From NCBI GenBank assembly GCA_016745055.1, contig JADGDF010000004.1:1-64000 (forward strand): a DNA stretch of 64,000 bases, written 5' to 3'. Positions 1 through 64,000 of the stretch are shown piece by piece. Made by a program: the position numbers and the translations under genes. The notes below the pieces were generated by a model. The model was given only the letters and a program-made list of their open reading frames with translations, searched no databases and had not been told where the DNA came from. This DNA is from Thiotrichaceae bacterium (GTDB lineage: Bacteria; Pseudomonadota; Gammaproteobacteria; Beggiatoales; Beggiatoaceae). Numbering within the stretch: position 1 is the first letter of the stretch; the number at the start of each line of letters is the position of its first letter.

Positions 1-786
1 GGCTAACATTCCTTTAATTTCGTCGTTCTCTTCCATTGAGATTCCTAATTTTCCTAAAACGTCTTCAAATGTACTAATTTCATCTATCATCCTTGCTTTT
101 AAAGCCTGCTCTGCATTAAGCACATCACCTTGTCCAAATTCATTTTGAACATGGGCAATACTTACACCACGAAAGCGGCTTAAATCTGCATGAAAAAATG
201 ATTCTAAGTGATCAATTTTTTCCTTAACGCCTTGCTTCCAATCTTTATCACCTGCGTTTAAATGCTTTTTTGGGGCATATTTAGAGGTAATAATAAGTTT
301 TTTGTTATCATTAACATAACTAGCATGTAATACACCCACGCTACCAATAAAAGCGGTTTTCCCTGCATATGACTTAGTTGTTGCGGACTGCAACCAATAA
401 CCCGCGCTTGCTGATAAGCTTGTAGCGTAAGAATAAATGGGCTTTGTTTGACGTGCCTGGTAAATCATATTGGCAAATTCAGCAACCCCACCTACCTCAC
501 CACCAGGGCTATCAACCTCAAAGAGTATTGACTTTACGCGCTTGTTCTTAACTGCTTGCTCTAACTCTTTGGCTAACATTTCTATGCTTGACCCAAAAAA
601 CAACGAATATAAAGATGTATGCTGAAAAATAACGCCACGAATGGGAATAACGGCAACACCACCCCTTATGGTAGTAAGCCAAGAATTATTAAGCGGCTTT
701 CCGAATTCCTTGCTGACTGCTAGTATCTTGCTCAGTGTCAGCAGGTGGCTTTCCTGAATTGCCCAATATTTGTTGGTCAAGTTCAT
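1..786 (-). CDS. S49 (SppA/ClpP-fold) head maturation protease, partial
   Basis: Partial: the 3' end lies outside the window; 262 residues are visible. Reading upstream of the portal stop gives an open frame to an ATG at 786, so it overlaps the portal 3' end by 98 bp. Visible marks of the S49 family are the segment EVDSPGGEVGG (residues 90-100), the SASAGYW motif whose second Ser (about 127) would be the nucleophile, and a Lys near residue 169 as candidate base. By analogy to lambda gpC this protease cleaves scaffold and head proteins during prohead maturation. Its place directly after portal is the lambda order B-C. Confidence 0.88.
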   Translation of the reverse strand, partial: MNLTNKYWAIQESHLLTLSKILAVSKEFGKPLNNSWLTTIRGGVAVIPIRGVIFQHTSLYSLFFGSSIEMLAKELEQAVKNKRVKSILFEVDSPGGEVGGVAEFANMIYQARQTKPIYSYATSLSASAGYWLQSATTKSYAGKTAFIGSVGVLHASYVNDNKKLIITSKYAPKKHLNAGDKDWKQGVKEKIDHLESFFHADLSRFRGVSIAHVQNEFGQGDVLNAEQALKARMIDEISTFEDVLGKLGISMEENDEIKGMLA

Positions 787-2110
787 ATTTTTTATCAAAT
801 TCTCTATCAGCGACAATTTGCATCATTGTCTGTTCTGGGTCGCGGTTTTCACTGCGTATAACTTCGGTGCGCGACATTAACTTGTTGTCAATAGCCATGA
901 CTTTCCAACCAATATCTTTGGTTGGGTCAATATTTTGCACAACGGGGGCGCTGTAAATTGCGTTGGTAATACTTGATAAGTCAACATCTTTAGGTATTTT
1001 AATTTGGCCGTATAGAATTACGACCTTTATCCACCTTTTATATATTTTTTCAACAAGACGAGCAGCATCCCTAGCTCTTGGATGAGTTATCATATGCGCA
1101 TCAATTGCCTTCATACGTTCTGAACTGTATGAGCCATCATAGTTTCGCGTGACAGCAGCCTCAGTAGCGCCCACACCTACAGAAATCATTTTAAAATTGT
1201 GATTAACGAATGCTTGCAACCCAGAGTTTGGGCGGCCGTTTGGGTTAACTATCTCAACAATTTCACCAGGCAATAAATTGTCAAAGAACATTCCTGGTTC
1301 AAAGAAGAAATCACGCGTATCTTCCTCTGGATTGTATTCTTGGCCGGTGCTGACAGGCATTTCTTTGTCACGTCGAATTTGCCCCATCAGTGCAGCCGCC
1401 ATTTTTGCTGCTGTTCTTTCAAACATTTCATAGTCATCAGTATCCATAATGCGTTTGATGACTGGATGAAAGATGCTAACCCCGCGCGTTTGACGTATAC
1501 GACGGGTAAGTTTTAGATGTAAAACTTCACTAGCAGGAACAAAGTAATAATCACGTTGCCAAGTTTCTGAAGGATGGTTTGCGTAAAAGTAATAACCTAG
1601 CGGCTTACCAAACGGGCTTTTTTTTACTCCTTGAATAACTCGATTATCAACATCGTCGAAATCTATGGGACAACATTCAGTTTCAATTAATTCCAAACTG
1701 AGAGGAGTATCAGATTCATGGTCAAAATCGTATCCTTCAATAAATCTAAGGAATATCTCTCCATCTCGATAATAGGTTCGGGCGGCTCGATTGAATATTT
1801 GAAAGCCGCTAAACTCTCCCGTCACTTCACAAGTGGCCAGCCATTTGTTAAACTCAATCTTAAGGCATTGATTTAGCTCAATATGCGGTGTGCCATTTTT
1901 GTTTTTTACAAGTGGTATCACACCATTATCAGAGGTCACAGTGCGTGTAACTAACCAATCCAGTAGACCAACAGAAGCATCGTGATTCTCTTCAAGCCAC
2001 CGTGCTTTTTGCACCAATGGCCATTGTGAAAATCGCACATTCTGATCAGGAGAGTATGAGTCGTAATAGCGTTTACGGGTTGTCTTATGTGTAAAAGCGC
2101 CCTCATACAT
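689..2110 (-). CDS. Portal protein, lambda gpB family
   Basis: 473 residues, the usual size for lambda-type portals (PF05136). The dodecameric portal sits at one capsid vertex, docks terminase and lets DNA in and out. Family features visible are the N-terminal region with RTYYRDGEIFLRFI (about 108-121), the central segment with PEEDTRDFFFEPGMF and LLPGE, and the conserved TRNYDGSYSSER (about 325-336). The gene lies between a gpW-like joiner and the S49 protease, as in lambda. The terminase genes are not adjacent but about 55 kb away. Confidence 0.9.
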   Translation of the reverse strand: MYEGAFTHKTTRKRYYDSYSPDQNVRFSQWPLVQKARWLEENHDASVGLLDWLVTRTVTSDNGVIPLVKNKNGTPHIELNQCLKIEFNKWLATCEVTGEFSGFQIFNRAARTYYRDGEIFLRFIEGYDFDHESDTPLSLELIETECCPIDFDDVDNRVIQGVKKSPFGKPLGYYFYANHPSETWQRDYYFVPASEVLHLKLTRRIRQTRGVSIFHPVIKRIMDTDDYEMFERTAAKMAAALMGQIRRDKEMPVSTGQEYNPEEDTRDFFFEPGMFFDNLLPGEIVEIVNPNGRPNSGLQAFVNHNFKMISVGVGATEAAVTRNYDGSYSSERMKAIDAHMITHPRARDAARLVEKIYKRWIKVVILYGQIKIPKDVDLSSITNAIYSAPVVQNIDPTKDIGWKVMAIDNKLMSRTEVIRSENRDPEQTMMQIVADREFDKKYELDQQILGNSGKPPADTEQDTSSQQGIRKAA

Positions 2111-2154
2111 CGCTTTAAAAGGCGATCCTGTCTTTGGATTGATAATTAAACCGT

Positions 2155-2544
2155 CTACCGCAGTCTACCTATTGAGTATTTTTTAGGGGCAGGACGACCA
2201 TTAATTTGTGATTCTAATCGTGCTAATTGATTTTCTAGGTTTAAAATTTCCTGGTTTACCTGGTGCAAATCGACGTGAGTCACTGATGTGGTTTGATTTG
2301 GCAAGCCAAGGGAGTAAGCCTGCCCTTGGGTTAAATTTGCCTTAGTCGTTTTCCACGCTTCTAATTCTTCTAATGTTTTAATATAATGGTGAAATAGCGA
2401 GATTTTTCTATCAAGTAATACAATGTTTTCAATTGTGACTTGATATGTCGTTTCATAGACAGTAACTTCACTACCGTTTTGCAACTCTGTGAGCGCACTT
2501 TGGTAAAGTGTTTTTAGGGATTCAGCGGTTTCTTTGGTAATCAT
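2155..2544 (-). CDS. gpW-like head-tail joining protein (putative)
   Basis: 129 residues. Two successive segments look alike: helix, short beta hairpin (SEVTVYETTYQVTIEN, then TTSVTHVDLHQVNQ), then a helix ending LEELEAWKT or LENQLARLESQI. The second matches my recollection of lambda gpW (hairpin followed by a helix ending in an A-E-L-E type heptad), a small protein that closes the head after packaging. Its place just before portal fits the lambda order W-B-C. It is about twice the length of gpW, possibly from an internal duplication. Assigned by pattern and position only. Confidence 0.5.
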   Translation of the reverse strand: MITKETAESLKTLYQSALTELQNGSEVTVYETTYQVTIENIVLLDRKISLFHHYIKTLEELEAWKTTKANLTQGQAYSLGLPNQTTSVTHVDLHQVNQEILNLENQLARLESQINGRPAPKKYSIGRLR

Positions 2545-2999
2545 AAAGAGTAAGCGATAAAAGAACCTTCTATCCGAGGCATGGATGCATAGAAGTTTAC
2601 AACCTGATTCCTGACGCTATATAATCTCTGACTATTAAACTCTTGACGATAATTTATTTCGTCTCTGTCTAATTCTTTTACCCCGTTTTCTAAATGGTCA
2701 GTTTTACAAAATATTTTATGTTGCCAACACTTTTTATATATCTCTCTTATTTGAAAGATAAGCTCTTTCTCAAATTTATCCTTTATCCATATCGTTTTTA
2801 GCGTATTTCTCTCAGGCTTACGTCCTGTTATTTGATAGATCATATGCTTTGTTTGTGTTGCATGATAATCAAAAAACTCGACAAGTGATGAAGCCTCTTT
2901 CTCAAGTGATTTACCACTATTTAATTCATCAAAGCTATAAACGTTAAGAATGCTTTCTTTTGCTAGCTGAAAAGCTAAGTCATAAAAATTGATCATCAA
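2541..2999 (-). CDS. Hypothetical protein, 152 aa
   Basis: Not recognised. Mostly helical and charged, with no clear membrane segment. It overlaps the next gene by four bases (ATGA type) and the previous one likewise, so the three genes at 2155-3364 are probably translationally coupled. The compact coupled arrangement between tail and head genes is the only clue to function. Confidence 0.7.
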   Translation of the reverse strand: MMINFYDLAFQLAKESILNVYSFDELNSGKSLEKEASSLVEFFDYHATQTKHMIYQITGRKPERNTLKTIWIKDKFEKELIFQIREIYKKCWQHKIFCKTDHLENGVKELDRDEINYRQEFNSQRLYSVRNQVVNFYASMPRIEGSFIAYSL

Positions 3000-3364
3000 T
3001 AATAACCCAGAGGTTTATCAGAAAAGACAGTATTTGCTATACCATGCAGCCCTAATTCTGATTTAATCAAAAAGCTAAAGTGATGACGAGCAATAAGAAA
3101 GTTCGGCCTGGACGCAAAAGTAATTTCTTTTAAACCACCTGCCCAATCTACATCCGGAACCCCTTCACCTAAAAAATCGGAAAAGAAATTCTTTTTTTCA
3201 ATTTCATCAAGAAGATAAATGGCATATTCTTCTATATCAGCATCGTCTTTTTCGTGAGATAAGTGGTTGTAACAACCTGACGCACATCGTAATATTCTTA
3301 GCCACGCTTTTATTTCATCTAGTGCAGCGTCATAAATATTCCATGAATCACTTTCTTCAATCAA
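2996..3364 (-). CDS. Hypothetical protein, 122 aa
   Basis: Not recognised. Acidic N-terminal half with DKDDADIEE-like composition (about 40-48), then a more hydrophobic C-terminal half. Its stop overlaps the start of the following gene at 2999. It is separated by only 20 bp from the RNA ligase upstream, so all probably share one transcript. Confidence 0.65.
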   Translation of the reverse strand: MIEESDSWNIYDAALDEIKAWLRILRCASGCYNHLSHEKDDADIEEYAIYLLDEIEKKNFFSDFLGEGVPDVDWAGGLKEITFASRPNFLIARHHFSFLIKSELGLHGIANTVFSDKPLGYY

Positions 3365-3384
3365 TATTGCCTCCAGATACTCAA

Positions 3385-4266
3385 CTAAAACAACTCAGGT
3401 TTTAATTCTTTCACTTTAGTGGTAACAAAATACTGCAATGTCTTGAAATTAATTGTTGGATTTTTCATCTTTTTGATGAAGTTCCACAGTTCCTCATTCA
3501 CCAAATCGTAATATACTGTCTGGAATAATCTACTAATAAACTTAGAACTCCATCCGCCTGCTTCATTCTGTATTTTTTGATACACTTTATTTACAAAGTG
3601 TTCAGTTATATACTGCTCACAAATAGCAATTTCTACCATTTCAATCGTTTTTTCGGGCTTAACACCTTTTGATGCTTTAAAATCAGAAGAAATAAACTTA
3701 GCCCAAACAGTGTTATTAAAACAATTATTAAAATTATAGTTTTTAACTACAATGCCTTCACCAGCACCATCAGTTAGCAAGAAATTATTCTTTTCCAAAC
3801 AGTCAAGCAATTGTTCATAACGTGGATTTTCCATTTGGCAAAGTAGGGGAATAGAGGGTATATCAAATTCATCTAGCAAAGGTTTGTAAGTGTCGTAAGA
3901 AAGGTACTGTTCCAAGTCATCATCAAAAACATCAAAAACATAGAACTTACGCCATGCGCTTTGCTCATAATTTCTGATCGTATGAGGTACCAACCATTCA
4001 CCATATAGTCTTAACTTTTTGTGTTTGTTAAAGAAACCTAAATATTTTTCATTATTTTTGATAAAAGAGAAGAAACCCACATTATCTTCCTCATTTGAAA
4101 GCTGACGATTTCTACTGCCAGCAGCAATAGTTGACTGTTCACTTAACCAAACAGAACCATTTGTACCATCAAGTTTAGGAAAAATGTAACAGGTGCCTTT
4201 TTCAATTCCTGTTACCTCGTCATTCCCCCATCTTTCAACATGCATGAATTTTCTAAAATTATCCAA
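3385..4266 (-). CDS. RNA ligase family nucleotidyltransferase
   Basis: 293 residues. Motifs of the covalent nucleotidyltransferase superfamily appear in order: motif I KLDGTNGSVW (Lys31 expected to take AMP), motif Ia AGSRNRQ (49-55), motif III LRLYGEWL (85-92), motif IV EGIVVKNY (170-177) and motif V WAKF (188-191). This is the pattern of the RNA_ligase family (PF09414, T4 Rnl2-like). Such phage ligases seal nicked RNA, classically to repair tRNAs cut by host defence nucleases. The tRNA genes in this window make that a reasonable role. The C-terminal 100 residues are helical and not recognised. Confidence 0.82.
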   Translation of the reverse strand: MDNFRKFMHVERWGNDEVTGIEKGTCYIFPKLDGTNGSVWLSEQSTIAAGSRNRQLSNEEDNVGFFSFIKNNEKYLGFFNKHKKLRLYGEWLVPHTIRNYEQSAWRKFYVFDVFDDDLEQYLSYDTYKPLLDEFDIPSIPLLCQMENPRYEQLLDCLEKNNFLLTDGAGEGIVVKNYNFNNCFNNTVWAKFISSDFKASKGVKPEKTIEMVEIAICEQYITEHFVNKVYQKIQNEAGGWSSKFISRLFQTVYYDLVNEELWNFIKKMKNPTINFKTLQYFVTTKVKELKPELF

Positions 4267-4983
4267 CTAATTAAACCCCTTTCCTAAATCATTTGAAATC
4301 GCTTGCATGGTTTGTTTAATTACCTCAACATGGAGAGCATCCAAATAATCAAAATGCAATTCAATTACCGCGAGAACGTTACCATTGGGTGCTAATAGTA
4401 TTTGGGTACAAATATGATTTACTTGTTTGTGTAAGTACCATTTTGATAACGTACTGTCTTTTGTGAAATTACGTCGTGGAACGCTTAAAAATGTTTCTGC
4501 ATACAAAGAATCGAATGGATAGGGGAGCCTTTCAATTTCAATACTTTGCAAATCACTCAATAGCTGACTCCCCTTACAGCACTCTGCAATAGCACTGAGT
4601 TTATATAGGCTTAATCCATCACTAGAATATTCACCGTTGTGTACACGATAAATAATGCAGCGCTGAACTTGAGTGGTTTCCAAAATCTGGTTAAACAGTT
4701 TTTCTGCAACAACATTTGCAGTTCTGACTACTTTTAATTGCGCCCCTATATTTTGTTTCACAGTGGGCGTTATCTCTAAAATTTGAGCAATATGTGTGCG
4801 TAATTCAGGGTCGTTTTTAATTCTATTACGATTTAGATAAATATCGTTTCTAACTAAGAATTTTTTAAAACCATCACTGGTTAGTTTTTCATAAATTTGC
4901 TTTCTGTACTTAAACGCAATAAGAAAAAGAGCAAAAAATAGCCCGCCTTGCGAATAAACATTCCAAAAAATACCTAAATCCAT
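4267..4983 (-). CDS. Membrane-anchored protein with GAF-like C-terminal region
   Basis: 238 residues. One N-terminal membrane segment (GGLFFALFLIAFKY, about 13-26) precedes a basic stretch and a soluble domain. The motif RVHNGEYSSDGLSLYKLS (about 118-135) resembles an R-x-H-N-G motif I remember from uncharacterised membrane proteins of other phages, and the end (VLAVIELHF) resembles the last strands of a GAF-type sensor fold. The gene abuts the RNA ligase stop directly. Function unknown; it may act at the inner membrane. Confidence 0.6.
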   Translation of the reverse strand: MDLGIFWNVYSQGGLFFALFLIAFKYRKQIYEKLTSDGFKKFLVRNDIYLNRNRIKNDPELRTHIAQILEITPTVKQNIGAQLKVVRTANVVAEKLFNQILETTQVQRCIIYRVHNGEYSSDGLSLYKLSAIAECCKGSQLLSDLQSIEIERLPYPFDSLYAETFLSVPRRNFTKDSTLSKWYLHKQVNHICTQILLAPNGNVLAVIELHFDYLDALHVEVIKQTMQAISNDLGKGFN

Positions 4984-5981
4984 TACCCTGCATTCACCTC
5001 TGCACTAATTTTTGTTTTATAGCCACTTGAGTCAAACGTATGAGTCGCCTGTGTTATTATCCAAGGGGATAATGCGCATAATTCAGGTCTAAACATCACT
5101 AAAATCAAATCCATTTCTGCACGTACCTTTGGATCGCCTGGAATGCTTAGACTGCATTTTCCCGTACCACGACCTAGCTGCTTTAATTTATTAGCCGCTT
5201 TCATTTTTGCGTGGGCTTTAGTTATTTGTCTTTCTTTAACCTCAAAAAACGGCTCACTACCAACCGTCTCGTAAACGCGCCCGTCTATTGTTTCTCTATT
5301 TTCCCAATAGGTTTTTACACCTTTGTATTTGGGGCGGCTATCAATGTCAGAGCCGTTTAAAGTGGTTGCCACATAGCTACCGTATTGCAACATTTTTTGA
5401 CCACGATCTACCGTTACCACTCCGTTTGTCTTTTCACGGGGCTTAAATAGGATTTTTTTATCCTGCAATTTCGCATAACAATCGTGTTGTTCAGCTAACC
5501 TAGAAACAAAGTTAATATCACTTTCTTCTGTTTGGTCAAGGTGGGAATAACCTATACCCGCAACATCCCCATCAACCTCGGCGCTATAACCATTTCTTCC
5601 CGCAATTTGACCGATTACCCCACCTAAAGTAGGTTCATCGTAAAATTCGGTTCTGGGCTTTTTGATTTCATTGTTGTGCGTCATTAAGGCACGGGCGGTA
5701 AATGAAATCGTTGCACCTGAGTTTGTGTCATCGCATTTAACGCTATCAATTTCAAACGTCCCCATATTCATGAGAAACGTTTCTTTGTAGCCTAATTCAA
5801 CTTGAATAATTTGACCTTTAGGTGGCCATTCCAATGAGTAATCGCGATCACTTAATTTAATCGTGGTTTTGTCGGACTTAATACCCGCAGCATCATCCAC
5901 TGATACAGAGATTAGTCGTTTATTCGCGGCCTGACTTAACCCTGGTACTCTAACGATGGGTGTTAAGTTAGTAGTGGCCAT
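4983..5981 (-). CDS. D: Baseplate hub protein, P2 gpD (late control D) family
   Basis: 332 residues, normal for P2 gpD/T4 gp27-like hubs (PF05954). Typical features are the N-terminal beta domain with SDRDYSLEWPPKGQ, the YxETFLMNMGTFEIDSV strand pair, and the conserved QTEESDINFVSRLAEQHD (about 149-166). The hub sits under the spike and holds the tube to the baseplate. Its ATG overlaps the stop of the next gene by one base. In P2, D ends the F operon after U and X; the same order U-X-D is kept here with a methyltransferase inserted between X and D. Confidence 0.9.
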   Translation of the reverse strand: MATTNLTPIVRVPGLSQAANKRLISVSVDDAAGIKSDKTTIKLSDRDYSLEWPPKGQIIQVELGYKETFLMNMGTFEIDSVKCDDTNSGATISFTARALMTHNNEIKKPRTEFYDEPTLGGVIGQIAGRNGYSAEVDGDVAGIGYSHLDQTEESDINFVSRLAEQHDCYAKLQDKKILFKPREKTNGVVTVDRGQKMLQYGSYVATTLNGSDIDSRPKYKGVKTYWENRETIDGRVYETVGSEPFFEVKERQITKAHAKMKAANKLKQLGRGTGKCSLSIPGDPKVRAEMDLILVMFRPELCALSPWIITQATHTFDSSGYKTKISAEVNAG

Positions 5982-6255
5982 TCAGAATCAGCGCTTCCTC
6001 GCTGTGTTCGTTTTGACCGTTATTAATAATAATCGTTTCGTTTTGGATTGTGATGCCGGCTGGCCATTTTTTAGATAAGTCTTGTAACTGTTGAACCGTT
6101 TCAAAGTCCTTTTCAGGAAGCGGCTCTTTTTTTTGTAAATGCCAACAGCCTTCATTAATAAAACTAAAACCTAACTTCTCTAACTTTCTTAACTCTAAGT
6201 CATCATTGTCGTGATATAGCGTTTTTGTTGTTTCTAATCTAAATTCTGTGTTCAC
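5968..6255 (-). CDS. Hypothetical protein, 95 aa
   Basis: Not recognised. It overlaps the gpD start by 14 bp, suggesting translational coupling. A short central segment (EKLGFSFINEGCWHLQKK) looks like a small beta unit, and the C-terminus is polar. It stands where the inserted methyltransferase meets the tail operon. Confidence 0.55.
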   Translation of the reverse strand: MNTEFRLETTKTLYHDNDDLELRKLEKLGFSFINEGCWHLQKKEPLPEKDFETVQQLQDLSKKWPAGITIQNETIIINNGQNEHSEEALILNGHY

Positions 6256-6287
6256 GCTGCTAATAAATTTGGTTGTGCCTTGTCAAT

Positions 6288-6363
6288 TCACTCTTTTGCA
6301 ATATCAAAGTATTCTTTGTCTATTTCCATACCAATGAACTGTCTTTTAAAGTAAAAGTCCCGC
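6288..6363 (-). pseudogene. Fragment of an N4/N6 DNA methyltransferase C-terminus
   Basis: An open stretch of about 24 codons ends FYFKRQFIGMEIDKEYFDIAKE, then TGA. GRxFIGxEIxxEYFxIAxxR is the very common C-terminal segment of beta-class DNA methyltransferases, containing the end of the AdoMet-binding motif I region. There is no start codon and no upstream part, so this is a remnant left after a deletion or replacement, probably when the Dcm gene next to it arrived. Confidence 0.6.
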
Positions 6364-6368
6364 AAAGT

Positions 6369-7085
6369 CTAATTATTATGTAATGTTTTTATTGCTGATA
6401 AAATTTCATAAGCTACTTGCGGTACTATTGCATTACCTAGTGCTTTTAATCTATCTTTGTCCATTCTTGAGGGTATCCCATTAGCTCTTCCCCATCTTCT
6501 GGGGTAAGTAGTTTCCCGTGGATCGAATACCACGCGAAAGGAAGATTGCCTGTCCGAGTCAACCGTTCTTTTTTCCTTAATATCATCCCAAAACCTGTTA
6601 TTGCTGATGCTGTTAGCGTTGGCAATAATCCATATTCTATCTCTTCTGTGGGGAGCATCTTTGGCACAAGCTGGAATAACAAACGATTGCACGGCGTAAC
6701 CTTGGCTTTCCAAATCAGAACACACCTCTTTGAATCCCAATGTGATGTGCCCAATAACATTTTCACAAACAACCCAAGAGGGTTTTGCGGATTTAATAAT
6801 TTTAAGCATTTCCGGCCAGAGGTGACGGTTATCTTCTTTGCCTCTGCGCTTCCCTGCTGTACTAAACGGTTGACAAGGATATCCCCCTGTAATAAGGTCA
6901 ATACCTTTAAATCCTTTTCCATTTAAAAATTTTATATCCTCGTGTATTAGTATATTGGGGAAATTTTTATGTAATATTTTTTTTGCAAATTCATCAATTT
7001 CACAAAATGCTATTGTTTCTATTCCAGCCCACTTTGCTGCTAATGCAAAACCACCTATACCACTAAATAAATCTAAATGCTGCAT
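6369..7085 (-). CDS. DNA (cytosine-5) methyltransferase, small
   Basis: 238 residues, short for a C5-methyltransferase (usually above 300). Motif I DLFSGIGGF (5-13), catalytic motif IV GGYPCQPFS with Cys71, motif VI ENV (108-110), motif VIII-like HRRDRIWI (146-153) and motif X RLKALGNAIVP near the C-terminus are all present, so it is probably active. The target-recognition region is only about 60 residues. In the same DNA a second minus-strand frame (6446-6922) encodes a conserved Dcm-type segment ending MGYPQEWT. It likely protects phage DNA from host restriction. Confidence 0.87.
   Translation of the reverse strand: MQHLDLFSGIGGFALAAKWAGIETIAFCEIDEFAKKILHKNFPNILIHEDIKFLNGKGFKGIDLITGGYPCQPFSTAGKRRGKEDNRHLWPEMLKIIKSAKPSWVVCENVIGHITLGFKEVCSDLESQGYAVQSFVIPACAKDAPHRRDRIWIIANANSISNNRFWDDIKEKRTVDSDRQSSFRVVFDPRETTYPRRWGRANGIPSRMDKDRLKALGNAIVPQVAYEILSAIKTLHNN
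6446..6922 (-). CDS. Overlapping frame inside dcm with Dcm-type C-terminal motifs
   Basis: 158 codons open, wholly inside the dcm gene but in another frame of the same strand. Its C-terminal half has IWKAKVTPCNRLLFQL, then LLPTLTASA, then EELMGYPQEWTKID. I recognise the pattern (LWK-K-TP-N-R, L-PTPTAS, LMG-P-WT) from the target-recognition end of many phage and bacterial Dcm proteins. Whether it is translated, fused by frameshift to the main frame, or a fossil of the ancestral reading frame cannot be told from sequence alone. Confidence 0.4.
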   Translation of the reverse strand: MEKDLKVLTLLQGDILVNRLVQQGSAEAKKITVTSGRKCLKLLNPQNPLGLFVKMLLGTSHWDSKRCVLIWKAKVTPCNRLLFQLVPKMLPTEEIEYGLLPTLTASAITGFGMILRKKERLTRTGNLPFAWYSIHGKLLTPEDGEELMGYPQEWTKID

Positions 7086-7106
7086 TTATTAAATTCTAAA
7101 ATCAAA

Positions 7107-7340
7107 TCAATCATCAAACAACTTGACCTTTCTCTCTTTAACAGGAATCAAAAACTCATTAGGAAGATCAGGTAAAAATATTTTCACACCTGCCTCATAA
7201 TGTGCCCCTAATTCTGCTAATCCTTGATTATAATCATGCGTCAATACATAATCTAAAGCGTCATGCGTATACGTGGGATAAAAACGATGACAAATTGCAT
7301 CTAAAACATCATCATCCTGTGTGGTATACCAACTCGCCAT
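7107..7340 (-). CDS. X: Tail protein X, P2 gpX family
   Basis: 77 residues, the expected size for gpX (PF05489), a small LysM-like tail protein. The motif DDVLDAICHRFYP (9-21) and the end GVKIFLPDLP are family features. It overlaps gpU by one base and precedes the inserted dcm, giving U-X-(dcm)-D. It is needed for tail completion in P2, probably at the hub or baseplate. Confidence 0.88.
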   Translation of the reverse strand: MASWYTTQDDDVLDAICHRFYPTYTHDALDYVLTHDYNQGLAELGAHYEAGVKIFLPDLPNEFLIPVKERKVKLFDD

Positions 7341-7729
7341 TATGCGTATTTTTCCAGCGTAATTGTAAAAGTAACAACCTGGGCACGACCGTCATCCATA
7401 AGTCGAGTATGACCATCACTAATATCAAGGCATAAATATTTGCCCAAATTCTTGCCATAACCTGTCACCAGCGCATAAGGAATCATTTCATCAGCCTTGG
7501 CCCGCAATTGGTCAAGGGCATTCATATTGCCACCTAGCACAGGGTAATATTTTCCTGCAAGTGTGATTTTATGGACGCCTTTACCAATCGCTTGCTGAGA
7601 CTCTGGATTGCCAAGTAACTTATGATTCCCGTATCTATAATTCGTTTTCTTATTTATCTTCTCAGCTGAGATTTCATAAGCACTAAACTTAATCCCTGCA
7701 TACACATATTGCGTGTCAACTTTAGCCAT
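7340..7729 (-). CDS. U: Tail protein U, P2 gpU family
   Basis: 129 residues, matching P2 gpU (PF06995). Family traits seen are SAYEISAEKINKKTNYRY and GKGVHKITLAGKYYP followed by ALDQLRAKAD. gpU is a tail component tied to the hub and tape measure. Its start faces the plus-strand gene W across a 158-bp spacer that holds a perfect palindrome, so the two tail operons are transcribed divergently. Confidence 0.88.
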   Translation of the reverse strand: MAKVDTQYVYAGIKFSAYEISAEKINKKTNYRYGNHKLLGNPESQQAIGKGVHKITLAGKYYPVLGGNMNALDQLRAKADEMIPYALVTGYGKNLGKYLCLDISDGHTRLMDDGRAQVVTFTITLEKYA

Positions 7730-7830
7730 TTATGCGCTTACATAAACTATTGCACTCAGTTTCATAATTATTATTTGTTCTTGTTAAGGTAAATCTATTT
7801 ATTTTCTATTTTAAAATAAAACTAAAACGG

Positions 7831-7856
7831 TTTTGTGGGCAAATTTGCCCACAAAA
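7831..7856. promoter_or_regulatory. 26-bp perfect palindrome between divergent tail operons
   Basis: Half-site TTTTGTGGGCAAA is followed immediately by its exact reverse complement. It lies in the 158-bp gap between the divergent starts of U (7729) and W (7888) in otherwise AT-rich DNA. A palindrome with no loop in a divergent promoter region suggests a binding site for a dimeric regulator such as a late activator. The A/T flanks would also allow a terminator hairpin, but no gene ends here. Confidence 0.5.
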
Positions 7857-7887
7857 AAATAATTACAATGTTTTAAAATAGTGAGAA

Positions 7888-8313
7888 ATGAAAGGTATGA
7901 ATAGAGTAACAAGTCAATGGATTGAAGGTAACAATCACTTAGAACAATCATTAGAAGATATTGTTACTACACCCAAAGGCACAAGAGTTCTAGCAAGAAA
8001 TTATGGCATTGATACAGAATTAGTTGACCGTCCTATGGACTATCAGTCACTAGGCGGTTGGACATATGCAACCGTTGAGGCATTAGAAAACTCAAACGAG
8101 CCAAGGGTTGAATTAGATAAAATTCAATTAAACATGGTCAGCAAGAATGGTGAATTGGGATTTACAATGCATTTAAACGAAAACCAGACACCAGACTTAA
8201 AAGGCGTTATTCAAGAAGAATTTAAAAAAGGCGGAATTAAGTATAACTTGCCAGAGCCCGTAACAAAGCCTTTATCTGTTGAACAAGTTGATGTGAGTGT
8301 ATTGGTTACATAA
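7888..8313 (+). CDS. W: Baseplate wedge protein, P2 gpW / T4 gp25 family
   Basis: 141 residues. The lysozyme-like gp25 fold signature EQSLEDIVTTPKGTRVLARNYG (about 18-39) is clear. The protein forms part of the baseplate wedge that triggers sheath contraction. A second ATG three codons in (7897) has AAAGGT just before it and may be the true start. It is the first gene of the plus-strand tail operon and is followed by J after 9 bp, as in P2 (W-J-I). Confidence 0.88.
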   Translation: MKGMNRVTSQWIEGNNHLEQSLEDIVTTPKGTRVLARNYGIDTELVDRPMDYQSLGGWTYATVEALENSNEPRVELDKIQLNMVSKNGELGFTMHLNENQTPDLKGVIQEEFKKGGIKYNLPEPVTKPLSVEQVDVSVLVT

Positions 8314-8322
8314 AAATAATAA

Positions 8323-9327
8323 ATGACCAACTACACAACCCCATTTGATGTAATCAATCAAGGTGACTTGCCACCACCAGAAGTCATCAAAAGTTTAAGC
8401 ACTGAAGAAACACTTAATCACTTATTATCTTATTTTAGGACATTAGCGCCAGAATACACTGCGATAACGCAAGATGATCCGCTTTACAAGTTTGTTCAGT
8501 TAAGCACCTACATCCTGACCCTAAAAAAACAAGAGATTAATGATGCTTCAAAAGGATTGATGCTTGCTTATGCAAAAGGTGGAGACTTAGACCATGTAGG
8601 CTTTAATCGCGGGGTACAACGGCTTGAATTTTCAGATGGCACAAAAGAAAGTGACGATGCATTTAGAGAACGCATACGCATCAGTCCAGAAAGCTATACA
8701 ACGGCTGGAAGCGAAGGTTCCTATTGGTATTGGGCAAAATCAGCCGATGCATTAGTTAAAGCTATTGACGTTCACAGCCCCAAGCATGATTTAACCATCA
8801 CTAAAATTGCTAGTGACCTGCATGGCAAAGAAATACAGGCAATAAAAGATTACATCACAGAATTATTCAAACAGCTTTTTAGAGTTGAAATTACGGTACT
8901 AAGTCATGAAGGTGATGGTACTGCAACAGAAGAATTACTTACAATTGTATTCAATGCTGTTGACGCTGACAGAAGGCGACCCATTTCTGACTATGTAGTG
9001 ATCAAAAGTGCATCAATTACCTATTACAAAATTGATGCTGAATTATTTTTTTATGAAGGGTTTGATACGAATTACGTACTTGAACTCGCAAAAACACGAC
9101 TCACAGAGTACGTAAACCAACTGCATACGTTGGGACATAATATCCCTGAAAGCGGCATACACGCCGCTCTACAAGTGACAGGCGTTAAACGTGTTGCCTC
9201 CCAAATTTCAGTGTTAGAGGGAGAAACCTATGTACCTGTGACAGATAAAGATTATGTTTTTATAGACAGAGACCAGGCTGGTTTCTGTGAAGAAATGAAT
9301 ATTGTGAAGGGTTCAACGGATGAATGA
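8323..9327 (+). CDS. J: Baseplate wedge protein, P2 gpJ family
   Basis: 334 residues. Recognised by LDHVGFNRGVQRLEFSDGTKESDDAFRERIRISPESYTTAGSEGSYWYWA (about 83-133), the hallmark of Baseplate_J (PF04865, T4 gp6 family); the rest aligns with the wedge-dimer architecture. It forms the ring of wedges around the hub. No clear Shine-Dalgarno precedes the ATG, but W ends nine bases before. Confidence 0.9.
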   Translation: MTNYTTPFDVINQGDLPPPEVIKSLSTEETLNHLLSYFRTLAPEYTAITQDDPLYKFVQLSTYILTLKKQEINDASKGLMLAYAKGGDLDHVGFNRGVQRLEFSDGTKESDDAFRERIRISPESYTTAGSEGSYWYWAKSADALVKAIDVHSPKHDLTITKIASDLHGKEIQAIKDYITELFKQLFRVEITVLSHEGDGTATEELLTIVFNAVDADRRRPISDYVVIKSASITYYKIDAELFFYEGFDTNYVLELAKTRLTEYVNQLHTLGHNIPESGIHAALQVTGVKRVASQISVLEGETYVPVTDKDYVFIDRDQAGFCEEMNIVKGSTDE

Positions 9328-9787
9328 AGTACAGTTAACATTTAAAAAAAAATCAAAATTTGAATTGGGTTTGTTTGGTGTACAAACGGCTTGGAGGGCT
9401 TACCGTTGGTTTAAGAAATCAACGGAAGATAAAAATATCAGCGACCGAATTTCACCAGCATTATTTGACAAAGTAGTATCGCCTGCCATTTTTGACTTAA
9501 CCGACGGTAAAGTTAATGCGATATGGACTATTACGCACGATTTGGAAGTAAATACTCCAGAAAAATTTAGCTGGTGGAAAATTGCAGGCATTGCTTATGA
9601 TTTAATCATGTCAGCAAAAGATTGGTACGATAAGTCGTATAAAGACGGCGAGTTAAGCATGGGTGAAGTTGAATCATTTGTTAATCATATTGTATTTAAA
9701 ACCTTGGAAAAGGTAATAGGGCGCTATCATTTTAAATTTCAATTGAAATCTGTGACCAAATATGCTAAAAACAACAAAGATTATTAA
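9320..9787 (+). CDS. Hypothetical protein, 155 aa
   Basis: Not recognised. It overlaps the end of J by eight bases, so it is coupled to the tail operon. Rich in aromatic residues and lysine, with a hydrophobic helix-like KFSWWKIAGIAYDLIM (about 80-95) too polar at its borders to call a membrane span. It occupies the place between J and I where P2 has no gene, so it is an insertion together with the next gene and the tRNAs. Confidence 0.6.
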   Translation: MNEVQLTFKKKSKFELGLFGVQTAWRAYRWFKKSTEDKNISDRISPALFDKVVSPAIFDLTDGKVNAIWTITHDLEVNTPEKFSWWKIAGIAYDLIMSAKDWYDKSYKDGELSMGEVESFVNHIVFKTLEKVIGRYHFKFQLKSVTKYAKNNKDY

Positions 9788-9804
9788 CTATAGAAGAATT
9801 ACTT

Positions 9805-10008
9805 ATGTATTGCAAAGATTGCTCATGGCGCGACAAAGAGAGTTACTGTCAGAATGAATATTTACACCAGGATGAATATGATTTTCACTATTTAAGCGAA
9901 AAAGAACAATCTTTTTGCCTTGTTTACCAACATTATTCTGGTGGATATTCTAAAGTTAGTAATTACTTTGGATGCATACATTTTAAAGGAAAAGACAAGG
10001 ATGTGTAG
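9805..10008 (+). CDS. Small cysteine-rich protein, 67 aa
   Basis: Five cysteines, starting CKDC (3-6), with further Cys at about 14, 38 and 57; a CxxC pair plus later cysteines suggests a small metal-binding knuckle. The last three codons and the stop lie inside the tRNA-Tyr gene (tRNA starts at 9999), so the mRNA 3' end would be cut by tRNA processing. Function unknown. Confidence 0.5.
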   Translation: MYCKDCSWRDKESYCQNEYLHQDEYDFHYLSEKEQSFCLVYQHYSGGYSKVSNYFGCIHFKGKDKDV

Positions 10009-10083
10009 ACACGTATGGATCGTGAGCAGGCTGTAACCCTGTTCCTAATGGCAATCTAGGTTCGATTCCTAGCATATCCACCA
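9999..10083 (+). tRNA. tRNA-Tyr (GTA), class II
   Basis: Acceptor GGATGTG pairs with CATATCC (one G-T), D hairpin CACG/CGTG, anticodon arm GCAGG-CTGTAAC-CCTGT with anticodon GTA, a 13-base variable region, T arm CTAGG-TTCGATT-CCTAG, and encoded ACCA end. 85 bases. First of four plus-strand tRNAs set between tail genes J and I. Confidence 0.85.
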
Positions 10084-10088
10084 AATTT

Positions 10089-10176
10089 AGAGGGTCGCAT
10101 GTGGCGTACTTATCGGCCTTGAAAACCGTGATGACTAATTAAAGTTGTAAGGGTTCAACTCCCTTACCCTCTGCCA
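10089..10176 (+). tRNA. tRNA-Ser (TGA)
   Basis: Perfect 7-bp acceptor AGAGGGT/ACCCTCT, then G and CCA. Anticodon loop CTTGAAA gives TGA; only the middle three pairs of the anticodon stem are good. A long variable arm and a perfect T arm AAGGG-TTCAACT-CCCTT fit a class II serine tRNA. The D stem is weak, so the gene may be partly degenerate. 88 bases, CCA encoded. Confidence 0.75.
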
Positions 10177-10183
10177 AACTAAA

Positions 10184-10271
10184 AGAAAGTAATCTATTCT
10201 AGTGAATAGGCCTGTTTGCTAAACAGAGTGAGCATTTTATGCTTTTGGTGCAATTCCAATGCCTTCTGCCA
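10184..10271 (+). tRNA. tRNA-Ser (GCT)
   Basis: Acceptor AGAAAGT/GCCTTCT (one mismatch), then G and CCA. Anticodon arm CCTGT-TTGCTAA-ACAGA gives anticodon GCT. The variable arm is a clear hairpin AGCAT/ATGCT, as in serine tRNAs. The T arm is unusual: loop TGCAATT instead of TTCRANY. 88 bases. Confidence 0.7.
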
Positions 10272-10299
10272 CTATTTTCAAATAACTAATAATAAATAA

Positions 10300-10372
10300 G
10301 GACTGGTAGCTCAGTTGGTAGAGCTGATGGTTGAAGCCCATTGAGTCGAAGGTTCGACTCCTTCCTAGTCCA
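10300..10372 (+). tRNA. tRNA-Phe (GAA)
   Basis: Acceptor GGACTGG/CTAGTCC with A73, canonical D arm GCTC-AGTTGGTA-GAGC, anticodon arm GATGG-TTGAAGC-CCATT with anticodon GAA, T arm GAAGG-TTCGACT-CCTTC. 73 bases, CCA not encoded. It is the most regular tRNA of the cluster. C at position 38 is unusual. Confidence 0.85.
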
Positions 10373-10440
10373 AAACGAAGTATAAGGCCTGTAGCCTTTG
10401 AATATTTCAGAGACTTACCTGAATTATATTTTGATTCAAT

Positions 10441-11643
10441 TTGACCAATAAAATCAAATCCCTTCTTCCACGCAACGCAACCGACCTTGAGTACGATTTA
10501 GAAGAAACCATCCGCGTTGCACTGGACGAATTACCCATTCAATCTATCAAGACACTCAAAAATCCGTGGGAATGCCCCATAGAATTTTTGCCTTGGTTAG
10601 CATCTGAATTTTCAGTGGATGAATGGGATAGCGAATGGCCTGAAGAAAAACAACGCGCCGTTGTAGCTGATTCGCTTGAAATTCATAGACACAAAGGGCC
10701 GGTGTGGGCGGTTAAGCGAGCGCTTGCATTAGCGGACGCTGAGAATGCTGTTTTAACTGAGTGGTTTCAACAAGGCGGGAGTGGCATACCAGGTACATTT
10801 TGGATTACATTACCCGCCTCGCACCCTGCACTAGCAACAAAACAAGCGCAACGTACTATACAGAAATTGGTTAATGCTGCTAAATCAGTATCAAGACAAA
10901 GACGCTTGATTGCCCATGAAGACATGAGTATGGATGTTTGGAGGCAACCGCAAGGTAGCATCATGGGAGATGGACGTGATACGAAAGAACCAAAATTCAT
11001 GTTTCAATTTAACATGGATATTCCAAGTCCAAGCCTCTTATTAACCGCCCACGCTAAACAAAATAAGCCACTGCCAACACATTTTGCTGGCAATAATCCA
11101 ACTCCAACATTTAGTCTATTTGCAACCAATTGCAGAGAAAATAAACCCGTAACATGCGGTTGTCTCTCTGTTTTTAAACGAGAAATACCAGAGGGTGAAT
11201 TATCCCCTGGTGGCGTAACCTGGCAAGCATTTGGGAATTTGGCATTACGCACCGCACTATTCTCTCAAGGGAATAATGAAACGGCAAAAATTTATATCGA
11301 ATCAACGGGCGCTATACCGGCTCCCACATTTTTATTAAACGCCATTGGCAAACAAACCAAACCGTTGTCCACCTGTTTTAGTGGAAGTTTTAAAACACAA
11401 GGTGGTTTTCTATCAAGAAATGCCTCCACAAGAATAGAAATTACGGGCGATCATACGAATGTCTTTACCCGTCAAATACCACAAGGTGATATTCATCCTG
11501 GTGGTGTCACTGTTAACTTTTCTCAAAATATAAAACCGCACGGAAGCGTATTGTTTCAAGGAAGAAACACCTCCGTTTACTCTCATTTTCAAAGCAATAA
11601 AAACACACCTGCAATCGCAATGATTGCCGTTGGACGTTATTAA
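10441..11643 (+). CDS. I: Tail protein I, P2 gpI family, with C-terminal extension
   Basis: 400 residues, about twice the P2 gpI length. The N-terminal 190 residues are typical (PF09684): SLLPRNATDLEYDLEETI, WECPIEFLPWLASEFSVDEWD, and HRHKGPVWAVKRAL. The extension holds two alternating unit types (PSPSLLLTAHAKQNKPL, APTFLLNAIGKQTKPL; REIPEGELSPGGVTW, RQIPQGDIHPGGVTV), so it arose by repeat duplication and may form the fibre attachment. The start is a TTG with no good Shine-Dalgarno; it was chosen because it gives the family N-terminus. Confidence 0.85.
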   Translation: MTNKIKSLLPRNATDLEYDLEETIRVALDELPIQSIKTLKNPWECPIEFLPWLASEFSVDEWDSEWPEEKQRAVVADSLEIHRHKGPVWAVKRALALADAENAVLTEWFQQGGSGIPGTFWITLPASHPALATKQAQRTIQKLVNAAKSVSRQRRLIAHEDMSMDVWRQPQGSIMGDGRDTKEPKFMFQFNMDIPSPSLLLTAHAKQNKPLPTHFAGNNPTPTFSLFATNCRENKPVTCGCLSVFKREIPEGELSPGGVTWQAFGNLALRTALFSQGNNETAKIYIESTGAIPAPTFLLNAIGKQTKPLSTCFSGSFKTQGGFLSRNASTRIEITGDHTNVFTRQIPQGDIHPGGVTVNFSQNIKPHGSVLFQGRNTSVYSHFQSNKNTPAIAMIAVGRY

Positions 11644-11661
11644 AAGGACTTAATAACCCAC

Positions 11662-12249
11662 ATGAGCATTCTTACCGTTACCACGGTAGGAAAGGCAAAG
11701 ATTTTGGACGCGCTGCATAATGGCGTTCCCGTCCCCGCTATTGAAGCTATTTCATACAGTGATGATGTTCCCCCCGCCGATCCTGCCACTTATAAAGATA
11801 TTACTGACATTGGCAACGAGGTTTATCGTGGAAACGTAATTCTCGTTGATCGTGTTTCTCCTGAAGTTATGCACATTTCAGGGGACACCCCTGTTGACCA
11901 AGCATTCAGGATAAGAAACGTCAAAATAATTGATTCCCAAAATGATGTAATCGCCTACACCCCTTACATGCCAGAAGACGATGGTTTTTACAAAGGGGCA
12001 GGGTTGGCTTGGGAGGTTAAATTAACTCTTTCTCAAGAAGAGGGTAATGCTGAAATCACCTTTAATTATAGCCCCTTAGATATTGTCAGTGTCACCAATC
12101 AAATTGTCACAGATGCGCAAACACAAATGGATTTGTATTTACAAGCGCATTTATTAGAGCAAATCAAATTATTAAGCTCACAAGGCTTGACACTCATTAG
12201 AAATATTATGGAAGTCAACAAGCTTAAACAGATTCAAGGATTGATATGA
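11662..12249 (+). CDS. Tail fibre N-terminal / tail-collar type protein
   Basis: 195 residues. The start MSILTVTTVGKAKILDALHNG and the following beta-rich segment resemble the N-terminal baseplate-attachment domain of P2-like tail fibres (phage tail-collar, PF12571). No long repetitive shaft or receptor-binding tip follows; instead the next two genes continue the fibre region. It ends in an ATGA overlap with the next gene. Role in linking fibres to gpI or gpJ is inferred. Confidence 0.65.
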   Translation: MSILTVTTVGKAKILDALHNGVPVPAIEAISYSDDVPPADPATYKDITDIGNEVYRGNVILVDRVSPEVMHISGDTPVDQAFRIRNVKIIDSQNDVIAYTPYMPEDDGFYKGAGLAWEVKLTLSQEEGNAEITFNYSPLDIVSVTNQIVTDAQTQMDLYLQAHLLEQIKLLSSQGLTLIRNIMEVNKLKQIQGLI

Positions 12250-13997
12250 GTTGTACATCAATTGACACAGCGGTTGACCAAATTACTGGTGATCGCAATA
12301 GTATTGCCCAAATAGTAAACAATTTTGTCTCCATTGCCACTGGCGATGAAAACACGGATGTTGTATTTAATTTAGGTTCAGAGCATACCGTCCCATCCAT
12401 CAGTAAAAAGTTAAGCCAATTAGATGCGGCTGGGCTAGCTGATATTAAAACCATTCAAGCACAAACAAAAGCAGTGCAATCAGGACTTATCCAACAAGCT
12501 GAAAAGCTGAATGCATCACTAAGAATTGCCAATAATCAATCACCTTATTGGGAAACTTTAGATTTATCTGATGATAACAGTCCTGACTTAGATAAAACTA
12601 ACCTGTTTTGGGACGCTCATGTGGAAGCGGGCGCTATTCGCTTTGATTTTGCTGTAGAACAACCAGTTGTTTTAAATAGGCAATACGAAACTGATGGTAA
12701 AAAGATTGGTGATTGGTTAATGCCGAGTTATGTAGAAACAACACATAATCTTTATATCAGTGCATTACCCGCCGCTAACGATGCCACAACAACGCAAGAG
12801 AATGTGGCTAAATACGGCGCTATCACTCGTACTGTCACCCTGGCGATTAGAAATTACCACCGTTATTACTATGGTCACTACTACTACTGGTATCGTCGTT
12901 ATTTAGGCGCTTATGCTTACACGACAATTCAAACTACAACAGTAACAGAAGGTTTAACCAATTCGTTAAGCGCTCAATCGTTCCAAATTGACAGTGAGAA
13001 AGTGTTGTTGGGCGTTAATATGTTGGTTAAAAATCCTGGGGGTACAAAAGCAACAGCTAACCCTAAAGTTATGCTAGTTGAGAATAGCTTAGGTATGCCT
13101 GTCTTAACCAATGTATTAGCCAAAGGAACGCTTTACGACAATGTGGCAGCGGCATCCTCAGATAATGCAGTCCTGGTTCGCTTTGATATGGACGTACCAA
13201 ACATATTACGTGCAAACAAGTCCTATTCCATTGTTGCACAAGCTGAAGGTGAGTCTACTTGGGAAATTTGGTATAACGACAACGAAAATAACACTGGGCA
13301 AATTTTTTATACCCAAGACGGTGATTTCTGGACAGCAGATTTAGGTAAAGACTTTATCATTCAATTGATTGTTGCTAATTTTGGAGAAGGTTTTGCCGAA
13401 TCTATTATACCAATGGGCAATATGTCAGTCAGTGATGGATTTAGTTCTGCAAACATGACGAAATATGCAGAATTACCTACAAGCTACGATGTCACCATTG
13501 AAATCGAAACCAGTAATGGGGTTTGGAATGATGTTGCTATTGTGGATTCATTAGGATCACAACCCTCTTCTGTCAATATTCGTGCGCGGTTTGAAGGTGA
13601 GCGCTACGTAGCTCCACTATTAGATACAAAAAACAGCAAGTTAACGGGCTTTCGTCCACGAAAAAGCTTGACGTTTTATTCTTCTGAACAAAATGTGCCA
13701 AATTTAAGCGGTACCTTAGAAGTGACGTATAACTTGGAAGGATTTGACGAAACTGATGAAGGCACAGGGCCTATGCATACGTTCACACCACAAATCCAGG
13801 TTGATGGTGAAACGGTTGCGCCCCTAGTTACAACCCTCTCTGGTGAACCAGATGATCAAGGTATTACGCAATTTATTTGCGTATACGACTTACCTGTTGA
13901 CACCACAACATACAAACACTTCTTGCAAGCAACAACCCTGCTTGCCACGAAGACGTTTGACATTACAACTCCTATCGTTTCTAAACAAGTGGGGTAA
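12246..13997 (+). CDS. Putative tail fibre / adsorption protein, paralogue 1
   Basis: 583 residues. It shares its architecture with the next gene: an N-terminal coil, the motif R-F-D-F-A-x-E then x-L-x-R-x-Y-x-T-D-G-x-K-I (here about 136-160), a central aromatic patch, the phrase LLGVNMLV or LLGIKVYI, and a C-terminal beta region with RPRKSLTFYS. The aromatic patch (about 199-218) is extremely rich in Tyr, Arg, His and Trp. Position between fibre and sheath genes suggests host adsorption. I know no named family. Confidence 0.55.
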   Translation: MSCTSIDTAVDQITGDRNSIAQIVNNFVSIATGDENTDVVFNLGSEHTVPSISKKLSQLDAAGLADIKTIQAQTKAVQSGLIQQAEKLNASLRIANNQSPYWETLDLSDDNSPDLDKTNLFWDAHVEAGAIRFDFAVEQPVVLNRQYETDGKKIGDWLMPSYVETTHNLYISALPAANDATTTQENVAKYGAITRTVTLAIRNYHRYYYGHYYYWYRRYLGAYAYTTIQTTTVTEGLTNSLSAQSFQIDSEKVLLGVNMLVKNPGGTKATANPKVMLVENSLGMPVLTNVLAKGTLYDNVAAASSDNAVLVRFDMDVPNILRANKSYSIVAQAEGESTWEIWYNDNENNTGQIFYTQDGDFWTADLGKDFIIQLIVANFGEGFAESIIPMGNMSVSDGFSSANMTKYAELPTSYDVTIEIETSNGVWNDVAIVDSLGSQPSSVNIRARFEGERYVAPLLDTKNSKLTGFRPRKSLTFYSSEQNVPNLSGTLEVTYNLEGFDETDEGTGPMHTFTPQIQVDGETVAPLVTTLSGEPDDQGITQFICVYDLPVDTTTYKHFLQATTLLATKTFDITTPIVSKQVG

Positions 13998-13999
13998 AC

Positions 14000-16135
14000 A
14001 TGGCAGAATTACCTCAACTTGTTGAAGAATTAAACAATGACCATCGTTTAGGCGCTGAGTTACTGGAAAAACTACCTGAATTCTTTACCAAGAATAAAGA
14101 TATTGAATTTAAAGAGGTAGAACCTGGCACAACAATTACCGTGCCTAGTTTCCCTAAAATAGACGCTCAGATAGCTGATTCTGACGTAGGGAAAATTAGA
14201 CGTAAAACACAGGCAACTGCGAATGCAACAAATGGGTTGGTTGTTCAATACCATACTATTGCACGAGAAATTAAACAGTCGTTCAATCTGATTGGTGCCA
14301 ATCTTATTGATTTCGTTGCTGATGCAAACAAAGACCACTTTTATAATGCGGAAGAATCACCAGAAAGCGTACGGTTTGATTTTGCGGCAGAAGATACAAT
14401 TAATCTTGACCGTCGATACAACACTGATGGCACTAAAATTCAGGATATTTTATTACCTAAGCATGAACAACGTATTGTCTCTAAATTAGGAAATAACACA
14501 GAGGGTGCAGTTGTTAGTGATGTGGTTGTTGGGAATGTTGGGTACAATTTAAATCAAGTTAATAACTATCAAACCGCTAGCATTGGAAATACAGCAATCA
14601 GTTCAGTGCCTGCAAGCAGTAGCGGATTTATCAGCTCTATTTTTCTGAAAGTTAATACTGATTTTTCAGCAAGAATATTCACATTGAAAGTTTTTGCCAG
14701 AGGTACAAGTACTTACTTCACCATGCTCCAAAGTATGGTTGTAACATTACCTGCAGGAACGGGTTTAATTGAGGGTATCTTAGCAACCCCTATTGCTATT
14801 CAAGCTGGTGAATATTTGGGGTTTTCAATGTCAAATATTCATGGGTTAGGAATGGGCGGTTTTTCTGACCCTGCAACATTCTGGACTTACGATCCTAGCG
14901 CTACAACGGGTAATTATTCACAACATAGTTCTGCAGGTCTTGGGTACGCGCTTTATGCTGACATCTTAGCCGCTGGTAGTGGATCTGGTAGCTCTATTGA
15001 AGGCACCGTTAACGTCAATGCCTATCCATCTATCACAAAAAGCATTACCACGCGCACCGTTCCGTATTGGCAATACCGTTATGGTTCCTATTGGTGGCAA
15101 GATAACCAAGTCATTCAAACTAAAACGACTCAAGTAGATGAAAGCTTAAATGGTTCCTTTATTGCCCAGACATTTAAAGATGACGGTGTTTTGCTGGGTA
15201 TCAAAGTCTATATTGATGCTCCAGGTCTGCTAAAAGTAAATGCAAATTCACTCATTTTAATTTGTGAGACCGAATTAGGCTTGCCACGGCCTGACAAAAT
15301 GATGGTCAAAGCAACGCTTAAAGAAGATGTAAATGCATCCAAAGAAGATAATGTAGCAATTGCTGTTACCTACGAATGCGAGCATCCTGTCTTGATTAAA
15401 CCTGGCAAAAGCTATTGCTGGTTAATGAAAGCGGATGCTGAATGGAATGTTTATTACGGCGCGAATCAAGACAAAAATGGCAGTTTGTTTTACACGCAAG
15501 ATGGTGTGTATTTTATGCAAGACATCGGCAAAGATATAAGCTATGACTTAGTCTTTACTGATTTTGGCACGGATACTAATGAAAAAATCATTGAATTAAA
15601 AAGCGTCTCTTTGTCAGGGGGTGTGGGTAGCTTAACCTACGATGTGGTTGCTGAGTTCCCACAAAATACGGGATTGGATATTGAAGTTAAGCTGAATGAT
15701 GCTTGGATACCCATTGCTCATTTGGATAAACTGAATACACAACCTCCTTACTTTGGTGTGCGCGCAAAATTAAAGGGGGATCAATATCACTATCCACTCT
15801 TAAACACCAAAGAATCAAAATTACAGGTATTTCGTCCTTACACTGATTTGAAGTACTTAACCCAACCCAAACTGGTTGAAAAAGACAGTTTAACCGTTTC
15901 TTACACTTTAACGGGCTTCAATTCAGAAATCCACACTTTCACCCCTCGTTTACGTGTTGATGGAAATCAAACTTTAAATCCACTAAACACAATTGAGCCT
16001 GCCATGAATGAAGGCACGGCCACCTTTGTTGCCACCTTTGACCTCACTAATATTACGCAATATGAACACGATGTAATTGGTCACACAGGCAATACGAAAT
16101 ACGTCTATCAAGTCAAAAATATCATTGAAATTTAG
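14000..16135 (+). CDS. Putative tail fibre / adsorption protein, paralogue 2
   Basis: 711 residues, starting two bases after the stop of paralogue 1. It has the same landmarks (SVRFDFAAEDTINLDRRYNTDG at about 117-138; GVLLGIKVYIDAPG; FRPYTDLKYL) but carries an extra domain of about 140 residues in its first half with VSDVVVGNVGYNLNQVNNYQ and a glycine-serine linker. The aromatic patch is also present (PYWQYRYGSYWW). The tandem pair probably arose by duplication and has since diverged, as is usual for receptor-binding proteins. Confidence 0.55.
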   Translation: MAELPQLVEELNNDHRLGAELLEKLPEFFTKNKDIEFKEVEPGTTITVPSFPKIDAQIADSDVGKIRRKTQATANATNGLVVQYHTIAREIKQSFNLIGANLIDFVADANKDHFYNAEESPESVRFDFAAEDTINLDRRYNTDGTKIQDILLPKHEQRIVSKLGNNTEGAVVSDVVVGNVGYNLNQVNNYQTASIGNTAISSVPASSSGFISSIFLKVNTDFSARIFTLKVFARGTSTYFTMLQSMVVTLPAGTGLIEGILATPIAIQAGEYLGFSMSNIHGLGMGGFSDPATFWTYDPSATTGNYSQHSSAGLGYALYADILAAGSGSGSSIEGTVNVNAYPSITKSITTRTVPYWQYRYGSYWWQDNQVIQTKTTQVDESLNGSFIAQTFKDDGVLLGIKVYIDAPGLLKVNANSLILICETELGLPRPDKMMVKATLKEDVNASKEDNVAIAVTYECEHPVLIKPGKSYCWLMKADAEWNVYYGANQDKNGSLFYTQDGVYFMQDIGKDISYDLVFTDFGTDTNEKIIELKSVSLSGGVGSLTYDVVAEFPQNTGLDIEVKLNDAWIPIAHLDKLNTQPPYFGVRAKLKGDQYHYPLLNTKESKLQVFRPYTDLKYLTQPKLVEKDSLTVSYTLTGFNSEIHTFTPRLRVDGNQTLNPLNTIEPAMNEGTATFVATFDLTNITQYEHDVIGHTGNTKYVYQVKNIIEI

Positions 16136-16143
16136 GAGTCCAC

Positions 16144-16599
16144 ATGGAAGTGGAGTTAGAACAAAATGCCATTATAGGTAATAAGCTGTATAAAAAAGGC
16201 AACAGGGTCATTGTGCCTAATTTAGAGGTCATTCAAGGCTATTACCGTGAATATGAACGGCATCAAACACGCAGAAAATTAAGTAAACAAGGCTTTAATG
16301 TCAATGCGTTAGTCGGTTTAACTAATGACTTAACCGCCTTAACAACCTACTTTTTTGCGCGATTTGTTGTTTTAGAAAACCAAGTATTAGCCACAGCCAC
16401 AAATCCAGAAGAATATTTACAGCTTAAAAAACAAAAATTTCAAGAAAGTAATTTAGTGCCATTAGCTGTAACGATTGTAGAAGGCGTACAAAGTGGCAAT
16501 ATTAAATTACCTGCATTAGTCAAAGGACAAGAAGCTGTAACACAGGAAGTGTTAAGCAAGATGTCTGAACTTTCTGAATTATTCACCTCCGAATCTTAG
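16144..16599 (+). CDS. Hypothetical protein of the fibre region, 151 aa
   Basis: Not recognised. It has a good Shine-Dalgarno (AGGAG) nine bases before ATG. Predicted helical in its second half. It stands between the fibre paralogues and the sheath gene, where P2-like phages often keep a fibre assembly chaperone, but no chaperone signature is visible. Confidence 0.65.
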   Translation: MEVELEQNAIIGNKLYKKGNRVIVPNLEVIQGYYREYERHQTRRKLSKQGFNVNALVGLTNDLTALTTYFFARFVVLENQVLATATNPEEYLQLKKQKFQESNLVPLAVTIVEGVQSGNIKLPALVKGQEAVTQEVLSKMSELSELFTSES

Positions 16600-16659
16600 A
16601 TTCAACAAAAAATCATTCCGTTTTTTTTAACGACTTAATCAAAAGGATTTGACAAGCGT

Positions 16660-18768
16660 ATGAGCAAGTTAGCGCCCCATATGGGCATTAATTATTTGCG
16701 CGACAATTTGGGGTTACGCCCCATTCCTATTGCTCAACAAAGTGCCATTTTTTTAGTTGGCACCGCGCCTGATGCTGACAAGGATGTTTTTCCGATTAAC
16801 CAATGCGCTTTGATGGTTGGTCGTGATGAAGCAATGCTGGCAAAGCTAGGTGTGTCAAAAGGTACTTTGCACTACGCAATTGCTGCCATTTTAGGTCAAG
16901 GTGTAGAACCTTACATCATTGTGGTTCGTGTTGAACGTGCCCCAAAACCAAAAACAAGTTTTTACCATTCCATTAAGCGCACACTAGCCACTGAAGATGC
17001 CGAGACTATTAACCGTGCAAGTGACAGTGATGAGGATGCATTAGCTCATGGCGATATTGGGGCTATTGAGCAAATATGGTCAGGCGATGAAATTTACGAA
17101 CGTGATGTCGACTGGATACGTATTAATGCAAAAATTAAGTGGTTAAGATATGAAACTGTTGAAACTGTCTCAAGACGCACATCATCAACTGACCCGCTTG
17201 ATTATATCGATAATGCCTTAGAGCTAAAAGAAGTGTCTCAAGGTGAAACTCAGTACGTTGTTGGCACTGACTGCCAGTTAACCGAAAACGGCATTGAGTG
17301 GCTAACAGAAAACAAACCTACCCCGCATACCAATTACGTAGCAACTTACGTTTATGGTAGACGCCCCGCGAATGAGCAAGATTATCAAGTCAAATATACC
17401 TATTATCCTGAAGAAGAAATTCTAGGAGAAGTGGTTAATCGTGATCCCAACCAAACTTACGATTATTTAGAAAACAATGACATCTTGCGCTTATTAGCGA
17501 TTCGTCAAGGCAATACCACTTACGTTGCAGACACCGATTACGAATTAGCCAATGATCGTATTGAATGGAAAATTTACAGTGAAGTTGAAACAGTCACCCG
17601 TACAGCCGCTAATGATACTTTAGTCAATTCTGCCAACTTGTTAGATGTATCTGAAATTTCAATGGGTGCTGACATCTTCACCAAAAATGTTGATTGGCAA
17701 ATCACCGCAGATGAAATTGAATGGCTAGGTACTAATTCTTCTGAGCCGGAGCTTGGAGAAGATTATATCGTTACCTACACCCATGCACATAAACCTGAAA
17801 ATGACACTGATTATGAGTGTAATTATGAGTTTGTTGGTGGTGAATATGCAGCACTAAGCAATGTTGTAGGCGGCTGGAGTGCTGACACGGGATTAGCAGA
17901 GGGTGTAAATGTCGCCCGTTATGCTGAAGAACAAGTCAAAGTTAAGCCTAAGTTGATGATTGCAACTGGCTTTACGCAGTATTTACCTGTTGTCAATGAA
18001 ATGTTAGGCGTGGCTAGTAGCTTGTTAAGTACTGTTTATGTAGATGGCCCCACTGAGTCGCCTAAAGACGCAATTAGTTATCGTCAAGAATTTGGCAGTG
18101 AGCGTTGTTATGTGATTGATCCCTGGGTGAAATTCTATAACACCTATACCAGTAAATATGATTATCAACCTAGTTCTGCAATGGTAGCAGGGCTAATTAA
18201 CAAAGTCGATTCTGAAAAAGGCATTTGGTTCTCTCCATCGAACCACGAATTGTTAGGCATTGAAGGGCTTAAGTACCCCGTAGGCCGTCAAGGCAAAGGC
18301 CAATCCATTGAGAACTACATCAGACAAGCAGATGTAAACACCATTACCCGTGGCCCTGAAGGTGGTTGGTTGTTAGCGGGTAATCGTACCTGTTCTAATG
18401 ATCCTCAATTTCAGTTTCTCCCTGTTGTCAGAACGGATGACATGCTGGAAGAAGCGATTACAGAAGCAATGCGTGTATTTTTAGATAGACCCATTGATGC
18501 GGCCCAAATTGATACTGTTCTTGAATCAGTAAATATGTTTTTGCGCATGCTCGAGCAAAAAAGGGCTCTTATATTAGGCTCACAACCTCCTGCCTATATT
18601 GTACCTGCTAACAATACCCCTGATCAGATTAAGTTAGGTCGCATCTCTATTCGCTTTGATTGCGAATTCAAATATCCAATGGAAAGTCCCATAATCACAC
18701 GCGAAATTAATTTTAACTACCTTAAAGAAATGTTTAAGCATGTTAAATACGTGCGTGACGCAGCTTAG
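16660..18768 (+). CDS. FI: Contractile tail sheath protein, P2 FI family, enlarged
   Basis: 702 residues against about 400 in P2. Sheath landmarks are at both ends: PHMGINYLRDNLGLRPIPIAQQSAIFLVGTAPDAD at the start, and SPSNHELLGIEGL, EGGWLLAGNRTCS, VRTDDMLEEAITEAMR in the last 200 residues. Inserted at about 110-400 are several units of a beta domain with pattern D-W-x-I-x-x-x-x-I-E-W-L and Y-x-V-x-Y-x-Y/H (for example VDWQITADEIEWLG, EDYIVTYTHAHKPEN). Such surface domains decorate the outside of the contracted tail. A Shine-Dalgarno AAAGGA precedes the ATG. Confidence 0.9.
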   Translation: MSKLAPHMGINYLRDNLGLRPIPIAQQSAIFLVGTAPDADKDVFPINQCALMVGRDEAMLAKLGVSKGTLHYAIAAILGQGVEPYIIVVRVERAPKPKTSFYHSIKRTLATEDAETINRASDSDEDALAHGDIGAIEQIWSGDEIYERDVDWIRINAKIKWLRYETVETVSRRTSSTDPLDYIDNALELKEVSQGETQYVVGTDCQLTENGIEWLTENKPTPHTNYVATYVYGRRPANEQDYQVKYTYYPEEEILGEVVNRDPNQTYDYLENNDILRLLAIRQGNTTYVADTDYELANDRIEWKIYSEVETVTRTAANDTLVNSANLLDVSEISMGADIFTKNVDWQITADEIEWLGTNSSEPELGEDYIVTYTHAHKPENDTDYECNYEFVGGEYAALSNVVGGWSADTGLAEGVNVARYAEEQVKVKPKLMIATGFTQYLPVVNEMLGVASSLLSTVYVDGPTESPKDAISYRQEFGSERCYVIDPWVKFYNTYTSKYDYQPSSAMVAGLINKVDSEKGIWFSPSNHELLGIEGLKYPVGRQGKGQSIENYIRQADVNTITRGPEGGWLLAGNRTCSNDPQFQFLPVVRTDDMLEEAITEAMRVFLDRPIDAAQIDTVLESVNMFLRMLEQKRALILGSQPPAYIVPANNTPDQIKLGRISIRFDCEFKYPMESPIITREINFNYLKEMFKHVKYVRDAA

Positions 18769-18777
18769 GAGGAATTT

Positions 18778-19299
18778 ATGCCGTTAAGACGCGCTAGACA
18801 CTACAAAGATTTCCACATCTTTATTAATGGGATAGGTTATGCAGGTATTGCCACCGAAGTCACTTTACCCGAAATTGCAGAAAAAACTTCTGATCATCGT
18901 GGTGCCGGCATGGGTTATAACTTACAATTTAAGCAGGGTTTAGAAGACCTTGAAATGACCATTAAGACCAAAGACGCTGCACCAGAACTCAGCGCTTTAA
19001 CCGCAAAGCATGATGCTCAAGCCACCTCTATTATTTTGTACGCTCATACCAGTACAGATGAATCTCCAAACAGTGGCCAAAACCTCACTGTTACCTTCCA
19101 AGGCAGTATTAGTAAACGTGGTTCTTTTTCTTTGAAGTCTGGAGAGGAACCAGAAATTGAGTTTACGGTAAAACCTATCATTGTTTACACCGAAGTGTAC
19201 GATGGTAGAGAGCTATATCACATTGATTTAATGTCAACTAAATATCGTGTTGATGGGGTTGATCAATGGGCACAAATGCGTGCCAACTTAAGACTCTAA
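18778..19299 (+). CDS. FII: Major tail tube protein, P2 FII family
   Basis: 173 residues, matching P2 FII (PF04985). Seen are an N-terminal strand YKDFHIFINGIGYAGIATEVTLPEI, GAGMGYNLQFKQGLEDLEMTI, and the C-terminal EVYDGRELYHIDLMSTKYRVDGVDQWAQMRANL that closes all family members. A strong GGAGGA Shine-Dalgarno precedes the ATG. The protein polymerises into the inner tube. Confidence 0.92.
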   Translation: MPLRRARHYKDFHIFINGIGYAGIATEVTLPEIAEKTSDHRGAGMGYNLQFKQGLEDLEMTIKTKDAAPELSALTAKHDAQATSIILYAHTSTDESPNSGQNLTVTFQGSISKRGSFSLKSGEEPEIEFTVKPIIVYTEVYDGRELYHIDLMSTKYRVDGVDQWAQMRANLRL

Positions 19300-19300
19300 C

Positions 19301-19798
19301 ATGCCAATAGACAGGCCACTAACACTTATTAACTTCAATTTTATTATTGAAGGTGAAAACCAAGCAGGATTAGCTACAAGCCTAAAGATTCCTATCTTAA
19401 GGCCAGAAATGGTTAAAGCAAATGCGGGGTTAAGTGTCGCAAGGCCTGTCTTTATGGGCTTAAATAAATTTATTTCCCTTGAATTCAAAACCGCCGAATA
19501 TGGGAAATTACAAAAATATATTGGCAAACAAGATACCGTCATTCAAGGGTATGGCAGTTTAAATGATACCACATCACATTTTGAGCAAGTTAAAGTTATA
19601 GCAAAGGGATTGCTAGCTTATAACCCCTCTACGTGGGGTGTGGGTAAAAAAACCGATGACAGATATTCCATGTACTGTGTCGAGCTAAATTACAGTGGGC
19701 ATGATAGTAACATATTTGTTAGTACGCTCACCAATACCTTTATGGTCAATGGTGAGGATTTGATTGAAACACAGATTAGAAATAAGATTCAAGTATAA
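19301..19798 (+). CDS. Second tail tube-like protein (FII paralogue)
   Basis: 165 residues, beginning one base after the FII stop. It has the same plan: a first strand NFNFIIEGENQAGLATSLKIPILRPE, a middle segment FKTAEYGKLQKYIG, and a C-terminal FMVNGEDLIETQIRNKIQV aligned with FII's YRVDGVDQWAQMRANLRL. Sequence identity is low, so the duplication is old. A second tube protein may form the tube tip or terminator. The family call rests on fold-level similarity that I judged by eye. Confidence 0.6.
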   Translation: MPIDRPLTLINFNFIIEGENQAGLATSLKIPILRPEMVKANAGLSVARPVFMGLNKFISLEFKTAEYGKLQKYIGKQDTVIQGYGSLNDTTSHFEQVKVIAKGLLAYNPSTWGVGKKTDDRYSMYCVELNYSGHDSNIFVSTLTNTFMVNGEDLIETQIRNKIQV

Positions 19799-19807
19799 GG
19801 ATATACA

Positions 19808-20161
19808 ATGATAGAATTAACCACTCCTGAAAAAAAAGATGACAGCCACAAAATTGTCATTAAATTAAACAATCCTATCTTTAGAAAAATGGATAACATT
19901 CAACTTGAATCCATTGAATTTTTGCACCCCAACGAATTAAATGGCAAACAAATTGGCGATTTCTTCGACAAAAACCCCGTAGACCCCAAAAAGCCAATGG
20001 ATCCAAAAAAACAAGTAGCCTTCCTCGTCTTTATGTGTCGAGACATGCTAACCCCTGATGATTTTGACCAAATGAAAGCTAAAAATTTAGGCGCTTGCAA
20101 CAGAAAACTCAACCACATGAAAGTCTTCAACGATTTTTTTCAAGAAGACGGCGAAGTCTAA
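19808..20161 (+). CDS. E: Tail assembly chaperone, P2 gpE-like
   Basis: 117 residues. It lies between tube and tape measure, the fixed place of the tail chaperone pair in contractile and non-contractile phages. LNNPIFRKMDNIQLESIEFLHPNELNGKQIGDF is typical of gpE. The 3' end carries a run of seven T at 20134-20140, and the reading frame that continues past the E stop (E') has no start codon of its own, so an E-E' fusion by programmed frameshift is expected. AAGGAT precedes the ATG. Confidence 0.85.
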   Translation: MIELTTPEKKDDSHKIVIKLNNPIFRKMDNIQLESIEFLHPNELNGKQIGDFFDKNPVDPKKPMDPKKQVAFLVFMCRDMLTPDDFDQMKAKNLGACNRKLNHMKVFNDFFQEDGEV

Positions 20162-20339
20162 ATTTCTTATTGAAGCGCAAGCGACTACTCCAAAAGATGT
20201 CCTCAACTTAATCTTTGATGACCTAGCATTTATCTACCACTGGACACCAGATGTTTGTGGAAAACTAAAAATAGATGATTTAATCACACGACATCAACAA
20301 GCCCTCACGCGCTTGGAAAACTCCCTCCCTAAGTATTAA
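20139..20339 (+). CDS. E': Tail assembly chaperone E' (frameshift product)
   Basis: An open frame of 66 codons, without ATG, that overlaps the end of E and reads FLIEAQATTPKDVLNLIFDDLAFIYHWTPDVCG and on to LENSLPKY. Helical content and position match P2 gpE'. Its frame is reached from E by -2 (or +1) slippage at T7 (20134-20140); a stop in this frame just upstream (20121-20123) confines the junction to this spot. P2 uses -1; a -2 shift is known for Mu-type tail chaperones. Too short and start-less to be found by plain ORF calling. Confidence 0.8.
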   Translation, partial: FKKTAKSKFLIEAQATTPKDVLNLIFDDLAFIYHWTPDVCGKLKIDDLITRHQQALTRLENSLPKY

Positions 20340-20348
20340 CCATGAACG

Positions 20349-20375
20349 AAAGGCGCTCTATGCGCCTTTTTTTTT
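20349..20375 (+). terminator. Rho-independent terminator / attenuator before tape measure
   Basis: AAAGGCGC-TCTAT-GCGCCTTT followed by a run of T. It lies between E' and the tape measure ATG (20394), so it probably lowers expression of the long tape measure relative to tube and sheath rather than ending the operon. Confidence 0.8.
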
Positions 20376-20393
20376 GGCAAGGACGCTACCCTC

Positions 20394-23300
20394 ATGGCTA
20401 TGAACGATGTTGTCATTCGCGTATCAGCAATTGATCGCGCCTCGGCTGTTTTCGCTCGCATAGAAAACAACTTTTCCCAAAGAATGCAACGCATTACGCA
20501 GCAAACGCAAAAGTTCCAACAAACAATGGAACGAGTAGCCAATATGAAAATTGCTGCAGACGGTGTGCGCTCGTTCTCCAATTCTATTACCTCTGCATTA
20601 GCAAAGCCAATTGACGCCGGTATGTCGTTTGAAGCCGCAATGTCTAAAGTGGCTTCAGTGTCTCTCGTGGGGTATTTAGATGAAAACGGCAAAAAAACAG
20701 CCGAATACGACAAACAGCTTAGAGCACTAACAGATACCGCTCAAGAATTCGGTGCAAAAACCGCGTGGTCAGCCTCTCAAATTGCCCAAGGACAAGGCTT
20801 TCTTGGTATGGCAGGGTTTAAACCTGACCAAATTAAAGCAGCCACAGGGGGGATGTTAAGCGCAGCAAGCGCAATGGGTTCCGAATTGGGAGAAACGGCA
20901 GACATTCTTTCCAATATTGGCACTGCTATGTTTGGCCAGGACGCGACAAATCAGTTTAACCGCATGGCGGACGTTATGGCGCACGTTACCAGCACATCCA
21001 ACAGTGATATTCAAATGTTGGGTTATGCCATGAAATATGTCGCTCCTGTTGCTGCAACTGCTAGGGTGTCATTAGAGCAATTAGCTGGTGCAATGGCCAT
21101 GACGCACAACAGCGGCATTCAAGCGAGCCAAGCCGGTACGAGCCTTCGCGGGATACTCAGCAGATTAAGCGCTCCAACAGAAACTGTGGGAACTAGATTA
21201 GAGGCCATAGGAGTTAAAACTCAAGATGCAAAAGGAAACCTCAGAGATTTTCCAACCATTTTAAAAGATATATATGAGGGAACTAAAAAGCTTGGAACAG
21301 CCCAACGAATTGAAGCTTTTGCAGATATTGCAGGATTAGAAGCAAGTTCAGCTATGGCTGTGTTAGTTAAATCAGCAGGCGCTGGTGAATTACAAAAATA
21401 TATCAGTGATATGGGGGATAAAGGGGAAAACGTCGCTGGTAGAGCTGCCCAAATTGCAAAAATACGCATTGATAATTTAAAAGGGCGCATTACTATCCTA
21501 GGTTCTGTTATGGAGGCATTGTACATTAATGTCTTCAACAGAGTTAAACCCATATTGAAAACTGCTGTTGAGTGGATAACTCAGTTAGTTAGAAAAATAA
21601 ATGACTGGATAAGTGCGCATCCTGGGTTAACCAGTGCGTTATTCAAAGCGGTTGCCATTTTAGGAGGATTAACAGCCGCAATTGCAACTGCTATTAGTGG
21701 TGCAGCGGCATTTACGGCTGTTTTGGCAGGTGTAAAACTTGGGTTAGTTGCTATTAGTACGTTTTCAGGTCCGCTTTTAGCTATAGGCGGTATTGCGCTT
21801 ATTGTTTACAAATATTGGGAACCGCTCAGTGCGTTTTTTGGCAATCTCTTTGAGGGGATTAAAGCCGGATTAGCGCCTGTTACGCATGCGTTTTCAATCT
21901 TAAAGAATGCATTAGCACCCTTAACTATTGTTTTTGTTTCTCTTTTTTCACCAATCGCAGAGGCAAGTCAAGCAGTTTTAAGTTTTGGAGATGTGGGCAG
22001 TAGCGTAGGTATGAGTATTGGCCAAACATTGGGCTTTGCGATTACAGCTATTGCGTTGGGTATCACCAAAACGATCAACCTCCTAAAGTCTTTAGGCACT
22101 TGGTTAGGGGAAACTTTTGCCAAGTTCGCACAAATGACAGAAGGCTTAAACTTTGTTGATCAAATAAAGTTTGCTTTTCAACAAGTTAATAACTTTATCA
22201 CCACCTTTGATTTTAATGCTAGTGGCACTGCGATCATTAATACGTTAGTTGAGGGCGTTGTATTTGCTGGCAAGCAATTATGGCAAGCGGTTTATAATGT
22301 ATTTCTCTATGTAAGACAGCTTTTACCATTCAGTAACGCAAAAGAAGGGCCTTTCAGTAATCTCTATGAAAGTGGTCAACGCATTATTATGACCATTGCT
22401 GGGGGTGTGGCAAGTGTTGGGAGTTATTTGTGGGAAACTGTTTTCCAAATTTTCCAGGTTTCTAAGCAAACTGTACTTAATGCTTTTTCTGACTTGGGAA
22501 ATTGGATAACAGACTTTTTTAGCGATCCTTTGAAAAACACGCTATTCTTGGCTATGAAAATAGCTATCATTGATTCCATCATCCTGGCATTAGGTAACGC
22601 GGTTAATTTTGTTAAGCCTTATTTTGTTGGGTTTACTCAAAAAGTAACCTCTTACTTCGGTTTTGATGCTCAAGTTGTTAAAAGCTATTACCATTCTTTG
22701 ATTTCATCCTTTTCCTTCAGCTCTTTATATCAAGTATACGAGAATATAAAAGAAGTAGTTTCTGCTATTGGTGGCAAGCTAATAAAATTTGGCAGTTTTA
22801 TTAATATCAATGGAATTGCTAATGCCTCTATTTCTGTATTTCAAACGATCCTGCAATACTTGCCAGGCGTTGGTAAGGCTTTAATTGTTGTAGGTTCCTC
22901 ATTTGCCAGCGCGATAGGCATTATTTTCTCCTTTGGTTCTAATTTAACTGGGCTTTCTTCGAGTATTTTTAACTTCTTAGGTGGATTTAGTCATTTTTCC
23001 AGCATCGTGATTGGCTTTGTTGGTACATTTGCCAGCAAGCTATATGCATTAACCAGTTTTTTACCCACGCCTGTAAAACTTCTATTCCTCTTTGGAGGAG
23101 CGATTGCTTTATTTACTAGCAATTTCAGTACGATAGCGCCTATGCTAGGCGAATTTGGTATAATGCTCAAAGACATTTTGGAAAATCTAACAGGCTTTCA
23201 GCAAACGTTGCTGAAATTCGTTGGCTCAGAAACCATTAATATTGGCCTTGTACTGACTGGTTTTAGTGGTATTGCTATTATTTACAGCCTTGTTAGGGCG

Positions 23301-26300
23301 GTTTATACGTTTAAAGATGAATTATTTTCTTTTGTCTCTTTTATCAATGAATGGTGGCAATCACTAGGGACAACTGCTAAATGGATTTCAGGTATAACTA
23401 TTGCTGTCTCTGGGCTGATTCCCTTATTTGCTGTGTTGGGCACACTGCTTGTTTCTCCATTCGCACTACTCGTTGTCGCCTTAACCACTGGTGTAACAGT
23501 TGTTACAACATTCAAGTCAGAAATACTTAGCGTTGCCAATGAAATCTATACCTTTGTTTCGGGGGTCACTGAAAAGATAGGAAATATATTTGACTCTGTA
23601 TTTGGCGAAGGAACATGGATGTCTTTCTCTTCTGTTATAAAAGATTTCCTAATGGTAGGCGCTCTCTCTGCTTTTGCCTTTTTTGCTGCATTTGTAGGTA
23701 AGAAATTCTTCCAAACGTTTTCTGCAATAAGGAAAGCCAAACAATGTGAAAAAAACCCTCTTTTAGCCTGCATGTTACCTGATCGTAAAGAGCTTGTTAA
23801 AAGAATCAAGCAAGGTCAATACGGTTTAGCGCTTTCCAATATGGGGGGTAATTGTGGGCTAATTAGTAACCAATGTGCTAACAACACAGCAAATGCTGTT
23901 GGCAGATTAGCAAATAGAACAAATGGGCAACTAGCGCTTTTTCATGAGAATTCCCAAAACGCCACACAGCGCACGACCACGACCATGCGCCAACGTTTTG
24001 GTAATATGTTTACATGGATGGGCAACCAGTGGCGCAACACAGCTAGTTTAGCTACCCGCGCGTATTCAGGAATAGGCCCTGCAATAAGCCGTTCTATCAA
24101 TTCAACTCAAGGTGCATTTAGAGACGCTAGCCGTCACTATTCAAATTTTATGGATAACGCACGACTAGCAGGTACTGCGATTGGAGAACGTAATCCTCAA
24201 AATAATCTTGTACGTGGTGGATTGCGTGGCCCGAATTTTAATAATAATGATAGACAGGTATATGGGGGAAGGGTAAGCAATAGAATTGGTGACGAGCGTT
24301 ACAGGCACGAGGAAAGAAGGCTAAGGATTGGTGGAATTAGGGACGGCATAAGTACACCCAGAATGGAAAGAGAGTCATCTATAGCTCATTCTCAATCTCA
24401 AAGTATTGGCATGAGAGAGGCTAATAGACTTGCTCGCATTGAAAGAACCCATCTGCAACAATTAGCCGTTACAACAGACAACACGCTGCAATCAATCAAT
24501 CGTTCTGTAAGAACCCATTACGCTAATATTCCAACTTTCGCAAACACTGCATACACCTCTATGCGTGAACGTACCAATCAGTTCGCAACGAATACGACAG
24601 GCCGTTTTAGAACAATGAGAGACCGTATAAGAGGTGTCTTTTCTGGCATAGGTTCTCAACGCGCTAATCCTAATATTGAACAACCTGAGCAACCACGAAG
24701 TAACATGGGCAAAACAGCCGCAATTGCAGGTATTGTGGCGGGTATTGCAGGATTAGCTATGTTTTCCTCTGTTGATGCACAAGCTTCAGAGCTAAATTCT
24801 ACCTTAAGTACAACCAGTCAAAAACTAGAAGAAACGCAAGCATCATTATCGTTGCTAGACAAAGCGGGTAATGTATTAGGCGCAACTTGGAATTGGGTAA
24901 CAAATAACCCATTTGAGGCGCTGATGATTGGCATGACGTTAATGGAACTCTTGCCAGTTTTAGGATCATTAGGCACTGCATTTACTACGCTTGGCACAAC
25001 CATGATGACAAGTGTAACAGCGTTGGGTTCGCTCACAACTGTTGCAGCAGGGGCGGCCGCCGCTTTTGCAGGTTGGCAATTAGGTACTTGGTTGTACAAT
25101 GAGTTTACTGTTGTTCAAGAAACCGCTATTTCTATCGTGGGATGGTTTGTTGAAACGGGCGCGTCAATTAAGAATGCTATTTTAGAAGGTTGGAATATTA
25201 CCGTTGAAATTGCAACATCCATAGGCGCGGGTTTTGAGTACTTGTTTAGCCTCTCCTGGTTAGAAGCGGGTGCTAACCTAATTGGATCATTCATTGAGGG
25301 CTTTAAATCTCACAGCATCCTTGAATTGATCACTATGGGATTTCAGGCGATTTCTGATTACTTCTATTCAATTTCGTGGGTTGATGCTGCAATTAGAATT
25401 GTTTCAACTTGGATAGAAGGTATTGCTAGCGTTGATATTTTAGGCTCTGTGACTCCTATTTTTAACGCAGCTTCAAACTGGTTAAGTCAACAAAGTTGGT
25501 TCCAAGAAGGTGCTAACATGGTCAAAAGTTGGGCAGCAGGCGCAAAATCTGCTCACCAATCGGTTGTCACAGCCGTTGTTGACTTATTTTCCGATACAGG
25601 TAAGAAATACCTAAATCACTCGGACGCGAAAATGGGGCCACTTGCAGAGATTTCAACAACAGGCCGTAATTTCGTCAAAACGTGGGCAGGTGGTGTACTG
25701 TCAGAAAAAGCAACTGCATCTCAAGGCACAAGCAAAATGTTGGCAGGGGTGGCTTCGACACTTATTGGCACAAGTATGCCTGCAATGGCATTGCCTGATA
25801 TTAACACTGAACAACTTGGACAACAAATCAGTTCAGGTTTTACGCAATCTATTGACGGATTTAAAAACCAAGCTATTCAAGCGCCTAGCGTATTAATGAA
25901 AGGGGTGTTTGATGGGGATGTGAACGGGGCGCTGGGAGGTATCACGCAAGGATTTAAAGATACCTTAAGCAATGCGCCCAATCAGATATTGGGTGGGTTG
26001 GGCAATTTAGGGGTAGATGTCAGTTCAAACATGCCTGACATGTCAAACTTTGGGTTGCCAGAAGGTCTCAGTTTGCCAAGTGCAAGTGGCGGATTGGAAA
26101 TGCCAGGCCTGCCAGGTTTGGACTCTTTAACAAATGGCTTTAATCCCGCAGAAGCAAATCCGTTAAGTGATTCACAACCCGTTCAGCAAAAAGCCCTGCA
26201 ACCGTCACCAGCTCCACAGCAACCTAATCAACAGGGTAGTGCGGGAACAACGATCACGTTTGGTGATATTATCATCAATATTAAAGGTAGCCTAAGTGGC

Positions 26301-26405
26301 GATGCCGAAGATATAGCCAATTCCATTGCAGAATTGGCAGTGGACAGAATAGAGGAAAAAATAAGAGAGAGCCGTTTCGACTCCCTCTATGACATGGATT
26401 CTTAA
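20394..26405 (+). CDS. T: Tail tape measure protein
   Basis: 2003 residues, the longest gene here and implying a long tail. The first 360 residues are the conserved tape-measure domain (TIGR01760/PF10145) with FEAAMSKVASVS, GAKTAWSASQIAQG, TSNSDIQMLGYAMKYVAPVA and GIQASQAGTSLRGILSRL. Then come many hydrophobic stretches (e.g. 415-470, 900-1080, 1450-1560), as in P2 gpT. The C-terminus is low in complexity (Gly, Pro, Asn, Gln). About 1130-1440 is unusually rich in Asn and Arg, unlike the rest. It sets tail length and leaves the tail during DNA injection. Confidence 0.93.
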   Translation: MAMNDVVIRVSAIDRASAVFARIENNFSQRMQRITQQTQKFQQTMERVANMKIAADGVRSFSNSITSALAKPIDAGMSFEAAMSKVASVSLVGYLDENGKKTAEYDKQLRALTDTAQEFGAKTAWSASQIAQGQGFLGMAGFKPDQIKAATGGMLSAASAMGSELGETADILSNIGTAMFGQDATNQFNRMADVMAHVTSTSNSDIQMLGYAMKYVAPVAATARVSLEQLAGAMAMTHNSGIQASQAGTSLRGILSRLSAPTETVGTRLEAIGVKTQDAKGNLRDFPTILKDIYEGTKKLGTAQRIEAFADIAGLEASSAMAVLVKSAGAGELQKYISDMGDKGENVAGRAAQIAKIRIDNLKGRITILGSVMEALYINVFNRVKPILKTAVEWITQLVRKINDWISAHPGLTSALFKAVAILGGLTAAIATAISGAAAFTAVLAGVKLGLVAISTFSGPLLAIGGIALIVYKYWEPLSAFFGNLFEGIKAGLAPVTHAFSILKNALAPLTIVFVSLFSPIAEASQAVLSFGDVGSSVGMSIGQTLGFAITAIALGITKTINLLKSLGTWLGETFAKFAQMTEGLNFVDQIKFAFQQVNNFITTFDFNASGTAIINTLVEGVVFAGKQLWQAVYNVFLYVRQLLPFSNAKEGPFSNLYESGQRIIMTIAGGVASVGSYLWETVFQIFQVSKQTVLNAFSDLGNWITDFFSDPLKNTLFLAMKIAIIDSIILALGNAVNFVKPYFVGFTQKVTSYFGFDAQVVKSYYHSLISSFSFSSLYQVYENIKEVVSAIGGKLIKFGSFININGIANASISVFQTILQYLPGVGKALIVVGSSFASAIGIIFSFGSNLTGLSSSIFNFLGGFSHFSSIVIGFVGTFASKLYALTSFLPTPVKLLFLFGGAIALFTSNFSTIAPMLGEFGIMLKDILENLTGFQQTLLKFVGSETINIGLVLTGFSGIAIIYSLVRAVYTFKDELFSFVSFINEWWQSLGTTAKWISGITIAVSGLIPLFAVLGTLLVSPFALLVVALTTGVTVVTTFKSEILSVANEIYTFVSGVTEKIGNIFDSVFGEGTWMSFSSVIKDFLMVGALSAFAFFAAFVGKKFFQTFSAIRKAKQCEKNPLLACMLPDRKELVKRIKQGQYGLALSNMGGNCGLISNQCANNTANAVGRLANRTNGQLALFHENSQNATQRTTTTMRQRFGNMFTWMGNQWRNTASLATRAYSGIGPAISRSINSTQGAFRDASRHYSNFMDNARLAGTAIGERNPQNNLVRGGLRGPNFNNNDRQVYGGRVSNRIGDERYRHEERRLRIGGIRDGISTPRMERESSIAHSQSQSIGMREANRLARIERTHLQQLAVTTDNTLQSINRSVRTHYANIPTFANTAYTSMRERTNQFATNTTGRFRTMRDRIRGVFSGIGSQRANPNIEQPEQPRSNMGKTAAIAGIVAGIAGLAMFSSVDAQASELNSTLSTTSQKLEETQASLSLLDKAGNVLGATWNWVTNNPFEALMIGMTLMELLPVLGSLGTAFTTLGTTMMTSVTALGSLTTVAAGAAAAFAGWQLGTWLYNEFTVVQETAISIVGWFVETGASIKNAILEGWNITVEIATSIGAGFEYLFSLSWLEAGANLIGSFIEGFKSHSILELITMGFQAISDYFYSISWVDAAIRIVSTWIEGIASVDILGSVTPIFNAASNWLSQQSWFQEGANMVKSWAAGAKSAHQSVVTAVVDLFSDTGKKYLNHSDAKMGPLAEISTTGRNFVKTWAGGVLSEKATASQGTSKMLAGVASTLIGTSMPAMALPDINTEQLGQQISSGFTQSIDGFKNQAIQAPSVLMKGVFDGDVNGALGGITQGFKDTLSNAPNQILGGLGNLGVDVSSNMPDMSNFGLPEGLSLPSASGGLEMPGLPGLDSLTNGFNPAEANPLSDSQPVQQKALQPSPAPQQPNQQGSAGTTITFGDIIINIKGSLSGDAEDIANSIAELAVDRIEEKIRESRFDSLYDMDS

Positions 26406-26502
26406 GGAATATCTGGAGATATTTCCACTATACCAAGAGCCTATAAAGAAATAACTTCTTTATCTGACATTTTTCTTAATAATATTGTTGAGCAATAAAA
26501 AA

Positions 26503-26638
26503 GCGCCAAGCAGGACTCGAACCTGCAAATTATTCCGATGTGTTATAGAAGCCACAGAATATACCTGGTTTACCCATCATTATGCTTCGTCGATTCTGCG
26601 GGATATCCAAGCCGGTTGCCATTCCCGTTAATTGGCGC
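26503..26638 (-). tRNA. Oversized tRNA-like element A, anticodon unclear
   Basis: Minus strand. A perfect 7-bp acceptor GCGCCAA/TTGGCGC brackets 136 bases and is followed by TTTTTT. A perfect T arm GCAGG-TTCGAGT-CCTGC sits next to the 3' acceptor strand. The interior is about 50 bases too long for a tRNA, and I find no convincing anticodon arm, so it may be a tRNA with an insertion, a degenerate gene, or a tRNA-mimic RNA. The T arm is nearly identical to that of element B. Confidence 0.5.
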
Positions 26639-26791
26639 GGGTGAAAAATGATATAGATTTTCAACTGTTATTGCGTTTTACGCATACAGTTTAGCATGAC
26701 AATATAATCACGTTCCTGTTTTTTTTACAGAAATGCATAGGTACGCTCCAAAATAATGTCCTGTTTTGTTTGCCATAATCTACTTTCCTAA

Positions 26792-27019
26792 TTATTCATT
26801 TTCTTTTAAAAACTCCTCCCAATTCTCATCTTCCCACGGCTCATTATCACGTACCATCTGCTCCACTTCTTCATCACTACACTCAGGGCACAAGCAAATT
26901 AAGTATCGATGGTTATAAGGGATAAAGCTATCACAACCGTATTTGTCCCCAGTGTTGTTTGCGCAACGAACATAATCGCCTGGTTTTAGTGTTGGGTTGT
27001 TGCAATTTTTTACGATCAT
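26792..27019 (-). CDS. Small cysteine-containing protein, 75 aa
   Basis: Not recognised. Cysteines at about 6, 19, 29, 43, 45 and 48 (LICLCPECSDEE), followed by an acidic tail rich in Glu and Trp. It sits alone among tRNA-like elements, with a 10-bp-stem hairpin just upstream at 27030. Moderately likely to be a real gene. Confidence 0.5.
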   Translation of the reverse strand: MIVKNCNNPTLKPGDYVRCANNTGDKYGCDSFIPYNHRYLICLCPECSDEEVEQMVRDNEPWEDENWEEFLKENE

Positions 27020-27029
27020 TTAAATAGAG

Positions 27030-27063
27030 AAGCCCTGTCTACATATCCAGTATGACAGGGCTT
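27030..27063. terminator. Hairpin with 10-bp perfect stem
   Basis: AAGCCCTGTC, a 14-base loop, GACAGGGCTT, then ATTTT on the plus strand; the other strand has only short T runs. It separates the 75-aa gene from tRNA-like element B. Confidence 0.5.
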
Positions 27064-27130
27064 ATTTTCAACGTAATTATAAAGTGTTTACAAGGACACT
27101 CGCGTTTTCCATTTCGCCACACGCCGACTA

Positions 27131-27248
27131 GCAGCATGGCAGGAGTCGAACCTGCAAATTAATGTGTTGTTGATGCTTTTATTGATTTCAATAACAAGTA
27201 GACTTTTAATATAAAAAATACCGCGCTCTGCCATTAAGCTATGCACCC
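27131..27248 (-). tRNA. Oversized tRNA-like element B
   Basis: Minus strand. It starts GGGTGCA-TA and a normal D arm GCT-TAATGGCAG-AGC, and ends with a perfect T arm GCAGG-TTCGACT-CCTGC, but 65 bases lie between D arm and T arm, including a perfect hairpin TTATTG-AAAT-CAATAA. The 3' acceptor strand (CATGCTG) does not pair with the 5' strand. The 5' half therefore looks like it comes from a different tRNA than the 3' half. Probably degenerate or a recombinant. Confidence 0.4.
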
Positions 27249-27285
27249 TCAATATACACTCAATATTTTATGCAAATGCATATTT

Positions 27286-27334
27286 AGGGTGCCCACGGAA
27301 TCGAACCGTTACCTCAGCAATGTAAAATTGCTAC
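27286..27334 (-). tRNA. 3' half of a tRNA (element C), anticodon arm to acceptor
   Basis: Minus strand. Anticodon arm AGCAA-TTTTACA-TTGCT, T arm ACGG-TTCGATT-CCGT and acceptor strand GGCACCC are present; the 5' half is missing and is replaced by the TnpB fragment, whose reading frame runs into the anticodon arm. The plain loop alignment gives anticodon TTA (would read UAA), but C at position 37 and the missing 5' half argue against function. The 5' strand GGGTGCA of element B would pair with GGCACCC at six of seven positions. Confidence 0.45.
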
Positions 27335-27713
27335 CTTTATTTTCAACTTTTAAGGATTTATTGCACACATAAAAACTATCTTTGCAACCTTTCTTTTTAA
27401 ATTTTGGAAATTGCGCCTTTCCTTTAAAAAAGGACTTTAATGCTTTGTCTAAATCATTTATTGGACGTCGTGTTATTTCTGTAGCAACATCATACATCCA
27501 TGGTAAATCTCTTTTCTTTGCTCGGGTTAAATCACGGCTGAGACTTATCCAATTAGGCTTTGGAAGATCGTTATTTTCCTTGTAAGCATCGTATTGTTTT
27601 TCGTTTTTTGCCAGTGCCCAGTTGTAGGCAAAACGTGCTGAACCACACGCTTTTCTGAAATAGGTTTTTTGCCTTTTATTTGGTTTTAACTTTATTTTTT
27701 CAGCAATTATCAT
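27309..27713 (-). pseudogene. TnpB (IS200/IS605 OrfB) N-terminal fragment
   Basis: 134 codons. The start IKLKPNKRQKTYFRKACGSARFAYNWALAKNEKQYDAY is the classic TnpB N-terminus, and FPKFKKKGCKDSFYV continues the family. Full TnpB has about 370-400 residues with a RuvC domain, which is absent here. The last codons (SNFTLLR) are translated from the tRNA element C anticodon arm, so the gene is cut at a tRNA. The ATG lies five bases after the CCA of tRNA-Glu. No transposon ends are evident. Confidence 0.8.
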
Positions 27714-27717
27714 AAAT

Positions 27718-27792
27718 TGGAGCTACCAGAGGGAATTGAACCCTCATTACCGAGTCGAAAGCACGGTGTCCTAGCCATTAGACGATGGTAGC
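27718..27792 (-). tRNA. tRNA-Glu (TTC)
   Basis: Minus strand. Perfect acceptor GCTACCA/TGGTAGC, D arm GTC-TAATGGCTAG-GAC, anticodon arm CCGTG-CTTTCGA-CTCGG (one mismatch) with anticodon TTC, T arm GAGGG-TTCAATT-CCCTC, T73 and encoded CCA. 75 bases. The only regular tRNA in the minus-strand island. Confidence 0.85.
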
Positions 27793-27867
27793 GTAATCTC
27801 TCAAATAACGACTACAGAAAATTACGTGATCGTATCGCGTGTTAGCCGGCCTAATCCTGTTATTTTT

Positions 27868-28135
27868 TTTTAGAATAAAAGACTTACTTTTAAAAAAAAG
27901 CTTTCTATACGCCATCAACAAGGTTAGGTTTCACCTGTCACAATCCGACATGACAATCCAGTGCGCCTCTCTTGCGTACCTACTGCCCTTTCTGGGGGCA
28001 GGGCATTCTTAACCCAATGCCAGGGGTAAAATCTATGCGTGGGTGGGGAGGATTTACCTACCTAATGCATCCAAGAATCTATATTCTGCATCAACGTCCA
28101 ATCCTTGGACGACACCCACATAGGGTTATGGGTAA
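27868..28135 (-). ncRNA. Structured RNA, copy 1 (with extra 5' domain)
   Basis: Minus strand. The 3' part (28021-27868) is a diverged copy of 45837-45996. In order: hairpin GGCATT/AATGCC, hairpin CTGCCC-CCAGAAA-GGGCAG, the linker TAGGTACGCAAGAGAG, a stem TGTCA/TGACA around TGTCGGATTG, and GGCGTATAGAAA, ending in TTTTATTCTAAAA. Bases differ between copies in ways that keep the helices paired. Upstream, only this copy has a further domain closed by an 11-bp helix (28033-28045 with 28113-28123) containing CGTCCAA-TCC-TTGGACG. It is followed by tRNA-Glu. Class unknown. Confidence 0.6.
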
Positions 28136-28280
28136 CTTTAATCACCGCTTTTAGAAAAGCGATAACACCTTACATAAGTGAGTTGCTAACACCCTAGTCC
28201 TACTTTAATGGCTCGCATATTTCAGATTTAGGTTATTATAACCTACTGATTGATAGAAAGTAAATAATCAATGATTATTT

Positions 28281-28512
28281 AATAATTAAAAATTCGTCAA
28301 CACAACCTCTGCCCCCCATTTGAGTTTATATTTCTTGCAGCTTTAACTATCATTCATAGAGTCACAAGTTGTCTTTAAACGATAATGATCATCTAAAGTA
28401 AATCCTGTATTGGTATACCCTGTAAAACTTGAAGTTGAAAGAGGAACATAAGGTGGGTCTAAGTAAACAAAATCATCATCAGGATAATATAAGGCATCCT
28501 CAAATGTTGAGA
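28281..28512 (-). pseudogene. Truncated duplicate of the Dam methyltransferase 3' end
   Basis: This stretch repeats the 3' end of the adjacent dam gene (28690-29010 region) nearly base for base, but about 80 bases are deleted inside it (after the codons for AAR) and it stops abruptly at 28512. It includes the [20 protein letters not shown] coding part. A direct duplication with decay; not functional. The spacer up to 28690 is AT-rich and twice contains ATGTATAGAAAA. Confidence 0.8.
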
Positions 28513-28689
28513 CTATTTAATTCCTATTGCTTAATCTATTCATCATGTATAGAAAATCACAAAATCTATAAATATCATTCTGCACATGTATAGAAAAGTG
28601 GCATTTTCTATAAATTTCATTTTAGAGTTGTTTTGGGAATGGAACGCAGTGGATTTCCCGAAACAACTATTAACTTGTTCAAAATTTCT

Positions 28690-29511
28690 TTAATAATTAG
28701 TAATTAGTAATTCGTTAACACAACCTCTGCCCCCCCCATTTGAGTTTATATTTCTTGCAGCTTTAACAACTGCAATGTCATAATCTCTATATAACGCCCT
28801 TGTGAAAGGGGTGTCAGAATTTGACAATAAAAATCTTACACCTCTATGATTCATAGAATCACAAGTTGTCTTTAAACGATAATGATCATCTAAAGTAAAT
28901 CCTGTATTGGTATACCCTGTAAAACTTGAAGTTGAAAGAGGAACATAAGGTGGGTCTAAGTAAACGAAATCATCATCATCAGGATAATCTAAGGCCTCCT
29001 CAAAATCACCGCTAAATATTTCAATAACAGATGACCCAAGATAATCACTAACACTTTTTAAATTATCCTCATCAACAAGGAACTCTTTTTTGTCTCCAAA
29101 AGGAACATTAAAGTGATTTTTCTTGTTGACCCTATATAAGCCGTTAAAACACATCTTATTCAAATAAATAAAACGAGCCGCCCTTTCTATTTCACTCAAT
29201 AACTCAAAAGACTCAAGACATCTATCTAAATTTCTTAGTTTATAATAATACTCCTTAGTCGCGTGCTGTTTTTTTAATTCATCAATAAGAGGATCAATGG
29301 CATATTTTAAAACATGGTATGTGTTTACTAATTCTCTATTTTTATCGGAGATAAAAGCTGATTCTGGTTTAAAATGAAAAAGCACCGCCCCACCCCCAAG
29401 AAATGGTTCGTAATATGTTCCTATTTTCTCAGGAAAATTCATAAAAACTGTAAGCTTTCTTTTACCACCTGCCCATTTTAAAAAAGGGGAAGTTTTAGTC
29501 TTTTCAGACAT
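28690..29511 (-). CDS. dam: DNA adenine methyltransferase, Dam family (D12 class)
   Basis: 273 residues, full length. FLKWAGGKRKL (10-20), AdoMet motif I YEPFLGGGAVLF (34-45), FNGLYRVNKKNHFNVPFG (122-139) and catalytic motif IV DPPY (186-189) identify the Dam family, which methylates the adenine in GATC. It probably shields phage DNA from host restriction or marks replication and packaging. The gene stands alone in an intergenic-rich area beside its own truncated copy. Confidence 0.93.
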   Translation of the reverse strand: MSEKTKTSPFLKWAGGKRKLTVFMNFPEKIGTYYEPFLGGGAVLFHFKPESAFISDKNRELVNTYHVLKYAIDPLIDELKKQHATKEYYYKLRNLDRCLESFELLSEIERAARFIYLNKMCFNGLYRVNKKNHFNVPFGDKKEFLVDEDNLKSVSDYLGSSVIEIFSGDFEEALDYPDDDDFVYLDPPYVPLSTSSFTGYTNTGFTLDDHYRLKTTCDSMNHRGVRFLLSNSDTPFTRALYRDYDIAVVKAARNINSNGGGRGCVNELLITNY

Positions 29512-29666
29512 TTTTCTATTTCCTTTTAAATCAATTAGTTACAAAATCATCGGTTTTTTTAAATCTACATAAACTCTACATCTATGTAAATTCTGCTTAT
29601 TAACAAAGTATAAACAATTAGTTTCATTAAATTTACCACTGATTAAGGATCAGTTGGCTTAACATT

Positions 29667-29832
29667 TCACGTTAAGCAAATTAATTTTTTAACTTCTTTC
29701 CAACTATCACCAATACCATCAGGGACTAAACGCCAATGTTTGGCCATCTGTTCGCCGACAATCCAATTAACACAGGCAAACCACCTTTGACCATTCGGTA
29801 AACTACCAACATAAACTAAGCTACCTCCTTCT
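29667..29832 (-). pseudogene. Remnant of a small phage gene without start
   Basis: An open stretch encodes GGSLVYVGSLPNGQRWFACVNW...QMAKHWRLVPDGIGDSWKEVKKL, then TGA. Composition is protein-like, but no ATG, GTG or TTG stands at its beginning and a stop lies just upstream in frame, so the 5' end has been lost. Family not recognised. The rest of the gap 29517-30000 holds only this and the ASCH remnant. Confidence 0.45.
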
Positions 29833-29871
29833 CACTAATCATGAGCAGAATGCTAAACCCCGCGCTATCTT

Positions 29872-30015
29872 CCAACCTCAACAATTTTTAACCGTTTAGG
29901 TTTCTCTCCCTTCCTAAAACCCATCACTCTATTTACCACACATAACTTTGTGCCTGACTTTAAATCCTTCCACCCAACTCAACGGGTCACGGTTTTGGTT
30001 TCATCCAAAATTTTC
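29872..30015 (-). pseudogene. ASCH-domain pseudogene
   Basis: A diverged copy of the intact ASCH gene at 30424-30771: [10 protein letters not shown], then TGA where the intact copy has CGA, then VGWKDLKSGTKLCVVNRVMGFRKGEKPKRLK. The in-frame stop and loss of the last third make it a pseudogene. The surrounding DNA (to 30060) is also repeated at 30715-30840, so the whole segment was duplicated. Confidence 0.75.
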
Positions 30016-30249
30016 TCTCCATTTTTCCTCAATTTCCAACATTTCACTTAATATTTCTTGAGCAACCTCTTCCTGTAAAGCATGTTCCAAAGAAAGTAAT
30101 GCATCAACTGATGAATCTGATAATTCACCACTAATACTTAAACTAGTAAACTTCCACCTTGCGCTCGCTTGTAATCCTCCCCACCGCCCTCTGCTTAACT
30201 CAATTGAGCCGCCACTATTTTTTACAGAGTCAATAAACAAATATTTCAC
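30001..30249 (-). CDS. Hypothetical protein, 82 aa (end fused to repeat)
   Basis: GTG start at 30249, overlapping the stop of the HNH remnant. Not recognised; the middle (VDALLSLEHALQEEVAQEILSEMLEIEEKWRE) is an acidic amphipathic helix whose last part is repeated upstream of the ASCH gene at 30819-30780. The C-terminus reads into the ASCH pseudogene, so the original end is probably lost. Confidence 0.45.
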   Translation of the reverse strand: MKYLFIDSVKNSGGSIELSRGRWGGLQASARWKFTSLSISGELSDSSVDALLSLEHALQEEVAQEILSEMLEIEEKWRENFG

Positions 30250-30427
30250 TTCCCGTGCTCCTTTCTATGACAACCATTACAAAGCGTCACCAGATCATCT
30301 AAATCCCTCTGCCTAACCTTATATATGTAATATGATGCACAGTCAAATTAAAGGGACAACCTTCAGATATTTTTGTGCAACCTGTCATAGGGTTCCAAGT
30401 CTTTTTTGTCCACTCAATTTTACTCAT
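30246..30427 (-). pseudogene. DUF5131 (Gp37-like) start joined to an HNH-type end
   Basis: The ATG overlaps the stop of the ASCH gene (ATGA). [24 protein letters not shown] is the standard N-terminus of DUF5131/Gp37-Gp68 proteins, whose CxxxxxxC radical-SAM-like cluster follows. After CPF the text changes to [13 protein letters not shown], and after a one-base frame change [19 protein letters not shown], which is the end of an HNH-type zinc nuclease. This is a recombinant of two truncated genes. Confidence 0.65.
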
Positions 30428-30771
30428 ACCGGCTCTCCCACATATTTAAATTCAATACGATTAACCATTAATGTTGGCTTGCACTTCATTTTTTCACAAA
30501 AAAAACTCACAAACTGCTTAGTTGTCCAACCAGGAAATCCCTCTTTCACCACATCCTCTTGCGTGATGTGGTTCAGAGGCTCAGCTCTCACGCTGATAAC
30601 CTCAATGACCTTTAAGCGTGTGGGCTTCTCGCCCTTCTTGAATCCCATCACTCTGTCTACCACGCACAATTTTGTGCCTGGTATCAGGTTCCACCACCCA
30701 ACTCGACGGGTCACGGTTTTGGTTTCATCCAAAATTTTCCCGCTAGTTAAACTAGCGCTTATCAATTTCAT
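30424..30771 (-). CDS. ASCH-domain protein
   Basis: 115 residues from the ATG at 30771, which has an AGAGG Shine-Dalgarno; a longer reading to 30819 only adds codons shared with a neighbouring repeat. [21 protein letters not shown] (about 19-39), [15 protein letters not shown], and the end [13 protein letters not shown] are the pattern of a small ASCH family I know from many phages. ASCH is a PUA-like RNA-binding beta barrel, some members being nucleases or amidohydrolases. It overlaps a truncated DUF5131 start. Confidence 0.75.
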
Positions 30772-30824
30772 TCCAAGAACCTCTTTTTTTTCTCTCCATT
30801 TTTCCTCAATTTCCAACATTTCAC

Positions 30825-31070
30825 TTAATATCTCTTTAGCAACCTATTCCTTCCAAACTTCATAAATAGTTTTTTTTTGACTTTATATCGTTCTTCCATG
30901 TGGATTTTAGCCGCTCTCTCTTCAAGTTTTTCTCTTACCTTTAAGGCTTCTAAGGCTTCTTTACGAGCTTTGACGGCATCTGGTATTTTATTGCCGTAAT
31001 CTGCGGCATTTTTTAAATAATGCTCTATCATTCGGTTTACTATGTCTTCTTTGGATAATTCTTCATTCAT
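30825..31070 (-). CDS. Hypothetical basic helical protein, 81 aa
   Basis: Not recognised. Almost all helical: ARKEALEALKVREKLEERAAKIHMEERYKVKKKLFMKF, ending in a run of Lys and Arg. It could bind nucleic acid or act as a coiled-coil partner. Located just upstream of the ASCH gene on the same strand. Confidence 0.55.
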   Translation of the reverse strand: MNEELSKEDIVNRMIEHYLKNAADYGNKIPDAVKARKEALEALKVREKLEERAAKIHMEERYKVKKKLFMKFGRNRLLKRY

Positions 31071-31189
31071 TTCTATAACTCCTTCTTAAAAATAATCATT
31101 TTGGCATCCACCATTATTTCCCATGTTCCCATGAGCGGAGATAATTTAAATAAACACACTATCGAAAACTGTTACTCCAAAGGACACCT

Positions 31190-31273
31190 ATCGTCCTTCA
31201 TTAAGATTATTTGGATGCTGACCAGAACACGAAATTAAAAAAAAGACAACATAACAATAATGAATTTACCCAT
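31190..31273 (-). pseudogene. Small lipoprotein gene with poly-T frameshift (putative)
   Basis: ATG at 31273 after a GGAG. MGKFIIVMLSF is followed by a run of eight T. With the annotated bases the frame stops at once; with one more T it would continue FLISCSGQHPNNLNEGR, giving a lipobox L-I-S-C and a stop 28 codons from the start. Either a decayed gene, a sequencing homopolymer error, or a slippage-controlled lipoprotein. The remainder of the gap 31076-31275 shows nothing else. Confidence 0.35.
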
Positions 31274-31275
31274 AA

Positions 31276-31620
31276 CTACACTCCTTTTTTACCCTTAGCA
31301 ATATCATTGTAAGCAGAAAGAATAATAACCGAACTAATAAACCAAAATATCGCCGTAACAAACCAGCCAAACCAAGAAAATACGCCAATAATTACAACAT
31401 TTACAGGTAGAACAAGAAAATCAGGCACGGCACACCCATCTTTTAATATATCTTTAACAATATCATTTTTCAAAAAGAAGAAACTCCTCACGATATAAAT
31501 CCAAGTAATCATTCCCAAAACATTTAAAGCGCCTTCACTTCTTTCATAAAAACCTAAATACATAAAAGTAAAAACAGCCAAATGTATCAATGCCCAAAAA
31601 ACTCTTCTCTTCAACATCAA
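31276..31620 (-). CDS. Small integral membrane protein, 114 aa
   Basis: Four hydrophobic segments: about 8-24, 33-52, 68-85 and 88-106, with few charged residues between. Not recognised. It could be a holin-like or superinfection-exclusion protein, but it lies far from the lysin gene at 51 kb. The short minus-strand stretch upstream (31690-31770) encodes a start-less peptide PPEGAPNPPRNWRPENNQ, perhaps a remnant. Confidence 0.6.
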   Translation of the reverse strand: MMLKRRVFWALIHLAVFTFMYLGFYERSEGALNVLGMITWIYIVRSFFFLKNDIVKDILKDGCAVPDFLVLPVNVVIIGVFSWFGWFVTAIFWFISSVIILSAYNDIAKGKKGV

Positions 31621-31771
31621 AAACCACCTCCATGATTAATAGCAGATTAGCCAACTCTCTTCATAAATTTTATTAAATACCGCATATCACTTCTCCTGGT
31701 TGTTTTCTGGCCTCCAATTTCTGGGAGGATTTGGTGCTCCTTCGGGCGGGCTTAGTTGGAAAGCTTAGAAT

Positions 31772-32107
31772 TCAGTCCTTTTTCTTATAAAGGACATGAC
31801 TTACAAATATTCTCTCTTCCTCGCTCATTCTATCCCATACATCTTTATCAAAGATTATGGCATCAGAATATAAAGAGATTACAACTTTCGCTTTTACTTC
31901 TTGGTTTTCTACTATCGTCTTTACTTCTTGGTTTTCTACTATCGTCTCTTTATTTACCTCTTTATTTACTATCTTTCTTATCAAAGAAGCCAAGGGAATA
32001 CCCTCTTTCCTTGCTAAGGCCTCCCAACGCTCCTTATCCTCTGGACTTAAGGAAAAGTAAAAATGGGTGTTTTTCTTTTCATTCTTGGGACGGCCTTTTT
32101 TTTTCAT
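31772..32107 (-). CDS. Ribbon-helix-helix-like DNA-binding protein
   Basis: 111 residues. A basic N-terminus GRPKNEKKN, then FYFSLSPEDKERWEALARKEGIPLASLIRKIV (about 16-47), which fits a CopG/Arc ribbon-helix-helix dimer. A short tandem repeat (TIVENQEVK twice, DNA at 31900-31943) follows, then a C-terminal domain VVISLYSDAIIFDKDVWDRMSEEERIFV. It may be the regulator that acts near the recombinase gene. Best of the overlapping frames on both strands because it has a domain. Confidence 0.65.
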   Translation of the reverse strand: MKKKGRPKNEKKNTHFYFSLSPEDKERWEALARKEGIPLASLIRKIVNKEVNKETIVENQEVKTIVENQEVKAKVVISLYSDAIIFDKDVWDRMSEEERIFVSHVLYKKKD

Positions 32108-32258
32108 TTTTTCATTTTAACATTTTATACTGATATGTCAATAAATTCAAATTTTATTTATATCTAATAATTGTTGATTTTGTATTTAAAAGATATACAA
32201 TAATCCTTATGAGTAAATTTAATCCATTCACCGTTTGTTTCCTAGTAGAAATACAAAC

Positions 32259-32325
32259 GGAAGTGACGGAAACCATCTAAAATAAACGATTTTCAGCTAT
32301 TTTGAACCCTGTAATTGTCACTTCC
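32259..32325. repeat. Inverted repeat GGAAGTGAC / GTCACTTCC
   Basis: The 9-bp arms lie at 32259-32267 and 32317-32325 in the noncoding gap 32108-32499. The right arm continues as ACTTCCACTTCC. A closely similar arrangement with ACTTCC(GTTTC) arms is found at 55593-55695. The rest of this gap is AT-rich with no gene that I can support. Confidence 0.5.
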
Positions 32326-32499
32326 ACTTCCACTTTTTTTTGCCTGTTTATTAAGTTTCAAGTGTGTTTTTTAGTAATTTAATAAACAATTAAAAAAGTG
32401 GCGTAAACAGTGTTTTTACGCTGGAAAAGTTTATTAACTTCTATGTTAGAAGTTAATAAAAGGCAAGTTTCTAAGAGTCTTATCACAAACTGCAAAAGC

Positions 32500-33135
32500 T
32501 TATAACTCGTGAGTATAGACCTGCCTGACATCCTCAAGTTGGATGCAGATATATTCGCGGGTTTGTCTTTCCGTGGTGTGCCCCAAAGCCTCTCGAATAA
32601 TTGAGATGGGCACACCCGCTTTAAATTTCTGGTACGCAAAGGTACGTCGCAAGTCATGGCTTGAATAGCCTTCTAATCCAACCGCTTTGCACCAGGTCTT
32701 GACCAAATAGCTATACGATTCAATAGTTAAAGCCCCCTTGCCACCACGCCCATAAAACAAATAATCATCATCCTCATACTTGCGACTATCAAGTAAAGCT
32801 TGGCAGGCTTCCAAAGAGGTCTTGTTGATTGGCAAGATTCGGTACTTCTTAGTTTTCTTTTGCCAAACCCTAATTTCTTCCCCTTCTTTAATGTACCTCA
32901 CCTGGCCTGCGGTGATGCTGAGTAACTCATTGGCTCGCAAGCCTGTATTAATTGCGACAATGAACAGTGCATAATTACGTGGGTGATCGCGTAAGTTATA
33001 CTTTATTTTACGCACCAGGGTTATATCTCGAATGGGTTGCCCTTTGGTTTTTGTTCCCTTTTTGGGGGCATTATCGTTTTTGCCTTTTTCCATGGCCATA
33101 TTTAAAGTCCTTTGATATGGTTTTACTATTGACAA
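32500..33135 (-). CDS. int: Tyrosine recombinase / integrase
   Basis: 211 residues. All catalytic residues are visible: Arg67 in NTGLRANEL, the basic region WQKKTKKYRILP (Lys about 94-98), His160-xx-Arg163 in SHDLRRTF, Gly-His 185-186 in EALGHTT, and Tyr195 in TREYI. The N-terminal core-binding domain is reduced to about 35 residues rich in Lys, so it is shorter than most phage integrases and closer to compact resolvases. It probably inserts the phage genome or resolves multimers. Start at 33135 chosen as the only long reading. Confidence 0.9.
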   Translation of the reverse strand: MSIVKPYQRTLNMAMEKGKNDNAPKKGTKTKGQPIRDITLVRKIKYNLRDHPRNYALFIVAINTGLRANELLSITAGQVRYIKEGEEIRVWQKKTKKYRILPINKTSLEACQALLDSRKYEDDDYLFYGRGGKGALTIESYSYLVKTWCKAVGLEGYSSHDLRRTFAYQKFKAGVPISIIREALGHTTERQTREYICIQLEDVRQVYTHEL

Positions 33136-33190
33136 TTAAATCTATATAATTGAAATTAAAGTGAAAATAGTGTATAATTAAGAGGTTCAT

Positions 33191-33361
33191 AAAAGTAAAT
33201 CACAGAAGTTACTCACAAGAATTGATAACAAAAAAGTAAATCACAGAAGTTACTCACAAGAATTGATAACAAAAGTGGATTACTAATGTAAATTACAAAA
33301 GTAGGTAATTAATCTATATTAGAAAAGTAGATAACAAACCTACATAACAAACATTACTAAT
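33191..33361. repeat. Array of thirteen 13-bp direct repeats
   Basis: From 33191 to 33361 the DNA splits almost without gaps into 13-bp units with consensus AAAAGTANATNAC (examples AAAAGTAAATCAC, AGAAGTTACTCAC, AAAAGTGGATTAC, AAAAGTAGATAAC). Units 1-3 and 4-6 are an exact 39-bp repeat. The array fills the gap between the divergent recombinase and DUF3164 genes and ends just before the Shine-Dalgarno of the latter. Iterons of an origin or partition site, or operators of the nearby ribbon-helix-helix protein, are possible. Confidence 0.75.
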
Positions 33362-33375
33362 GCCAAGGAGGACGC

Positions 33376-33975
33376 ATGGAAGCGGCCACTAATGTTAAGC
33401 TTAGGAATGCTGATGGTGATCTTGTGCCTGTCACTAAAGATGTGGTTGCAAGAGATAAAGCGATTCATGGAACCATCAGCCTTCTTGAAGGCGTACAAGA
33501 GTCAAATAAACAAGCAAATAAAAAGGTTTGGAAAACTTGGGATAATTTCTTTACAGAAGCCTATGAAAAACACGGGATGAACTTCTTTGAAGAAGACAAG
33601 CAGTCAATCACACTTTTCTCTTTTGATGGTAAGCATAAGGTTTCTCTGTCTGCACCCCATAATATAGTCTGGAATGAAAAAATAGGGGTTGCAAAAAAAC
33701 TCATTGAAGAAGTAGTTGCTGAACAATACAAAGATGATCCTTTCATCAATGCTCTTGTTAAACAACTCCTGAATTCCCAACAAGGCGGCAAAGTTAACAC
33801 TTATGCCTTAAGTATGTTCAGAAAAATAGAAAACCCTGATCCTCGCTGGGCGCAAGCTCAAAAAACGATTGGGGAAGCGCAGGACGTTTCACAAGGAAAA
33901 AAATATATCCGTGCCTACAATAAAGATCAAAAGGGGGCGTGGAAACAAATTGTGGTGAATTTTAGTGCCTTATGA
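33376..33975 (+). CDS. DUF3164 family protein
   Basis: 199 residues, normal for the family. NADGDLVPVTKDVVARDKAIHGTI (about 11-34), LFSFDGKHKVSLSAP, and the end NPDPRWAQAQKTIGEAQDVSQGKKYIRAYNKD are the conserved landmarks. DUF3164 proteins are common in Mu-like transposable phages and other early regions; function unknown, with a suspected role in DNA metabolism. A strong AAGGAGG precedes the ATG. Confidence 0.82.
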   Translation: MEAATNVKLRNADGDLVPVTKDVVARDKAIHGTISLLEGVQESNKQANKKVWKTWDNFFTEAYEKHGMNFFEEDKQSITLFSFDGKHKVSLSAPHNIVWNEKIGVAKKLIEEVVAEQYKDDPFINALVKQLLNSQQGGKVNTYALSMFRKIENPDPRWAQAQKTIGEAQDVSQGKKYIRAYNKDQKGAWKQIVVNFSAL

Positions 33976-34268
33976 ACTACAATTACCTTGACAACACGCA
34001 CCAAACCTTTCACCTCAGTGAGGATATTCACACAAAATTAAACAAAAAAGCAAAAGAAATAGGTCAAAGTAGGTCAGAATTACTTACATCAATACTGATG
34101 AATAGATCACCAATGCAGCAAGGCCGGAGAACAAAAAAAATAAAGGTTAATACCAGAATTCCTTTGGATTTGAAGAATAAACTGCTTGTTGAATTCAGGC
34201 GAGGTGGTTACAATAGCCTTACATCTTATGTAAATGAAGTAATATCTCAAAGTATTGAGAATACATGA
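33972..34268 (+). CDS. Ribbon-helix-helix protein with two motifs
   Basis: 98 residues. Two Arc/CopG-like units: QTFHLSEDIHTKLNKKAKEIGQSRSELLTSIL (about 11-42) and VNTRIPLDLKNKLLVEFRRGGYNSLTSYVNEVI (about 61-93), each a beta strand followed by two helices. It overlaps both neighbours by four bases, so DUF3164, this gene and the M50 protease form a tight operon. It could bind the 13-bp array upstream as an autoregulator; that is inference. Confidence 0.75.
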   Translation: MNYNYLDNTHQTFHLSEDIHTKLNKKAKEIGQSRSELLTSILMNRSPMQQGRRTKKIKVNTRIPLDLKNKLLVEFRRGGYNSLTSYVNEVISQSIENT

Positions 34269-35452
34269 ATTTTCTACTATTCCTATATCTATCACTTTTT
34301 TTTCTTGTAATAATTCACGAACTGGGGCATTTTATTGTCACAAGAATTTTTCGTATTTCCATTGAAAGGGTAGATATAGGAATTGGTTTTCCCCTTCTAA
34401 GGTTCTATTTCTTCGGAACTAGAGTAGCTGTCAGATTAATCCCACTAAAAGGAAAAATATTATTTTCCTCAAGTGAGAATAATCACTTTATTGAGGGCAA
34501 AAAATACTACCAAGGGTACGCAATGCTGCTTGCAGGCATTGCTTCAAGCTTTATACTTGCTTTTGTTTTATTTTTTGCAGCTGCTCAAGTTGGAATATCG
34601 GTTGAAAAACCGATTATTGGCCAAGCTTCTGGACTTGCCAAACATGCTGACCTCCAAAGTAACGACCAGCTCATAAAAATAAACGGCAAAAATGTTCACA
34701 ACTGGCAAGAAGTTAGTAATGCTATTAATTACTCAATAATTCAGAATGTGGCAGCTGTCAGAGTTTATTTTTTGCGCAAAAATGCTTTGTTAAAAACAAC
34801 GCTTATTCTGCCTGAAAGTACATCTATGAAAAGCGGGGCCATCTTAAAAGAAATAGGCATAAAATCGTCCTACCAATATCAACTACATGTAATCAGTAGT
34901 GAAAATAAAAAATTACAGACAGGGGATATTATTTCCCATGTTAATGGGTTTCCTGTTACTTCAGTCAAATTCTGGGTTGAGTCTTTAAAACAGAGAAAGG
35001 TTACGCTTCACGTAAAACGTGGGCAATGGGGAAAAAATATAGACATGTTCCCTAAAAATGAGGTTATAGGAATAACTATTAAGTTTAGGGGAGTCAAAAA
35101 TAAGAAATATTACCCTTTATTAACAGGATTGAAGTTTGCTTTCAATGAAGTCCTACAAACTTCTTCCTATCTATACGAAATCGTGATAGGTTTCCTTTCC
35201 TTCAGTTCTAAAATCAAATTTCAGTTCTATGAACCCGGAAACTTAACGATTGATTATATATTAAGGCTATTAGCTATTATGTGCTTAATACATATAATCC
35301 CAAATATACTTTTACCACGATCAGATGGTTGGGTGTTTGTGTCAAGTATTCTGAAAACGCAAATGCTTTACAATCAAAAGATGGAGAAGTTTATTGCCTA
35401 TTTATGGTATTTTATATTGACTTTATGCTCTACAATATTGGGACTCAGCTAA
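34265..35452 (+). CDS. Site-2 intramembrane metalloprotease, M50 (RseP-like)
   Basis: 395 residues. Zinc motif HELGH (18-22) lies in the first membrane helix; the third zinc ligand is the Asp in LLPRSDGW (Asp354), in the place of NxxPxxxLDG in RseP. Two PDZ domains (about 113-180 and 205-260) lie between transmembrane segments at 90-110 and 290-310. RseP cuts anti-sigma factors and signal peptides in the inner membrane. It is unusual on a phage; the tight operon with a ribbon-helix-helix protein suggests proteolytic control of a regulator or of host envelope stress. Confidence 0.87.
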   Translation: MNFLLFLYLSLFFLVIIHELGHFIVTRIFRISIERVDIGIGFPLLRFYFFGTRVAVRLIPLKGKILFSSSENNHFIEGKKYYQGYAMLLAGIASSFILAFVLFFAAAQVGISVEKPIIGQASGLAKHADLQSNDQLIKINGKNVHNWQEVSNAINYSIIQNVAAVRVYFLRKNALLKTTLILPESTSMKSGAILKEIGIKSSYQYQLHVISSENKKLQTGDIISHVNGFPVTSVKFWVESLKQRKVTLHVKRGQWGKNIDMFPKNEVIGITIKFRGVKNKKYYPLLTGLKFAFNEVLQTSSYLYEIVIGFLSFSSKIKFQFYEPGNLTIDYILRLLAIMCLIHIIPNILLPRSDGWVFVSSILKTQMLYNQKMEKFIAYLWYFILTLCSTILGLS

Positions 35453-35489
35453 AACTGCATATCTTTAAAATGCACAAATGTGTATAATT

Positions 35490-35579
35490 ACTATAGGTGA
35501 CTGCTTTGAAAATCTACCTCTGAATAAATAGATGAACGCGGGGAAGAGAGGCGACAGGTTCGAGTCCTGGTTGGGGCCA
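35490..35579 (+). other. Degenerate tRNA-like sequence
   Basis: A T arm CAGG-TTCGAGT-CCTG followed by TTGGGGC and CA lies at 35554-35578, as at a tRNA 3' end, but no matching 5' acceptor strand or anticodon arm is found upstream. Probably a tRNA fragment, possibly an old integration site. The rest of the gap 35453-35680 shows nothing else. Confidence 0.35.
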
Positions 35580-35680
35580 ACAGCGAGGGCTGAAATGCTC
35601 TAACAGCGCAATAGGTTATGTCAAAGCGGTTTGCCTATTTATCTCGTTCCCATATTCTAAAGCTGTACCTGAGCTTTCAG

Positions 35681-36073
35681 CTAAAACGGCACATCTTCAT
35701 GCACTAGTTCGCTAGGTATCGAATTTGGCACTGAATTAGCTGCATCATTCTTCTTTGTGCACAAAGCATAAAGCTTTTCAGCGATTATTTGTGTTCCTTT
35801 ACGATCAACACCTTGCTGATCTATCCAAAAGAACGTTTTTAATCGGCCCTCCACGTAAACAGTATCACCCTTCTTGATTTTTTGTGCCCATTCGACAGTT
35901 TTCCCGAATGCCACAATATTGTGCCAATCAGTCTCTTTTACCCATTCACCGTTTTTCTGGTAGGAATTAGTTGTTGCCACGCTAAGATTAGCACATAAAC
36001 CACCATTATGAGGTGAGACTTCAATATCTTTACCTGCATGACCAGTAATCAAAACCTTGTTCAAACTTAGCAT
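35681..36073 (-). CDS. ssb: Single-stranded DNA-binding protein
   Basis: 130 residues. OB-fold signature: SLNKVLITGHAGKDIEV (3-19), ATTNSYQ, ETDWHNIVAFGKTVEWAQKIKKGDTVYVEGRL (about 47-79). The C-terminus ends DVPF, a close match to the DxPF tip that recruits replication partners. It protects single-stranded DNA during replication and recombination. The neighbouring large primase-helicase is the likely partner. Confidence 0.93.
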   Translation of the reverse strand: MLSLNKVLITGHAGKDIEVSPHNGGLCANLSVATTNSYQKNGEWVKETDWHNIVAFGKTVEWAQKIKKGDTVYVEGRLKTFFWIDQQGVDRKGTQIIAEKLYALCTKKNDAANSVPNSIPSELVHEDVPF

Positions 36074-36315
36074 AATTTCTCCAATTTATTTAAGTTTTCC
36101 AACAGTTTAGGTTCAGGTTTAAATAGTTTACTTAACCCAATCAATACTTTTGCCCTATCAAACAACCCTACGCGATAAGCAAGCGCAGCGCATAGATAGT
36201 AATCATGTGCATCTTTAGACTTGTAAGCGGTATTAATTTGCATTTTAAGCGCTGTTTTGTAGAGAGCACTTTCCTGAGTGTAAGTCCTGCCAGCCTTAGA
36301 TCTTTTGATTAACAT
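36067..36315 (-). CDS. Hypothetical protein, 82 aa
   Basis: Not recognised. Helical with a TPR-like rhythm (ALAYRVGLFDRAKVLIGLSKLFKPEPKLLENLNKLEKL). It overlaps the ssb start by seven bases and so is probably co-translated with it; a small SSB-associated factor is possible. Confidence 0.6.
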   Translation of the reverse strand: MLIKRSKAGRTYTQESALYKTALKMQINTAYKSKDAHDYYLCAALAYRVGLFDRAKVLIGLSKLFKPEPKLLENLNKLEKLC

Positions 36316-36357
36316 CTCATAATTCCTTGTATTGAATTAAAGTTATCACCATCATGT

Positions 36358-36834
36358 TCATGCTGCAAAGCTGATTTTTTTAGTGTAAAAAAGTGAGTCC
36401 CATTCGGATTCAATTACGTACATGAAGTAGCCTTTGACTAAAACTAACTCTGCTTTTTCATTGTGCTTTTGGCAGCATCGAAGGTGCTCGATTGAAAATT
36501 GTTTAAAAACATTCGATGAACCAAAATGGCTGGAAACAGTCGTGTACGTGTAAATGATTTTTGATAGTGCTTCTTTACATGAGTAAATTCCTGCATAAAA
36601 ATCCTTATGATTTAATTCATCCCTTATATCTGATGTGTATTTTGATGCCACTGCCATGTTTGTTGTTCCCATGCTAGATTTATCAAAAAATGGATTTAAA
36701 CGGCTTTCAAGTTCAAAGATATCATTCTGTTCTTTATTGACTTGGAAAATCCAACCCAAAATAAAGTTATCAATGGCTTTAATACCTGAGTGATTCATCA
36801 TAAAGCGTTGTAAACCAATTTCTACTTCCTGCAT
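36358..36834 (-). CDS. Hypothetical protein, 158 aa
   Basis: Not recognised. Mixed composition, no membrane segment, two adjacent cysteines (about 119-120). Same strand and spacing as the ssb pair. Upstream is a short palindromic repeat (36894-36926). Confidence 0.6.
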   Translation of the reverse strand: MQEVEIGLQRFMMNHSGIKAIDNFILGWIFQVNKEQNDIFELESRLNPFFDKSSMGTTNMAVASKYTSDIRDELNHKDFYAGIYSCKEALSKIIYTYTTVSSHFGSSNVFKQFSIEHLRCCQKHNEKAELVLVKGYFMYVIESEWDSLFYTKKISFAA

Positions 36835-36893
36835 GTGTGTTCATCGCTCCTGGAGTGACAATTAAAGGACTTGACGCTGGAGCATCAAGGTAT

Positions 36894-36926
36894 GCATTCC
36901 CACGCTGGAGAGTGGGAACGAGGTAA
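36894..36926. repeat. Short palindromic repeat (TTCCCACGC type)
   Basis: GCATTCCCACGCTGGAGAG followed by TGGGAACGAGGTAA: a hairpin TTCCCACGCT...AGTGGGAA. Related versions occur at 46266-46296 and 46852-46884, and the same core builds the terminator stem at 45535-45577. I associate this repeat type with genomes of Beggiatoaceae, so it is probably of host origin. Confidence 0.6.
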
Positions 36927-36942
36927 TACTTTGCAATCTTCA

Positions 36943-37002
36943 GATATTTGTGCAACCCGTCATAGGGTTCCTAGTCCTTTCTGTCCACTCAATTTTGCTC
37001 AT
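36943..37002 (-). pseudogene. Truncated DUF5131 (Gp37-like) start
   Basis: MSKIEWTERTRNPMTGCTNI, then TGA; a 20-codon copy of the start seen at 30427. Its ATG overlaps the stop of the ASCH gene at 36989, exactly as in the other copy. The gene is broken by a small deletion after GCT and then by the palindromic repeat. Confidence 0.65.
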
Positions 37003-37489
37003 TAAAAAGTTCCTTCTTTAGGTAAAATATCCCCAACCGCCCTTTGCAAGGAATAGGGCGGTCAAATAAGACAGGGTCTTTAATGCTAAATACAATATGT
37101 TTTTCACCAAATGGTCTGCCTATCCATTCGTAACCAGAGCGACTACATTCAACATCAACTGCCTTTTCTATATTAACAAGGTCAACTAAGCCCACTATAT
37201 GGCCACAATATTTGCGCAGATCAGCATATGTTTTAATTCCATAAGGCATATTGGTAATAACGTCTTTATACTGTTCAGCTTCTAACCCATCCTCAACGAT
37301 GCCAAAATCATCATGTACCTCTTCAAGATCAAACCATGAAGAAACATGGATTAATAACTTGCCTCTGTACTTTGGCATGTATTTCCAGTGCCGATTTTCA
37401 AAATTTTTTCTATATATTGAGTTACAAAATATAAACATCCACCAAGGCGCCCTAAGTGACAAAGCTGGATATTTAAATAATTCAGTCAT
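36989..37489 (-). CDS. ASCH-domain protein, second type
   Basis: 166 residues from the ATG at 37489, which overlaps the previous gene's stop (ATGACTGA) and gives the family N-terminus; the reading extends further upstream but into that gene. PALSLRAPWWMFIF, KNFENRHWK, YRGKLLIHVSSWF, CGHIVGLVDLV and PIPCKGRLGIFYL follow the ASCH/PUA-like pattern. It probably binds RNA. It differs strongly from the ASCH at 30424 but has the same DUF5131 neighbour. Confidence 0.75.
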   Translation of the reverse strand: MTELFKYPALSLRAPWWMFIFCNSIYRKNFENRHWKYMPKYRGKLLIHVSSWFDLEEVHDDFGIVEDGLEAEQYKDVITNMPYGIKTYADLRKYCGHIVGLVDLVNIEKAVDVECSRSGYEWIGRPFGEKHIVFSIKDPVLFDRPIPCKGRLGIFYLKKELFNEQN

Positions 37490-37808
37490 CTTGATTTTGC
37501 ACATCATAAACCTCTTCAAAAAAAGGCATCCAAAAAACTTCTTTACCTGAAACCTCGCATTCAAAGTTCAGTTCTTGTTTTAGGCGAGTCTTAATTATAT
37601 GACAACCTATGTCTGAAAGATCGGGTATTATCACCCGAAAATAACTGCATTCAACTATTTGTACATCTATGCATTTGTAACCTTTGCCTGCAAGCGAAAA
37701 ACTATCAGAATAAATAATTTTATTAGCTAGCGTTTTAATACGTTCAAGTTGAACAAGAGTGAATATTTTTAACATTTCGCCATTAAGTGTTCCCATTACT
37801 CCCTCCAT
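37482..37808 (-). CDS. Hypothetical protein, 108 aa
   Basis: Not recognised. The ATG at 37808 has an alternative downstream at codon 5. Its stop overlaps the ATG of the ASCH gene, so the two are coupled. It has an acidic C-terminus (EEVYDVQNQDD). Confidence 0.6.
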   Translation of the reverse strand: MEGVMGTLNGEMLKIFTLVQLERIKTLANKIIYSDSFSLAGKGYKCIDVQIVECSYFRVIIPDLSDIGCHIIKTRLKQELNFECEVSGKEVFWMPFFEEVYDVQNQDD

Positions 37809-37923
37809 ATTAATTATCCGTCTTACGAGTTAACGTCTTGCGTAGTATAGTACATGGCCTAATCGCGGTCTAAAAGAAATATTAGGCGGTTATTTACTAC
37901 TCATCTTCTTCAAGAAATTCATC

Positions 37924-38132
37924 GATGTGCGTTTTTTGCTATTTTTGAGCTTCACCCCAGCGTCAAGTCATGGTAGAGTAGGCTAACGGAGTGCGTAGTG
38001 CAACGGAGTACGCAGTTGCCGTATCGAGACCGGACGTGTCGGGGCAAACAAACTAGCGTCTCGCTGAGAATTGAGTCGCTCTTAGGGATAGGACGTCCCG
38101 GGAGCGTCGCGAAATCTCTGCGTGACACCGGC
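37924..38132 (+). repeat. Dispersed 209-bp repeat, copy 1
   Basis: From GATGTGCGTTTTTTGC to GACACCGGC. Nearly identical to 62329-62537 in the same orientation; a shorter diverged copy is at 59763-59850. It is clearly richer in GC than its surroundings. It contains TACGCAGTTGCCGTATCGAG, a CGGGGCAAACAAACTAGCG block, and GGACGTCCCGGGAGCG near its end. It has no ORF of its own. It stands just downstream of the gene at 38162. Confidence 0.85.
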
Positions 38133-38161
38133 GGTTTAGGATAAATCATCATTATTCCACC

Positions 38162-38788
38162 TCACTCATTGTATATTTTAGGATTGGCTATACAAGACAT
38201 TGAAGAATGTCTTGCTAATCTCAACAATTCATTCCTAAACCTAATAGGCGTAGAATTAGCCTCTCTCTTCCCTAACGTTGGCTTATTGCGTGCTTTACCA
38301 CGCTGGTCTTGGAAGCCTACTTGAAAAGAACCTTTTGGCCTATCCCAAATCAAATCAAATGGAGGGCAATGGCCAACATAGTAGAGCCAAGTAGCTTTAT
38401 TTGCTAAATGACCATACGCAGACTGCCATACACAGCAAACCCATCCAATACCATCAGAACATTGAATCCAATTTTCTTTTATTGGCTTATCAAGATTAAA
38501 TCTTTTCCATGCATAACTCCCTTGAGGGTGTTCTAATACGCCGCCGCAACGGCGGACGTTATCTAATGCTGAGAAAAAACACCCACCGTCATTTCCAGGT
38601 TTGTTGTGTTCGCCTCCCCACCGTTTGTAATTAACAATAGCCATTTTGCCCCATAGCTGACAAGGTGGGTGAGCAACGACGGGTGACTTGCCATTATAAA
38701 GCCTTGCATCCCTGTTTATGTCCCAGGGATCAACATCATGAAGGCCAAAATACACACCTTCTTGTTCAACAAATAAAGCTGAAATCAT
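38162..38788 (-). CDS. Conserved phage protein with PPCxxW and LEHP motifs
   Basis: 208 residues. I recognise the layout from uncharacterised proteins of many phages: ISALFVEQEGVYFGL, DVDPWDINRDARLYNGKSPVVAHPPCQLWGKMA (about 19-51), VRRCGGVLEHPQGSYAWKRFNL, YGHLANKATWLYYVG, and TPIRFRNELLRLAR at the end. The PPC and LEHP motifs resemble motifs IV (PPCQ) and VI (ENV) of cytosine methyltransferases, so a divergent nucleotide- or DNA-modifying enzyme is possible; that is inference. Confidence 0.7.
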   Translation of the reverse strand: MISALFVEQEGVYFGLHDVDPWDINRDARLYNGKSPVVAHPPCQLWGKMAIVNYKRWGGEHNKPGNDGGCFFSALDNVRRCGGVLEHPQGSYAWKRFNLDKPIKENWIQCSDGIGWVCCVWQSAYGHLANKATWLYYVGHCPPFDLIWDRPKGSFQVGFQDQRGKARNKPTLGKREANSTPIRFRNELLRLARHSSMSCIANPKIYNE

Positions 38789-38915
38789 CTTTGTATGAGT
38801 ATCTTTGATGTTTAAAGCAGTTCAAAACTCAATGGCTTTGAATAGAACTTGTTTGTCGTAACTGCAATTCTTCATGAAAGTCATCATGGTAAAGATGTAA
38901 ATTTATACTCATTAT

Positions 38916-39077
38916 TTACTCCTTACCAAACAACTTAAACTTCAATCCACAACACGAATGCGCTCTTTTATGAAATGGTCCATGTCGATCGCTATACAAT
39001 CTAAGTCCATTATCAACCACAAGATAAAAACCTCTTCCAAAAATTCTTATCCAAAACCCATACTGCCAAAAACTCAT
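38916..39077 (-). CDS. Small conserved phage protein, 53 aa
   Basis: Start taken at 39077 (MSFWQYGFWIRIFGRGFYLVV), because the longer reading to 39185 overlaps the next small gene in another frame. The pattern F-x-I/F-R-I-F-G-x-G-x-x-L followed by LYSDRHG recalls small proteins I know from other phages, of unknown function. Confidence 0.55.
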   Translation of the reverse strand: MSFWQYGFWIRIFGRGFYLVVDNGLRLYSDRHGPFHKRAHSCCGLKFKLFGKE

Positions 39078-39129
39078 TTGGATAAAGGTAGATACTTTTA
39101 TATCTATAAATTCTCCATTTTTCAACAAA

Positions 39130-39246
39130 TCATCCCTGAGCCTTACAGGCGAAGCATTGAGCCACTTCTTTGAGGCACCCATCATCTAAAACAAAACAAT
39201 GTTGTCCATACTCTGCTTTCAGTTTAGGTAAAGTGTTGGCTATCAT
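39130..39246 (-). CDS. Small protein, 38 aa, two CxxC-like cysteines
   Basis: MIANTLPKLKAEYGQHCFVLDD...AQCFACKAQG. The ATG at 39246 has AGAGAGGA seven bases before it. Cysteines in GQHC, DGC and CFAC could bind a metal. Function unknown; it is the first gene of the short group downstream of the primase-helicase region. Confidence 0.5.
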   Translation of the reverse strand: MIANTLPKLKAEYGQHCFVLDDGCLKEVAQCFACKAQG

Positions 39247-39364
39247 AAAAACATCCTCTCTGTGGGTAGGTCGGTGGTTCATTTTTCGTTATATATATAC
39301 AGTTCTTTAGTACGAACTGTTTTATTTAAAATCAATAACTTAGTCCAAATTCATACTTAACTAT

Positions 39365-42300
39365 CTACCCTTCTAAATTTTCCACTTCTTTCTCAACTTT
39401 AAGATGACTTTTGCACAAGTTAGTCATCATTTTTATCAGTTTTTGATGCTGTATTTCAGATTCTAATTTAACTTGCTCTTTAAATTCTTCAGCATCTAAT
39501 TCTTCAATTTCTCGTTGCTCCTTCGCTTCTTTCTCTGCGTACTTTAGAGCGGGGTGAAAAACAGGGGCTATTTGGTAAAATCTATCTTTCTCATGGTACG
39601 GAATACCTATATCCCGTAACTCAATCTTTGGTACCGTCCTAAGCTTAATCCCAATTCGTTCAAGCTGTCGCTGAGTGAATCGAATATTGGCATCAAAGTC
39701 ATGCGGTATCCTACAATTTAGAGCAAGCTCTAAATCCTCCTTATTTTCCCTTACGAAACTCAAAAACTTTTTAAGGGGAGTATCCATGCAATGTTTCTGA
39801 TTGAAGCCTAAAAAAGACTCCTTTCGCTTAAAATCAATCGAAAATAAGTTAGTTTTTAGGTTGAATTTAGGCTTAATGCCCATTGCGTTTTTCAGCAACG
39901 CATAAAACGCCACCAACAAAGGAAAGTACAGAGCGCTACGATCTTTGACCTCAAACGTTGTTTTAGTCCCATTGTTCACTTGGTGTAAGATCGCTTGGTG
40001 AGCATCTGCATGTTGCCCATCAAAATTAGGTATGGCATAAAACAGGTTCTTTAGCGTTGTCCGCGTTTTGCCGTTGTTGTCCAAACTTAATAATTCGTCA
40101 TTAACAATGAGAGTGCCATAATCACTTGTTATTTCGTATTTAGCGATTTTCGCTTTTTCTTCACTTGTTAAATGAGCGATCGGGTCTTGCTCTCTTTTTT
40201 TCAGTTTTTTGTATTCTGAAGAATGAACAAGTTCCACCATCTTTAAAAATTCATCGTTCTCTTGTTGTAAAGCTTCTTTAGCAGCACGTTTTTGCTTATT
40301 TAAATTTTTAGCGGCTAATGGATCAATATCCCCCATTATCTTGATGTCAACACCCTGCAACAAAGCATCATTAATAAAGCCTTCAATCAAATTCCCTCTA
40401 TCTTCTAAATTTGTTTCGTGTGCGCTCCACGCGTTTGTATCTAGGTAGTCAGCTCGTTCTTTGCTCGCAGATTCCACTGATTTAGTCTTAGGAATATTGG
40501 CTTGCATTATTGTTTCATAGATATACTCCTTAGTTTTTTGTTGAGTCCTAACGGACTCTTGATGTCCTTTTCTGAGGAATACATTGTAGATTAGCTCATT
40601 TCCTCTCAAACGACCTAGCATCTGCCAGGCGTTTTGGTGTGTTGTTACACTACTATTAAAACAACCAAAGACAGCCCTATCTTGTCTACCTTCAAATTCC
40701 TTTATATCGAATCCACTCGTAATCACGGGGGAGGCGATTATCAAAAGGTACTTATCAATTTCTTCCGTTGGGTTGGCAATAAACTTTGATTGCATTTCTT
40801 CATCAACATTATCACTAGTAATGTCGAGGATTCTTTCCTCACTGATACCCCAGAACGTTACTGCCTGTTTCTTCAGGTACTCGACCTGTTGTTTAGCACT
40901 CATTGCCACATAGGCGTTTTTACCCGCTTCTACGTGTTTTTGTAGCTCATGTTCCCACGACGTTTGCTTTTTAAACAGATTTACAAGAGAACCGGCTTTG
41001 TCGCCTGTGCGAGAATAGACCTGTATGTTTTGAATACTGCAATCGCGTAATTCAGCAAGCCATTTCAGGTCATCATCGTTTAAGAAGGCGTCACAAACAA
41101 TGACCCGTTTGGCATCTCTAACAAAGTCTTGTAATGCCTTGATAGCATCGATAGGGTTATTTTTTAGAAAATACTTGCTGGCACAAGTCTCACGGACTTG
41201 TTTTATTTCATCGATGTACAGATTGTCTACACGCAAGTCTTTGAATTTCCAAAGAGAATGGATAGTGGAGGTTACATCATATTCATCTAATAGGTGCTGG
41301 CTTATTTGAAACTCGGAATATTCAGAGTAGTTAGCCGTCCCCATATCATGGGCATTTTGCCCTGCCAGCTTTACGCCTGGTACAACAATGAGGTTATTTT
41401 CACTATTAACCCTGTTCCTTTGCACTTCTCTTTTGAGGTACTGAGTTTTTCCACTTCCAGTTGGAGTGTTCAGTGCAATTATGTCCCCTTCTTTCGCGGC
41501 TGGTACAAGGTCGGATACCCAACCTTGCCCGATGTTTCCTTTGCCTTTACAGAAGCGATTACGAATGATCGTTTTTTGGACACCGATCAATTCTTCTAAA
41601 TTAAGGTCGCATTCCTGAATTTCTTTAATAAATTGTGGATTAGGAATCGTATCAGATTTCATGAAAAAATCTTTGTTGTTTTCTATCGTAAATTGATAGA
41701 ACACTCTGGTTTCTTGATCATCGTACACGGGTGTGACGATTATCTTATCCACCGTTTGCAAAACGGGTTGCTTTTGCTTGCAACCGCATTTAGTTTGGTT
41801 GTAATACTTGATAACAAAATCCGATCCACAAGCCGTGCAAGTGCCTACTAACCCAATACGGTCTTTACCAATGGTTCCATTGGGCACTCTTTCGCCTTCC
41901 AATTTTACGGGTTCCGGCTCCACAAAAGCACTTACAGGGATTGTCTTGTGGTAGGTTTTAAATTGAACATTTTTTTCTAAGTGGTAGCCACGCGCTTTCA
42001 AAAGTGAATTTAATTTTTCAGAGGTCTTTTCGGTAAAATCTCTAATTTTGAGTTGTTCGCTCATGTAAAACGACACAAAGTCTGTTTTAATCGCTTTCAT
42101 GAGCACCTTTTGTTGATCTTCAGGATAGCATTTGAATTTGTTAGCCCATTCTTTACGACGCAAGTAGTCATTCAGGAAAGGCTTACTTTTAAGCGTATTC
42201 TCCCTTTGGTCGTCAGCCTCTATCTGTATTGCTAGTTTTATTTGTTTGATATCATCTGCAAACCATGGGGCATTATCTTTGTCGCCTGCCTTAAAGATGC

Positions 42301-43480
42301 TTTCAAATTCATCTTTGGTGAATGGACGATTTAAGGCAGTTTGCACTTCTTCAATAGCTAAATCTTTAGATTCCTGGTATGAATGGCCAACTTTTTGATA
42401 TATATCAATTAAGTTGACATATTGGTCGTTGAAATCTTTTAAACCGACTTCTTCGTCATTAAATATTAGGTAGGTTACCAAGCACAGTGGGTTATCTTTC
42501 AATACCTTGGTTACGGCATTGAAACCAGCGTGGGAAATTTTCCCATTACCGCCCATCCAACGGTCATTGTCTGCGCAAATTATCATTTGTTGTGATTCGT
42601 AGATGTTGGGGTATCTTTTTACGAATTCATCTACAATAAGTGGCAAGTTCCCACTGTCGAAGCAAACTATGACTAGCGCATTTTTCTTTAATTTTTTTGC
42701 AGCTAAATCAATGGTTAAAGCGTCAGCTAATCCTTCAGTGAAGTACACGAAATCAGGGGTGCCAAAATTGCCAACAGTGAAAAATGCCCTTTTGCTTTGG
42801 CATCTAAAATTAAAAAATTTATCTAGTTTCTTACCCTCTCTAGTTTTCTTCTTTTCTTTAAGTATTCGCTGGATGCCAGCGAATTTTAATTTGTCTCCTT
42901 CCCATTTCATAAGTGGGATGATGAGGGTATCTTCTGTGGCTTTTTTGATTTGCCAATAAAATTCTACATCATTTAGGTCTAAGTGTTTTCTTGAAAGATA
43001 AGGCGTTGTGCCTACGGCAAGCTTGTTTTGGTTGTATATTTTTAGAGCTTTGAGGCGTGTTTCTTCATCTTTCTTTGCTTTTTCTTCAGGCGTTTCCGAA
43101 GGAATGGATACAGGCTTTGGGTTATAGCCAGGGGTAGGAGTAAAGTCATTATCAGCAATGTTTCCAGTACTTGCTTGTGCGATGGTATGTAGCCCATCAT
43201 CATGGGTTCTGACAACAACTTGGTATCCAACAGAACTACCACGAGTTCTATTTGTCGTTAATAGAACAAAAGAACGACCTCCATAATGTTGTCCACATTT
43301 AAATTCGCCGTTTTTAGGTCTTTTTGAGAAGTTTACTTTTACCGTTTGCCCAGGGCTGGGAAACTGAATTCCTTCGGGAATTTCTCCTTCAAAGATGCTA
43401 GGCAATTGGGAATTTGCTAATCTGACCACTTCCCAGCTTGAAACATCTGAATATTTTCTTCTATTATTATTGACTTCCAT
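39365..43480 (-). CDS. Multidomain DNA primase-helicase
   Basis: 1371 residues. Order: an N-terminal region with YLSRKHLDLNDVEFY as in the CHC2-primase-like leader; a Toprim domain with VYFTEGLADALT (about 245-256) and VIVCFDSGNLP, ICADNDRW; a zinc knuckle GTCTACGSDF...TKCGC (about 545-570); and a superfamily 2-like helicase with Walker A NTPTGSGKT (about 673), Walker B LYIDEI (about 756) and motif VI WQMLGRLRG (about 952). The C-terminal 300 residues are unassigned. It resembles plasmid and phage replication initiator-helicases with Herpes ori-binding-like helicase domains. It is the likely replication engine. Confidence 0.82.
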   Translation of the reverse strand: MEVNNNRRKYSDVSSWEVVRLANSQLPSIFEGEIPEGIQFPSPGQTVKVNFSKRPKNGEFKCGQHYGGRSFVLLTTNRTRGSSVGYQVVVRTHDDGLHTIAQASTGNIADNDFTPTPGYNPKPVSIPSETPEEKAKKDEETRLKALKIYNQNKLAVGTTPYLSRKHLDLNDVEFYWQIKKATEDTLIIPLMKWEGDKLKFAGIQRILKEKKKTREGKKLDKFFNFRCQSKRAFFTVGNFGTPDFVYFTEGLADALTIDLAAKKLKKNALVIVCFDSGNLPLIVDEFVKRYPNIYESQQMIICADNDRWMGGNGKISHAGFNAVTKVLKDNPLCLVTYLIFNDEEVGLKDFNDQYVNLIDIYQKVGHSYQESKDLAIEEVQTALNRPFTKDEFESIFKAGDKDNAPWFADDIKQIKLAIQIEADDQRENTLKSKPFLNDYLRRKEWANKFKCYPEDQQKVLMKAIKTDFVSFYMSEQLKIRDFTEKTSEKLNSLLKARGYHLEKNVQFKTYHKTIPVSAFVEPEPVKLEGERVPNGTIGKDRIGLVGTCTACGSDFVIKYYNQTKCGCKQKQPVLQTVDKIIVTPVYDDQETRVFYQFTIENNKDFFMKSDTIPNPQFIKEIQECDLNLEELIGVQKTIIRNRFCKGKGNIGQGWVSDLVPAAKEGDIIALNTPTGSGKTQYLKREVQRNRVNSENNLIVVPGVKLAGQNAHDMGTANYSEYSEFQISQHLLDEYDVTSTIHSLWKFKDLRVDNLYIDEIKQVRETCASKYFLKNNPIDAIKALQDFVRDAKRVIVCDAFLNDDDLKWLAELRDCSIQNIQVYSRTGDKAGSLVNLFKKQTSWEHELQKHVEAGKNAYVAMSAKQQVEYLKKQAVTFWGISEERILDITSDNVDEEMQSKFIANPTEEIDKYLLIIASPVITSGFDIKEFEGRQDRAVFGCFNSSVTTHQNAWQMLGRLRGNELIYNVFLRKGHQESVRTQQKTKEYIYETIMQANIPKTKSVESASKERADYLDTNAWSAHETNLEDRGNLIEGFINDALLQGVDIKIMGDIDPLAAKNLNKQKRAAKEALQQENDEFLKMVELVHSSEYKKLKKREQDPIAHLTSEEKAKIAKYEITSDYGTLIVNDELLSLDNNGKTRTTLKNLFYAIPNFDGQHADAHQAILHQVNNGTKTTFEVKDRSALYFPLLVAFYALLKNAMGIKPKFNLKTNLFSIDFKRKESFLGFNQKHCMDTPLKKFLSFVRENKEDLELALNCRIPHDFDANIRFTQRQLERIGIKLRTVPKIELRDIGIPYHEKDRFYQIAPVFHPALKYAEKEAKEQREIEELDAEEFKEQVKLESEIQHQKLIKMMTNLCKSHLKVEKEVENLEG

Positions 43481-43580
43481 TGTCCATTACTCCATAATTG
43501 AGACGTTTTTTGATTCTGTCATAAACGTCTATTTTTAAAAGTATTCAGTGCTACTTTGGACAGAAGTGGCACTTTGTATT

Positions 43581-43850
43581 TTAGGTATTACAGTGATACT
43601 TAATAATGTATTTTCCAGGTATCTCATCGATCGGGTAAACCGATACCAACTTACCCCCCCCCACGTCATGAAGCTTAGATTTGCTTATTATTCCTCCTTT
43701 AGACAATAGGGCAAGTTTAACTATGTAATCTTTGGGTTTTGACTCATAAATAATTAAGTCAGATAGATTAACTTCACTAGATTTCAACTTCATCTTGATA
43801 AATTCAAATACCGTCACTAATTGGTTACGTTGGCTTGAATCATCAAGCAC
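43581..43850 (-). CDS. Hypothetical protein, 89 aa
   Basis: Not recognised. The end contains DVGGGKLVSVYPIDEIPGKYIIKYH, a small beta domain. It stands just upstream of the primase-helicase on the same strand, so it may belong to the replication operon. Confidence 0.55.
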   Translation of the reverse strand: MLDDSSQRNQLVTVFEFIKMKLKSSEVNLSDLIIYESKPKDYIVKLALLSKGGIISKSKLHDVGGGKLVSVYPIDEIPGKYIIKYHCNT

Positions 43851-43876
43851 AACGATAACGTTTCAACTTTAGCGTC

Positions 43877-44437
43877 TTACCGTAATTTAAATGCTGACAT
43901 CACATCTTTAGAACAGCCATTAAGGTCAAGCAAGTAAAGTTTTTGTAATATTTCGATTTTGTTTGTTATCTCATTAAAGCTAACTCCTCTAAGTATCGAT
44001 ACCATGTATTCAGCAAGCTCTAATTCTTTAATCTCTCTACTACATAACTGATAATGTACGGCTTCCCGCAAAATAAGAAAATCATCAATATAAATCAGAT
44101 GATTAGCGCTGATAACGTCATTGAATAGCATCCGAAAGTTTGTCTTAACAGGATGTTCTTTGGCAAAAATACAGTCGTTCTGGAATACGAATTTAAACCG
44201 ATCTTCATTAATTTCTAAGAAACTAAAAAGTCCCTTAGCACCACTCAAAGATTCCTGAATTTTCACAAGCAAAATTTTTTTTTTGGATGTATAACCAAGG
44301 GTTCTTAAATATTTAACGGCTTCTTTCATTCTTAAACTGAAAGGAACGAAATTGATATTACTTTTAAGAAACGCCCGTTGTACAACCAGCGCACCAAGCA
44401 GTGTCTCAAGACTTCTAAGTTGTTGAAAGTCAATCAC
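43877..44437 (-). CDS. Hypothetical protein, 186 aa
   Basis: Not recognised. Mostly helical and leucine-rich. It overlaps the previous gene's stop by eight bases (start 44437, stop 44430). Part of the chain 43581-45092 of coupled small genes in front of the primase-helicase. Confidence 0.6.
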   Translation of the reverse strand: MIDFQQLRSLETLLGALVVQRAFLKSNINFVPFSLRMKEAVKYLRTLGYTSKKKILLVKIQESLSGAKGLFSFLEINEDRFKFVFQNDCIFAKEHPVKTNFRMLFNDVISANHLIYIDDFLILREAVHYQLCSREIKELELAEYMVSILRGVSFNEITNKIEILQKLYLLDLNGCSKDVMSAFKLR

Positions 44438-44669
44438 TTTCGTTCCTTTTTAAAATGATCATTTGAAGCCTATCTAGAAGATTTTGAATATTTTCAACTT
44501 GGGCCATTTCATTTTCAGCAGGTATATTGAAATGCTTGAATACGTCGCCTTTACTAACACACGTAAATAGTCGCAAGATTAGAACTACCTTCAATTCATC
44601 TGGCAAAAAATCTACAAGTTTTTCTATAGAAGTAAATAAATCCATTGCATTTATTTCAAGAGTGGGCAT
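44430..44669 (-). CDS. Hypothetical protein, 79 aa
   Basis: Start set at 44669 because GGAGGGG lies four bases before this ATG and the upstream alternatives overlap the preceding gene further. LEINAMDLFTSIEKLVDFLPDELKVVLILRLF reads as two amphipathic helices. Not recognised. Confidence 0.55.
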   Translation of the reverse strand: MPTLEINAMDLFTSIEKLVDFLPDELKVVLILRLFTCVSKGDVFKHFNIPAENEMAQVENIQNLLDRLQMIILKRNESD

Positions 44670-44976
44670 TGTCCCCTCCACAATTGTCACATCCACCATA
44701 GAACACAAATAAATCAGTCGTGCCATCTTTTAATGGCTTTGGCAAATCTTCTGCTTTTCTGCCGTTTAGCGGGGAATTTCCGCGCTTCATCAAAATCAGA
44801 TCGTTGGCTTGCTTGTAGATACGTCTCGCTAGCTCAAGTTGGTGATCCGGTTCAAGACCCAATGCATCATATTGGATTTCAGATATTTTCGATTCAGCCC
44901 GCAGCTTATCTCTTTGCTGATTAGTATATTTTGCAAGCGTAATGTTTGGTGTAGTGTCTGGCGTAGTGTTTGACAT
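44656..44976 (-). CDS. Hypothetical protein, 106 aa
   Basis: Not recognised. Threonine-rich N-terminus, helical middle (SEIQYDALGLEPDHQLELARRIYKQAN), and a C-terminal GGCDNCGGDN that could bind metal. Its ATG overlaps the stop of the 38-aa gene (TAATG). Confidence 0.6.
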   Translation of the reverse strand: MSNTTPDTTPNITLAKYTNQQRDKLRAESKISEIQYDALGLEPDHQLELARRIYKQANDLILMKRGNSPLNGRKAEDLPKPLKDGTTDLFVFYGGCDNCGGDNAHS

Positions 44977-45092
44977 TAAATTTCCCCTTTATCTTGCTGA
45001 TGATGTGTTTTGATTTCAGTACCATCTTCTGGTGCTGTACTTTCTGTTGGTAAGTAAATAATGAACATTACCAGGCAGATTATTGTATTCAT
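44976..45092 (-). CDS. Small membrane or exported peptide, 38 aa
   Basis: MNTIICLVMFIIYLPTESTAPEDG, then a polar tail. GGAG lies 7-10 bases before the ATG. The hydrophobic start is a membrane anchor or signal peptide. The stop overlaps the next ATG, so it is translated with it. Found by reading the gap 44977-45178. Confidence 0.55.
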   Translation of the reverse strand: MNTIICLVMFIIYLPTESTAPEDGTEIKTHHQQDKGEI

Positions 45093-45178
45093 AGTAATCT
45101 CCTATTGACACAGCATATTATAACAACAAAAGAATCAAACGTTAATCCTTAATTATTTACTTGTTAAATATCAATTAG

Positions 45179-45421
45179 TTACAGGTTGTTTTTGGAGGTT
45201 TTGCGTGGTTTAGGGGTCGTCGGAATGGGGATTGACGTATCTAGTGTGACTTGGTTGTGATTTTTGATTACGAAAAAGAGGGCGTAGGAGTGCCATTCGG
45301 TGCCATTGAAGTATTCAAGGCTATCGAAATAATTTCGTCTGATCTTGGTGACCTGACAAACAATTCCAGTGTCGACATAAAATGCGAGAAAAGGCAATTT
45401 GGGAGTGCGTTCTTTAGCCAT
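45179..45421 (-). CDS. Hypothetical protein, 80 aa
   Basis: Not recognised. Beta-rich (LPFLAFYVDTGIVCQVTKIRRNYFDSLEYFNGTEWHSYALFFVI), ending in a Thr-Pro-Lys-rich tail. Preferred over the longer plus-strand reading at 45251 because strand and spacing match its neighbours. Confidence 0.5.
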   Translation of the reverse strand: MAKERTPKLPFLAFYVDTGIVCQVTKIRRNYFDSLEYFNGTEWHSYALFFVIKNHNQVTLDTSIPIPTTPKPRKTSKNNL

Positions 45422-45496
45422 TTGGGATTCCCCATGGTCAAAATTAACCCACAGGCGACTAAAGATAAGGGAGGTGTAAATCTAGCAGAGAAGTGC

Positions 45497-45587
45497 TATA
45501 CTTATTCCCGTATCCCACCTTGTGGGGTGTGATAGCTGGGAACGCGGTGTCGGATAGACATTTTGGGCGTTCCCAGCGCTTTTTTTA
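45497..45587 (+). ncRNA. Putative small RNA with own promoter and terminator
   Basis: A -10 box TATACT (45497-45502) is followed by hairpin CCCAC-CTT-GTGGG, then an 11-bp stem GCTGGGAACGC/GCGTTCCCAGC (45535-45545 with 45567-45577) that encloses TGTC-GGATA-GACA, then GCTTTTTTT. The transcript would be about 80 bases and very stable. No ORF fits. The long stem shares its core with the palindromic repeats of this window. The -35 region is weak. Confidence 0.5.
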
Positions 45588-45620
45588 AGGCCGTGTAGCT
45601 TCTAACTACATGGCCTTTTT
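45587..45620. terminator. Bidirectional terminator
   Basis: AAGGCCGTGTAG-CTTCTA-ACTACATGGCCTTTTT: an 11-12-bp stem with one G-T pair, with T run on the plus strand and A/T on the other. It backs up the small-RNA terminator and isolates the minus-strand operon from the plus-strand genes. Confidence 0.7.
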
Positions 45621-45805
45621 CTATTCTAAGCTGTTCCCTTTCAAAAAATCAAGTCTTTTTTCACCTAATTTTCTTTTTTATAACAATTAGTTAGTTAACT
45701 TTTTGTTAATGTTTAATACTAGTCTAGTATGTATCAATTATTTATTTGTTTGAAAACATGGGTTTACTTTTATATCCATTTTAGTTAACCTATAATGCAT
45801 AATTT

Positions 45806-45829
45806 CCCAGCATTTATGCTGGGTTTTTT
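45806..45829 (+). terminator. Terminator or attenuator hairpin
   Basis: CCCAGCA-TTTA-TGCTGGG, then TTTTTT. It lies ten bases after a TATAAT (45791-45796) and seven bases before structured RNA copy 2, so it may attenuate that RNA's transcription rather than end a gene. Confidence 0.7.
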
Positions 45830-45836
45830 CAGCTTT

Positions 45837-45996
45837 GACATTGGCTTAAAAATGTCCTGCTCCCAGAAATGGCAGTAGGTACGCAAGAGAGTGCACTGGC
45901 CTGTCATGTCGGATTGTGGCAGGTGAAACCAACCCTTATTGACGGCGTATAGAAAACGTTTATCTTATTGATAATGTTAGACTTTTATTCTAAAAA
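45837..45996 (+). ncRNA. Structured RNA, copy 2
   Basis: Inverted relative to copy 1 (27868-28021). Hairpin GACATT/AATGTC (copy 1 GGCATT/AATGCC: a compensated A-T to G-C change), hairpin CTGCTC-CCAGAAA-TGGCAG, identical linker TAGGTACGCAAGAGAG, stem TGTCA/TGGCA around TGTCGGATTG, then GGCGTATAGAAA and TTTTATTCTAAAA. Compensating differences argue for a selected RNA structure. It precedes a run of small plus-strand genes starting at 46093 and could be their leader. Confidence 0.6.
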
Positions 45997-46092
45997 GCAG
46001 TTTTAGAATTTTGAAGCCTGTCCGGAAAATGAATCCCCAGAAGGCAAAGATTAGTTTGGTTCTTTCATTTAACATTTTTTGGAGGTTTAGTT

Positions 46093-46257
46093 ATGCCGTT
46101 TATCTTGCTAATAATTGCGGTTGTTGTGATAGGAGGGCCGTTATTGCTTATTTGGGCCGTTAACACGTTGTTTGCTACAGGTATAGGATACAACCTGGCA
46201 ACTTGGTTTGCAGCTTTGATTTTGGGTGGCGTTGTTTCTAGTAATGCCAAAAAGTAA
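46093..46257 (+). CDS. Small membrane protein, 54 aa
   Basis: MPFILLIIAVVVIGGPLLLI, then WAVNTLFATGIGYNLATWFAALILGG: two membrane segments. Strong GGAGG Shine-Dalgarno. The centre NTLF-x-x-G-I-x-Y-x-x-x-T-W is a pattern I remember from small membrane proteins encoded by many phages, function unknown. Too short for routine ORF calling. Confidence 0.7.
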   Translation: MPFILLIIAVVVIGGPLLLIWAVNTLFATGIGYNLATWFAALILGGVVSSNAKK

Positions 46258-46265
46258 TTTTGGCT

Positions 46266-46296
46266 TGTTCCCACGCAGCGCACGGGAATAAGATAA
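46266..46296. repeat. Short palindromic repeat (TTCCCACGC type)
   Basis: TTGTTCCCACGCAGCGCAC followed by GGGAATAAGATAA. Similar to 46852-46884 and 36894-36926; it lies between two small phage genes. Confidence 0.55.
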
Positions 46297-46339
46297 AAAT
46301 TATTTCAGTTCGTTGGTTTAGCATTTTTTTGGAGGAAAT

Positions 46340-46615
46340 ATGAGCATTGAAGACTATTTTGTGGATTACCTTTTCAACAGAGGTATGTTTGAAAACCAGG
46401 CTAAAGAAGTTATGGAAATGGTCAAGGAAAGAAATAAAGAAATGGCAGGTCGTTGGGGCGATAATATACAATATTACCCAAAAACTGTGTTATCTTTGCT
46501 TACTTTCAGTGTGAATGAAGTTGCAGTTGAATGGATTGACAAAAATTTACCTAAAGCTTGGAACAGAGATGTATTTGTGGCAGCAAGTAGCAAACCACAA
46601 GGAAAATATGAGTAA
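46340..46615 (+). CDS. Small conserved phage protein, 91 aa
   Basis: Good GGAGGAAAT before ATG. MSIEDYFVDYLFNRGMFENQAKEVMEMVK, AGRWGDNIQYYPKTVLSLL and the end PKAWNRDVFV fit a small family I recall from diverse phages (N-terminal helices, then a W-D-x-x-x-x-Y-P segment). Function unknown. Confidence 0.65.
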   Translation: MSIEDYFVDYLFNRGMFENQAKEVMEMVKERNKEMAGRWGDNIQYYPKTVLSLLTFSVNEVAVEWIDKNLPKAWNRDVFVAASSKPQGKYE

Positions 46616-46818
46616 GACAACGATTAGAACTGGCGTTTTCGAAACGAATTCTGACAGAAGAACAATGGGAGCGATTTTACATGGGAGATGATGGTACCCA
46701 TACCATGTACATCGATATGGTAAGAGGTGAGTTCGCATCAAGCTCTACTTCAGACATCAAGTATCCCATTGAGCCTACAATCATTCCAATGTTTAAAAAA
46801 GTTATTGAAGAGTCTTAG
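46612..46818 (+). pseudogene. Small gene lacking a start in its coding frame
   Basis: The frame VRQRLELAFSKRILTEEQWERFYMGDDGTHTMYIDMVRGEF...FKKVIEES is protein-like, but its first codon follows a stop (TGA) and no ATG, GTG or TTG lies before the internal Met at 46678. An ATG at 46608 is one base out of frame, so a single-base frameshift near the start is likely. Alternatively translation begins at the internal ATG or by coupling to the preceding stop. Confidence 0.5.
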
Positions 46819-46851
46819 GATTGTTACCCTTAACGCGGGCGCGTCATAACT

Positions 46852-46884
46852 GCATTCCCGCGCAGCGCGTGGGAACAAGATAAT
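46852..46884. repeat. Short palindromic repeat (TTCCCGCGC type)
   Basis: GCATTCCCGCGCAGCGCGTG followed by GGAACAAGATAA. It separates the plus-strand small genes from the minus-strand exported protein and ends in a partial match to 46266-46296. Confidence 0.55.
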
Positions 46885-46896
46885 CGTCAGTCCAAC

Positions 46897-47301
46897 CTAC
46901 GAACTATCTTGAGACGATTCTGGAAAAATAACAGGTTTCGCCTCATCAAGCCCAAGTTTTACCATTTCACAGCTATCTGATGGTAACATCGACACGCACA
47001 TTCTCAAAGAGTTAATCGCGCTTTTCAAGCCAATATACTCAAGCGGCAAAGATTCGGTCCTATCACTCAGTATGTCAGCCGCTCCTTGATAAATATACAT
47101 TGCCTCAATTCTGTCTGCAGAACCCATCTTGGGCATTTTCAGTCCAATTTTATAAGCATCTTCGACTTCCCCGTAAATAAGCTCTGCTCGCTTTTCATCA
47201 GGTAGTTCATCAGAATACTCAATATCAATAGGCTCAACCGCAAACACAGAAGCTCCATTCATGACAAGCAACAATACAAACAAAAAAAGTAATTGTTTCA
47301 T
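46897..47301 (-). CDS. Exported protein with signal peptide, 134 aa
   Basis: MKQLLFLFVLLLVMNGASVFA-VEP is a clear Sec signal peptide with cleavage after Ala21. The mature part is acidic and helical with three Cys (CVSML, SDSCEMV). Not recognised. On a lysogen it could change the host envelope. Confidence 0.7.
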   Translation of the reverse strand: MKQLLFLFVLLLVMNGASVFAVEPIDIEYSDELPDEKRAELIYGEVEDAYKIGLKMPKMGSADRIEAMYIYQGAADILSDRTESLPLEYIGLKSAINSLRMCVSMLPSDSCEMVKLGLDEAKPVIFPESSQDSS

Positions 47302-47385
47302 TATTAATATATCCCACTATAAACATTTGGTATGGTAAAATCAAATTTACCTATTTTAGGCTTGCTCCCACACGCTACGTGGTAA

Positions 47386-47598
47386 CTATGTATCGATTTC
47401 TTTGCCGTCATCCGGAGGTTCCGACGGCTCTATAGGAATGATGGGGGAAATCATCAGCCCTTCCTTTACACCATTAAATAATGGAGTGTAAGACAGGCTT
47501 TCCTTCTTTGTCTGTTGGGACGGGAAAATTTCCGACATGCTCAATGTTGTCAAACATAGCATCAATCCCGCAATTATTGGTTTTATTTGATTCTTCAT
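47386..47598 (-). CDS. Small exported protein, 70 aa, overlapping its neighbour
   Basis: MKNQIKPIIAGLMLCLTTLSMS resembles a signal peptide; the tail is Pro- and Glu-rich (IPIEPSEPPDDGKEIDT). Its first 125 bases overlap the 3' end of the 162-aa gene in another frame. The layout recalls nested spanin pairs, but there is no clear lipobox and the partner has no membrane segment. Confidence 0.45.
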   Translation of the reverse strand: MKNQIKPIIAGLMLCLTTLSMSEIFPSQQTKKESLSYTPLFNGVKEGLMISPIIPIEPSEPPDDGKEIDT

Positions 47599-47962
47599 CT
47601 TTTTTATTGGTACCTATTGTTCTTAGACCTAATGCCATCGGGTCTTTATCCATCATCAACTTCTTCAGTTCACCTATACCATTGTCAGCCATATGCGACA
47701 AAATGTTGTAAAACATAAGTTTATCATCATCGGTCAAGGAATTTACGATATTTAAGAAGTCCTCTTCCCCAACGAAGTGATATGTTAATATCACGACTGC
47801 GGTTAGCATCCCTTTATTTCTTGAAGTTTGGAATATATTCTTTTTCTTGCTTTTTCCAAAAATATTATCTATTGCTTGCAGCAGCAAGCCTGTAACTGAT
47901 GTACTAAAAGTACTCTTATCTTTTTTATAGCTATCTTCTATTTCTACTTTTTTTATTTTCAT
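47474..47962 (-). CDS. Hypothetical protein, 162 aa
   Basis: Not recognised. Helical middle with a hydrophobic segment (KGMLTAVVILTYHFVG, about 50-65), then DDDKLMFYNILSHMADNGIGELKKLM. The polar C-terminal third overlaps the exported 70-aa protein. Upstream lies an AT-rich promoter-like region to 48100. Confidence 0.6.
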   Translation of the reverse strand: MKIKKVEIEDSYKKDKSTFSTSVTGLLLQAIDNIFGKSKKKNIFQTSRNKGMLTAVVILTYHFVGEEDFLNIVNSLTDDDKLMFYNILSHMADNGIGELKKLMMDKDPMALGLRTIGTNKKDEESNKTNNCGIDAMFDNIEHVGNFPVPTDKEGKPVLHSII

Positions 47963-48100
47963 TCTTCCCCCTTAAATTTTGGGTTTGGGGCAACTATCAT
48001 ATATTTCAAGTATTTAAACAAAATAAATGATAATTTTAAATTATCTTAACATTTTAGACAACGAAATGCCAATTGAATGACAGGCCAGGAAGTAGAGTTT

Positions 48101-48601
48101 TTAACGTTTGATATTCAGTTTTGTCATACACGTTTTAATTGTGGTTTCAGGGATTTTTAGCTCCTCGGCAATTTTTCTAAACAACATTCCTTTTTCTGTC
48201 CGCATTTTGACTGCCAGCAAAACTATTTTGGTTGAATATTTTGATTTTATGTGCAATTGCACGTCATCCTCAGTTATGCCAGCAACCACTTTCAATTCAT
48301 GACCATGCATCTCAAGCCACTTTGTAACATTTTTGTTATTTTTAGGTCGGGTGATAACCTGCATTCCGTCGTCATCCGATAAATTACCAACGGTATTAAC
48401 ACCGTTATCAATATCAGTCGGTATTGATTCCGTTTTATCAATAATTGTCGACGATGAAATTATTGATTTATTATCATAGGAAGGTGGTAATATTATTGAG
48501 GACGTTATCAGTTTATCTTGTTGAATTACTTGAAGATTATCAGTAATTTTATCAGTTACTGGTAACGAATTGGTAACCGTTTGCTGATAATATATCACCA
48601 A
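48101..48601 (-). CDS. Protein with C-terminal helix-turn-helix, 166 aa
   Basis: The C-terminal 60 residues (KIVLLAVKMRTEKGMLFRKIAEELKIPETTIKTCMTKLNIKR) form a good helix-turn-helix of sigma-factor region 4 or terminase-small-subunit type. The N-terminal half is low in complexity (Ser, Thr, Ile, Asp) and is encoded by DNA full of TTATCA/TGATAA-like repeats. It could be a regulator. Its start overlaps the 71-aa gene by 50 bases. Confidence 0.6.
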   Translation of the reverse strand: MVIYYQQTVTNSLPVTDKITDNLQVIQQDKLITSSIILPPSYDNKSIISSSTIIDKTESIPTDIDNGVNTVGNLSDDDGMQVITRPKNNKNVTKWLEMHGHELKVVAGITEDDVQLHIKSKYSTKIVLLAVKMRTEKGMLFRKIAEELKIPETTIKTCMTKLNIKR

Positions 48602-48767
48602 ACTGATTTATAACGGTACTAAGACGACGAAGTTGTAACGCCATATTATCAATTTTTATTGATAAGTAATTAGAATTATCGTTATCGCCTGTCAGATAAA
48701 TATCACTATTATCAATAACGCTAAGGTAGTCTAATAATATTTCATAAATGAGCTTCATTATCCTCAT
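48552..48767 (-). CDS. Hypothetical protein, 71 aa
   Basis: Not recognised. Helical, with Asn/Asp-rich middle (GDNDNSNY). DNA here is again dense in GATAAT and ATTATC. It may be the first gene of the operon containing the helix-turn-helix protein. Confidence 0.5.
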   Translation of the reverse strand: MRIMKLIYEILLDYLSVIDNSDIYLTGDNDNSNYLSIKIDNMALQLRRLSTVINQFGDILSANGYQFVTSN

Positions 48768-48830
48768 TTAGTTAGCACCACTATTCTAACGTTATGAGGA
48801 TAAAGATAAAACGTTAGGAGTAATTAAGAG

Positions 48831-49397
48831 ATGATCACAATAAAATTATCAAAACTAAAACTTGATAAAACTGTTGCCAAAACAGCAATATCAAGAGCTA
48901 TGGCTAAAACATCTATTAAAACAGCAACAGAATTGGCACGAGAAATTACAACAGAGCTGAACATGCTTTATGGTTTAGCGCGCAAGGGGATGGATGTTAA
49001 AACAACACCTACAGGTTTTTCCGTTCAAGCAACCAATCAGCGCTTGGGTAGACGATTAGTTAAGGGCGGGTATCTTGCTTTTTCTGTATTTAAACCACGT
49101 CAAACTAAGCAGGGGGTTCAAGCTAAAGTTTTCAAACGTGGTGGCCCTAAAAAGATTCGGCATGGTTTTATGGCTACTATGCCAAGTGGACATAAAGGCG
49201 CTTTTATACGTAAACGCGCAACTGATCCATCTTACAAATCTTACAGGGGGAAGAATAAAGCTGAATTAAAAATTTTAGAAAGTGGTGGGGCGAATTATGA
49301 AAAAGTGGCTAGTCACTATCAAGGGAAAGTTCAGGATTTTGCTGTACAGCAAGTTATCTTTGAAATAGAGAGGCAAATGGGTTATCTGACTAGGTAG
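48831..49397 (+). CDS. Tail completion protein, minor tail protein Z / gpS type
   Basis: 188 residues. AISRAMAKTSIKTATELAREI near the N-terminus and KKIRHGFMATMPSGHKGAFIRKRATD (about 104-129) match prophage minor tail protein Z (PF06763), which caps or completes the tail. It is isolated from other tail genes, between a regulator and the repressor, on the plus strand. Confidence 0.72.
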   Translation: MITIKLSKLKLDKTVAKTAISRAMAKTSIKTATELAREITTELNMLYGLARKGMDVKTTPTGFSVQATNQRLGRRLVKGGYLAFSVFKPRQTKQGVQAKVFKRGGPKKIRHGFMATMPSGHKGAFIRKRATDPSYKSYRGKNKAELKILESGGANYEKVASHYQGKVQDFAVQQVIFEIERQMGYLTR

Positions 49398-49513
49398 GTT
49401 TTAATCCACTCAGTGACAGCGTTTTGTTCTATAACAGGAGATTTTTAGTCGTGGTGTGCCTCTTAGGGTGTGCGAAACAACCATAAGAGGTTATGAGGGC
49501 TTTTGATGGTGTG

Positions 49514-49834
49514 TTATTTTAGTTTTTGTTTTATGTCATATAACAGTTCTACAGCTTTCACAAGCGAAGCTTGTGATGCTTCTATGTGTTGCATCACTTC
49601 GTCTAAATTCACAATATCGTTTTTATCTGTTTCTCCCAAAAGATGAACGATGTCCATCCCTAATATTTTTTTTAGTTTGTAAATTGAAGCCATTTTAGGC
49701 TTGCTTTTGCCCTTCCGCCATGAATGCACTGTTGCTGTTGATACTCCCATTTTGTACACCACATCATGGATATTTAGGTTTAATGCATTCATTTGTTGAT
49801 TAAATCTTTCTGCGAATTCTTCTTTATCAATCAT
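49514..49834 (-). CDS. XRE-family repressor (helix-turn-helix)
   Basis: 106 residues. HTH_3 domain at 6-58: FNQQMNALNLNIHDVVYKMGVSTATVHSWRKGKSKPKMASIYKLKKILGM. No S24 peptidase domain, so it is a short Cro/CI-like regulator. It faces the 146-aa plus-strand gene across a promoter region with two copies of TTTAAACGA, suggesting a lysis-lysogeny switch. Confidence 0.82.
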   Translation of the reverse strand: MIDKEEFAERFNQQMNALNLNIHDVVYKMGVSTATVHSWRKGKSKPKMASIYKLKKILGMDIVHLLGETDKNDIVNLDEVMQHIEASQASLVKAVELLYDIKQKLK

Positions 49835-49955
49835 ACTTCTATCCTTTTGAATTTAAATAAATTATTTCATTTTAAGATAGAAAAATCAAGCGTTTTATTT
49901 TAGAGTTGCCTTTCTGATTATAAATAGCGTTTTTAATTTAAAATATTTTTTTAGA

Positions 49956-50029
49956 TTTAAACGAAAAAAAAAGATTGACTTTTTAGTTATAACTTGAAAT
50001 AATGGACGCAACTTTTAAAGTTTAAACGA
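49956..50029 (+). promoter_or_regulatory. Promoter with two candidate operators
   Basis: -35 TTGACT (49975-49980), 17-bp spacer, -10 AATAAT (49998-50003), reading towards the gene at 50040. TTTAAACGA occurs at 49956-49964 and again at 50021-50029, so the two copies flank the promoter. They are likely sites for the divergent XRE repressor. Confidence 0.6.
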
Positions 50030-50039
50030 TATTTTAAAA

Positions 50040-50480
50040 ATGAAAAACAAAGTTTACATTGCAAAAGCAGAAGATTTACTTGGTTACGTTCGTTTGGCAG
50101 AACGTTGCCGAATTTCGGCTAAAAATTATATATCAAATAAAGAATTCAGAGTTAAAGCTATCTTAACCAAAGATGGCGAAGGATTTCGTTACGTGCAAGT
50201 TCGTTGCACTAAACGTACTACTGATACATTTCTAAAAATGTGCAATTTTGAAACAAATAAAATAGAACTACTCATTGATAATGAGTGGACAGAGTTCCTA
50301 CTAGGCGAGGAACCAAAGAAAGATTTACCACATGAAGTATGCTCCTCTGTTCGTCCTGCGAACCCATTGCTCTATATGAGAGAGCACCAGAATTATGTTT
50401 GGTTGTTCGGTTTAAAGGACGATTTTTTTCTTCCTGGGCAAGATGTGATTGGTGAGAGTGCGAGAGGGCCGCCGGAATGA
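50040..50480 (+). CDS. Hypothetical early protein, 146 aa
   Basis: Not recognised. First gene opposite the repressor, the place of cro or cII in other phages, but no helix-turn-helix is visible; basic N-terminal half (RLAERCRISAKNYISNKEFRVKAILTK). It is expected to be repressed in the lysogen. Confidence 0.6.
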   Translation: MKNKVYIAKAEDLLGYVRLAERCRISAKNYISNKEFRVKAILTKDGEGFRYVQVRCTKRTTDTFLKMCNFETNKIELLIDNEWTEFLLGEEPKKDLPHEVCSSVRPANPLLYMREHQNYVWLFGLKDDFFLPGQDVIGESARGPPE

Positions 50481-50595
50481 TGTTTAAACGTTGATATTGA
50501 TATTAGTTTGGTTGTGGCTTAATTGTAGCTTTTGATGGCTATTTATTAGTGAAAGTCAGTAGCATTTTTAGTAGTTGAAATTGAATGATTGGTTA

Positions 50596-50635
50596 AACTG
50601 AACTGAACTGAACTGAACTGAACTGAACTGAACTG
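50596..50635. repeat. Pentanucleotide tandem repeat (AACTG)8
   Basis: Eight perfect copies of AACTG in a row, followed by AATTG. It lies in the gap 50481-50813, which otherwise contains only a possible 22-codon ORF. Such short tandem repeats change length by slippage and can set promoter spacing. Confidence 0.85.
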
Positions 50636-50813
50636 AATTGGAGTGGGAGTTCGCGACCTGATTGAATGGGTGCCCCGATAATTGGGGCAACGGAAGATGG
50701 TAGTATGTGCGACTGTAGCAAACTGCATCACAGCCGGAAATACCGCAGAAATGTGTGCGCGATGACAGCAGGGAAAGACTTGCACTGAATACTAACAGGC
50801 TAAAGAAGGGAAG

Positions 50814-51053
50814 ATGACAAAATATCCAGAGGATTACGGCATATACGGACTTTCTCGTGAGTCCATCTAACTTTTGTTAGAAGATCAGAGCGCATCTAAT
50901 TTGACAGTAGCTTATGCTGCCATAGTTAGAGTGCCAACCGTTTCCACTTCTGAATTGGAAAAACTGGCAGAATTTGATTGTTTGCCTGGTGATATTCTAA
51001 CTGTTTGCAACTCAACTCCTGATGAGTTGATTAGTTTTTTAGTGAACCAATAA
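50814..51053 (+). pseudogene. Small gene with in-frame TAA at codon 19
   Basis: ATG at 50814 after AGAAGGG. MTKYPEDYGIYGLSRESI, TAA (50868-50870), then in the same frame LLLEDQSASNLTVAYAAIVRVP...DELISFLVNQ and a second TAA at 51051. The downstream part is clearly protein-like and leads straight into the lysis cassette (next ATG overlaps at 51055). Simplest reading is a point mutation; readthrough cannot be excluded. Confidence 0.55.
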
Positions 51054-51054
51054 T

Positions 51055-51135
51055 ATGACCGTTTTTTCAGATAAATTAATATCAATATTGATATTAGAGA
51101 TTATTGTTTCTTTACTTATCGGGATTGTATTTTGA
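51055..51135 (+). CDS. Small membrane peptide, 26 aa
   Basis: MTVFSDKLISILILEIIVSL then LIGIVF: one membrane helix almost as long as the peptide. It stands two bases before the lysin ATG and just after the preceding gene, so it is translated in the lysis cassette. A pinholin-like or regulatory peptide is possible but unproved. Confidence 0.4.
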   Translation: MTVFSDKLISILILEIIVSLLIGIVF

Positions 51136-51136
51136 T

Positions 51137-52384
51137 ATGTCTGAATTAGCGTTATTAGGATTGGTTGTTGCCTCTATGTGGATATTGGCAAGTTTATCAA
51201 AACCTTTCGATTTTAAAGGAATTCTTCAAGGTATTCTAGCTGTCATCATTATACTAATTATTAGTAGTGGTGGTGGTGATATAAATCAAGCTGAAGCAAA
51301 AATATTGAAAGAGAATCAATTCTCTGAATGGAATAAAAGGGTTGCTGAGTACAACAGTTCAAAACAATCAACGCGAGAATTAGAGGATGGATTTTTTAAG
51401 ATTAAGAAGAACAATCCATTACCAGAATGGATTTTGATAGTGGAAAAGATTCATCTTCAAATTAAAGAGGCAAGACAAGCGAATGGGAAGCCCGTTTTTA
51501 GCGATCCATTTTTTGTCTCATCAATTATGATAACAGAGAGCGTTCCTAGAAACGGAGATACTATTAATCCTGATAGTAAGAGTAGTGCAGGCGCATATGG
51601 TCCTATGCAAGTTCTAAAACCAACAGCCCTTCAAATGGGTTGTTCTGAAGAGAATTGGAAAGAATACTACTTTAATATTAGGTGTGGTATGAAGTATCTG
51701 TACTTCATGGCAGACTTGTTTTGGGAAGAATGGCCATCACAAAATGACCAATTCTACAAATTGGTTGCTGTTGGCTACCACTCTGGACAAGGTAATGTCA
51801 GAGCCTGGATGAAGCAAAAGTTTGGGGAATTTGATTTACCTGCCGATGTAATGGCAGTTATCCCTAAACTTACCAGTAATGGTAAGGAAAGAGTCTGGGG
51901 GAGAGTTTATCCCCAACGCACTTATGGCATTAGAACAGCGTTGCACGCTGTCTTAACAGGTAAGAATTACAGAGAAAAATGCACTAGCAGGGCAGGTATT
52001 CAGAAATACCTGAAAAGGCCAGAAGAGACAGATGCTTATCTATCTCATAAGGCAACCTACCACTTAGCTTGTCAAATAATTCAGATTCCAGGTGTAATTT
52101 ATATTTCTGGACTGAACGATCAGTACCACAGTAAAAAGTTCGGTGAAAATAACCGACACCGTCAAGGTTTAGCATTAGATTTATCAGTGTTGCCAGGGTT
52201 GGTTGATATTCAGGTGGTTGCTAAAAATATTCAGGAGTTGGCACCAGGTATGGTAACTGTAAAGATTCCTAAGTGCAATAAATGCACTGCGAACCACATC
52301 CATGTTGAATTCAAAGGGTTAACAGTGAAAGAAAGCATGGAAAGTGCAGAGAAATATTCAAGGATTAATAAAATCAATGAATAA
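51137..52384 (+). CDS. Two-domain lysin: lytic transglycosylase plus LAS (M15-like) peptidase
   Basis: 415 residues from ATG 51137. Two hydrophobic segments at about 4-18 and 28-44 anchor it. The SLT (goose-lysozyme-like) domain has the catalytic Glu in MITESVPRNGD, then SSAGAYGPMQVLKPTA and VAVGYHSGQGNVRAW. The C-terminal domain has NRHRQGLALDLS and NHIHVEF, the zinc ligands H-x(6)-D and H-x-H of LAS peptidases. It would cut both the glycan strand and the peptide stem. N-terminal membrane segments suggest signal-anchor export instead of holin release. Confidence 0.85.
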   Translation: MSELALLGLVVASMWILASLSKPFDFKGILQGILAVIIILIISSGGGDINQAEAKILKENQFSEWNKRVAEYNSSKQSTRELEDGFFKIKKNNPLPEWILIVEKIHLQIKEARQANGKPVFSDPFFVSSIMITESVPRNGDTINPDSKSSAGAYGPMQVLKPTALQMGCSEENWKEYYFNIRCGMKYLYFMADLFWEEWPSQNDQFYKLVAVGYHSGQGNVRAWMKQKFGEFDLPADVMAVIPKLTSNGKERVWGRVYPQRTYGIRTALHAVLTGKNYREKCTSRAGIQKYLKRPEETDAYLSHKATYHLACQIIQIPGVIYISGLNDQYHSKKFGENNRHRQGLALDLSVLPGLVDIQVVAKNIQELAPGMVTVKIPKCNKCTANHIHVEFKGLTVKESMESAEKYSRINKINE

Positions 52385-53894
52385 GAATTTAAACACAGGA
52401 ATGGAAAGAGGTAGCTACACCTTGTTTGGTATAGTTATAGTGTTGGAAGTGCTGTTTTGGATTGAGTTCTTAAGTCCTACTATTACAAATGGTGTCGCCT
52501 GTGTGATTGCAGCACTTGCCGTATCTTATTTCTTGGCATATTCAAGAACGGCAATACCTCATGCTAGGCATCAAATGCAAATAAGAGGAATAAGTAATGA
52601 TAAATTAACTATTTTTACTTTTGCAGAATTAGCAACCTACAGCATTTTGGTTATTACCATTCTTCACATGTTATCTATTTTTACTCTAAACAATGAGAGA
52701 GCCGCATATGAAAAGGATGAAAGCGTTGTTGCGGCTAAAATGGCCCTGGTCTCCAGACAAAGTGAGAATGACTTATTTAGCTTTGGATATACTGATAATG
52801 AACTGAGTACAGCCAAAATGAAACTTGCAAATTTAAATTCTGAAAAAGAAGGAATTTTGCAAGAGCAGTTGATGAATAATACTTTAATAGAGAAAGATTA
52901 TAATGAAAAAGTGAAAGCTTTTTGGAGTAAGACGTGGCATTGTAAATATGCTTCCAATGATTATTCTTGCACGGCAAAGAAGACGAAGCATACAACTTCT
53001 TTTATCATGAATAGAGACTGTTCACCAAATAACAACATGGTGACAGCATCTAAACATTTATGTCCACAATGGAAACAATTAGAGGCTGAATCCCCCGCCT
53101 CGAATGTTACTCCCAGGATTTTAGAGATAGATGTTGAAGTAGCTGGATTAGAGTCTGGCCCCTTAAAAGCCTTGAGGGAAAAAGGTATTTTAAAGGCAAA
53201 TTTGTTGCATGCGCAGCAGGCTTATGAGCAATCTCTAATAAAAATAGGTGCTGATAGTTTAGAGAGAAACGCCTATGAGCTGATGGCAGCTTATGTAGAT
53301 GCTGAAAAGACAAGCATAACAAGCAAGTCTTTTAGCATGTTAGTGAATATTTTGTTAGTGGTTTTGATGGGGGCTTTTCTTTGGATATATGGTTTTACAT
53401 CAGCAAGGATGGCCCTCCCCGTAAAGGAAGAGTTATTAACTAACACCACAGAAAAAGAGTCTTTTTCCAGTTTAATGGTAAATGGTTTTAAATCGATTAT
53501 TTACTTTTTTAAAAAAGGCGAATCAAGTACTAAAGATAAAGCAGTGCCAAAAATCACCATACCTGAAACACCTACTAAAAATGTAAAAGAACCACAAAAA
53601 ACCATTAAATCCACTAAGCAACAAAAAGTTAAATTGGATAAATCTGATACGACGTTAACTCCTGTTACTGCGGGTTACCAAGGGACAAGCATAGGATTTG
53701 GAGCAGAACCAGGGGGGAAGGTGAACGTTAAGTCTCCTATGGATCCAATAGCGCTCAAATACTTTGTTTCGTTGGTTCAAAATAAGACAAGCCAAAACAA
53801 AGCGGCTAAGATGGTTTGTGAGTATTTCGGATTGACACAACAACCCAACGGCACGGAGATGATGAAAAAGTCACAATCGTTAGGTTATTTATAA
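52377..53894 (+). CDS. Membrane protein with coiled coil and HTH-like tail, 505 aa
   Basis: Start 52377 overlaps the lysin stop. Membrane segments at about 13-30, 36-52, 78-96 and near 335-353; between the third and fourth lies a long charged coiled coil with cysteines in WHCKYASNDYSC. The last 60 residues (KYFVSLVQNKTSQNKAAKMVCEYFGLTQ) look like a small helical domain. Not recognised. Its position next to the lysin hints at a lysis or membrane-fusion role, but this is weak. Confidence 0.6.
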   Translation: MNKNLNTGMERGSYTLFGIVIVLEVLFWIEFLSPTITNGVACVIAALAVSYFLAYSRTAIPHARHQMQIRGISNDKLTIFTFAELATYSILVITILHMLSIFTLNNERAAYEKDESVVAAKMALVSRQSENDLFSFGYTDNELSTAKMKLANLNSEKEGILQEQLMNNTLIEKDYNEKVKAFWSKTWHCKYASNDYSCTAKKTKHTTSFIMNRDCSPNNNMVTASKHLCPQWKQLEAESPASNVTPRILEIDVEVAGLESGPLKALREKGILKANLLHAQQAYEQSLIKIGADSLERNAYELMAAYVDAEKTSITSKSFSMLVNILLVVLMGAFLWIYGFTSARMALPVKEELLTNTTEKESFSSLMVNGFKSIIYFFKKGESSTKDKAVPKITIPETPTKNVKEPQKTIKSTKQQKVKLDKSDTTLTPVTAGYQGTSIGFGAEPGGKVNVKSPMDPIALKYFVSLVQNKTSQNKAAKMVCEYFGLTQQPNGTEMMKKSQSLGYL

Positions 53895-54130
53895 TGACAA
53901 CAGAAGAACAAAAACTTGAAATTGGACAGTTAGTTTTTGACCAAATAACACAGGAAGTTCTGCCAATTAGTTGCAGGTACGTCATTTGTGAAGAAAATCC
54001 TGTACCAGGAATACCAAAAACTTACTTTAAGTACAAGGTTGGTTCACAAGTCAGATTTAGGCAAAATTTAATTATCATCTCAAACTGTCGTGAATTAAGG
54101 AGAAGCTTATGTTTAACGCTAAAGCATTAA
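53894..54130 (+). CDS. Hypothetical protein, 78 aa
   Basis: Not recognised. Beta-rich (KTYFKYKVGSQVRFRQNLIIIS). It overlaps its upstream neighbour and the first copy of the tandem small gene. Its 3' end is duplicated downstream of the fourth copy (54735-54824), showing that the duplication unit included part of this gene. Confidence 0.55.
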   Translation: MTTEEQKLEIGQLVFDQITQEVLPISCRYVICEENPVPGIPKTYFKYKVGSQVRFRQNLIIISNCRELRRSLCLTLKH

Positions 54131-54312
54131 AAAACACATATTTCATATTCCAAAATAGCGATAATATTTATTTTATTGCAGGTGCAGAGAGGACTCAGCG
54201 AATTTTGAATGGGGATGAATACATCGACTGGGAAGAATATTCTGTTTTTGATCCATCCACCGGAACGTGGCGATGTTGCAGTAAAAAACTCATATTTCAT
54301 ATTCCAAAATAG
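54109..54312 (+). CDS. Tandem small gene, copy 1 (end altered by duplication)
   Basis: 67 residues: MFNAKALKNTYFIFQNSDN, ERTQRILNGDEYIDWEEYSV, FDPSTGTWR, then CCSKKLIFHIPK, which is read from the start of the next repeat unit. Shine-Dalgarno AAGGAG. Family unknown; the motif DEYIDWEEYSVFDPSTGTWR suggests a small beta fold. The intact copy is at 54824. Confidence 0.55.
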   Translation: MFNAKALKNTYFIFQNSDNIYFIAGAERTQRILNGDEYIDWEEYSVFDPSTGTWRCCSKKLIFHIPK

Positions 54313-54598
54313 CGATAATATTTATTTTATTGCAGGTGCAGAGAGGACTCAGCGAATTTTGAATGGGGATGAATACATCGACTGGGAAGAATATTCTGTT
54401 TTTGATCCATCCACCGGAACGTGGCGATGTTGCAGTAAAAAACTCATATTTCATATTCCAAAATAGCGATAATATTTATTTTATTGCAGATGCAGAATGG
54501 CCATTTAAGGAGAAGCTTATGTTTAACACTAAAGCAGTAAAAAACAAATATTTCATATTCAAAGGTAGCGATAGTATTTGTTTTATTGCAGATGTAGA
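54137..54598 (+). repeat. 154-bp direct tandem repeat, three copies
   Basis: CATATTTCATATTCCAAAAT occurs at 54137, 54291 and 54445, exactly 154 bp apart, with near-identical DNA between. The units encode most of the small protein but only the first has an ATG; units two and three are out of frame with it or lack a start. Unequal recombination is the likely cause. Confidence 0.85.
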
Positions 54599-54719
54599 GA
54601 GGACTCAGCGAATTTTGAATGGGGATGAATACATCGACTGGGAAGAATATTCTGTTTTTGATCCATCCACCGGAACGTGGCGATTTTGCAGTAAAAAACT
54701 CATACATTTTGTGATGTAA
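54519..54719 (+). CDS. Tandem small gene, copy 4
   Basis: 66 residues from its own ATG with AAGGAG: MFNTKAVKNKYFIFKGSDSI, then RILNGDEYIDWEEYSVFD and a changed end SKKLIHFVM. About 90% like copy 5 over the shared part. It is followed by a repeat of the 3' end of the 78-aa gene, so the larger duplication is about 700 bp. Confidence 0.55.
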   Translation: MFNTKAVKNKYFIFKGSDSICFIADVERTQRILNGDEYIDWEEYSVFDPSTGTWRFCSKKLIHFVM

Positions 54720-54823
54720 AGTCCAAATTATTAAACTTACTTTAAGTACAAGGTTGGATCACAAGTCAGATTTAGGAAAAATATAATTATCATCTCAAAC
54801 TGTCGTGAATTAAGGAGAAGCTT

Positions 54824-55051
54824 ATGTTTAACGCTAAAGCATTAAAAAACACATATTTCATATTCAAAGGTAGCGATAATATTTGTTTTATTGCAGATGC
54901 AGAGAGGACTCAGCGAATTTTGAATGGGGATGAATACATCGACTGGGAAGAATATTCTGTTTTTGATCCATCCACCGGAACGTGGCGATTTTTCGGCAAC
55001 GATGAAAATGAAAACACATTGTTGTCATATCAAATTGACAAATTAAATTAG
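54824..55051 (+). CDS. Tandem small gene, copy 5 (intact)
   Basis: 75 residues, the most complete member: ends RFFGNDENENTLLSYQIDKLN. Shine-Dalgarno AAGGAG and start context identical to copies 1 and 4. Function unknown; amplification of a small gene next to a lysis region may reflect selection for dosage or simple instability. Confidence 0.6.
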   Translation: MFNAKALKNTYFIFKGSDNICFIADAERTQRILNGDEYIDWEEYSVFDPSTGTWRFFGNDENENTLLSYQIDKLN

Positions 55052-55069
55052 GTAACAAGAAGTTGAGAT

Positions 55070-55339
55070 TTGATTCAGGATATTGAGCTTCTTTGGGTTA
55101 CGCTGAATTATTTGACAGATATTTGTCGAATTCAGTGCGACCCATCAATAGTTAAATTGCTGGAAATAATGCTTTATAGTTCGTATCACGAGGAATGCTT
55201 GAGGGTGAAAATAACATTTGCCCTTGGTGAAATAAAGAAGCCTAGCTGCCAAGTTTTTGAGATTGCTAGTATTTTTAAGAATGACGACTGTTTGGCCGTT
55301 AGGGAGAATTGCCTTTTTATTGAAGGCAAACGCCAATGA
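55070..55339 (+). CDS. Hypothetical protein, 89 aa
   Basis: TTG start at 55070 is the first possible one; no strong Shine-Dalgarno. Helical, with LLEIMLYSSYHEECLRVKITFALGEIKKPSCQVFEIASIF, a rhythm like HEAT repeats. Not recognised. Confidence 0.45.
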   Translation: MIQDIELLWVTLNYLTDICRIQCDPSIVKLLEIMLYSSYHEECLRVKITFALGEIKKPSCQVFEIASIFKNDDCLAVRENCLFIEGKRQ

Positions 55340-55592
55340 GATAGTTGTGGTATGTGATGTTACATATAAGGTTGTTGATGCATATGTGACTATTAGTTAG
55401 AACCTGGTAATAGATATGGGGTCGAGGAAGATGTGTATTGGTTGCAATATTTTGATTAAACACAATGAAGCAGTAAACTTTAAACACCCAGATTATGTCC
55501 ATACTCTTGATAGGTTCTTTCAGAAGTTGGCCAGGTGCGGGACTTAAGACCCCTGTTTTTGCCTAATTTTGAGTTTCAAAAAACTCACTTCC

Positions 55593-55695
55593 ACTTCCGT
55601 TTCGAGAAAAATTGCAAAAATGAAACGCGAAAACGACCTAAAAACGGGCTTTTTGAGTACTATTTTTGTAAAAATGCAAAAACGGAAACGGAAGT
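55593..55695. repeat. Inverted repeat ACTTCCGTTTC / GAAACGGAAGT
   Basis: The 11-bp arms at 55593-55603 and 55685-55695 lie in the noncoding gap 55340-55768. The left arm is preceded by CACTTCC. A related pair stands at 32259-32325. In between the DNA is A- and T-rich with more ACG/AAACG steps. No gene is supported in this gap up to 55768. Confidence 0.55.
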
Positions 55696-55768
55696 AGCAT
55701 CCTAAAATAGGCCGAGTTCTATTTTTGTACCGAAAAATATTGTTTTTATTTGTTAGGGGGGGGTCGTG

Positions 55769-55924
55769 ATGTTGGAATGTACAAAAATGTCAAGTTATGA
55801 AGGGAAAATGGCTGTATACATATGTCGCTTTTACCAGAAATACATCAAAAACAATCACATGTTATACAAGCCTTCTCGTTTTGAAGAATTAAAAGAGAAG
55901 AAAAAACAACTGAAATTATTTTAG
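55769..55924 (+). CDS. Small basic protein, 51 aa
   Basis: MLECTKMSSYEGKMAVYICR, then FYQKYIKNNHMLYKPSRFEELKEKKKQLKLF. A GGGGGGGG tract serves as the upstream purine-rich site. Not recognised; possibly nucleic-acid binding because of the basic tail. It leads an operon with the next two genes. Confidence 0.5.
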   Translation: MLECTKMSSYEGKMAVYICRFYQKYIKNNHMLYKPSRFEELKEKKKQLKLF

Positions 55925-55932
55925 GAGAATAA

Positions 55933-56202
55933 ATGGAAGTAATAATCAGTAACAGGGGGTTTTCTTCAGTGTTTCATAGGACTTACGTTAATCAAACTAA
56001 TTCTAGAATCATTGGGGAAAGTTCTACTATTGGAGATTATGATGATTCATTTGACATTCCTGGCAGTTCATTTCTATGGGTTGGTGATAGCCACCTCATC
56101 AATAGGGATGAAGTTAGGGAATTGGTAGGATTGATGCAATATTGGTTTGATAACAAAGGATTACCCGACGTCGGATTGAAACCACAGGAGTTAAAGCCAT
56201 GA
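55933..56202 (+). CDS. Hypothetical protein, 89 aa
   Basis: AGGAG before ATG. ISNRGFSSVFHRTYVNQTNS, then DIPGSSFLWVGDSHLINRDEVRELVGLMQYWFDNKGLP. The end (HLNREEV-x-x-L-x-x-x-L-x-x-W) looks like a phage accessory protein but I do not recognise it. Its stop overlaps the next start (ATGA). Confidence 0.6.
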   Translation: MEVIISNRGFSSVFHRTYVNQTNSRIIGESSTIGDYDDSFDIPGSSFLWVGDSHLINRDEVRELVGLMQYWFDNKGLPDVGLKPQELKP

Positions 56203-56594
56203 AGACTGAGCAGAAAGGCACAGACCCTGAAACCGCACCTGAGTCTGGCGGGGCGGCTGGAGTAGCCTTATTAGAGCGGCTGGGGATACGAACCCAGTGG
56301 GACTTGTTGGATCTGGCAGAAAAATCCAATCCACCGAAGGAGCAGCCAAGTGTCTCCAAAAACTGGTGCACTGACGTGCCATTCTCGGTGGATGGGTGGG
56401 TAGTTTGGATTTTTTACGACTGTGGCGAACTCGACTACATCACTTATTTCACCGCCCCTGACGGCACGATGATCGACTTTTGGGAATGGGACGAAAACCA
56501 TCCCTGGAAAAACGATCTCATGAACTGGCGAAATGTTGGAGACATGCATCGGCTTCAGTTGAGTGCGGCTAATATCCAAGCATCAGGCGCGTAG
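56199..56594 (+). CDS. GC-rich hypothetical protein, 131 aa, cassette-like
   Basis: MKTEQKGTDPETAPESGGAA, then ALLERLGIRTQWDLLDLAEK, SVDGWVVWIFYDCGELDYITYF, DFWEWDENHPWKND. About half of its bases are G or C, clearly above its neighbours, and codon use differs. Just after its stop lies an attC-like site, and GTTAAAG stands just before its ATG, the two expected ends of an integron gene cassette. The ATGA overlap with the previous gene may be chance. Function unknown; acidic, soluble. Confidence 0.65.
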   Translation: MKTEQKGTDPETAPESGGAAGVALLERLGIRTQWDLLDLAEKSNPPKEQPSVSKNWCTDVPFSVDGWVVWIFYDCGELDYITYFTAPDGTMIDFWEWDENHPWKNDLMNWRNVGDMHRLQLSAANIQASGA

Positions 56595-56619
56595 TCGCCT
56601 GGATGCTATTGTTAGGCGC
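56565..56619 (+). other. Integron attC-like recombination site
   Basis: 55 bp: GCGGCTAATAT (R''/left), then CATCAGGCG-CGTAGT-CGCCTGGATG (inner arms with one extrahelical base), then ATTGTTAGGCGC (R'/right with the core GTTAGGC). Inner and outer arms are complementary, as in attC single-strand hairpins. The left core GGCTAAT deviates from RYYYAAC in its last base. The site overlaps the end of the 131-aa gene, as usual in cassettes. Confidence 0.5.
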
Positions 56620-56699
56620 TTGCATAATGGAGAACGGCAGCATAGCAACTAAAAGTATTGAATTTTGTTATTTCAGGGGGTGATAGTAGTGCGAGGAAG

Positions 56700-58640
56700 T
56701 TAACCCCAACCACCCCACCCATTATCCCGCTTAACAAGCTTCTTTTTAGGAGACGCCTGAACCTCAACAGGATCGCCCTTAATTTTTCTGCGATACCCCG
56801 CCTTAAAAGCCAAAAACAGATTACCCACAAGACAATCTAAGTAATGATTATTTCCGGCATGCACCCATTTCCCTGATTGACCGTCTTTCCATTCAGACGT
56901 AATCTGCTTGAAAAATTCATCTTCAGTGTCATGAGGAAAATACCACCGGCCAGGGGCGTTAGCGTCCCATCCGAGTCTGGCATAAACCTCTGTTTTGAAA
57001 AAATCAGTATCAACTTTCCATAGCTCAATACCAGCCCGTACATGACGACCAAAATCATTCACATCAATCAATGAATGAGTCCAAGGTTCATTCATAGGTC
57101 TAGGCGAACCTTTTGTGATTAGTAATTTAGAATGTTGACGTTTGAATTCATAGATGATATTGCGTGGTATTTTTTCAACTTCTCCCATTTCTTTAGCTCT
57201 CAGCGACTTGGAAGGGTTAAACCCTGAGTCAACGCCATAATGAGAAAGGTAGTAATTGCCATAACTCGCATTGTGGAGCTTGTCTAAATCATTCCAAACG
57301 GTCCAATCAAATGTGTCGCCATAAATCTCGCCGTAATCAATCACGTACATTTCAAGCCGTTCATCAACAAGCGACCATCCACACACCGTATATACAAGCC
57401 GATTCCCCTGTATGTCCGTGTAACAAGTTAACGCTTTAACCGCGTTAGGCACCTCTTTGCGAGCATAAGGTTCCGTGTAATTCTTTTTCAAATCCTCCCA
57501 TGACGGCCTTTCACCAGTACCACCGTCCAACTCGCCAAAGTTGGTATTGATCACGCCTTTTAAGCGCCCCAAATCCCCTGATAATTTAGCCCTCTGCAAG
57601 GTCAGTGCTCTATCCTGCCAACGGCTGTTAGGAAAAAGTGAGCATAACCCGCCCACATAAGAGGTGTAGCTAAATGCATTAGGTGGGTCGCCACACACCT
57701 TATCATTTTCAACCCATTGACCTGGTGCAATGGATTTTCCATGTTGAATCATGCTGCGTTGTTTTGACTTATCGTTTAACGCGCCACAATGAGGGCATAT
57801 TAACGCAGCTTCTTCATAGGCTTGCACAGATGTTGCGTTATCAGCAATATACAATAGCTTCATTTTTGGGGTGAAGTACGTATTGCAATGGGAGCAAGGA
57901 ATCATGAACTCATGTCGTGTACCTTCTTGCCATAGCGCCCAAATTTTAGACGTAATATTGCCAGGTTCCATCACATCCCAATGAATTAATCCAGTGTCAG
58001 GATGCTTGGAATCGGTGATGATGCCACCCGTAGGCGTACTGTTGCCAATTAGTTTGAAGTTTGGAAATGTAGCGCCACGTACCTTAGTCAGCTCCCAAGG
58101 CGAGCCTTCACCACTAATATTATCAGCGCGGTCAATTTCATCAAATAAAACAAAAGAAGAAGGAGTGCTAGCCACTTGTGATTTAGAACCAGCAAACGCA
58201 ACCCCTAAGCGCACACCGTTAATGTAATATTCTGATAATTTTGACTTACGATGGTCAATCGTATCCCATAGTTCAGGAATAGATTGGAACATCTTTGTGA
58301 GTCTATCTTTTGATATTTGATTGGCCATATCCTCTGTCGGAAAGAACACAAGCATAGAACGTGGGTTATGGCTTTGGATTTTCCCAATGATAATGAGAAG
58401 GGATTGGGTTTTTGAAACTTGCGAGCCGGTGCAGAATATAAATTCCTTGTATTTTGGCGATTCCACGGCTTGCGCCCAATCATACACCCATGGAGTAATA
58501 TCGGGATCATAAAGTCCACCAGTAGCAGACTCTTGAGGAAGTTTTATTTTTGTTTTGGCCCAGGAAACAAAATCAATCTTGGGAGGGGGAGATAGAATGG
58601 CTATCTCTTGTTTGGCTATCGATATAAGCCTGGAGTCCAT
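56700..58640 (-). CDS. Terminase large subunit, GpA (lambda A) family
   Basis: 646 residues, the normal size (PF05876). SWAKTKIKLPQESATGGLYDP (about 26-46), Walker A FCTGSQVSKTQ (69-79), Walker B VLFDEIDRAD (about 165), STPTGGIITDSKHPDTG, and a zinc knuckle CSHCNTYF...CPHC, then a C-terminal nuclease with DIQGNRLVYTVCGW. It cuts concatemers and pumps DNA into the prohead. The start overlaps the small subunit by 68 bp. Confidence 0.93.
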   Translation of the reverse strand: MDSRLISIAKQEIAILSPPPKIDFVSWAKTKIKLPQESATGGLYDPDITPWVYDWAQAVESPKYKEFIFCTGSQVSKTQSLLIIIGKIQSHNPRSMLVFFPTEDMANQISKDRLTKMFQSIPELWDTIDHRKSKLSEYYINGVRLGVAFAGSKSQVASTPSSFVLFDEIDRADNISGEGSPWELTKVRGATFPNFKLIGNSTPTGGIITDSKHPDTGLIHWDVMEPGNITSKIWALWQEGTRHEFMIPCSHCNTYFTPKMKLLYIADNATSVQAYEEAALICPHCGALNDKSKQRSMIQHGKSIAPGQWVENDKVCGDPPNAFSYTSYVGGLCSLFPNSRWQDRALTLQRAKLSGDLGRLKGVINTNFGELDGGTGERPSWEDLKKNYTEPYARKEVPNAVKALTCYTDIQGNRLVYTVCGWSLVDERLEMYVIDYGEIYGDTFDWTVWNDLDKLHNASYGNYYLSHYGVDSGFNPSKSLRAKEMGEVEKIPRNIIYEFKRQHSKLLITKGSPRPMNEPWTHSLIDVNDFGRHVRAGIELWKVDTDFFKTEVYARLGWDANAPGRWYFPHDTEDEFFKQITSEWKDGQSGKWVHAGNNHYLDCLVGNLFLAFKAGYRRKIKGDPVEVQASPKKKLVKRDNGWGGWG

Positions 58641-59112
58641 CTGCAGTTTTTTGTCTTAAATCGTGGCTGATTTGCTGTAAGAGTGGGTAAATAATGGCCT
58701 GATCAACATCAATGTGTAATTGATCATTTAGAAGTTCAGACAGTTTATTTACGTATTGAGCGGGGAAGGAATCAATGCCTTGATTTAATGCGGCATCACG
58801 GCCTAATGCATATTGTCTAATGTCATCAATGTGGAGAAATTGTTTGCGCTTGATGGCAAGCTCTAATTCTTTATCATCTGCAGTGGCCTTGCGTTCGCGA
58901 GCTTGTTGATGACGTAAATCAAACTTTTCTTCAGTGCTTTCTTCTTTATTAGAAAGGTATTTGTAGAGAATGGGCAAACATATTTCTAAGTCCCATTTTC
59001 CATGCCCTGTTTTACCGTTTTCAAAGCCAGCGTCTTTAGCTAGACTTCTAATCCAACGATCTGAGACGGCAAAGAGTTTGGAAAATTCTTTTGTGGTAAC
59101 TTCATAGGGCAT
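58573..59112 (-). CDS. Terminase small subunit, Nu1 family
   Basis: 179 residues. VTTKEFSKLFAVSDRWIRSLAKDAGF (5-30) is the Nu1-type winged helix-turn-helix that binds cos, followed by a coiled coil QQARERKATADDKELELAIKRKQFLHIDDI. It selects phage DNA for packaging with the large subunit. The pair Nu1-A in this order implies cos-type packaging. Confidence 0.85.
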   Translation of the reverse strand: MPYEVTTKEFSKLFAVSDRWIRSLAKDAGFENGKTGHGKWDLEICLPILYKYLSNKEESTEEKFDLRHQQARERKATADDKELELAIKRKQFLHIDDIRQYALGRDAALNQGIDSFPAQYVNKLSELLNDQLHIDVDQAIIYPLLQQISHDLRQKTADGLQAYIDSQTRDSHSISPSQD

Positions 59113-59427
59113 TATTTAGTTTGGAGATTGGATTACAATTTTCGTAAAATTATTTTACCAATATTTGAAAAAGCAGAAGTAAGCAAATTTATTATATATA
59201 AAAAACAAGGTTTTGTTTGCTCTCTTATTAAATAAATATATAAAATTAAGTAAATTTGTAAAAAAGTTATAGTTACTAAATATAATATAAAGAAAATAAT
59301 AAGACCAAAGACGTCAAGCGCATTTAACATAAAATTTTTATATCTTAAAAAAATAGACCTAATAGAGAGTTATAATTATAAGTACGTATGGATTTAGAGT
59401 CATTTATTTTTACGAATATTAATATCT

Positions 59428-59754
59428 TTACTCTTCTAATATGTAGCTTTTAATTTTGTCAACATAAAACTTAAAGGATTCATCTTTATAGGTAATAGAG
59501 AGTTTATCTAAAAGAGAATCTTTAGAAATGTAACCATATTTAACCATACCAGCAAATGCTTCTCTTAAGAAGGAAGAACTATAAGCTTGAATGCCGTCGT
59601 CAAGTATAATTATTAATTTTTCACCTTCCTTTAACAATTCAATTTTTGGCTTTAGATAATTCTCTCTAAATGCTTCTCCACTAGCATCGCCATCAGTTAG
59701 ATAGCGTCCAGCAGGTTCAAAAGAAAAGTCACGAGCAATGTTTAATACTTTCAT
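59428..59754 (-). CDS. DUF4325 (STAS-like) protein
   Basis: About 108 residues from the ATG at 59754 (MKVLNIARDFSFEPAGRYL); the reading extends to 59817 but those codons are in a dispersed repeat. FSFEPAGRYLTDGDASGEAFRENYLKPKIELLKEG, IIILDDGIQAYSSSFLREAFAGMVKYG match DUF4325, a small alpha/beta protein with STAS-like fold often encoded beside a signalling or ATPase partner. The partner is not obvious here. The gap 59113-59427 is very AT-rich; I see no supportable gene in it. Confidence 0.72.
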   Translation of the reverse strand: MKVLNIARDFSFEPAGRYLTDGDASGEAFRENYLKPKIELLKEGEKLIIILDDGIQAYSSSFLREAFAGMVKYGYISKDSLLDKLSITYKDESFKFYVDKIKSYILEE

Positions 59755-59762
59755 TTCTAAAT

Positions 59763-59850
59763 TCATTACGCAATGGAGTGCGCAGTTACTGTATTGAGAC
59801 TGGACAGGTCGGGGCAAACAAATTAGCGTTTCGCTTGAGTTTTGTAAAGA
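59763..59850 (+). repeat. Dispersed repeat, partial copy 3
   Basis: Diverged, truncated copy of the 209-bp repeat (37924, 62329): AGTGCGCAGTTACTGTATTG, GGTCGGGGCAAACAAATTAG, CGTTTCGCTTGAG. It lies at the 5' end of the DUF4325 gene. Confidence 0.7.
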
Positions 59851-60228
59851 TCAATTAATGTCTTTGTTAGCCATAAATTTATTATACATTTCATCAGATA
59901 TTTTAACTTCTGGGGGATTAATTGGGATACAAGGTGAAAAACATTCGTATTCAAAATAATCCCAACCTCTTTGTTCAGCATAATAATGCATATATTTTAA
60001 TTGTTTTTCAAACTTTTCACCCAAAGGGAATGTAGTGTCTAAAGCAAAATGCAAAAATTTCCCTATTTTGCCTTTATTTTCTAAAACAGGAATCTTTGAA
60101 TTGGCAAATTCTGTTTTTTTTCCATCCACATATAAGTTGTATTTTGCCATGTTTATTTTTTTAATGACTATGATGGTTAGTATTGCCGCTAGTGTCAACA
60201 ATGGACTTATCACTCGTAATATTTTCAT
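59851..60228 (-). CDS. Hypothetical protein, 125 aa (start uncertain)
   Basis: The likely start is MAKYNLYVDGKKTEF (60150), because the upstream part overlaps the gpV gene in another frame; otherwise a hydrophobic leader of 20 residues would be added. FLHFALDTTFPLGEKFEKQLKYMHYYAEQRGWDYFEYECFSPC is typical of small phage proteins of the tail-spike neighbourhood. Not recognised. Confidence 0.55.
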   Translation of the reverse strand: MKILRVISPLLTLAAILTIIVIKKINMAKYNLYVDGKKTEFANSKIPVLENKGKIGKFLHFALDTTFPLGEKFEKQLKYMHYYAEQRGWDYFEYECFSPCIPINPPEVKISDEMYNKFMANKDIN

Positions 60229-61444
60229 AAGAGCGCAATCCTTTAGTGACAGTCACAAACCCATCTAATAAAATTGAGGGTGCATGAAGTTGTATTGCAC
60301 TTCCCGCTGTGATTTTGGCCGTGTTACCAACATTAATTATAGCATTATTCCCAATGGTTGCGTTAGCGTTTTTGTTAACATGCATATTAACGCTTTGAGT
60401 ATCAAAATCATAAACCCAATAGGAACCATCAGCATACAATATTTCGTGCTTATGCGGACTATAATGATGATAGCGCATAATTGTACCACTGCTATAGATA
60501 ATTTCATCTAAGTGGTATTCTGGCGATTCCCTGTAAAAATATTTCTTTACCGACCCATCAGCAAACGTAGTCTTGCGTAAATGAGTTGTCTCGGCTTCAT
60601 TCCACTCGTATTCATCAATAAAACCATCTGGCCATGCCCATTTTTGATGATGCAGAGGCACTTTTTCATCATACCAATACTGATAGTCGCTACCATCAGC
60701 CATTATCCAATGATGGTAATGTGTTTGATTCTTTTCGTCCCACTCATACTCAAAAACAGCATTGTCAGGCCATTTGTAATGCCGTCTATGGATTTTTGTA
60801 TCTTCGTCCCAAAGAATCTCGTGGTCTAATTTATCAGCATAAAGCTTATGCTGCCAGTGACGTGGAGGAACCCCTGTTTTATCAGAATTTGTTTCTTTTT
60901 CACGAGGTGTTCTATCTTCCCGATCATCCAAAAACCAGTACTCAAATTTCGTACCATCGTGGAAAACTCGTAGGTGCCGATGCAAATAGCGGTCATACTC
61001 AACAAGATAGTCATCTTTATAACGAATCCTATGAACAGATTCTCGCCACGGTCTTTTGTCAGGTGATTGGTCATCAAACCCAATGGGAGGACGGTTTTCA
61101 TCAGTAACTAAAGCCCCTAAGACGAAAGAAAACTTGGGATTACCTTCGGGCGCTAAAACGACTACCCTTTCTCCTACCTCAAAAGCCCAATACTCATAAT
61201 CATTGTGCGCCCGTAAATGGATTTGTGGCATCCAATAAGGCTTATGATCACCTATTTTTACGCGATAAAGCGGCCCACGAAATAACCCATTTGCATCCTC
61301 ATTCGTATACCACTCAGCTTCATTGTCACCAGGCGCACCTTTTGAGTCGTAACGCGCCTCAACAATGACACCTTCACGTATCATATTAGTTGCTTTACGT
61401 GAGGCCTCCTGAGCATTGTAATCGCTTTGTTCTCGGTTATTCAC
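60161..61444 (-). CDS. V: Baseplate spike protein, P2 gpV-like, with DG repeats
   Basis: 427 residues, about twice P2 gpV. The N-terminal OB domain is standard (VDAR-like MIREGVIVEARYD, FEVGERVVVLAPEGNPKFSFVLGAL). The C-terminus (NATIGNNAIINVGNTAKITAGSAIQLHAPSILLDG) is a beta-helix needle, ending NTNHHSH with an H-x-H-type metal tip. Between them (about 140-370) lie about ten repeats with pattern H-x-x-W-x-D-G-x-x-x-E-Y-x-W/Y. The repeats contain many His, Trp, Tyr. The spike pierces the outer membrane. Confidence 0.85.
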   Translation of the reverse strand: MNNREQSDYNAQEASRKATNMIREGVIVEARYDSKGAPGDNEAEWYTNEDANGLFRGPLYRVKIGDHKPYWMPQIHLRAHNDYEYWAFEVGERVVVLAPEGNPKFSFVLGALVTDENRPPIGFDDQSPDKRPWRESVHRIRYKDDYLVEYDRYLHRHLRVFHDGTKFEYWFLDDREDRTPREKETNSDKTGVPPRHWQHKLYADKLDHEILWDEDTKIHRRHYKWPDNAVFEYEWDEKNQTHYHHWIMADGSDYQYWYDEKVPLHHQKWAWPDGFIDEYEWNEAETTHLRKTTFADGSVKKYFYRESPEYHLDEIIYSSGTIMRYHHYSPHKHEILYADGSYWVYDFDTQSVNMHVNKNANATIGNNAIINVGNTAKITAGSAIQLHAPSILLDGFVTVTKGLRSYENITSDKSIVDTSGNTNHHSH

Positions 61445-61896
61445 TGGCTAAATGCAGTCCTCTTTAAAACGTAGGCATACTGTCCACCATCACCAATTTT
61501 GAAATCCAAAACAGGAAAAAAACTATCTTGGCTGTTGGTTAAATGATACCCCATGCATTTAGCTGTAAAATCATAAACAATATCTCCCTCTACATAGTTA
61601 TTTGGATTTTCTGACTCTTTTAGCACAAGCGGGTTTTGTTTTAGCGCTAACAATATAGGTAGGGTGTCAATAAAAGGATCGTCTGTCCTTAAATGCACCT
61701 CCATTGTGGCTGCAAAAACAAGCAAAATCTCCCACTCATAATCCGCTAAACCAGGATGTGGCGTTATAATTGAAGTTTCAGGGAAGACAGGAATAAATTC
61801 TGTATTTCTCCAAATATCACCGTATACCTTTAAATTCAGGGAGTTAATACGTAGGGTAAGTTGGTCTGAAATGATTTTTGCGAGAGGGGTGTACAT
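61441..61896 (-). CDS. Putative tail completion protein, 151 aa
   Basis: The stop overlaps the gpV start by four bases (ATGA), so it is in the tail operon. A short helical N-terminus is followed by beta strands (ADYEWEILLVFAATMEVHLRTDD...TLPILLALK). In P2 the genes just before V are R and S (tail completion); position supports an R-like role, but I cannot see a family motif. Confidence 0.5.
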   Translation of the reverse strand: MYTPLAKIISDQLTLRINSLNLKVYGDIWRNTEFIPVFPETSIITPHPGLADYEWEILLVFAATMEVHLRTDDPFIDTLPILLALKQNPLVLKESENPNNYVEGDIVYDFTAKCMGYHLTNSQDSFFPVLDFKIGDGGQYAYVLKRTAFSQ

Positions 61897-62012
61897 TAAG
61901 AGAATTTGAAGTTATAAAAAATATTTTACTTATCATGTACGATAAGCAATAATTTGAATTGTAAATTATATTGGAGTGGGTATGACAAAAAAAATAATAA
62001 TGAGGAGCTGTT

Positions 62013-62204
62013 ATGGAAGATAAATTCAAACCAAAACTACAAGGATGTAGTTATTCTGCTTACTCAGAAACCAGGGGGCCTGACGGGCACCGCATTCAAT
62101 TTATATTTGATAGTGACACAGTAGCTTATGCTGATAAAAATCAAGCCTACCAGAGATGTCTTTGTCGATGCACTGACTTAAATAAACAGTACAAGTTTAT
62201 TTAA
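62013..62204 (+). CDS. Small cysteine-containing protein, 63 aa
   Basis: Good GAGGAG before ATG. MEDKFKPKLQGCSYSAYSET...YQRCLCRCTDLNKQYKFI: Cys12 and CLCRC near the C-terminus. Not recognised. Divergent from the gpV operon. Confidence 0.5.
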   Translation: MEDKFKPKLQGCSYSAYSETRGPDGHRIQFIFDSDTVAYADKNQAYQRCLCRCTDLNKQYKFI

Positions 62205-62328
62205 TGAACACAAAGAGGAAATGATGATAAAGGACTAGCCTTCGCTGCGAGGCATGGATGCCGAGTAGTCCGCGACTAGCTGTGCGCACAAAAATAGTAT
62301 AAAACAGTACGCAAGGGCGACAGTCCTT

Positions 62329-62537
62329 GATGTGCGTTTTTTGCTATTTTGGGGCTTCACCCCAGCGTCAAGTCATGGTGGAGTAGGCTGACGGAGTGCG
62401 TAGTGTAACGGAGTACGCAGTTGCCGTATCAAGACCGGACGTGTCGGGGCAAACAAACTAGCGTCTCGCTGAGAATTGAGTCGCTCTTAGGGATAGGACG
62501 TCCCGGGAGCGTCACGAAAACTCTGCGTGACACCGGC
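62329..62537 (+). repeat. Dispersed 209-bp repeat, copy 2
   Basis: Nearly identical to 37924-38132 (same orientation, 24.4 kb away). It has entered the 3' end of the following minus-strand gene, whose last 16 codons are read from the repeat. The short GC-rich piece before it (62222-62328) is not repeated in this window. Confidence 0.85.
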
Positions 62538-62894
62538 TCTTGCGTTAGTACCTGCTTTTCCTCCACGCAATCCGACATCAGATAAACCTGAAGATATAAA
62601 ATATCCAAGGTCATATTTTAACACACAATTAGAGTAGTCTAGCGCTTCCTTTAGCCAACTACTAGAATTTTTCAACAAGTTCAAAGTCATTTTTTTATCT
62701 TGCTTTCGGCAATAACGTTGTTTGTATTTAGTTTTCCTAAACCTTTTCCAGTTTCTTTCATGATGCCACCGTGGGCTATACTCTTGTTTATTTGAAAAAT
62801 GCTTATGCATTAGCCACGTGTTATAAGGAATCTGTTTTCTTTTAGAGCGAGTTAACTCTGGATAATCTTGACAGATTTCGTGAAAAAATCTCAT
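62487..62894 (-). CDS. Hypothetical basic protein, C-terminus from repeat
   Basis: 135 codons. RFFHEICQDYPELTRSKRKQIPYNTWL and a very basic middle (RNWKRFRKTKYKQRYCRKQDKK). The end AGVTQSFRDAPGTSYP comes from the dispersed repeat, so the original C-terminus is lost. It overlaps the ATPase remnant upstream (TAATG). Confidence 0.5.
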   Translation of the reverse strand: MRFFHEICQDYPELTRSKRKQIPYNTWLMHKHFSNKQEYSPRWHHERNWKRFRKTKYKQRYCRKQDKKMTLNLLKNSSSWLKEALDYSNCVLKYDLGYFISSGLSDVGLRGGKAGTNARAGVTQSFRDAPGTSYP

Positions 62895-63236
62895 TAGTGC
62901 AAAATATCTGTTATTTTAACAACCTTATCTTTCCAACCACGAGAAAATGCAGCTGGTGAGTGCGTTACAATAATTAATTTAGAGTTAGGGGCTAACTTTT
63001 GAATACCCTTAATTAAACATAGTTGCCATTTCATACTAAAAGAAAGGTCACTATCCGATGGGGTAAGAAAATGAACAGATTTTAGAGCTGACTCTCTTGA
63101 ATTTTATTTAATAAAAGAGACTTACCTGTTCCATTATCCCCAATAATAATATTAACTTTGTGGTCGGGATACCATTTTAAGTCTTTGTTTCCAAAAAAGT
63201 TTTTAGCTTCCGCAAGAGAAAGTTGATTGTTATACT
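62894..63236 (-). pseudogene. Remnant of an ABC/AAA-type ATPase gene
   Basis: First part: KNFFGNKDLKWYPDHKVNIIIGDNGTGKSLLLNKIQ with a Walker A (GDNGTGKS), then a stop. Second part in another frame: HFLTPSDSDLSFSMKWQLCLIKGI...LAPNSKLIIVTHSPAAFS, the D-loop/H-loop end of the same ATPase class (AAA_21-like). The middle of several hundred bases including signature and Walker B is missing, and no start is present. A deleted gene, perhaps of an anti-phage or SMC-like protein. The gap 63237-63382 is AT-rich without features. Confidence 0.7.
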
Positions 63237-63382
63237 AAAAACATAATTAAAATCAAATTTTTCAACATTATTTATGAAATAAAAACATGGTAATATGCAA
63301 AAAACAAAGGATGTTAGAGGTAGTTTGGCTTGATAATGAGGTTAGCTTGCTTTTGAATAAAGTTTATTTGACCATAAAATAA

Positions 63383-64000
63383 TTAGACGTTACACTTATC
63401 TGTAGCCTTTTTCCAACTACCTTTACAAAACACAAGGATATTTTGGTGAGTTTTTACAAACTTTCTGCCACCAATAAATTGTCTTGTAACTCTAATAGCA
63501 CCACTGCCTACGTTAGTAACTAAAATCCCTTCGTTATATAGCTTCGCCCCCGTTTGTTCAAAGCCATCAATTGTTTGACTTACAAAATTCCTGTAAAAAC
63601 CTTTCTTATCCCGAAAATCACCGACTACGAAACAAGCAAAGGAATCAGGCTTTAACTTTTTCACACACTTAAAAATTATTCGCTTATAAGCCGCGATAAA
63701 AGCATGGTAATCCATTGTGCTCAAATCTTGAGGTAAATCACTGTACCTTTCCAAGTTCCCGTAAGGAGGGCATGAAAAAATAAAATCAGCTTCAGGCGCG
63801 TTTTCAATTTCACTCATGCTGTCACCACAAACCCATTTTGGCATAATAGGGAGGGTAATTTTGTGAGATTGTTTATTATTAGAATCTATTTGTTCTTCCC
63901 TTAAATCACAGCCCCAATATTTACGCTCTAACATTCCAGCGACTATCCCACGAACACTACCACCTGAAAATGGGTCAACAATTTGTCCGTTTGTGGGGCA
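63383..64000 (-). CDS. DNA methyltransferase (N4/N6 type), partial at right edge
   Basis: The frame is open to the window end, so the start lies outside; 205 codons are visible. AdoMet motif VDPFSGGSVRGIVAGML comes first and is followed by catalytic motif IV FSCPPYGNLERY, then SFACFVVGDFRDKKG. The order and CPPYG suggest an N4-cytosine or N6-adenine methyltransferase. The first in-window ATG (63934) is internal. It adds a further modification enzyme besides Dam and Dcm. Confidence 0.85.
   Translation of the reverse strand, partial: CPTNGQIVDPFSGGSVRGIVAGMLERKYWGCDLREEQIDSNNKQSHKITLPIMPKWVCGDSMSEIENAPEADFIFSCPPYGNLERYSDLPQDLSTMDYHAFIAAYKRIIFKCVKKLKPDSFACFVVGDFRDKKGFYRNFVSQTIDGFEQTGAKLYNEGILVTNVGSGAIRVTRQFIGGRKFVKTHQNILVFCKGSWKKATDKCNV

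Follow-up and report, generated by a model that had tools for sequence, protein, structure and literature searches.

A repeated noncoding element, probably a structured RNA, in a phage genome of a Thiotrichaceae bacterium

The window analyzed here, a 64,000-nucleotide stretch of DNA from a Thiotrichaceae bacterium, is a portion of a 67,832-base contig (C208) that carries a phage genome. The last 99 bases of the contig are the same as its first 99, and self-comparison with blastn identifies C208 66674 to 67731 as a perfect 1058-bp repeat of positions 1 to 1058 (window 1 to 1058). These repeats at both contig ends fit a circular or terminally redundant phage genome of ∼66.7 to 67.7 kb, and the contig as a whole fits a complete one. 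Its genes include those for a portal, a terminase, a primase-like replication protein, SSB, a DNA methyltransferase, and an integrase, together with a contractile-tail module consisting of baseplate, sheath, and a 2003-aa protein at the tape-measure position. The terminase is VP882/phiHAP-1-like, being ∼30% identical to the terminases of VP882 and phiHAP-1, and no sister phage with a matching terminase, sheath, or primase, nor any close phage relative, was found in IMG/VR. An unusual cargo for a phage is encoded at 35 kb, where a 395-aa M50 (site-2) peptidase with a PDZ domain (34265 to 35452, plus strand) lies near a DUF3164 protein.

This genome contains plentiful duplications: besides a 142-bp repeat and a 154-bp tandem array, there are a host-wide repeat of 205 bp and a fragment of the methyltransferase gene in tandem. 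The 3′ fragment of the methyltransferase gene is duplicated at 28276 to 28504 and 28694 to 29004, directly behind the intact gene and upstream of copy 1 of the element described below, with 91 to 95% identity. The host-wide repeat (205 to 209 bp) is present at window positions 37924 to 38132, 62329 to 62537, and 59770 to 59835 and has 42 matches across the host genome at 72 to 100% identity. It matches nothing in Rfam and is shared by host and phage; the family is MITE-like or structured.

A further duplicated sequence is the subject of this analysis. Comparison of the phage contig with itself by blastn aligns 45836 to 45996 of the plus strand with 28022 to 27867 of the minus strand at 83.3% identity (E = 2.6e-40), which bears out the homology of 28021 to 27868 (minus) and 45837 to 45996 (plus) proposed in an earlier note made from the letters of this DNA. 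Alignment and folding delimit a core of 120 nt in copy 1 (27902 to 28021, minus strand) and of 119 nt in copy 2 (45837 to 45955, plus strand). Over this core (alignment columns 1 to 120), identity reaches 88%, with a lone single-base indel; past the core lies a hairpin that differs between them in sequence and by six bases in length, after which the final 14 bases, CTTTTATTCTAAAA, are again identical. Both copies also share identical unpaired stretches, for example TAGGTACGCAAGAGA and CATGTCGGATTGTG. The linker TAGGTACGCAAGAGAG, previously described as unchanged, is indeed identical over its first 15 bases, but copy 1 has one extra G adjoining its end.

The two copies are 18 kb apart on opposite strands and face outwards. 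On the minus strand, copy 1 follows the methyltransferase gene and precedes a tRNA-Glu gene (TTC anticodon; 27792 to 27718, minus strand; identified by ARAGORN and Rfam), at a place late in a minus-strand gene run that is not evidently the start of an operon. Copy 2, on the plus strand, heads a short series of small genes; one of them, with its start at 46093, encodes a probable membrane protein of 54 aa. The neighbors named in the earlier note, tRNA-Glu for one copy and small phage membrane genes behind the other, are in line with those observed. REP-like palindromes of the TTCCCACGCAGCGCACGGGAA type flank small genes in inverted orientation at 46264 to 46289 and 46854 to 46879. On the minus strand at 27070 to 27345, a tRNA 3′ half (∼27345 to 27295) is followed by a tRNA-like match (27244 to 27133; 18.5 bits) with a long insertion within the anticodon region and then by a tRNA 5′ half; these broken sequences are possibly degraded or interrupted phage tRNAs.

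The surroundings of copy 1 raise the question of whether the element is the end of a mobile element, either an IS200/IS605-type hairpin end or a MITE, as an N-terminal TnpB fragment (HTH_OrfB_IS605; 27309 to 27713, minus strand) is close by, starting ∼5 nt past the CCA end of tRNA-Glu. Such an origin, which the earlier note had itself named as an outcome that would undo its reading, is disfavored on examination and appears very improbable. A search of the host's own genome (4.65 Mb, 356 contigs) finds two copies only, both on the phage, and the borders of the homology show neither terminal inverted repeats nor target duplications. Furthermore, tRNA-Glu stands between copy 1 and the TnpB fragment, which is the single one of its kind, with no other such tnpB in the genome and none near copy 2.

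The element does not encode a protein. Stop codons occur in all six frames of each copy, and the indels of one and six bases disrupt the reading frames between them, in agreement with what had been supposed earlier. Nor does it belong to a known RNA family. In a comparison with Rfam 15 that took in C4, GOLLD, ROOL, EAR, riboswitches, and group I/II introns, tRNA was the only family matched in the window at gathering score. At E ≤ 10, nothing overlaps copy 1 or its 5′ domain, and the region of copy 2 has sub-threshold matches only, centered on a terminator hairpin upstream of it (best E = 0.099; 29 bits versus a gathering score of 50). The impression in the earlier note that no family fits is therefore upheld, with no convincing Rfam match for either copy.

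The covariance-model search for homologues that the earlier note proposed was run on several hundred genomes and yielded no third copy: the model of the core recovers its own two copies only among 43 family- or order-level, 369 class-level, and 399 phylum-level genomes (overlapping sets). IMG/VR and the contigs of GTDB genomes were also scanned with exact and gapped patterns. A few matches resulted, all attributable to chance judging by their surroundings, and the covariance model found nothing significant among those on which it was used. Distant blastn searches of 50,697 phage and 72,556 plasmid records returned short chance matches only. As the filters of the genome searches were strict and the IMG/VR scans needed exact short words, more diverged relatives may have escaped these searches. 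The element is, within this scope, phage-specific, noncoding, repeated, and of no known family.

These searches also bear on a role as an RNA anti-CRISPR (a solitary repeat mimic) or as another decoy for host RNA. A decoy could well take the form of a structured phage RNA whose unpaired stretches are conserved, but apart from the two copies, parts of the core reappear in the host genome at E ≤ 10 only as chance 14- to 15-mers, and no Rfam family is matched, so that we consider a decoy most improbable. The more specific proposal of a mimic of this host's own CRISPR repeat is rejected as unlikely, since the core has no repeated match elsewhere in the genome and is consequently not a copy of such a repeat.

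Folding models suggest that the element is probably a structured RNA. When the two cores are folded separately, largely the same helices result, namely, H1 (6 bp), H2 (5 to 6 bp, shifted slightly in copy 2), P3, in which GUACGC/GCGUAU closes the loop containing H4, and H4 itself (6 to 8 bp). In copy 1 (minus strand), these occupy 28021 to 28002 (H1), 28001 to 27983 (H2), 27979 to 27974 with 27912 to 27907 (P3), and 27956 to 27951 with 27940 to 27935 (H4); in copy 2 (plus strand), they occupy 45837 to 45856, 45857 to 45875, 45879 to 45884 with 45945 to 45950, and 45901 to 45906 with 45917 to 45922, respectively. H1 and H2 abut, and the conserved unit continues through P3 and H4 to ∼115 to 120 nt, to which a 3′ module is added (27868 to 27907, minus strand, in copy 1; 45950 to 45995, plus strand, in copy 2). 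In this module, an invariant UAGAA/UUCUA pairing, which has one U in common between its first pair and the last G-U pair of P3, can enclose a hairpin that is formable in both copies despite its differing sequence. The hairpin has 8 bp in copy 2; in copy 1, it is short (CUUUU/AAAAG) and marginally stable by itself. Copy 1 has in addition a 5′ domain (28022 to 28135, minus strand), which copy 2 is without, predicted to form three hairpins closed by an 11-bp long-range helix. This helix was seen by the earlier reader and is present as CTATGTGGGTG (28123 to 28113) paired with CACCCAC-gc-ATAG (28045 to 28033), with a 2-nt bulge. The fold of the 5′ domain beats 200 of 200 shuffles (z = −2.66), and as it occurs in copy 1 only, it is without comparative support.

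The differences between the copies were examined in a five-helix model, in which seven pairs differ: two have changed on both sides, four have changed on one side and are still paired, and one is broken. The two-sided changes are G-C to A-U in H1 and U-A to G-U in the 3′ hairpin, and the broken pair is C-G to C-U in H2 of copy 2 (C26/T34). The description of the first hairpin in the earlier note (GGCATT/AATGCC versus GACATT/AATGTC) is accordingly correct, with one pair exchanged. For the second hairpin, the arms and loop were given correctly, but the changes do not amount to covariation, as in copy 2, relative to copy 1, one pair is reduced to a G-U wobble and another no longer forms. Overall, 28 of 29 pairs are kept versus 23.8 expected (P = 0.002), a value to be read in light of the helices having been picked from the same data. 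The changes are also strand asymmetric. Of the seven changed pairs, six are canonical in each of the two copies on the reported strand, versus one on the complement; reading the complement would leave six of the seven mismatched in one copy, which favors the reported strand.

Energy comparisons give a more guarded result. When columns were shuffled and the structure was re-predicted each time (n = 500), the observed energy on the reported strand was matched in 16 of 500 shuffles over 160 columns and in 32 of 500 over 120 columns (P ∼0.03 to 0.06), and that on the complementary strand in 217 to 250 of 500 (P ∼0.4 to 0.5). A fairer null, in which substitutions of equal number and kind are placed randomly on either copy (n = 600), matches the observed energy in 59 to 152 cases (P ∼0.10 to 0.25). 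With this value and two sequences, a selected fold is plausible yet not shown, and with no relative found elsewhere, its support is weak. Of the interpretation in the earlier note, the noncoding nature of the element and its strand are sustained; the further step from covarying helices to selection on the fold is not established by these data.

It could alternatively be argued that the element is a duplicated non-functional or DNA-level segment, an intergenic stretch copied inside this phage that has since diverged, with hairpins that are incidental or serve as DNA signals. The many other duplications in this phage would accommodate such an origin, as would core folds that are unremarkable individually (z = −0.85 and −1.60) and the non-significant outcome of the random-substitution comparison. 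The changes, however, are spread unevenly, with 14 in the 119-column core versus 7 in the 3′ hairpin (17 ungapped columns), which drifts and varies in length while the core stays alike; this suggests that the core is under constraint. As the compatible changes also favor one RNA strand, we regard a segment of this kind as unlikely.

The flanking sequences offer some indication of how an RNA could be made. Promoter-like sites with 10 of 12 matching positions lie upstream of copy 1 (TTTACT-18-TATAAT; 28235 to 28264, minus strand) and copy 2 (TTTATA-16-TATAAT; 45769 to 45796, plus strand), in regions where such sites occur at and near chance level, respectively. From these sites, the core would start ∼205 nt (copy 1) or ∼35 nt (copy 2) into a putative transcript. 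An intrinsic-terminator-like hairpin lies directly upstream of copy 2 (45806 to 45829, plus strand). It belongs to three consecutive terminator-like hairpins on the plus strand within 45533 to 45830 (∼45533 to 45590, 45587 to 45617, and 45806 to 45823), which are perhaps further small RNAs. A terminator scan found none behind copy 1 and several weak, distant ones behind copy 2, the clear ones being upstream of copy 2. Neither core has an ORF start within 130 nt, and no terminator or ribosome-site switch was seen at the 3′ end of either copy, so that a gene-specific riboswitch fits poorly, all the more as a tRNA follows copy 1.

Each copy could instead be a stand-alone gene for a trans-acting small RNA, transcribed or processed into a discrete RNA of ∼125 to 190 nt, which would bind a protein or base-pair with an RNA of the phage or the host. 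It is consistent with this possibility that a tRNA rather than an ORF follows copy 1, that the upstream terminator would insulate copy 2, which has an A/U-rich hairpin and a short T-run (45989 to 46015) just behind it, and that the identical unpaired stretches could form a binding surface. Against it, neither copy is finished by a true terminator, promoters are not demonstrable, and no convincing antisense site was identified within the phage, where the longest complementarity is ∼15 to 19 nt with wobbles and offers no obvious target.

The other possibility of about equal standing, to which we give a slight and unproven preference, is that the element is a structured phage RNA contained in a longer transcript, where it would modify read-through by RNA polymerase in the manner of the put sites of phage HK022 but without sequence kinship to them; we assign this a probability of roughly 0.3. 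The element would be transcribed on the reported strand as a structured noncoding RNA of ∼125 to 155 nt, within a longer transcript, and would be active while that transcript is being synthesized. Such a leader or operon RNA might then alter the passage of RNA polymerase through poorly translated phage DNA, which would be the tRNA region behind copy 1 and the small genes behind copy 2.

This leader reading gains from the resemblance of the layout to that in HK022, where putL closely follows its promoter and putR lies ∼270 nt downstream (PMC9378689). In both phages, there are two copies per genome, on opposite strands and facing outwards; two neighboring 5′ stem-loops (here H1 and H2) are present; and one copy is near a promoter-like site (here copy 2) and the other ∼200 nt downstream of one (here copy 1). 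Weighing against the leader reading are promoter counts at chance level, the fact that no clear terminator is seen behind either copy, and the place of copy 1 late in a gene run rather than clearly at an operon start. The put sites differ in being ∼70 nt, with two stem-loops only that are ∼one nucleotide apart, whereas the present element has four helices over ∼115 nt and a 3′ module. They are factor-independent antiterminators whose activity depends on the zinc-binding domain of the RNA polymerase β′ subunit, and they act on downstream terminators, below early promoters, while terminators behind the copies here are not clearly seen. Sequence kinship was rejected: putL, located in NC_002166 through published residue constraints (26 of 26 agreeing), gives local alignments to copies 1 and 2 that shuffled sequences commonly equal (231 of 300 and 269 of 300 as good, respectively), and the element is thus at most an analogue of put.

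Similarities to other phage RNAs are more limited. GOLLD and ROOL are large ornate RNAs of several hundred nucleotides, often located beside phage tRNA genes. Copy 1 shares with them the adjoining tRNA gene, but they are far longer, and Rfam matches in the window are limited to tRNA. The C4 antisense RNA of P1/P7 and related prophages is likewise a short phage RNA with hairpins, but neither copy matches it in Rfam at E ≤ 10. EAR and other processive-antitermination leader RNAs resemble the element in the leader action on RNA polymerase proposed here and differ in genomic context and in the absence of an Rfam match. It could be speculated, and we consider it quite unlikely, that the element represents a lineage-restricted new class of phage RNA that works like put, attaching to RNA polymerase or to some other host factor and promoting read-through of the outward operons, but through a larger fold of another kind, made of the H1-H2 pair, a P3 multiloop, and the closed 3′ module, to which copy 1 adds its three-hairpin domain.

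In conclusion, as a candidate without relatives, the element is not yet callable a class. If real, it would be an orphan among phage RNAs, present as two paralogues in a single genome, and could provide a useful way into RNA-only control of phage transcription beyond the enteric phages.
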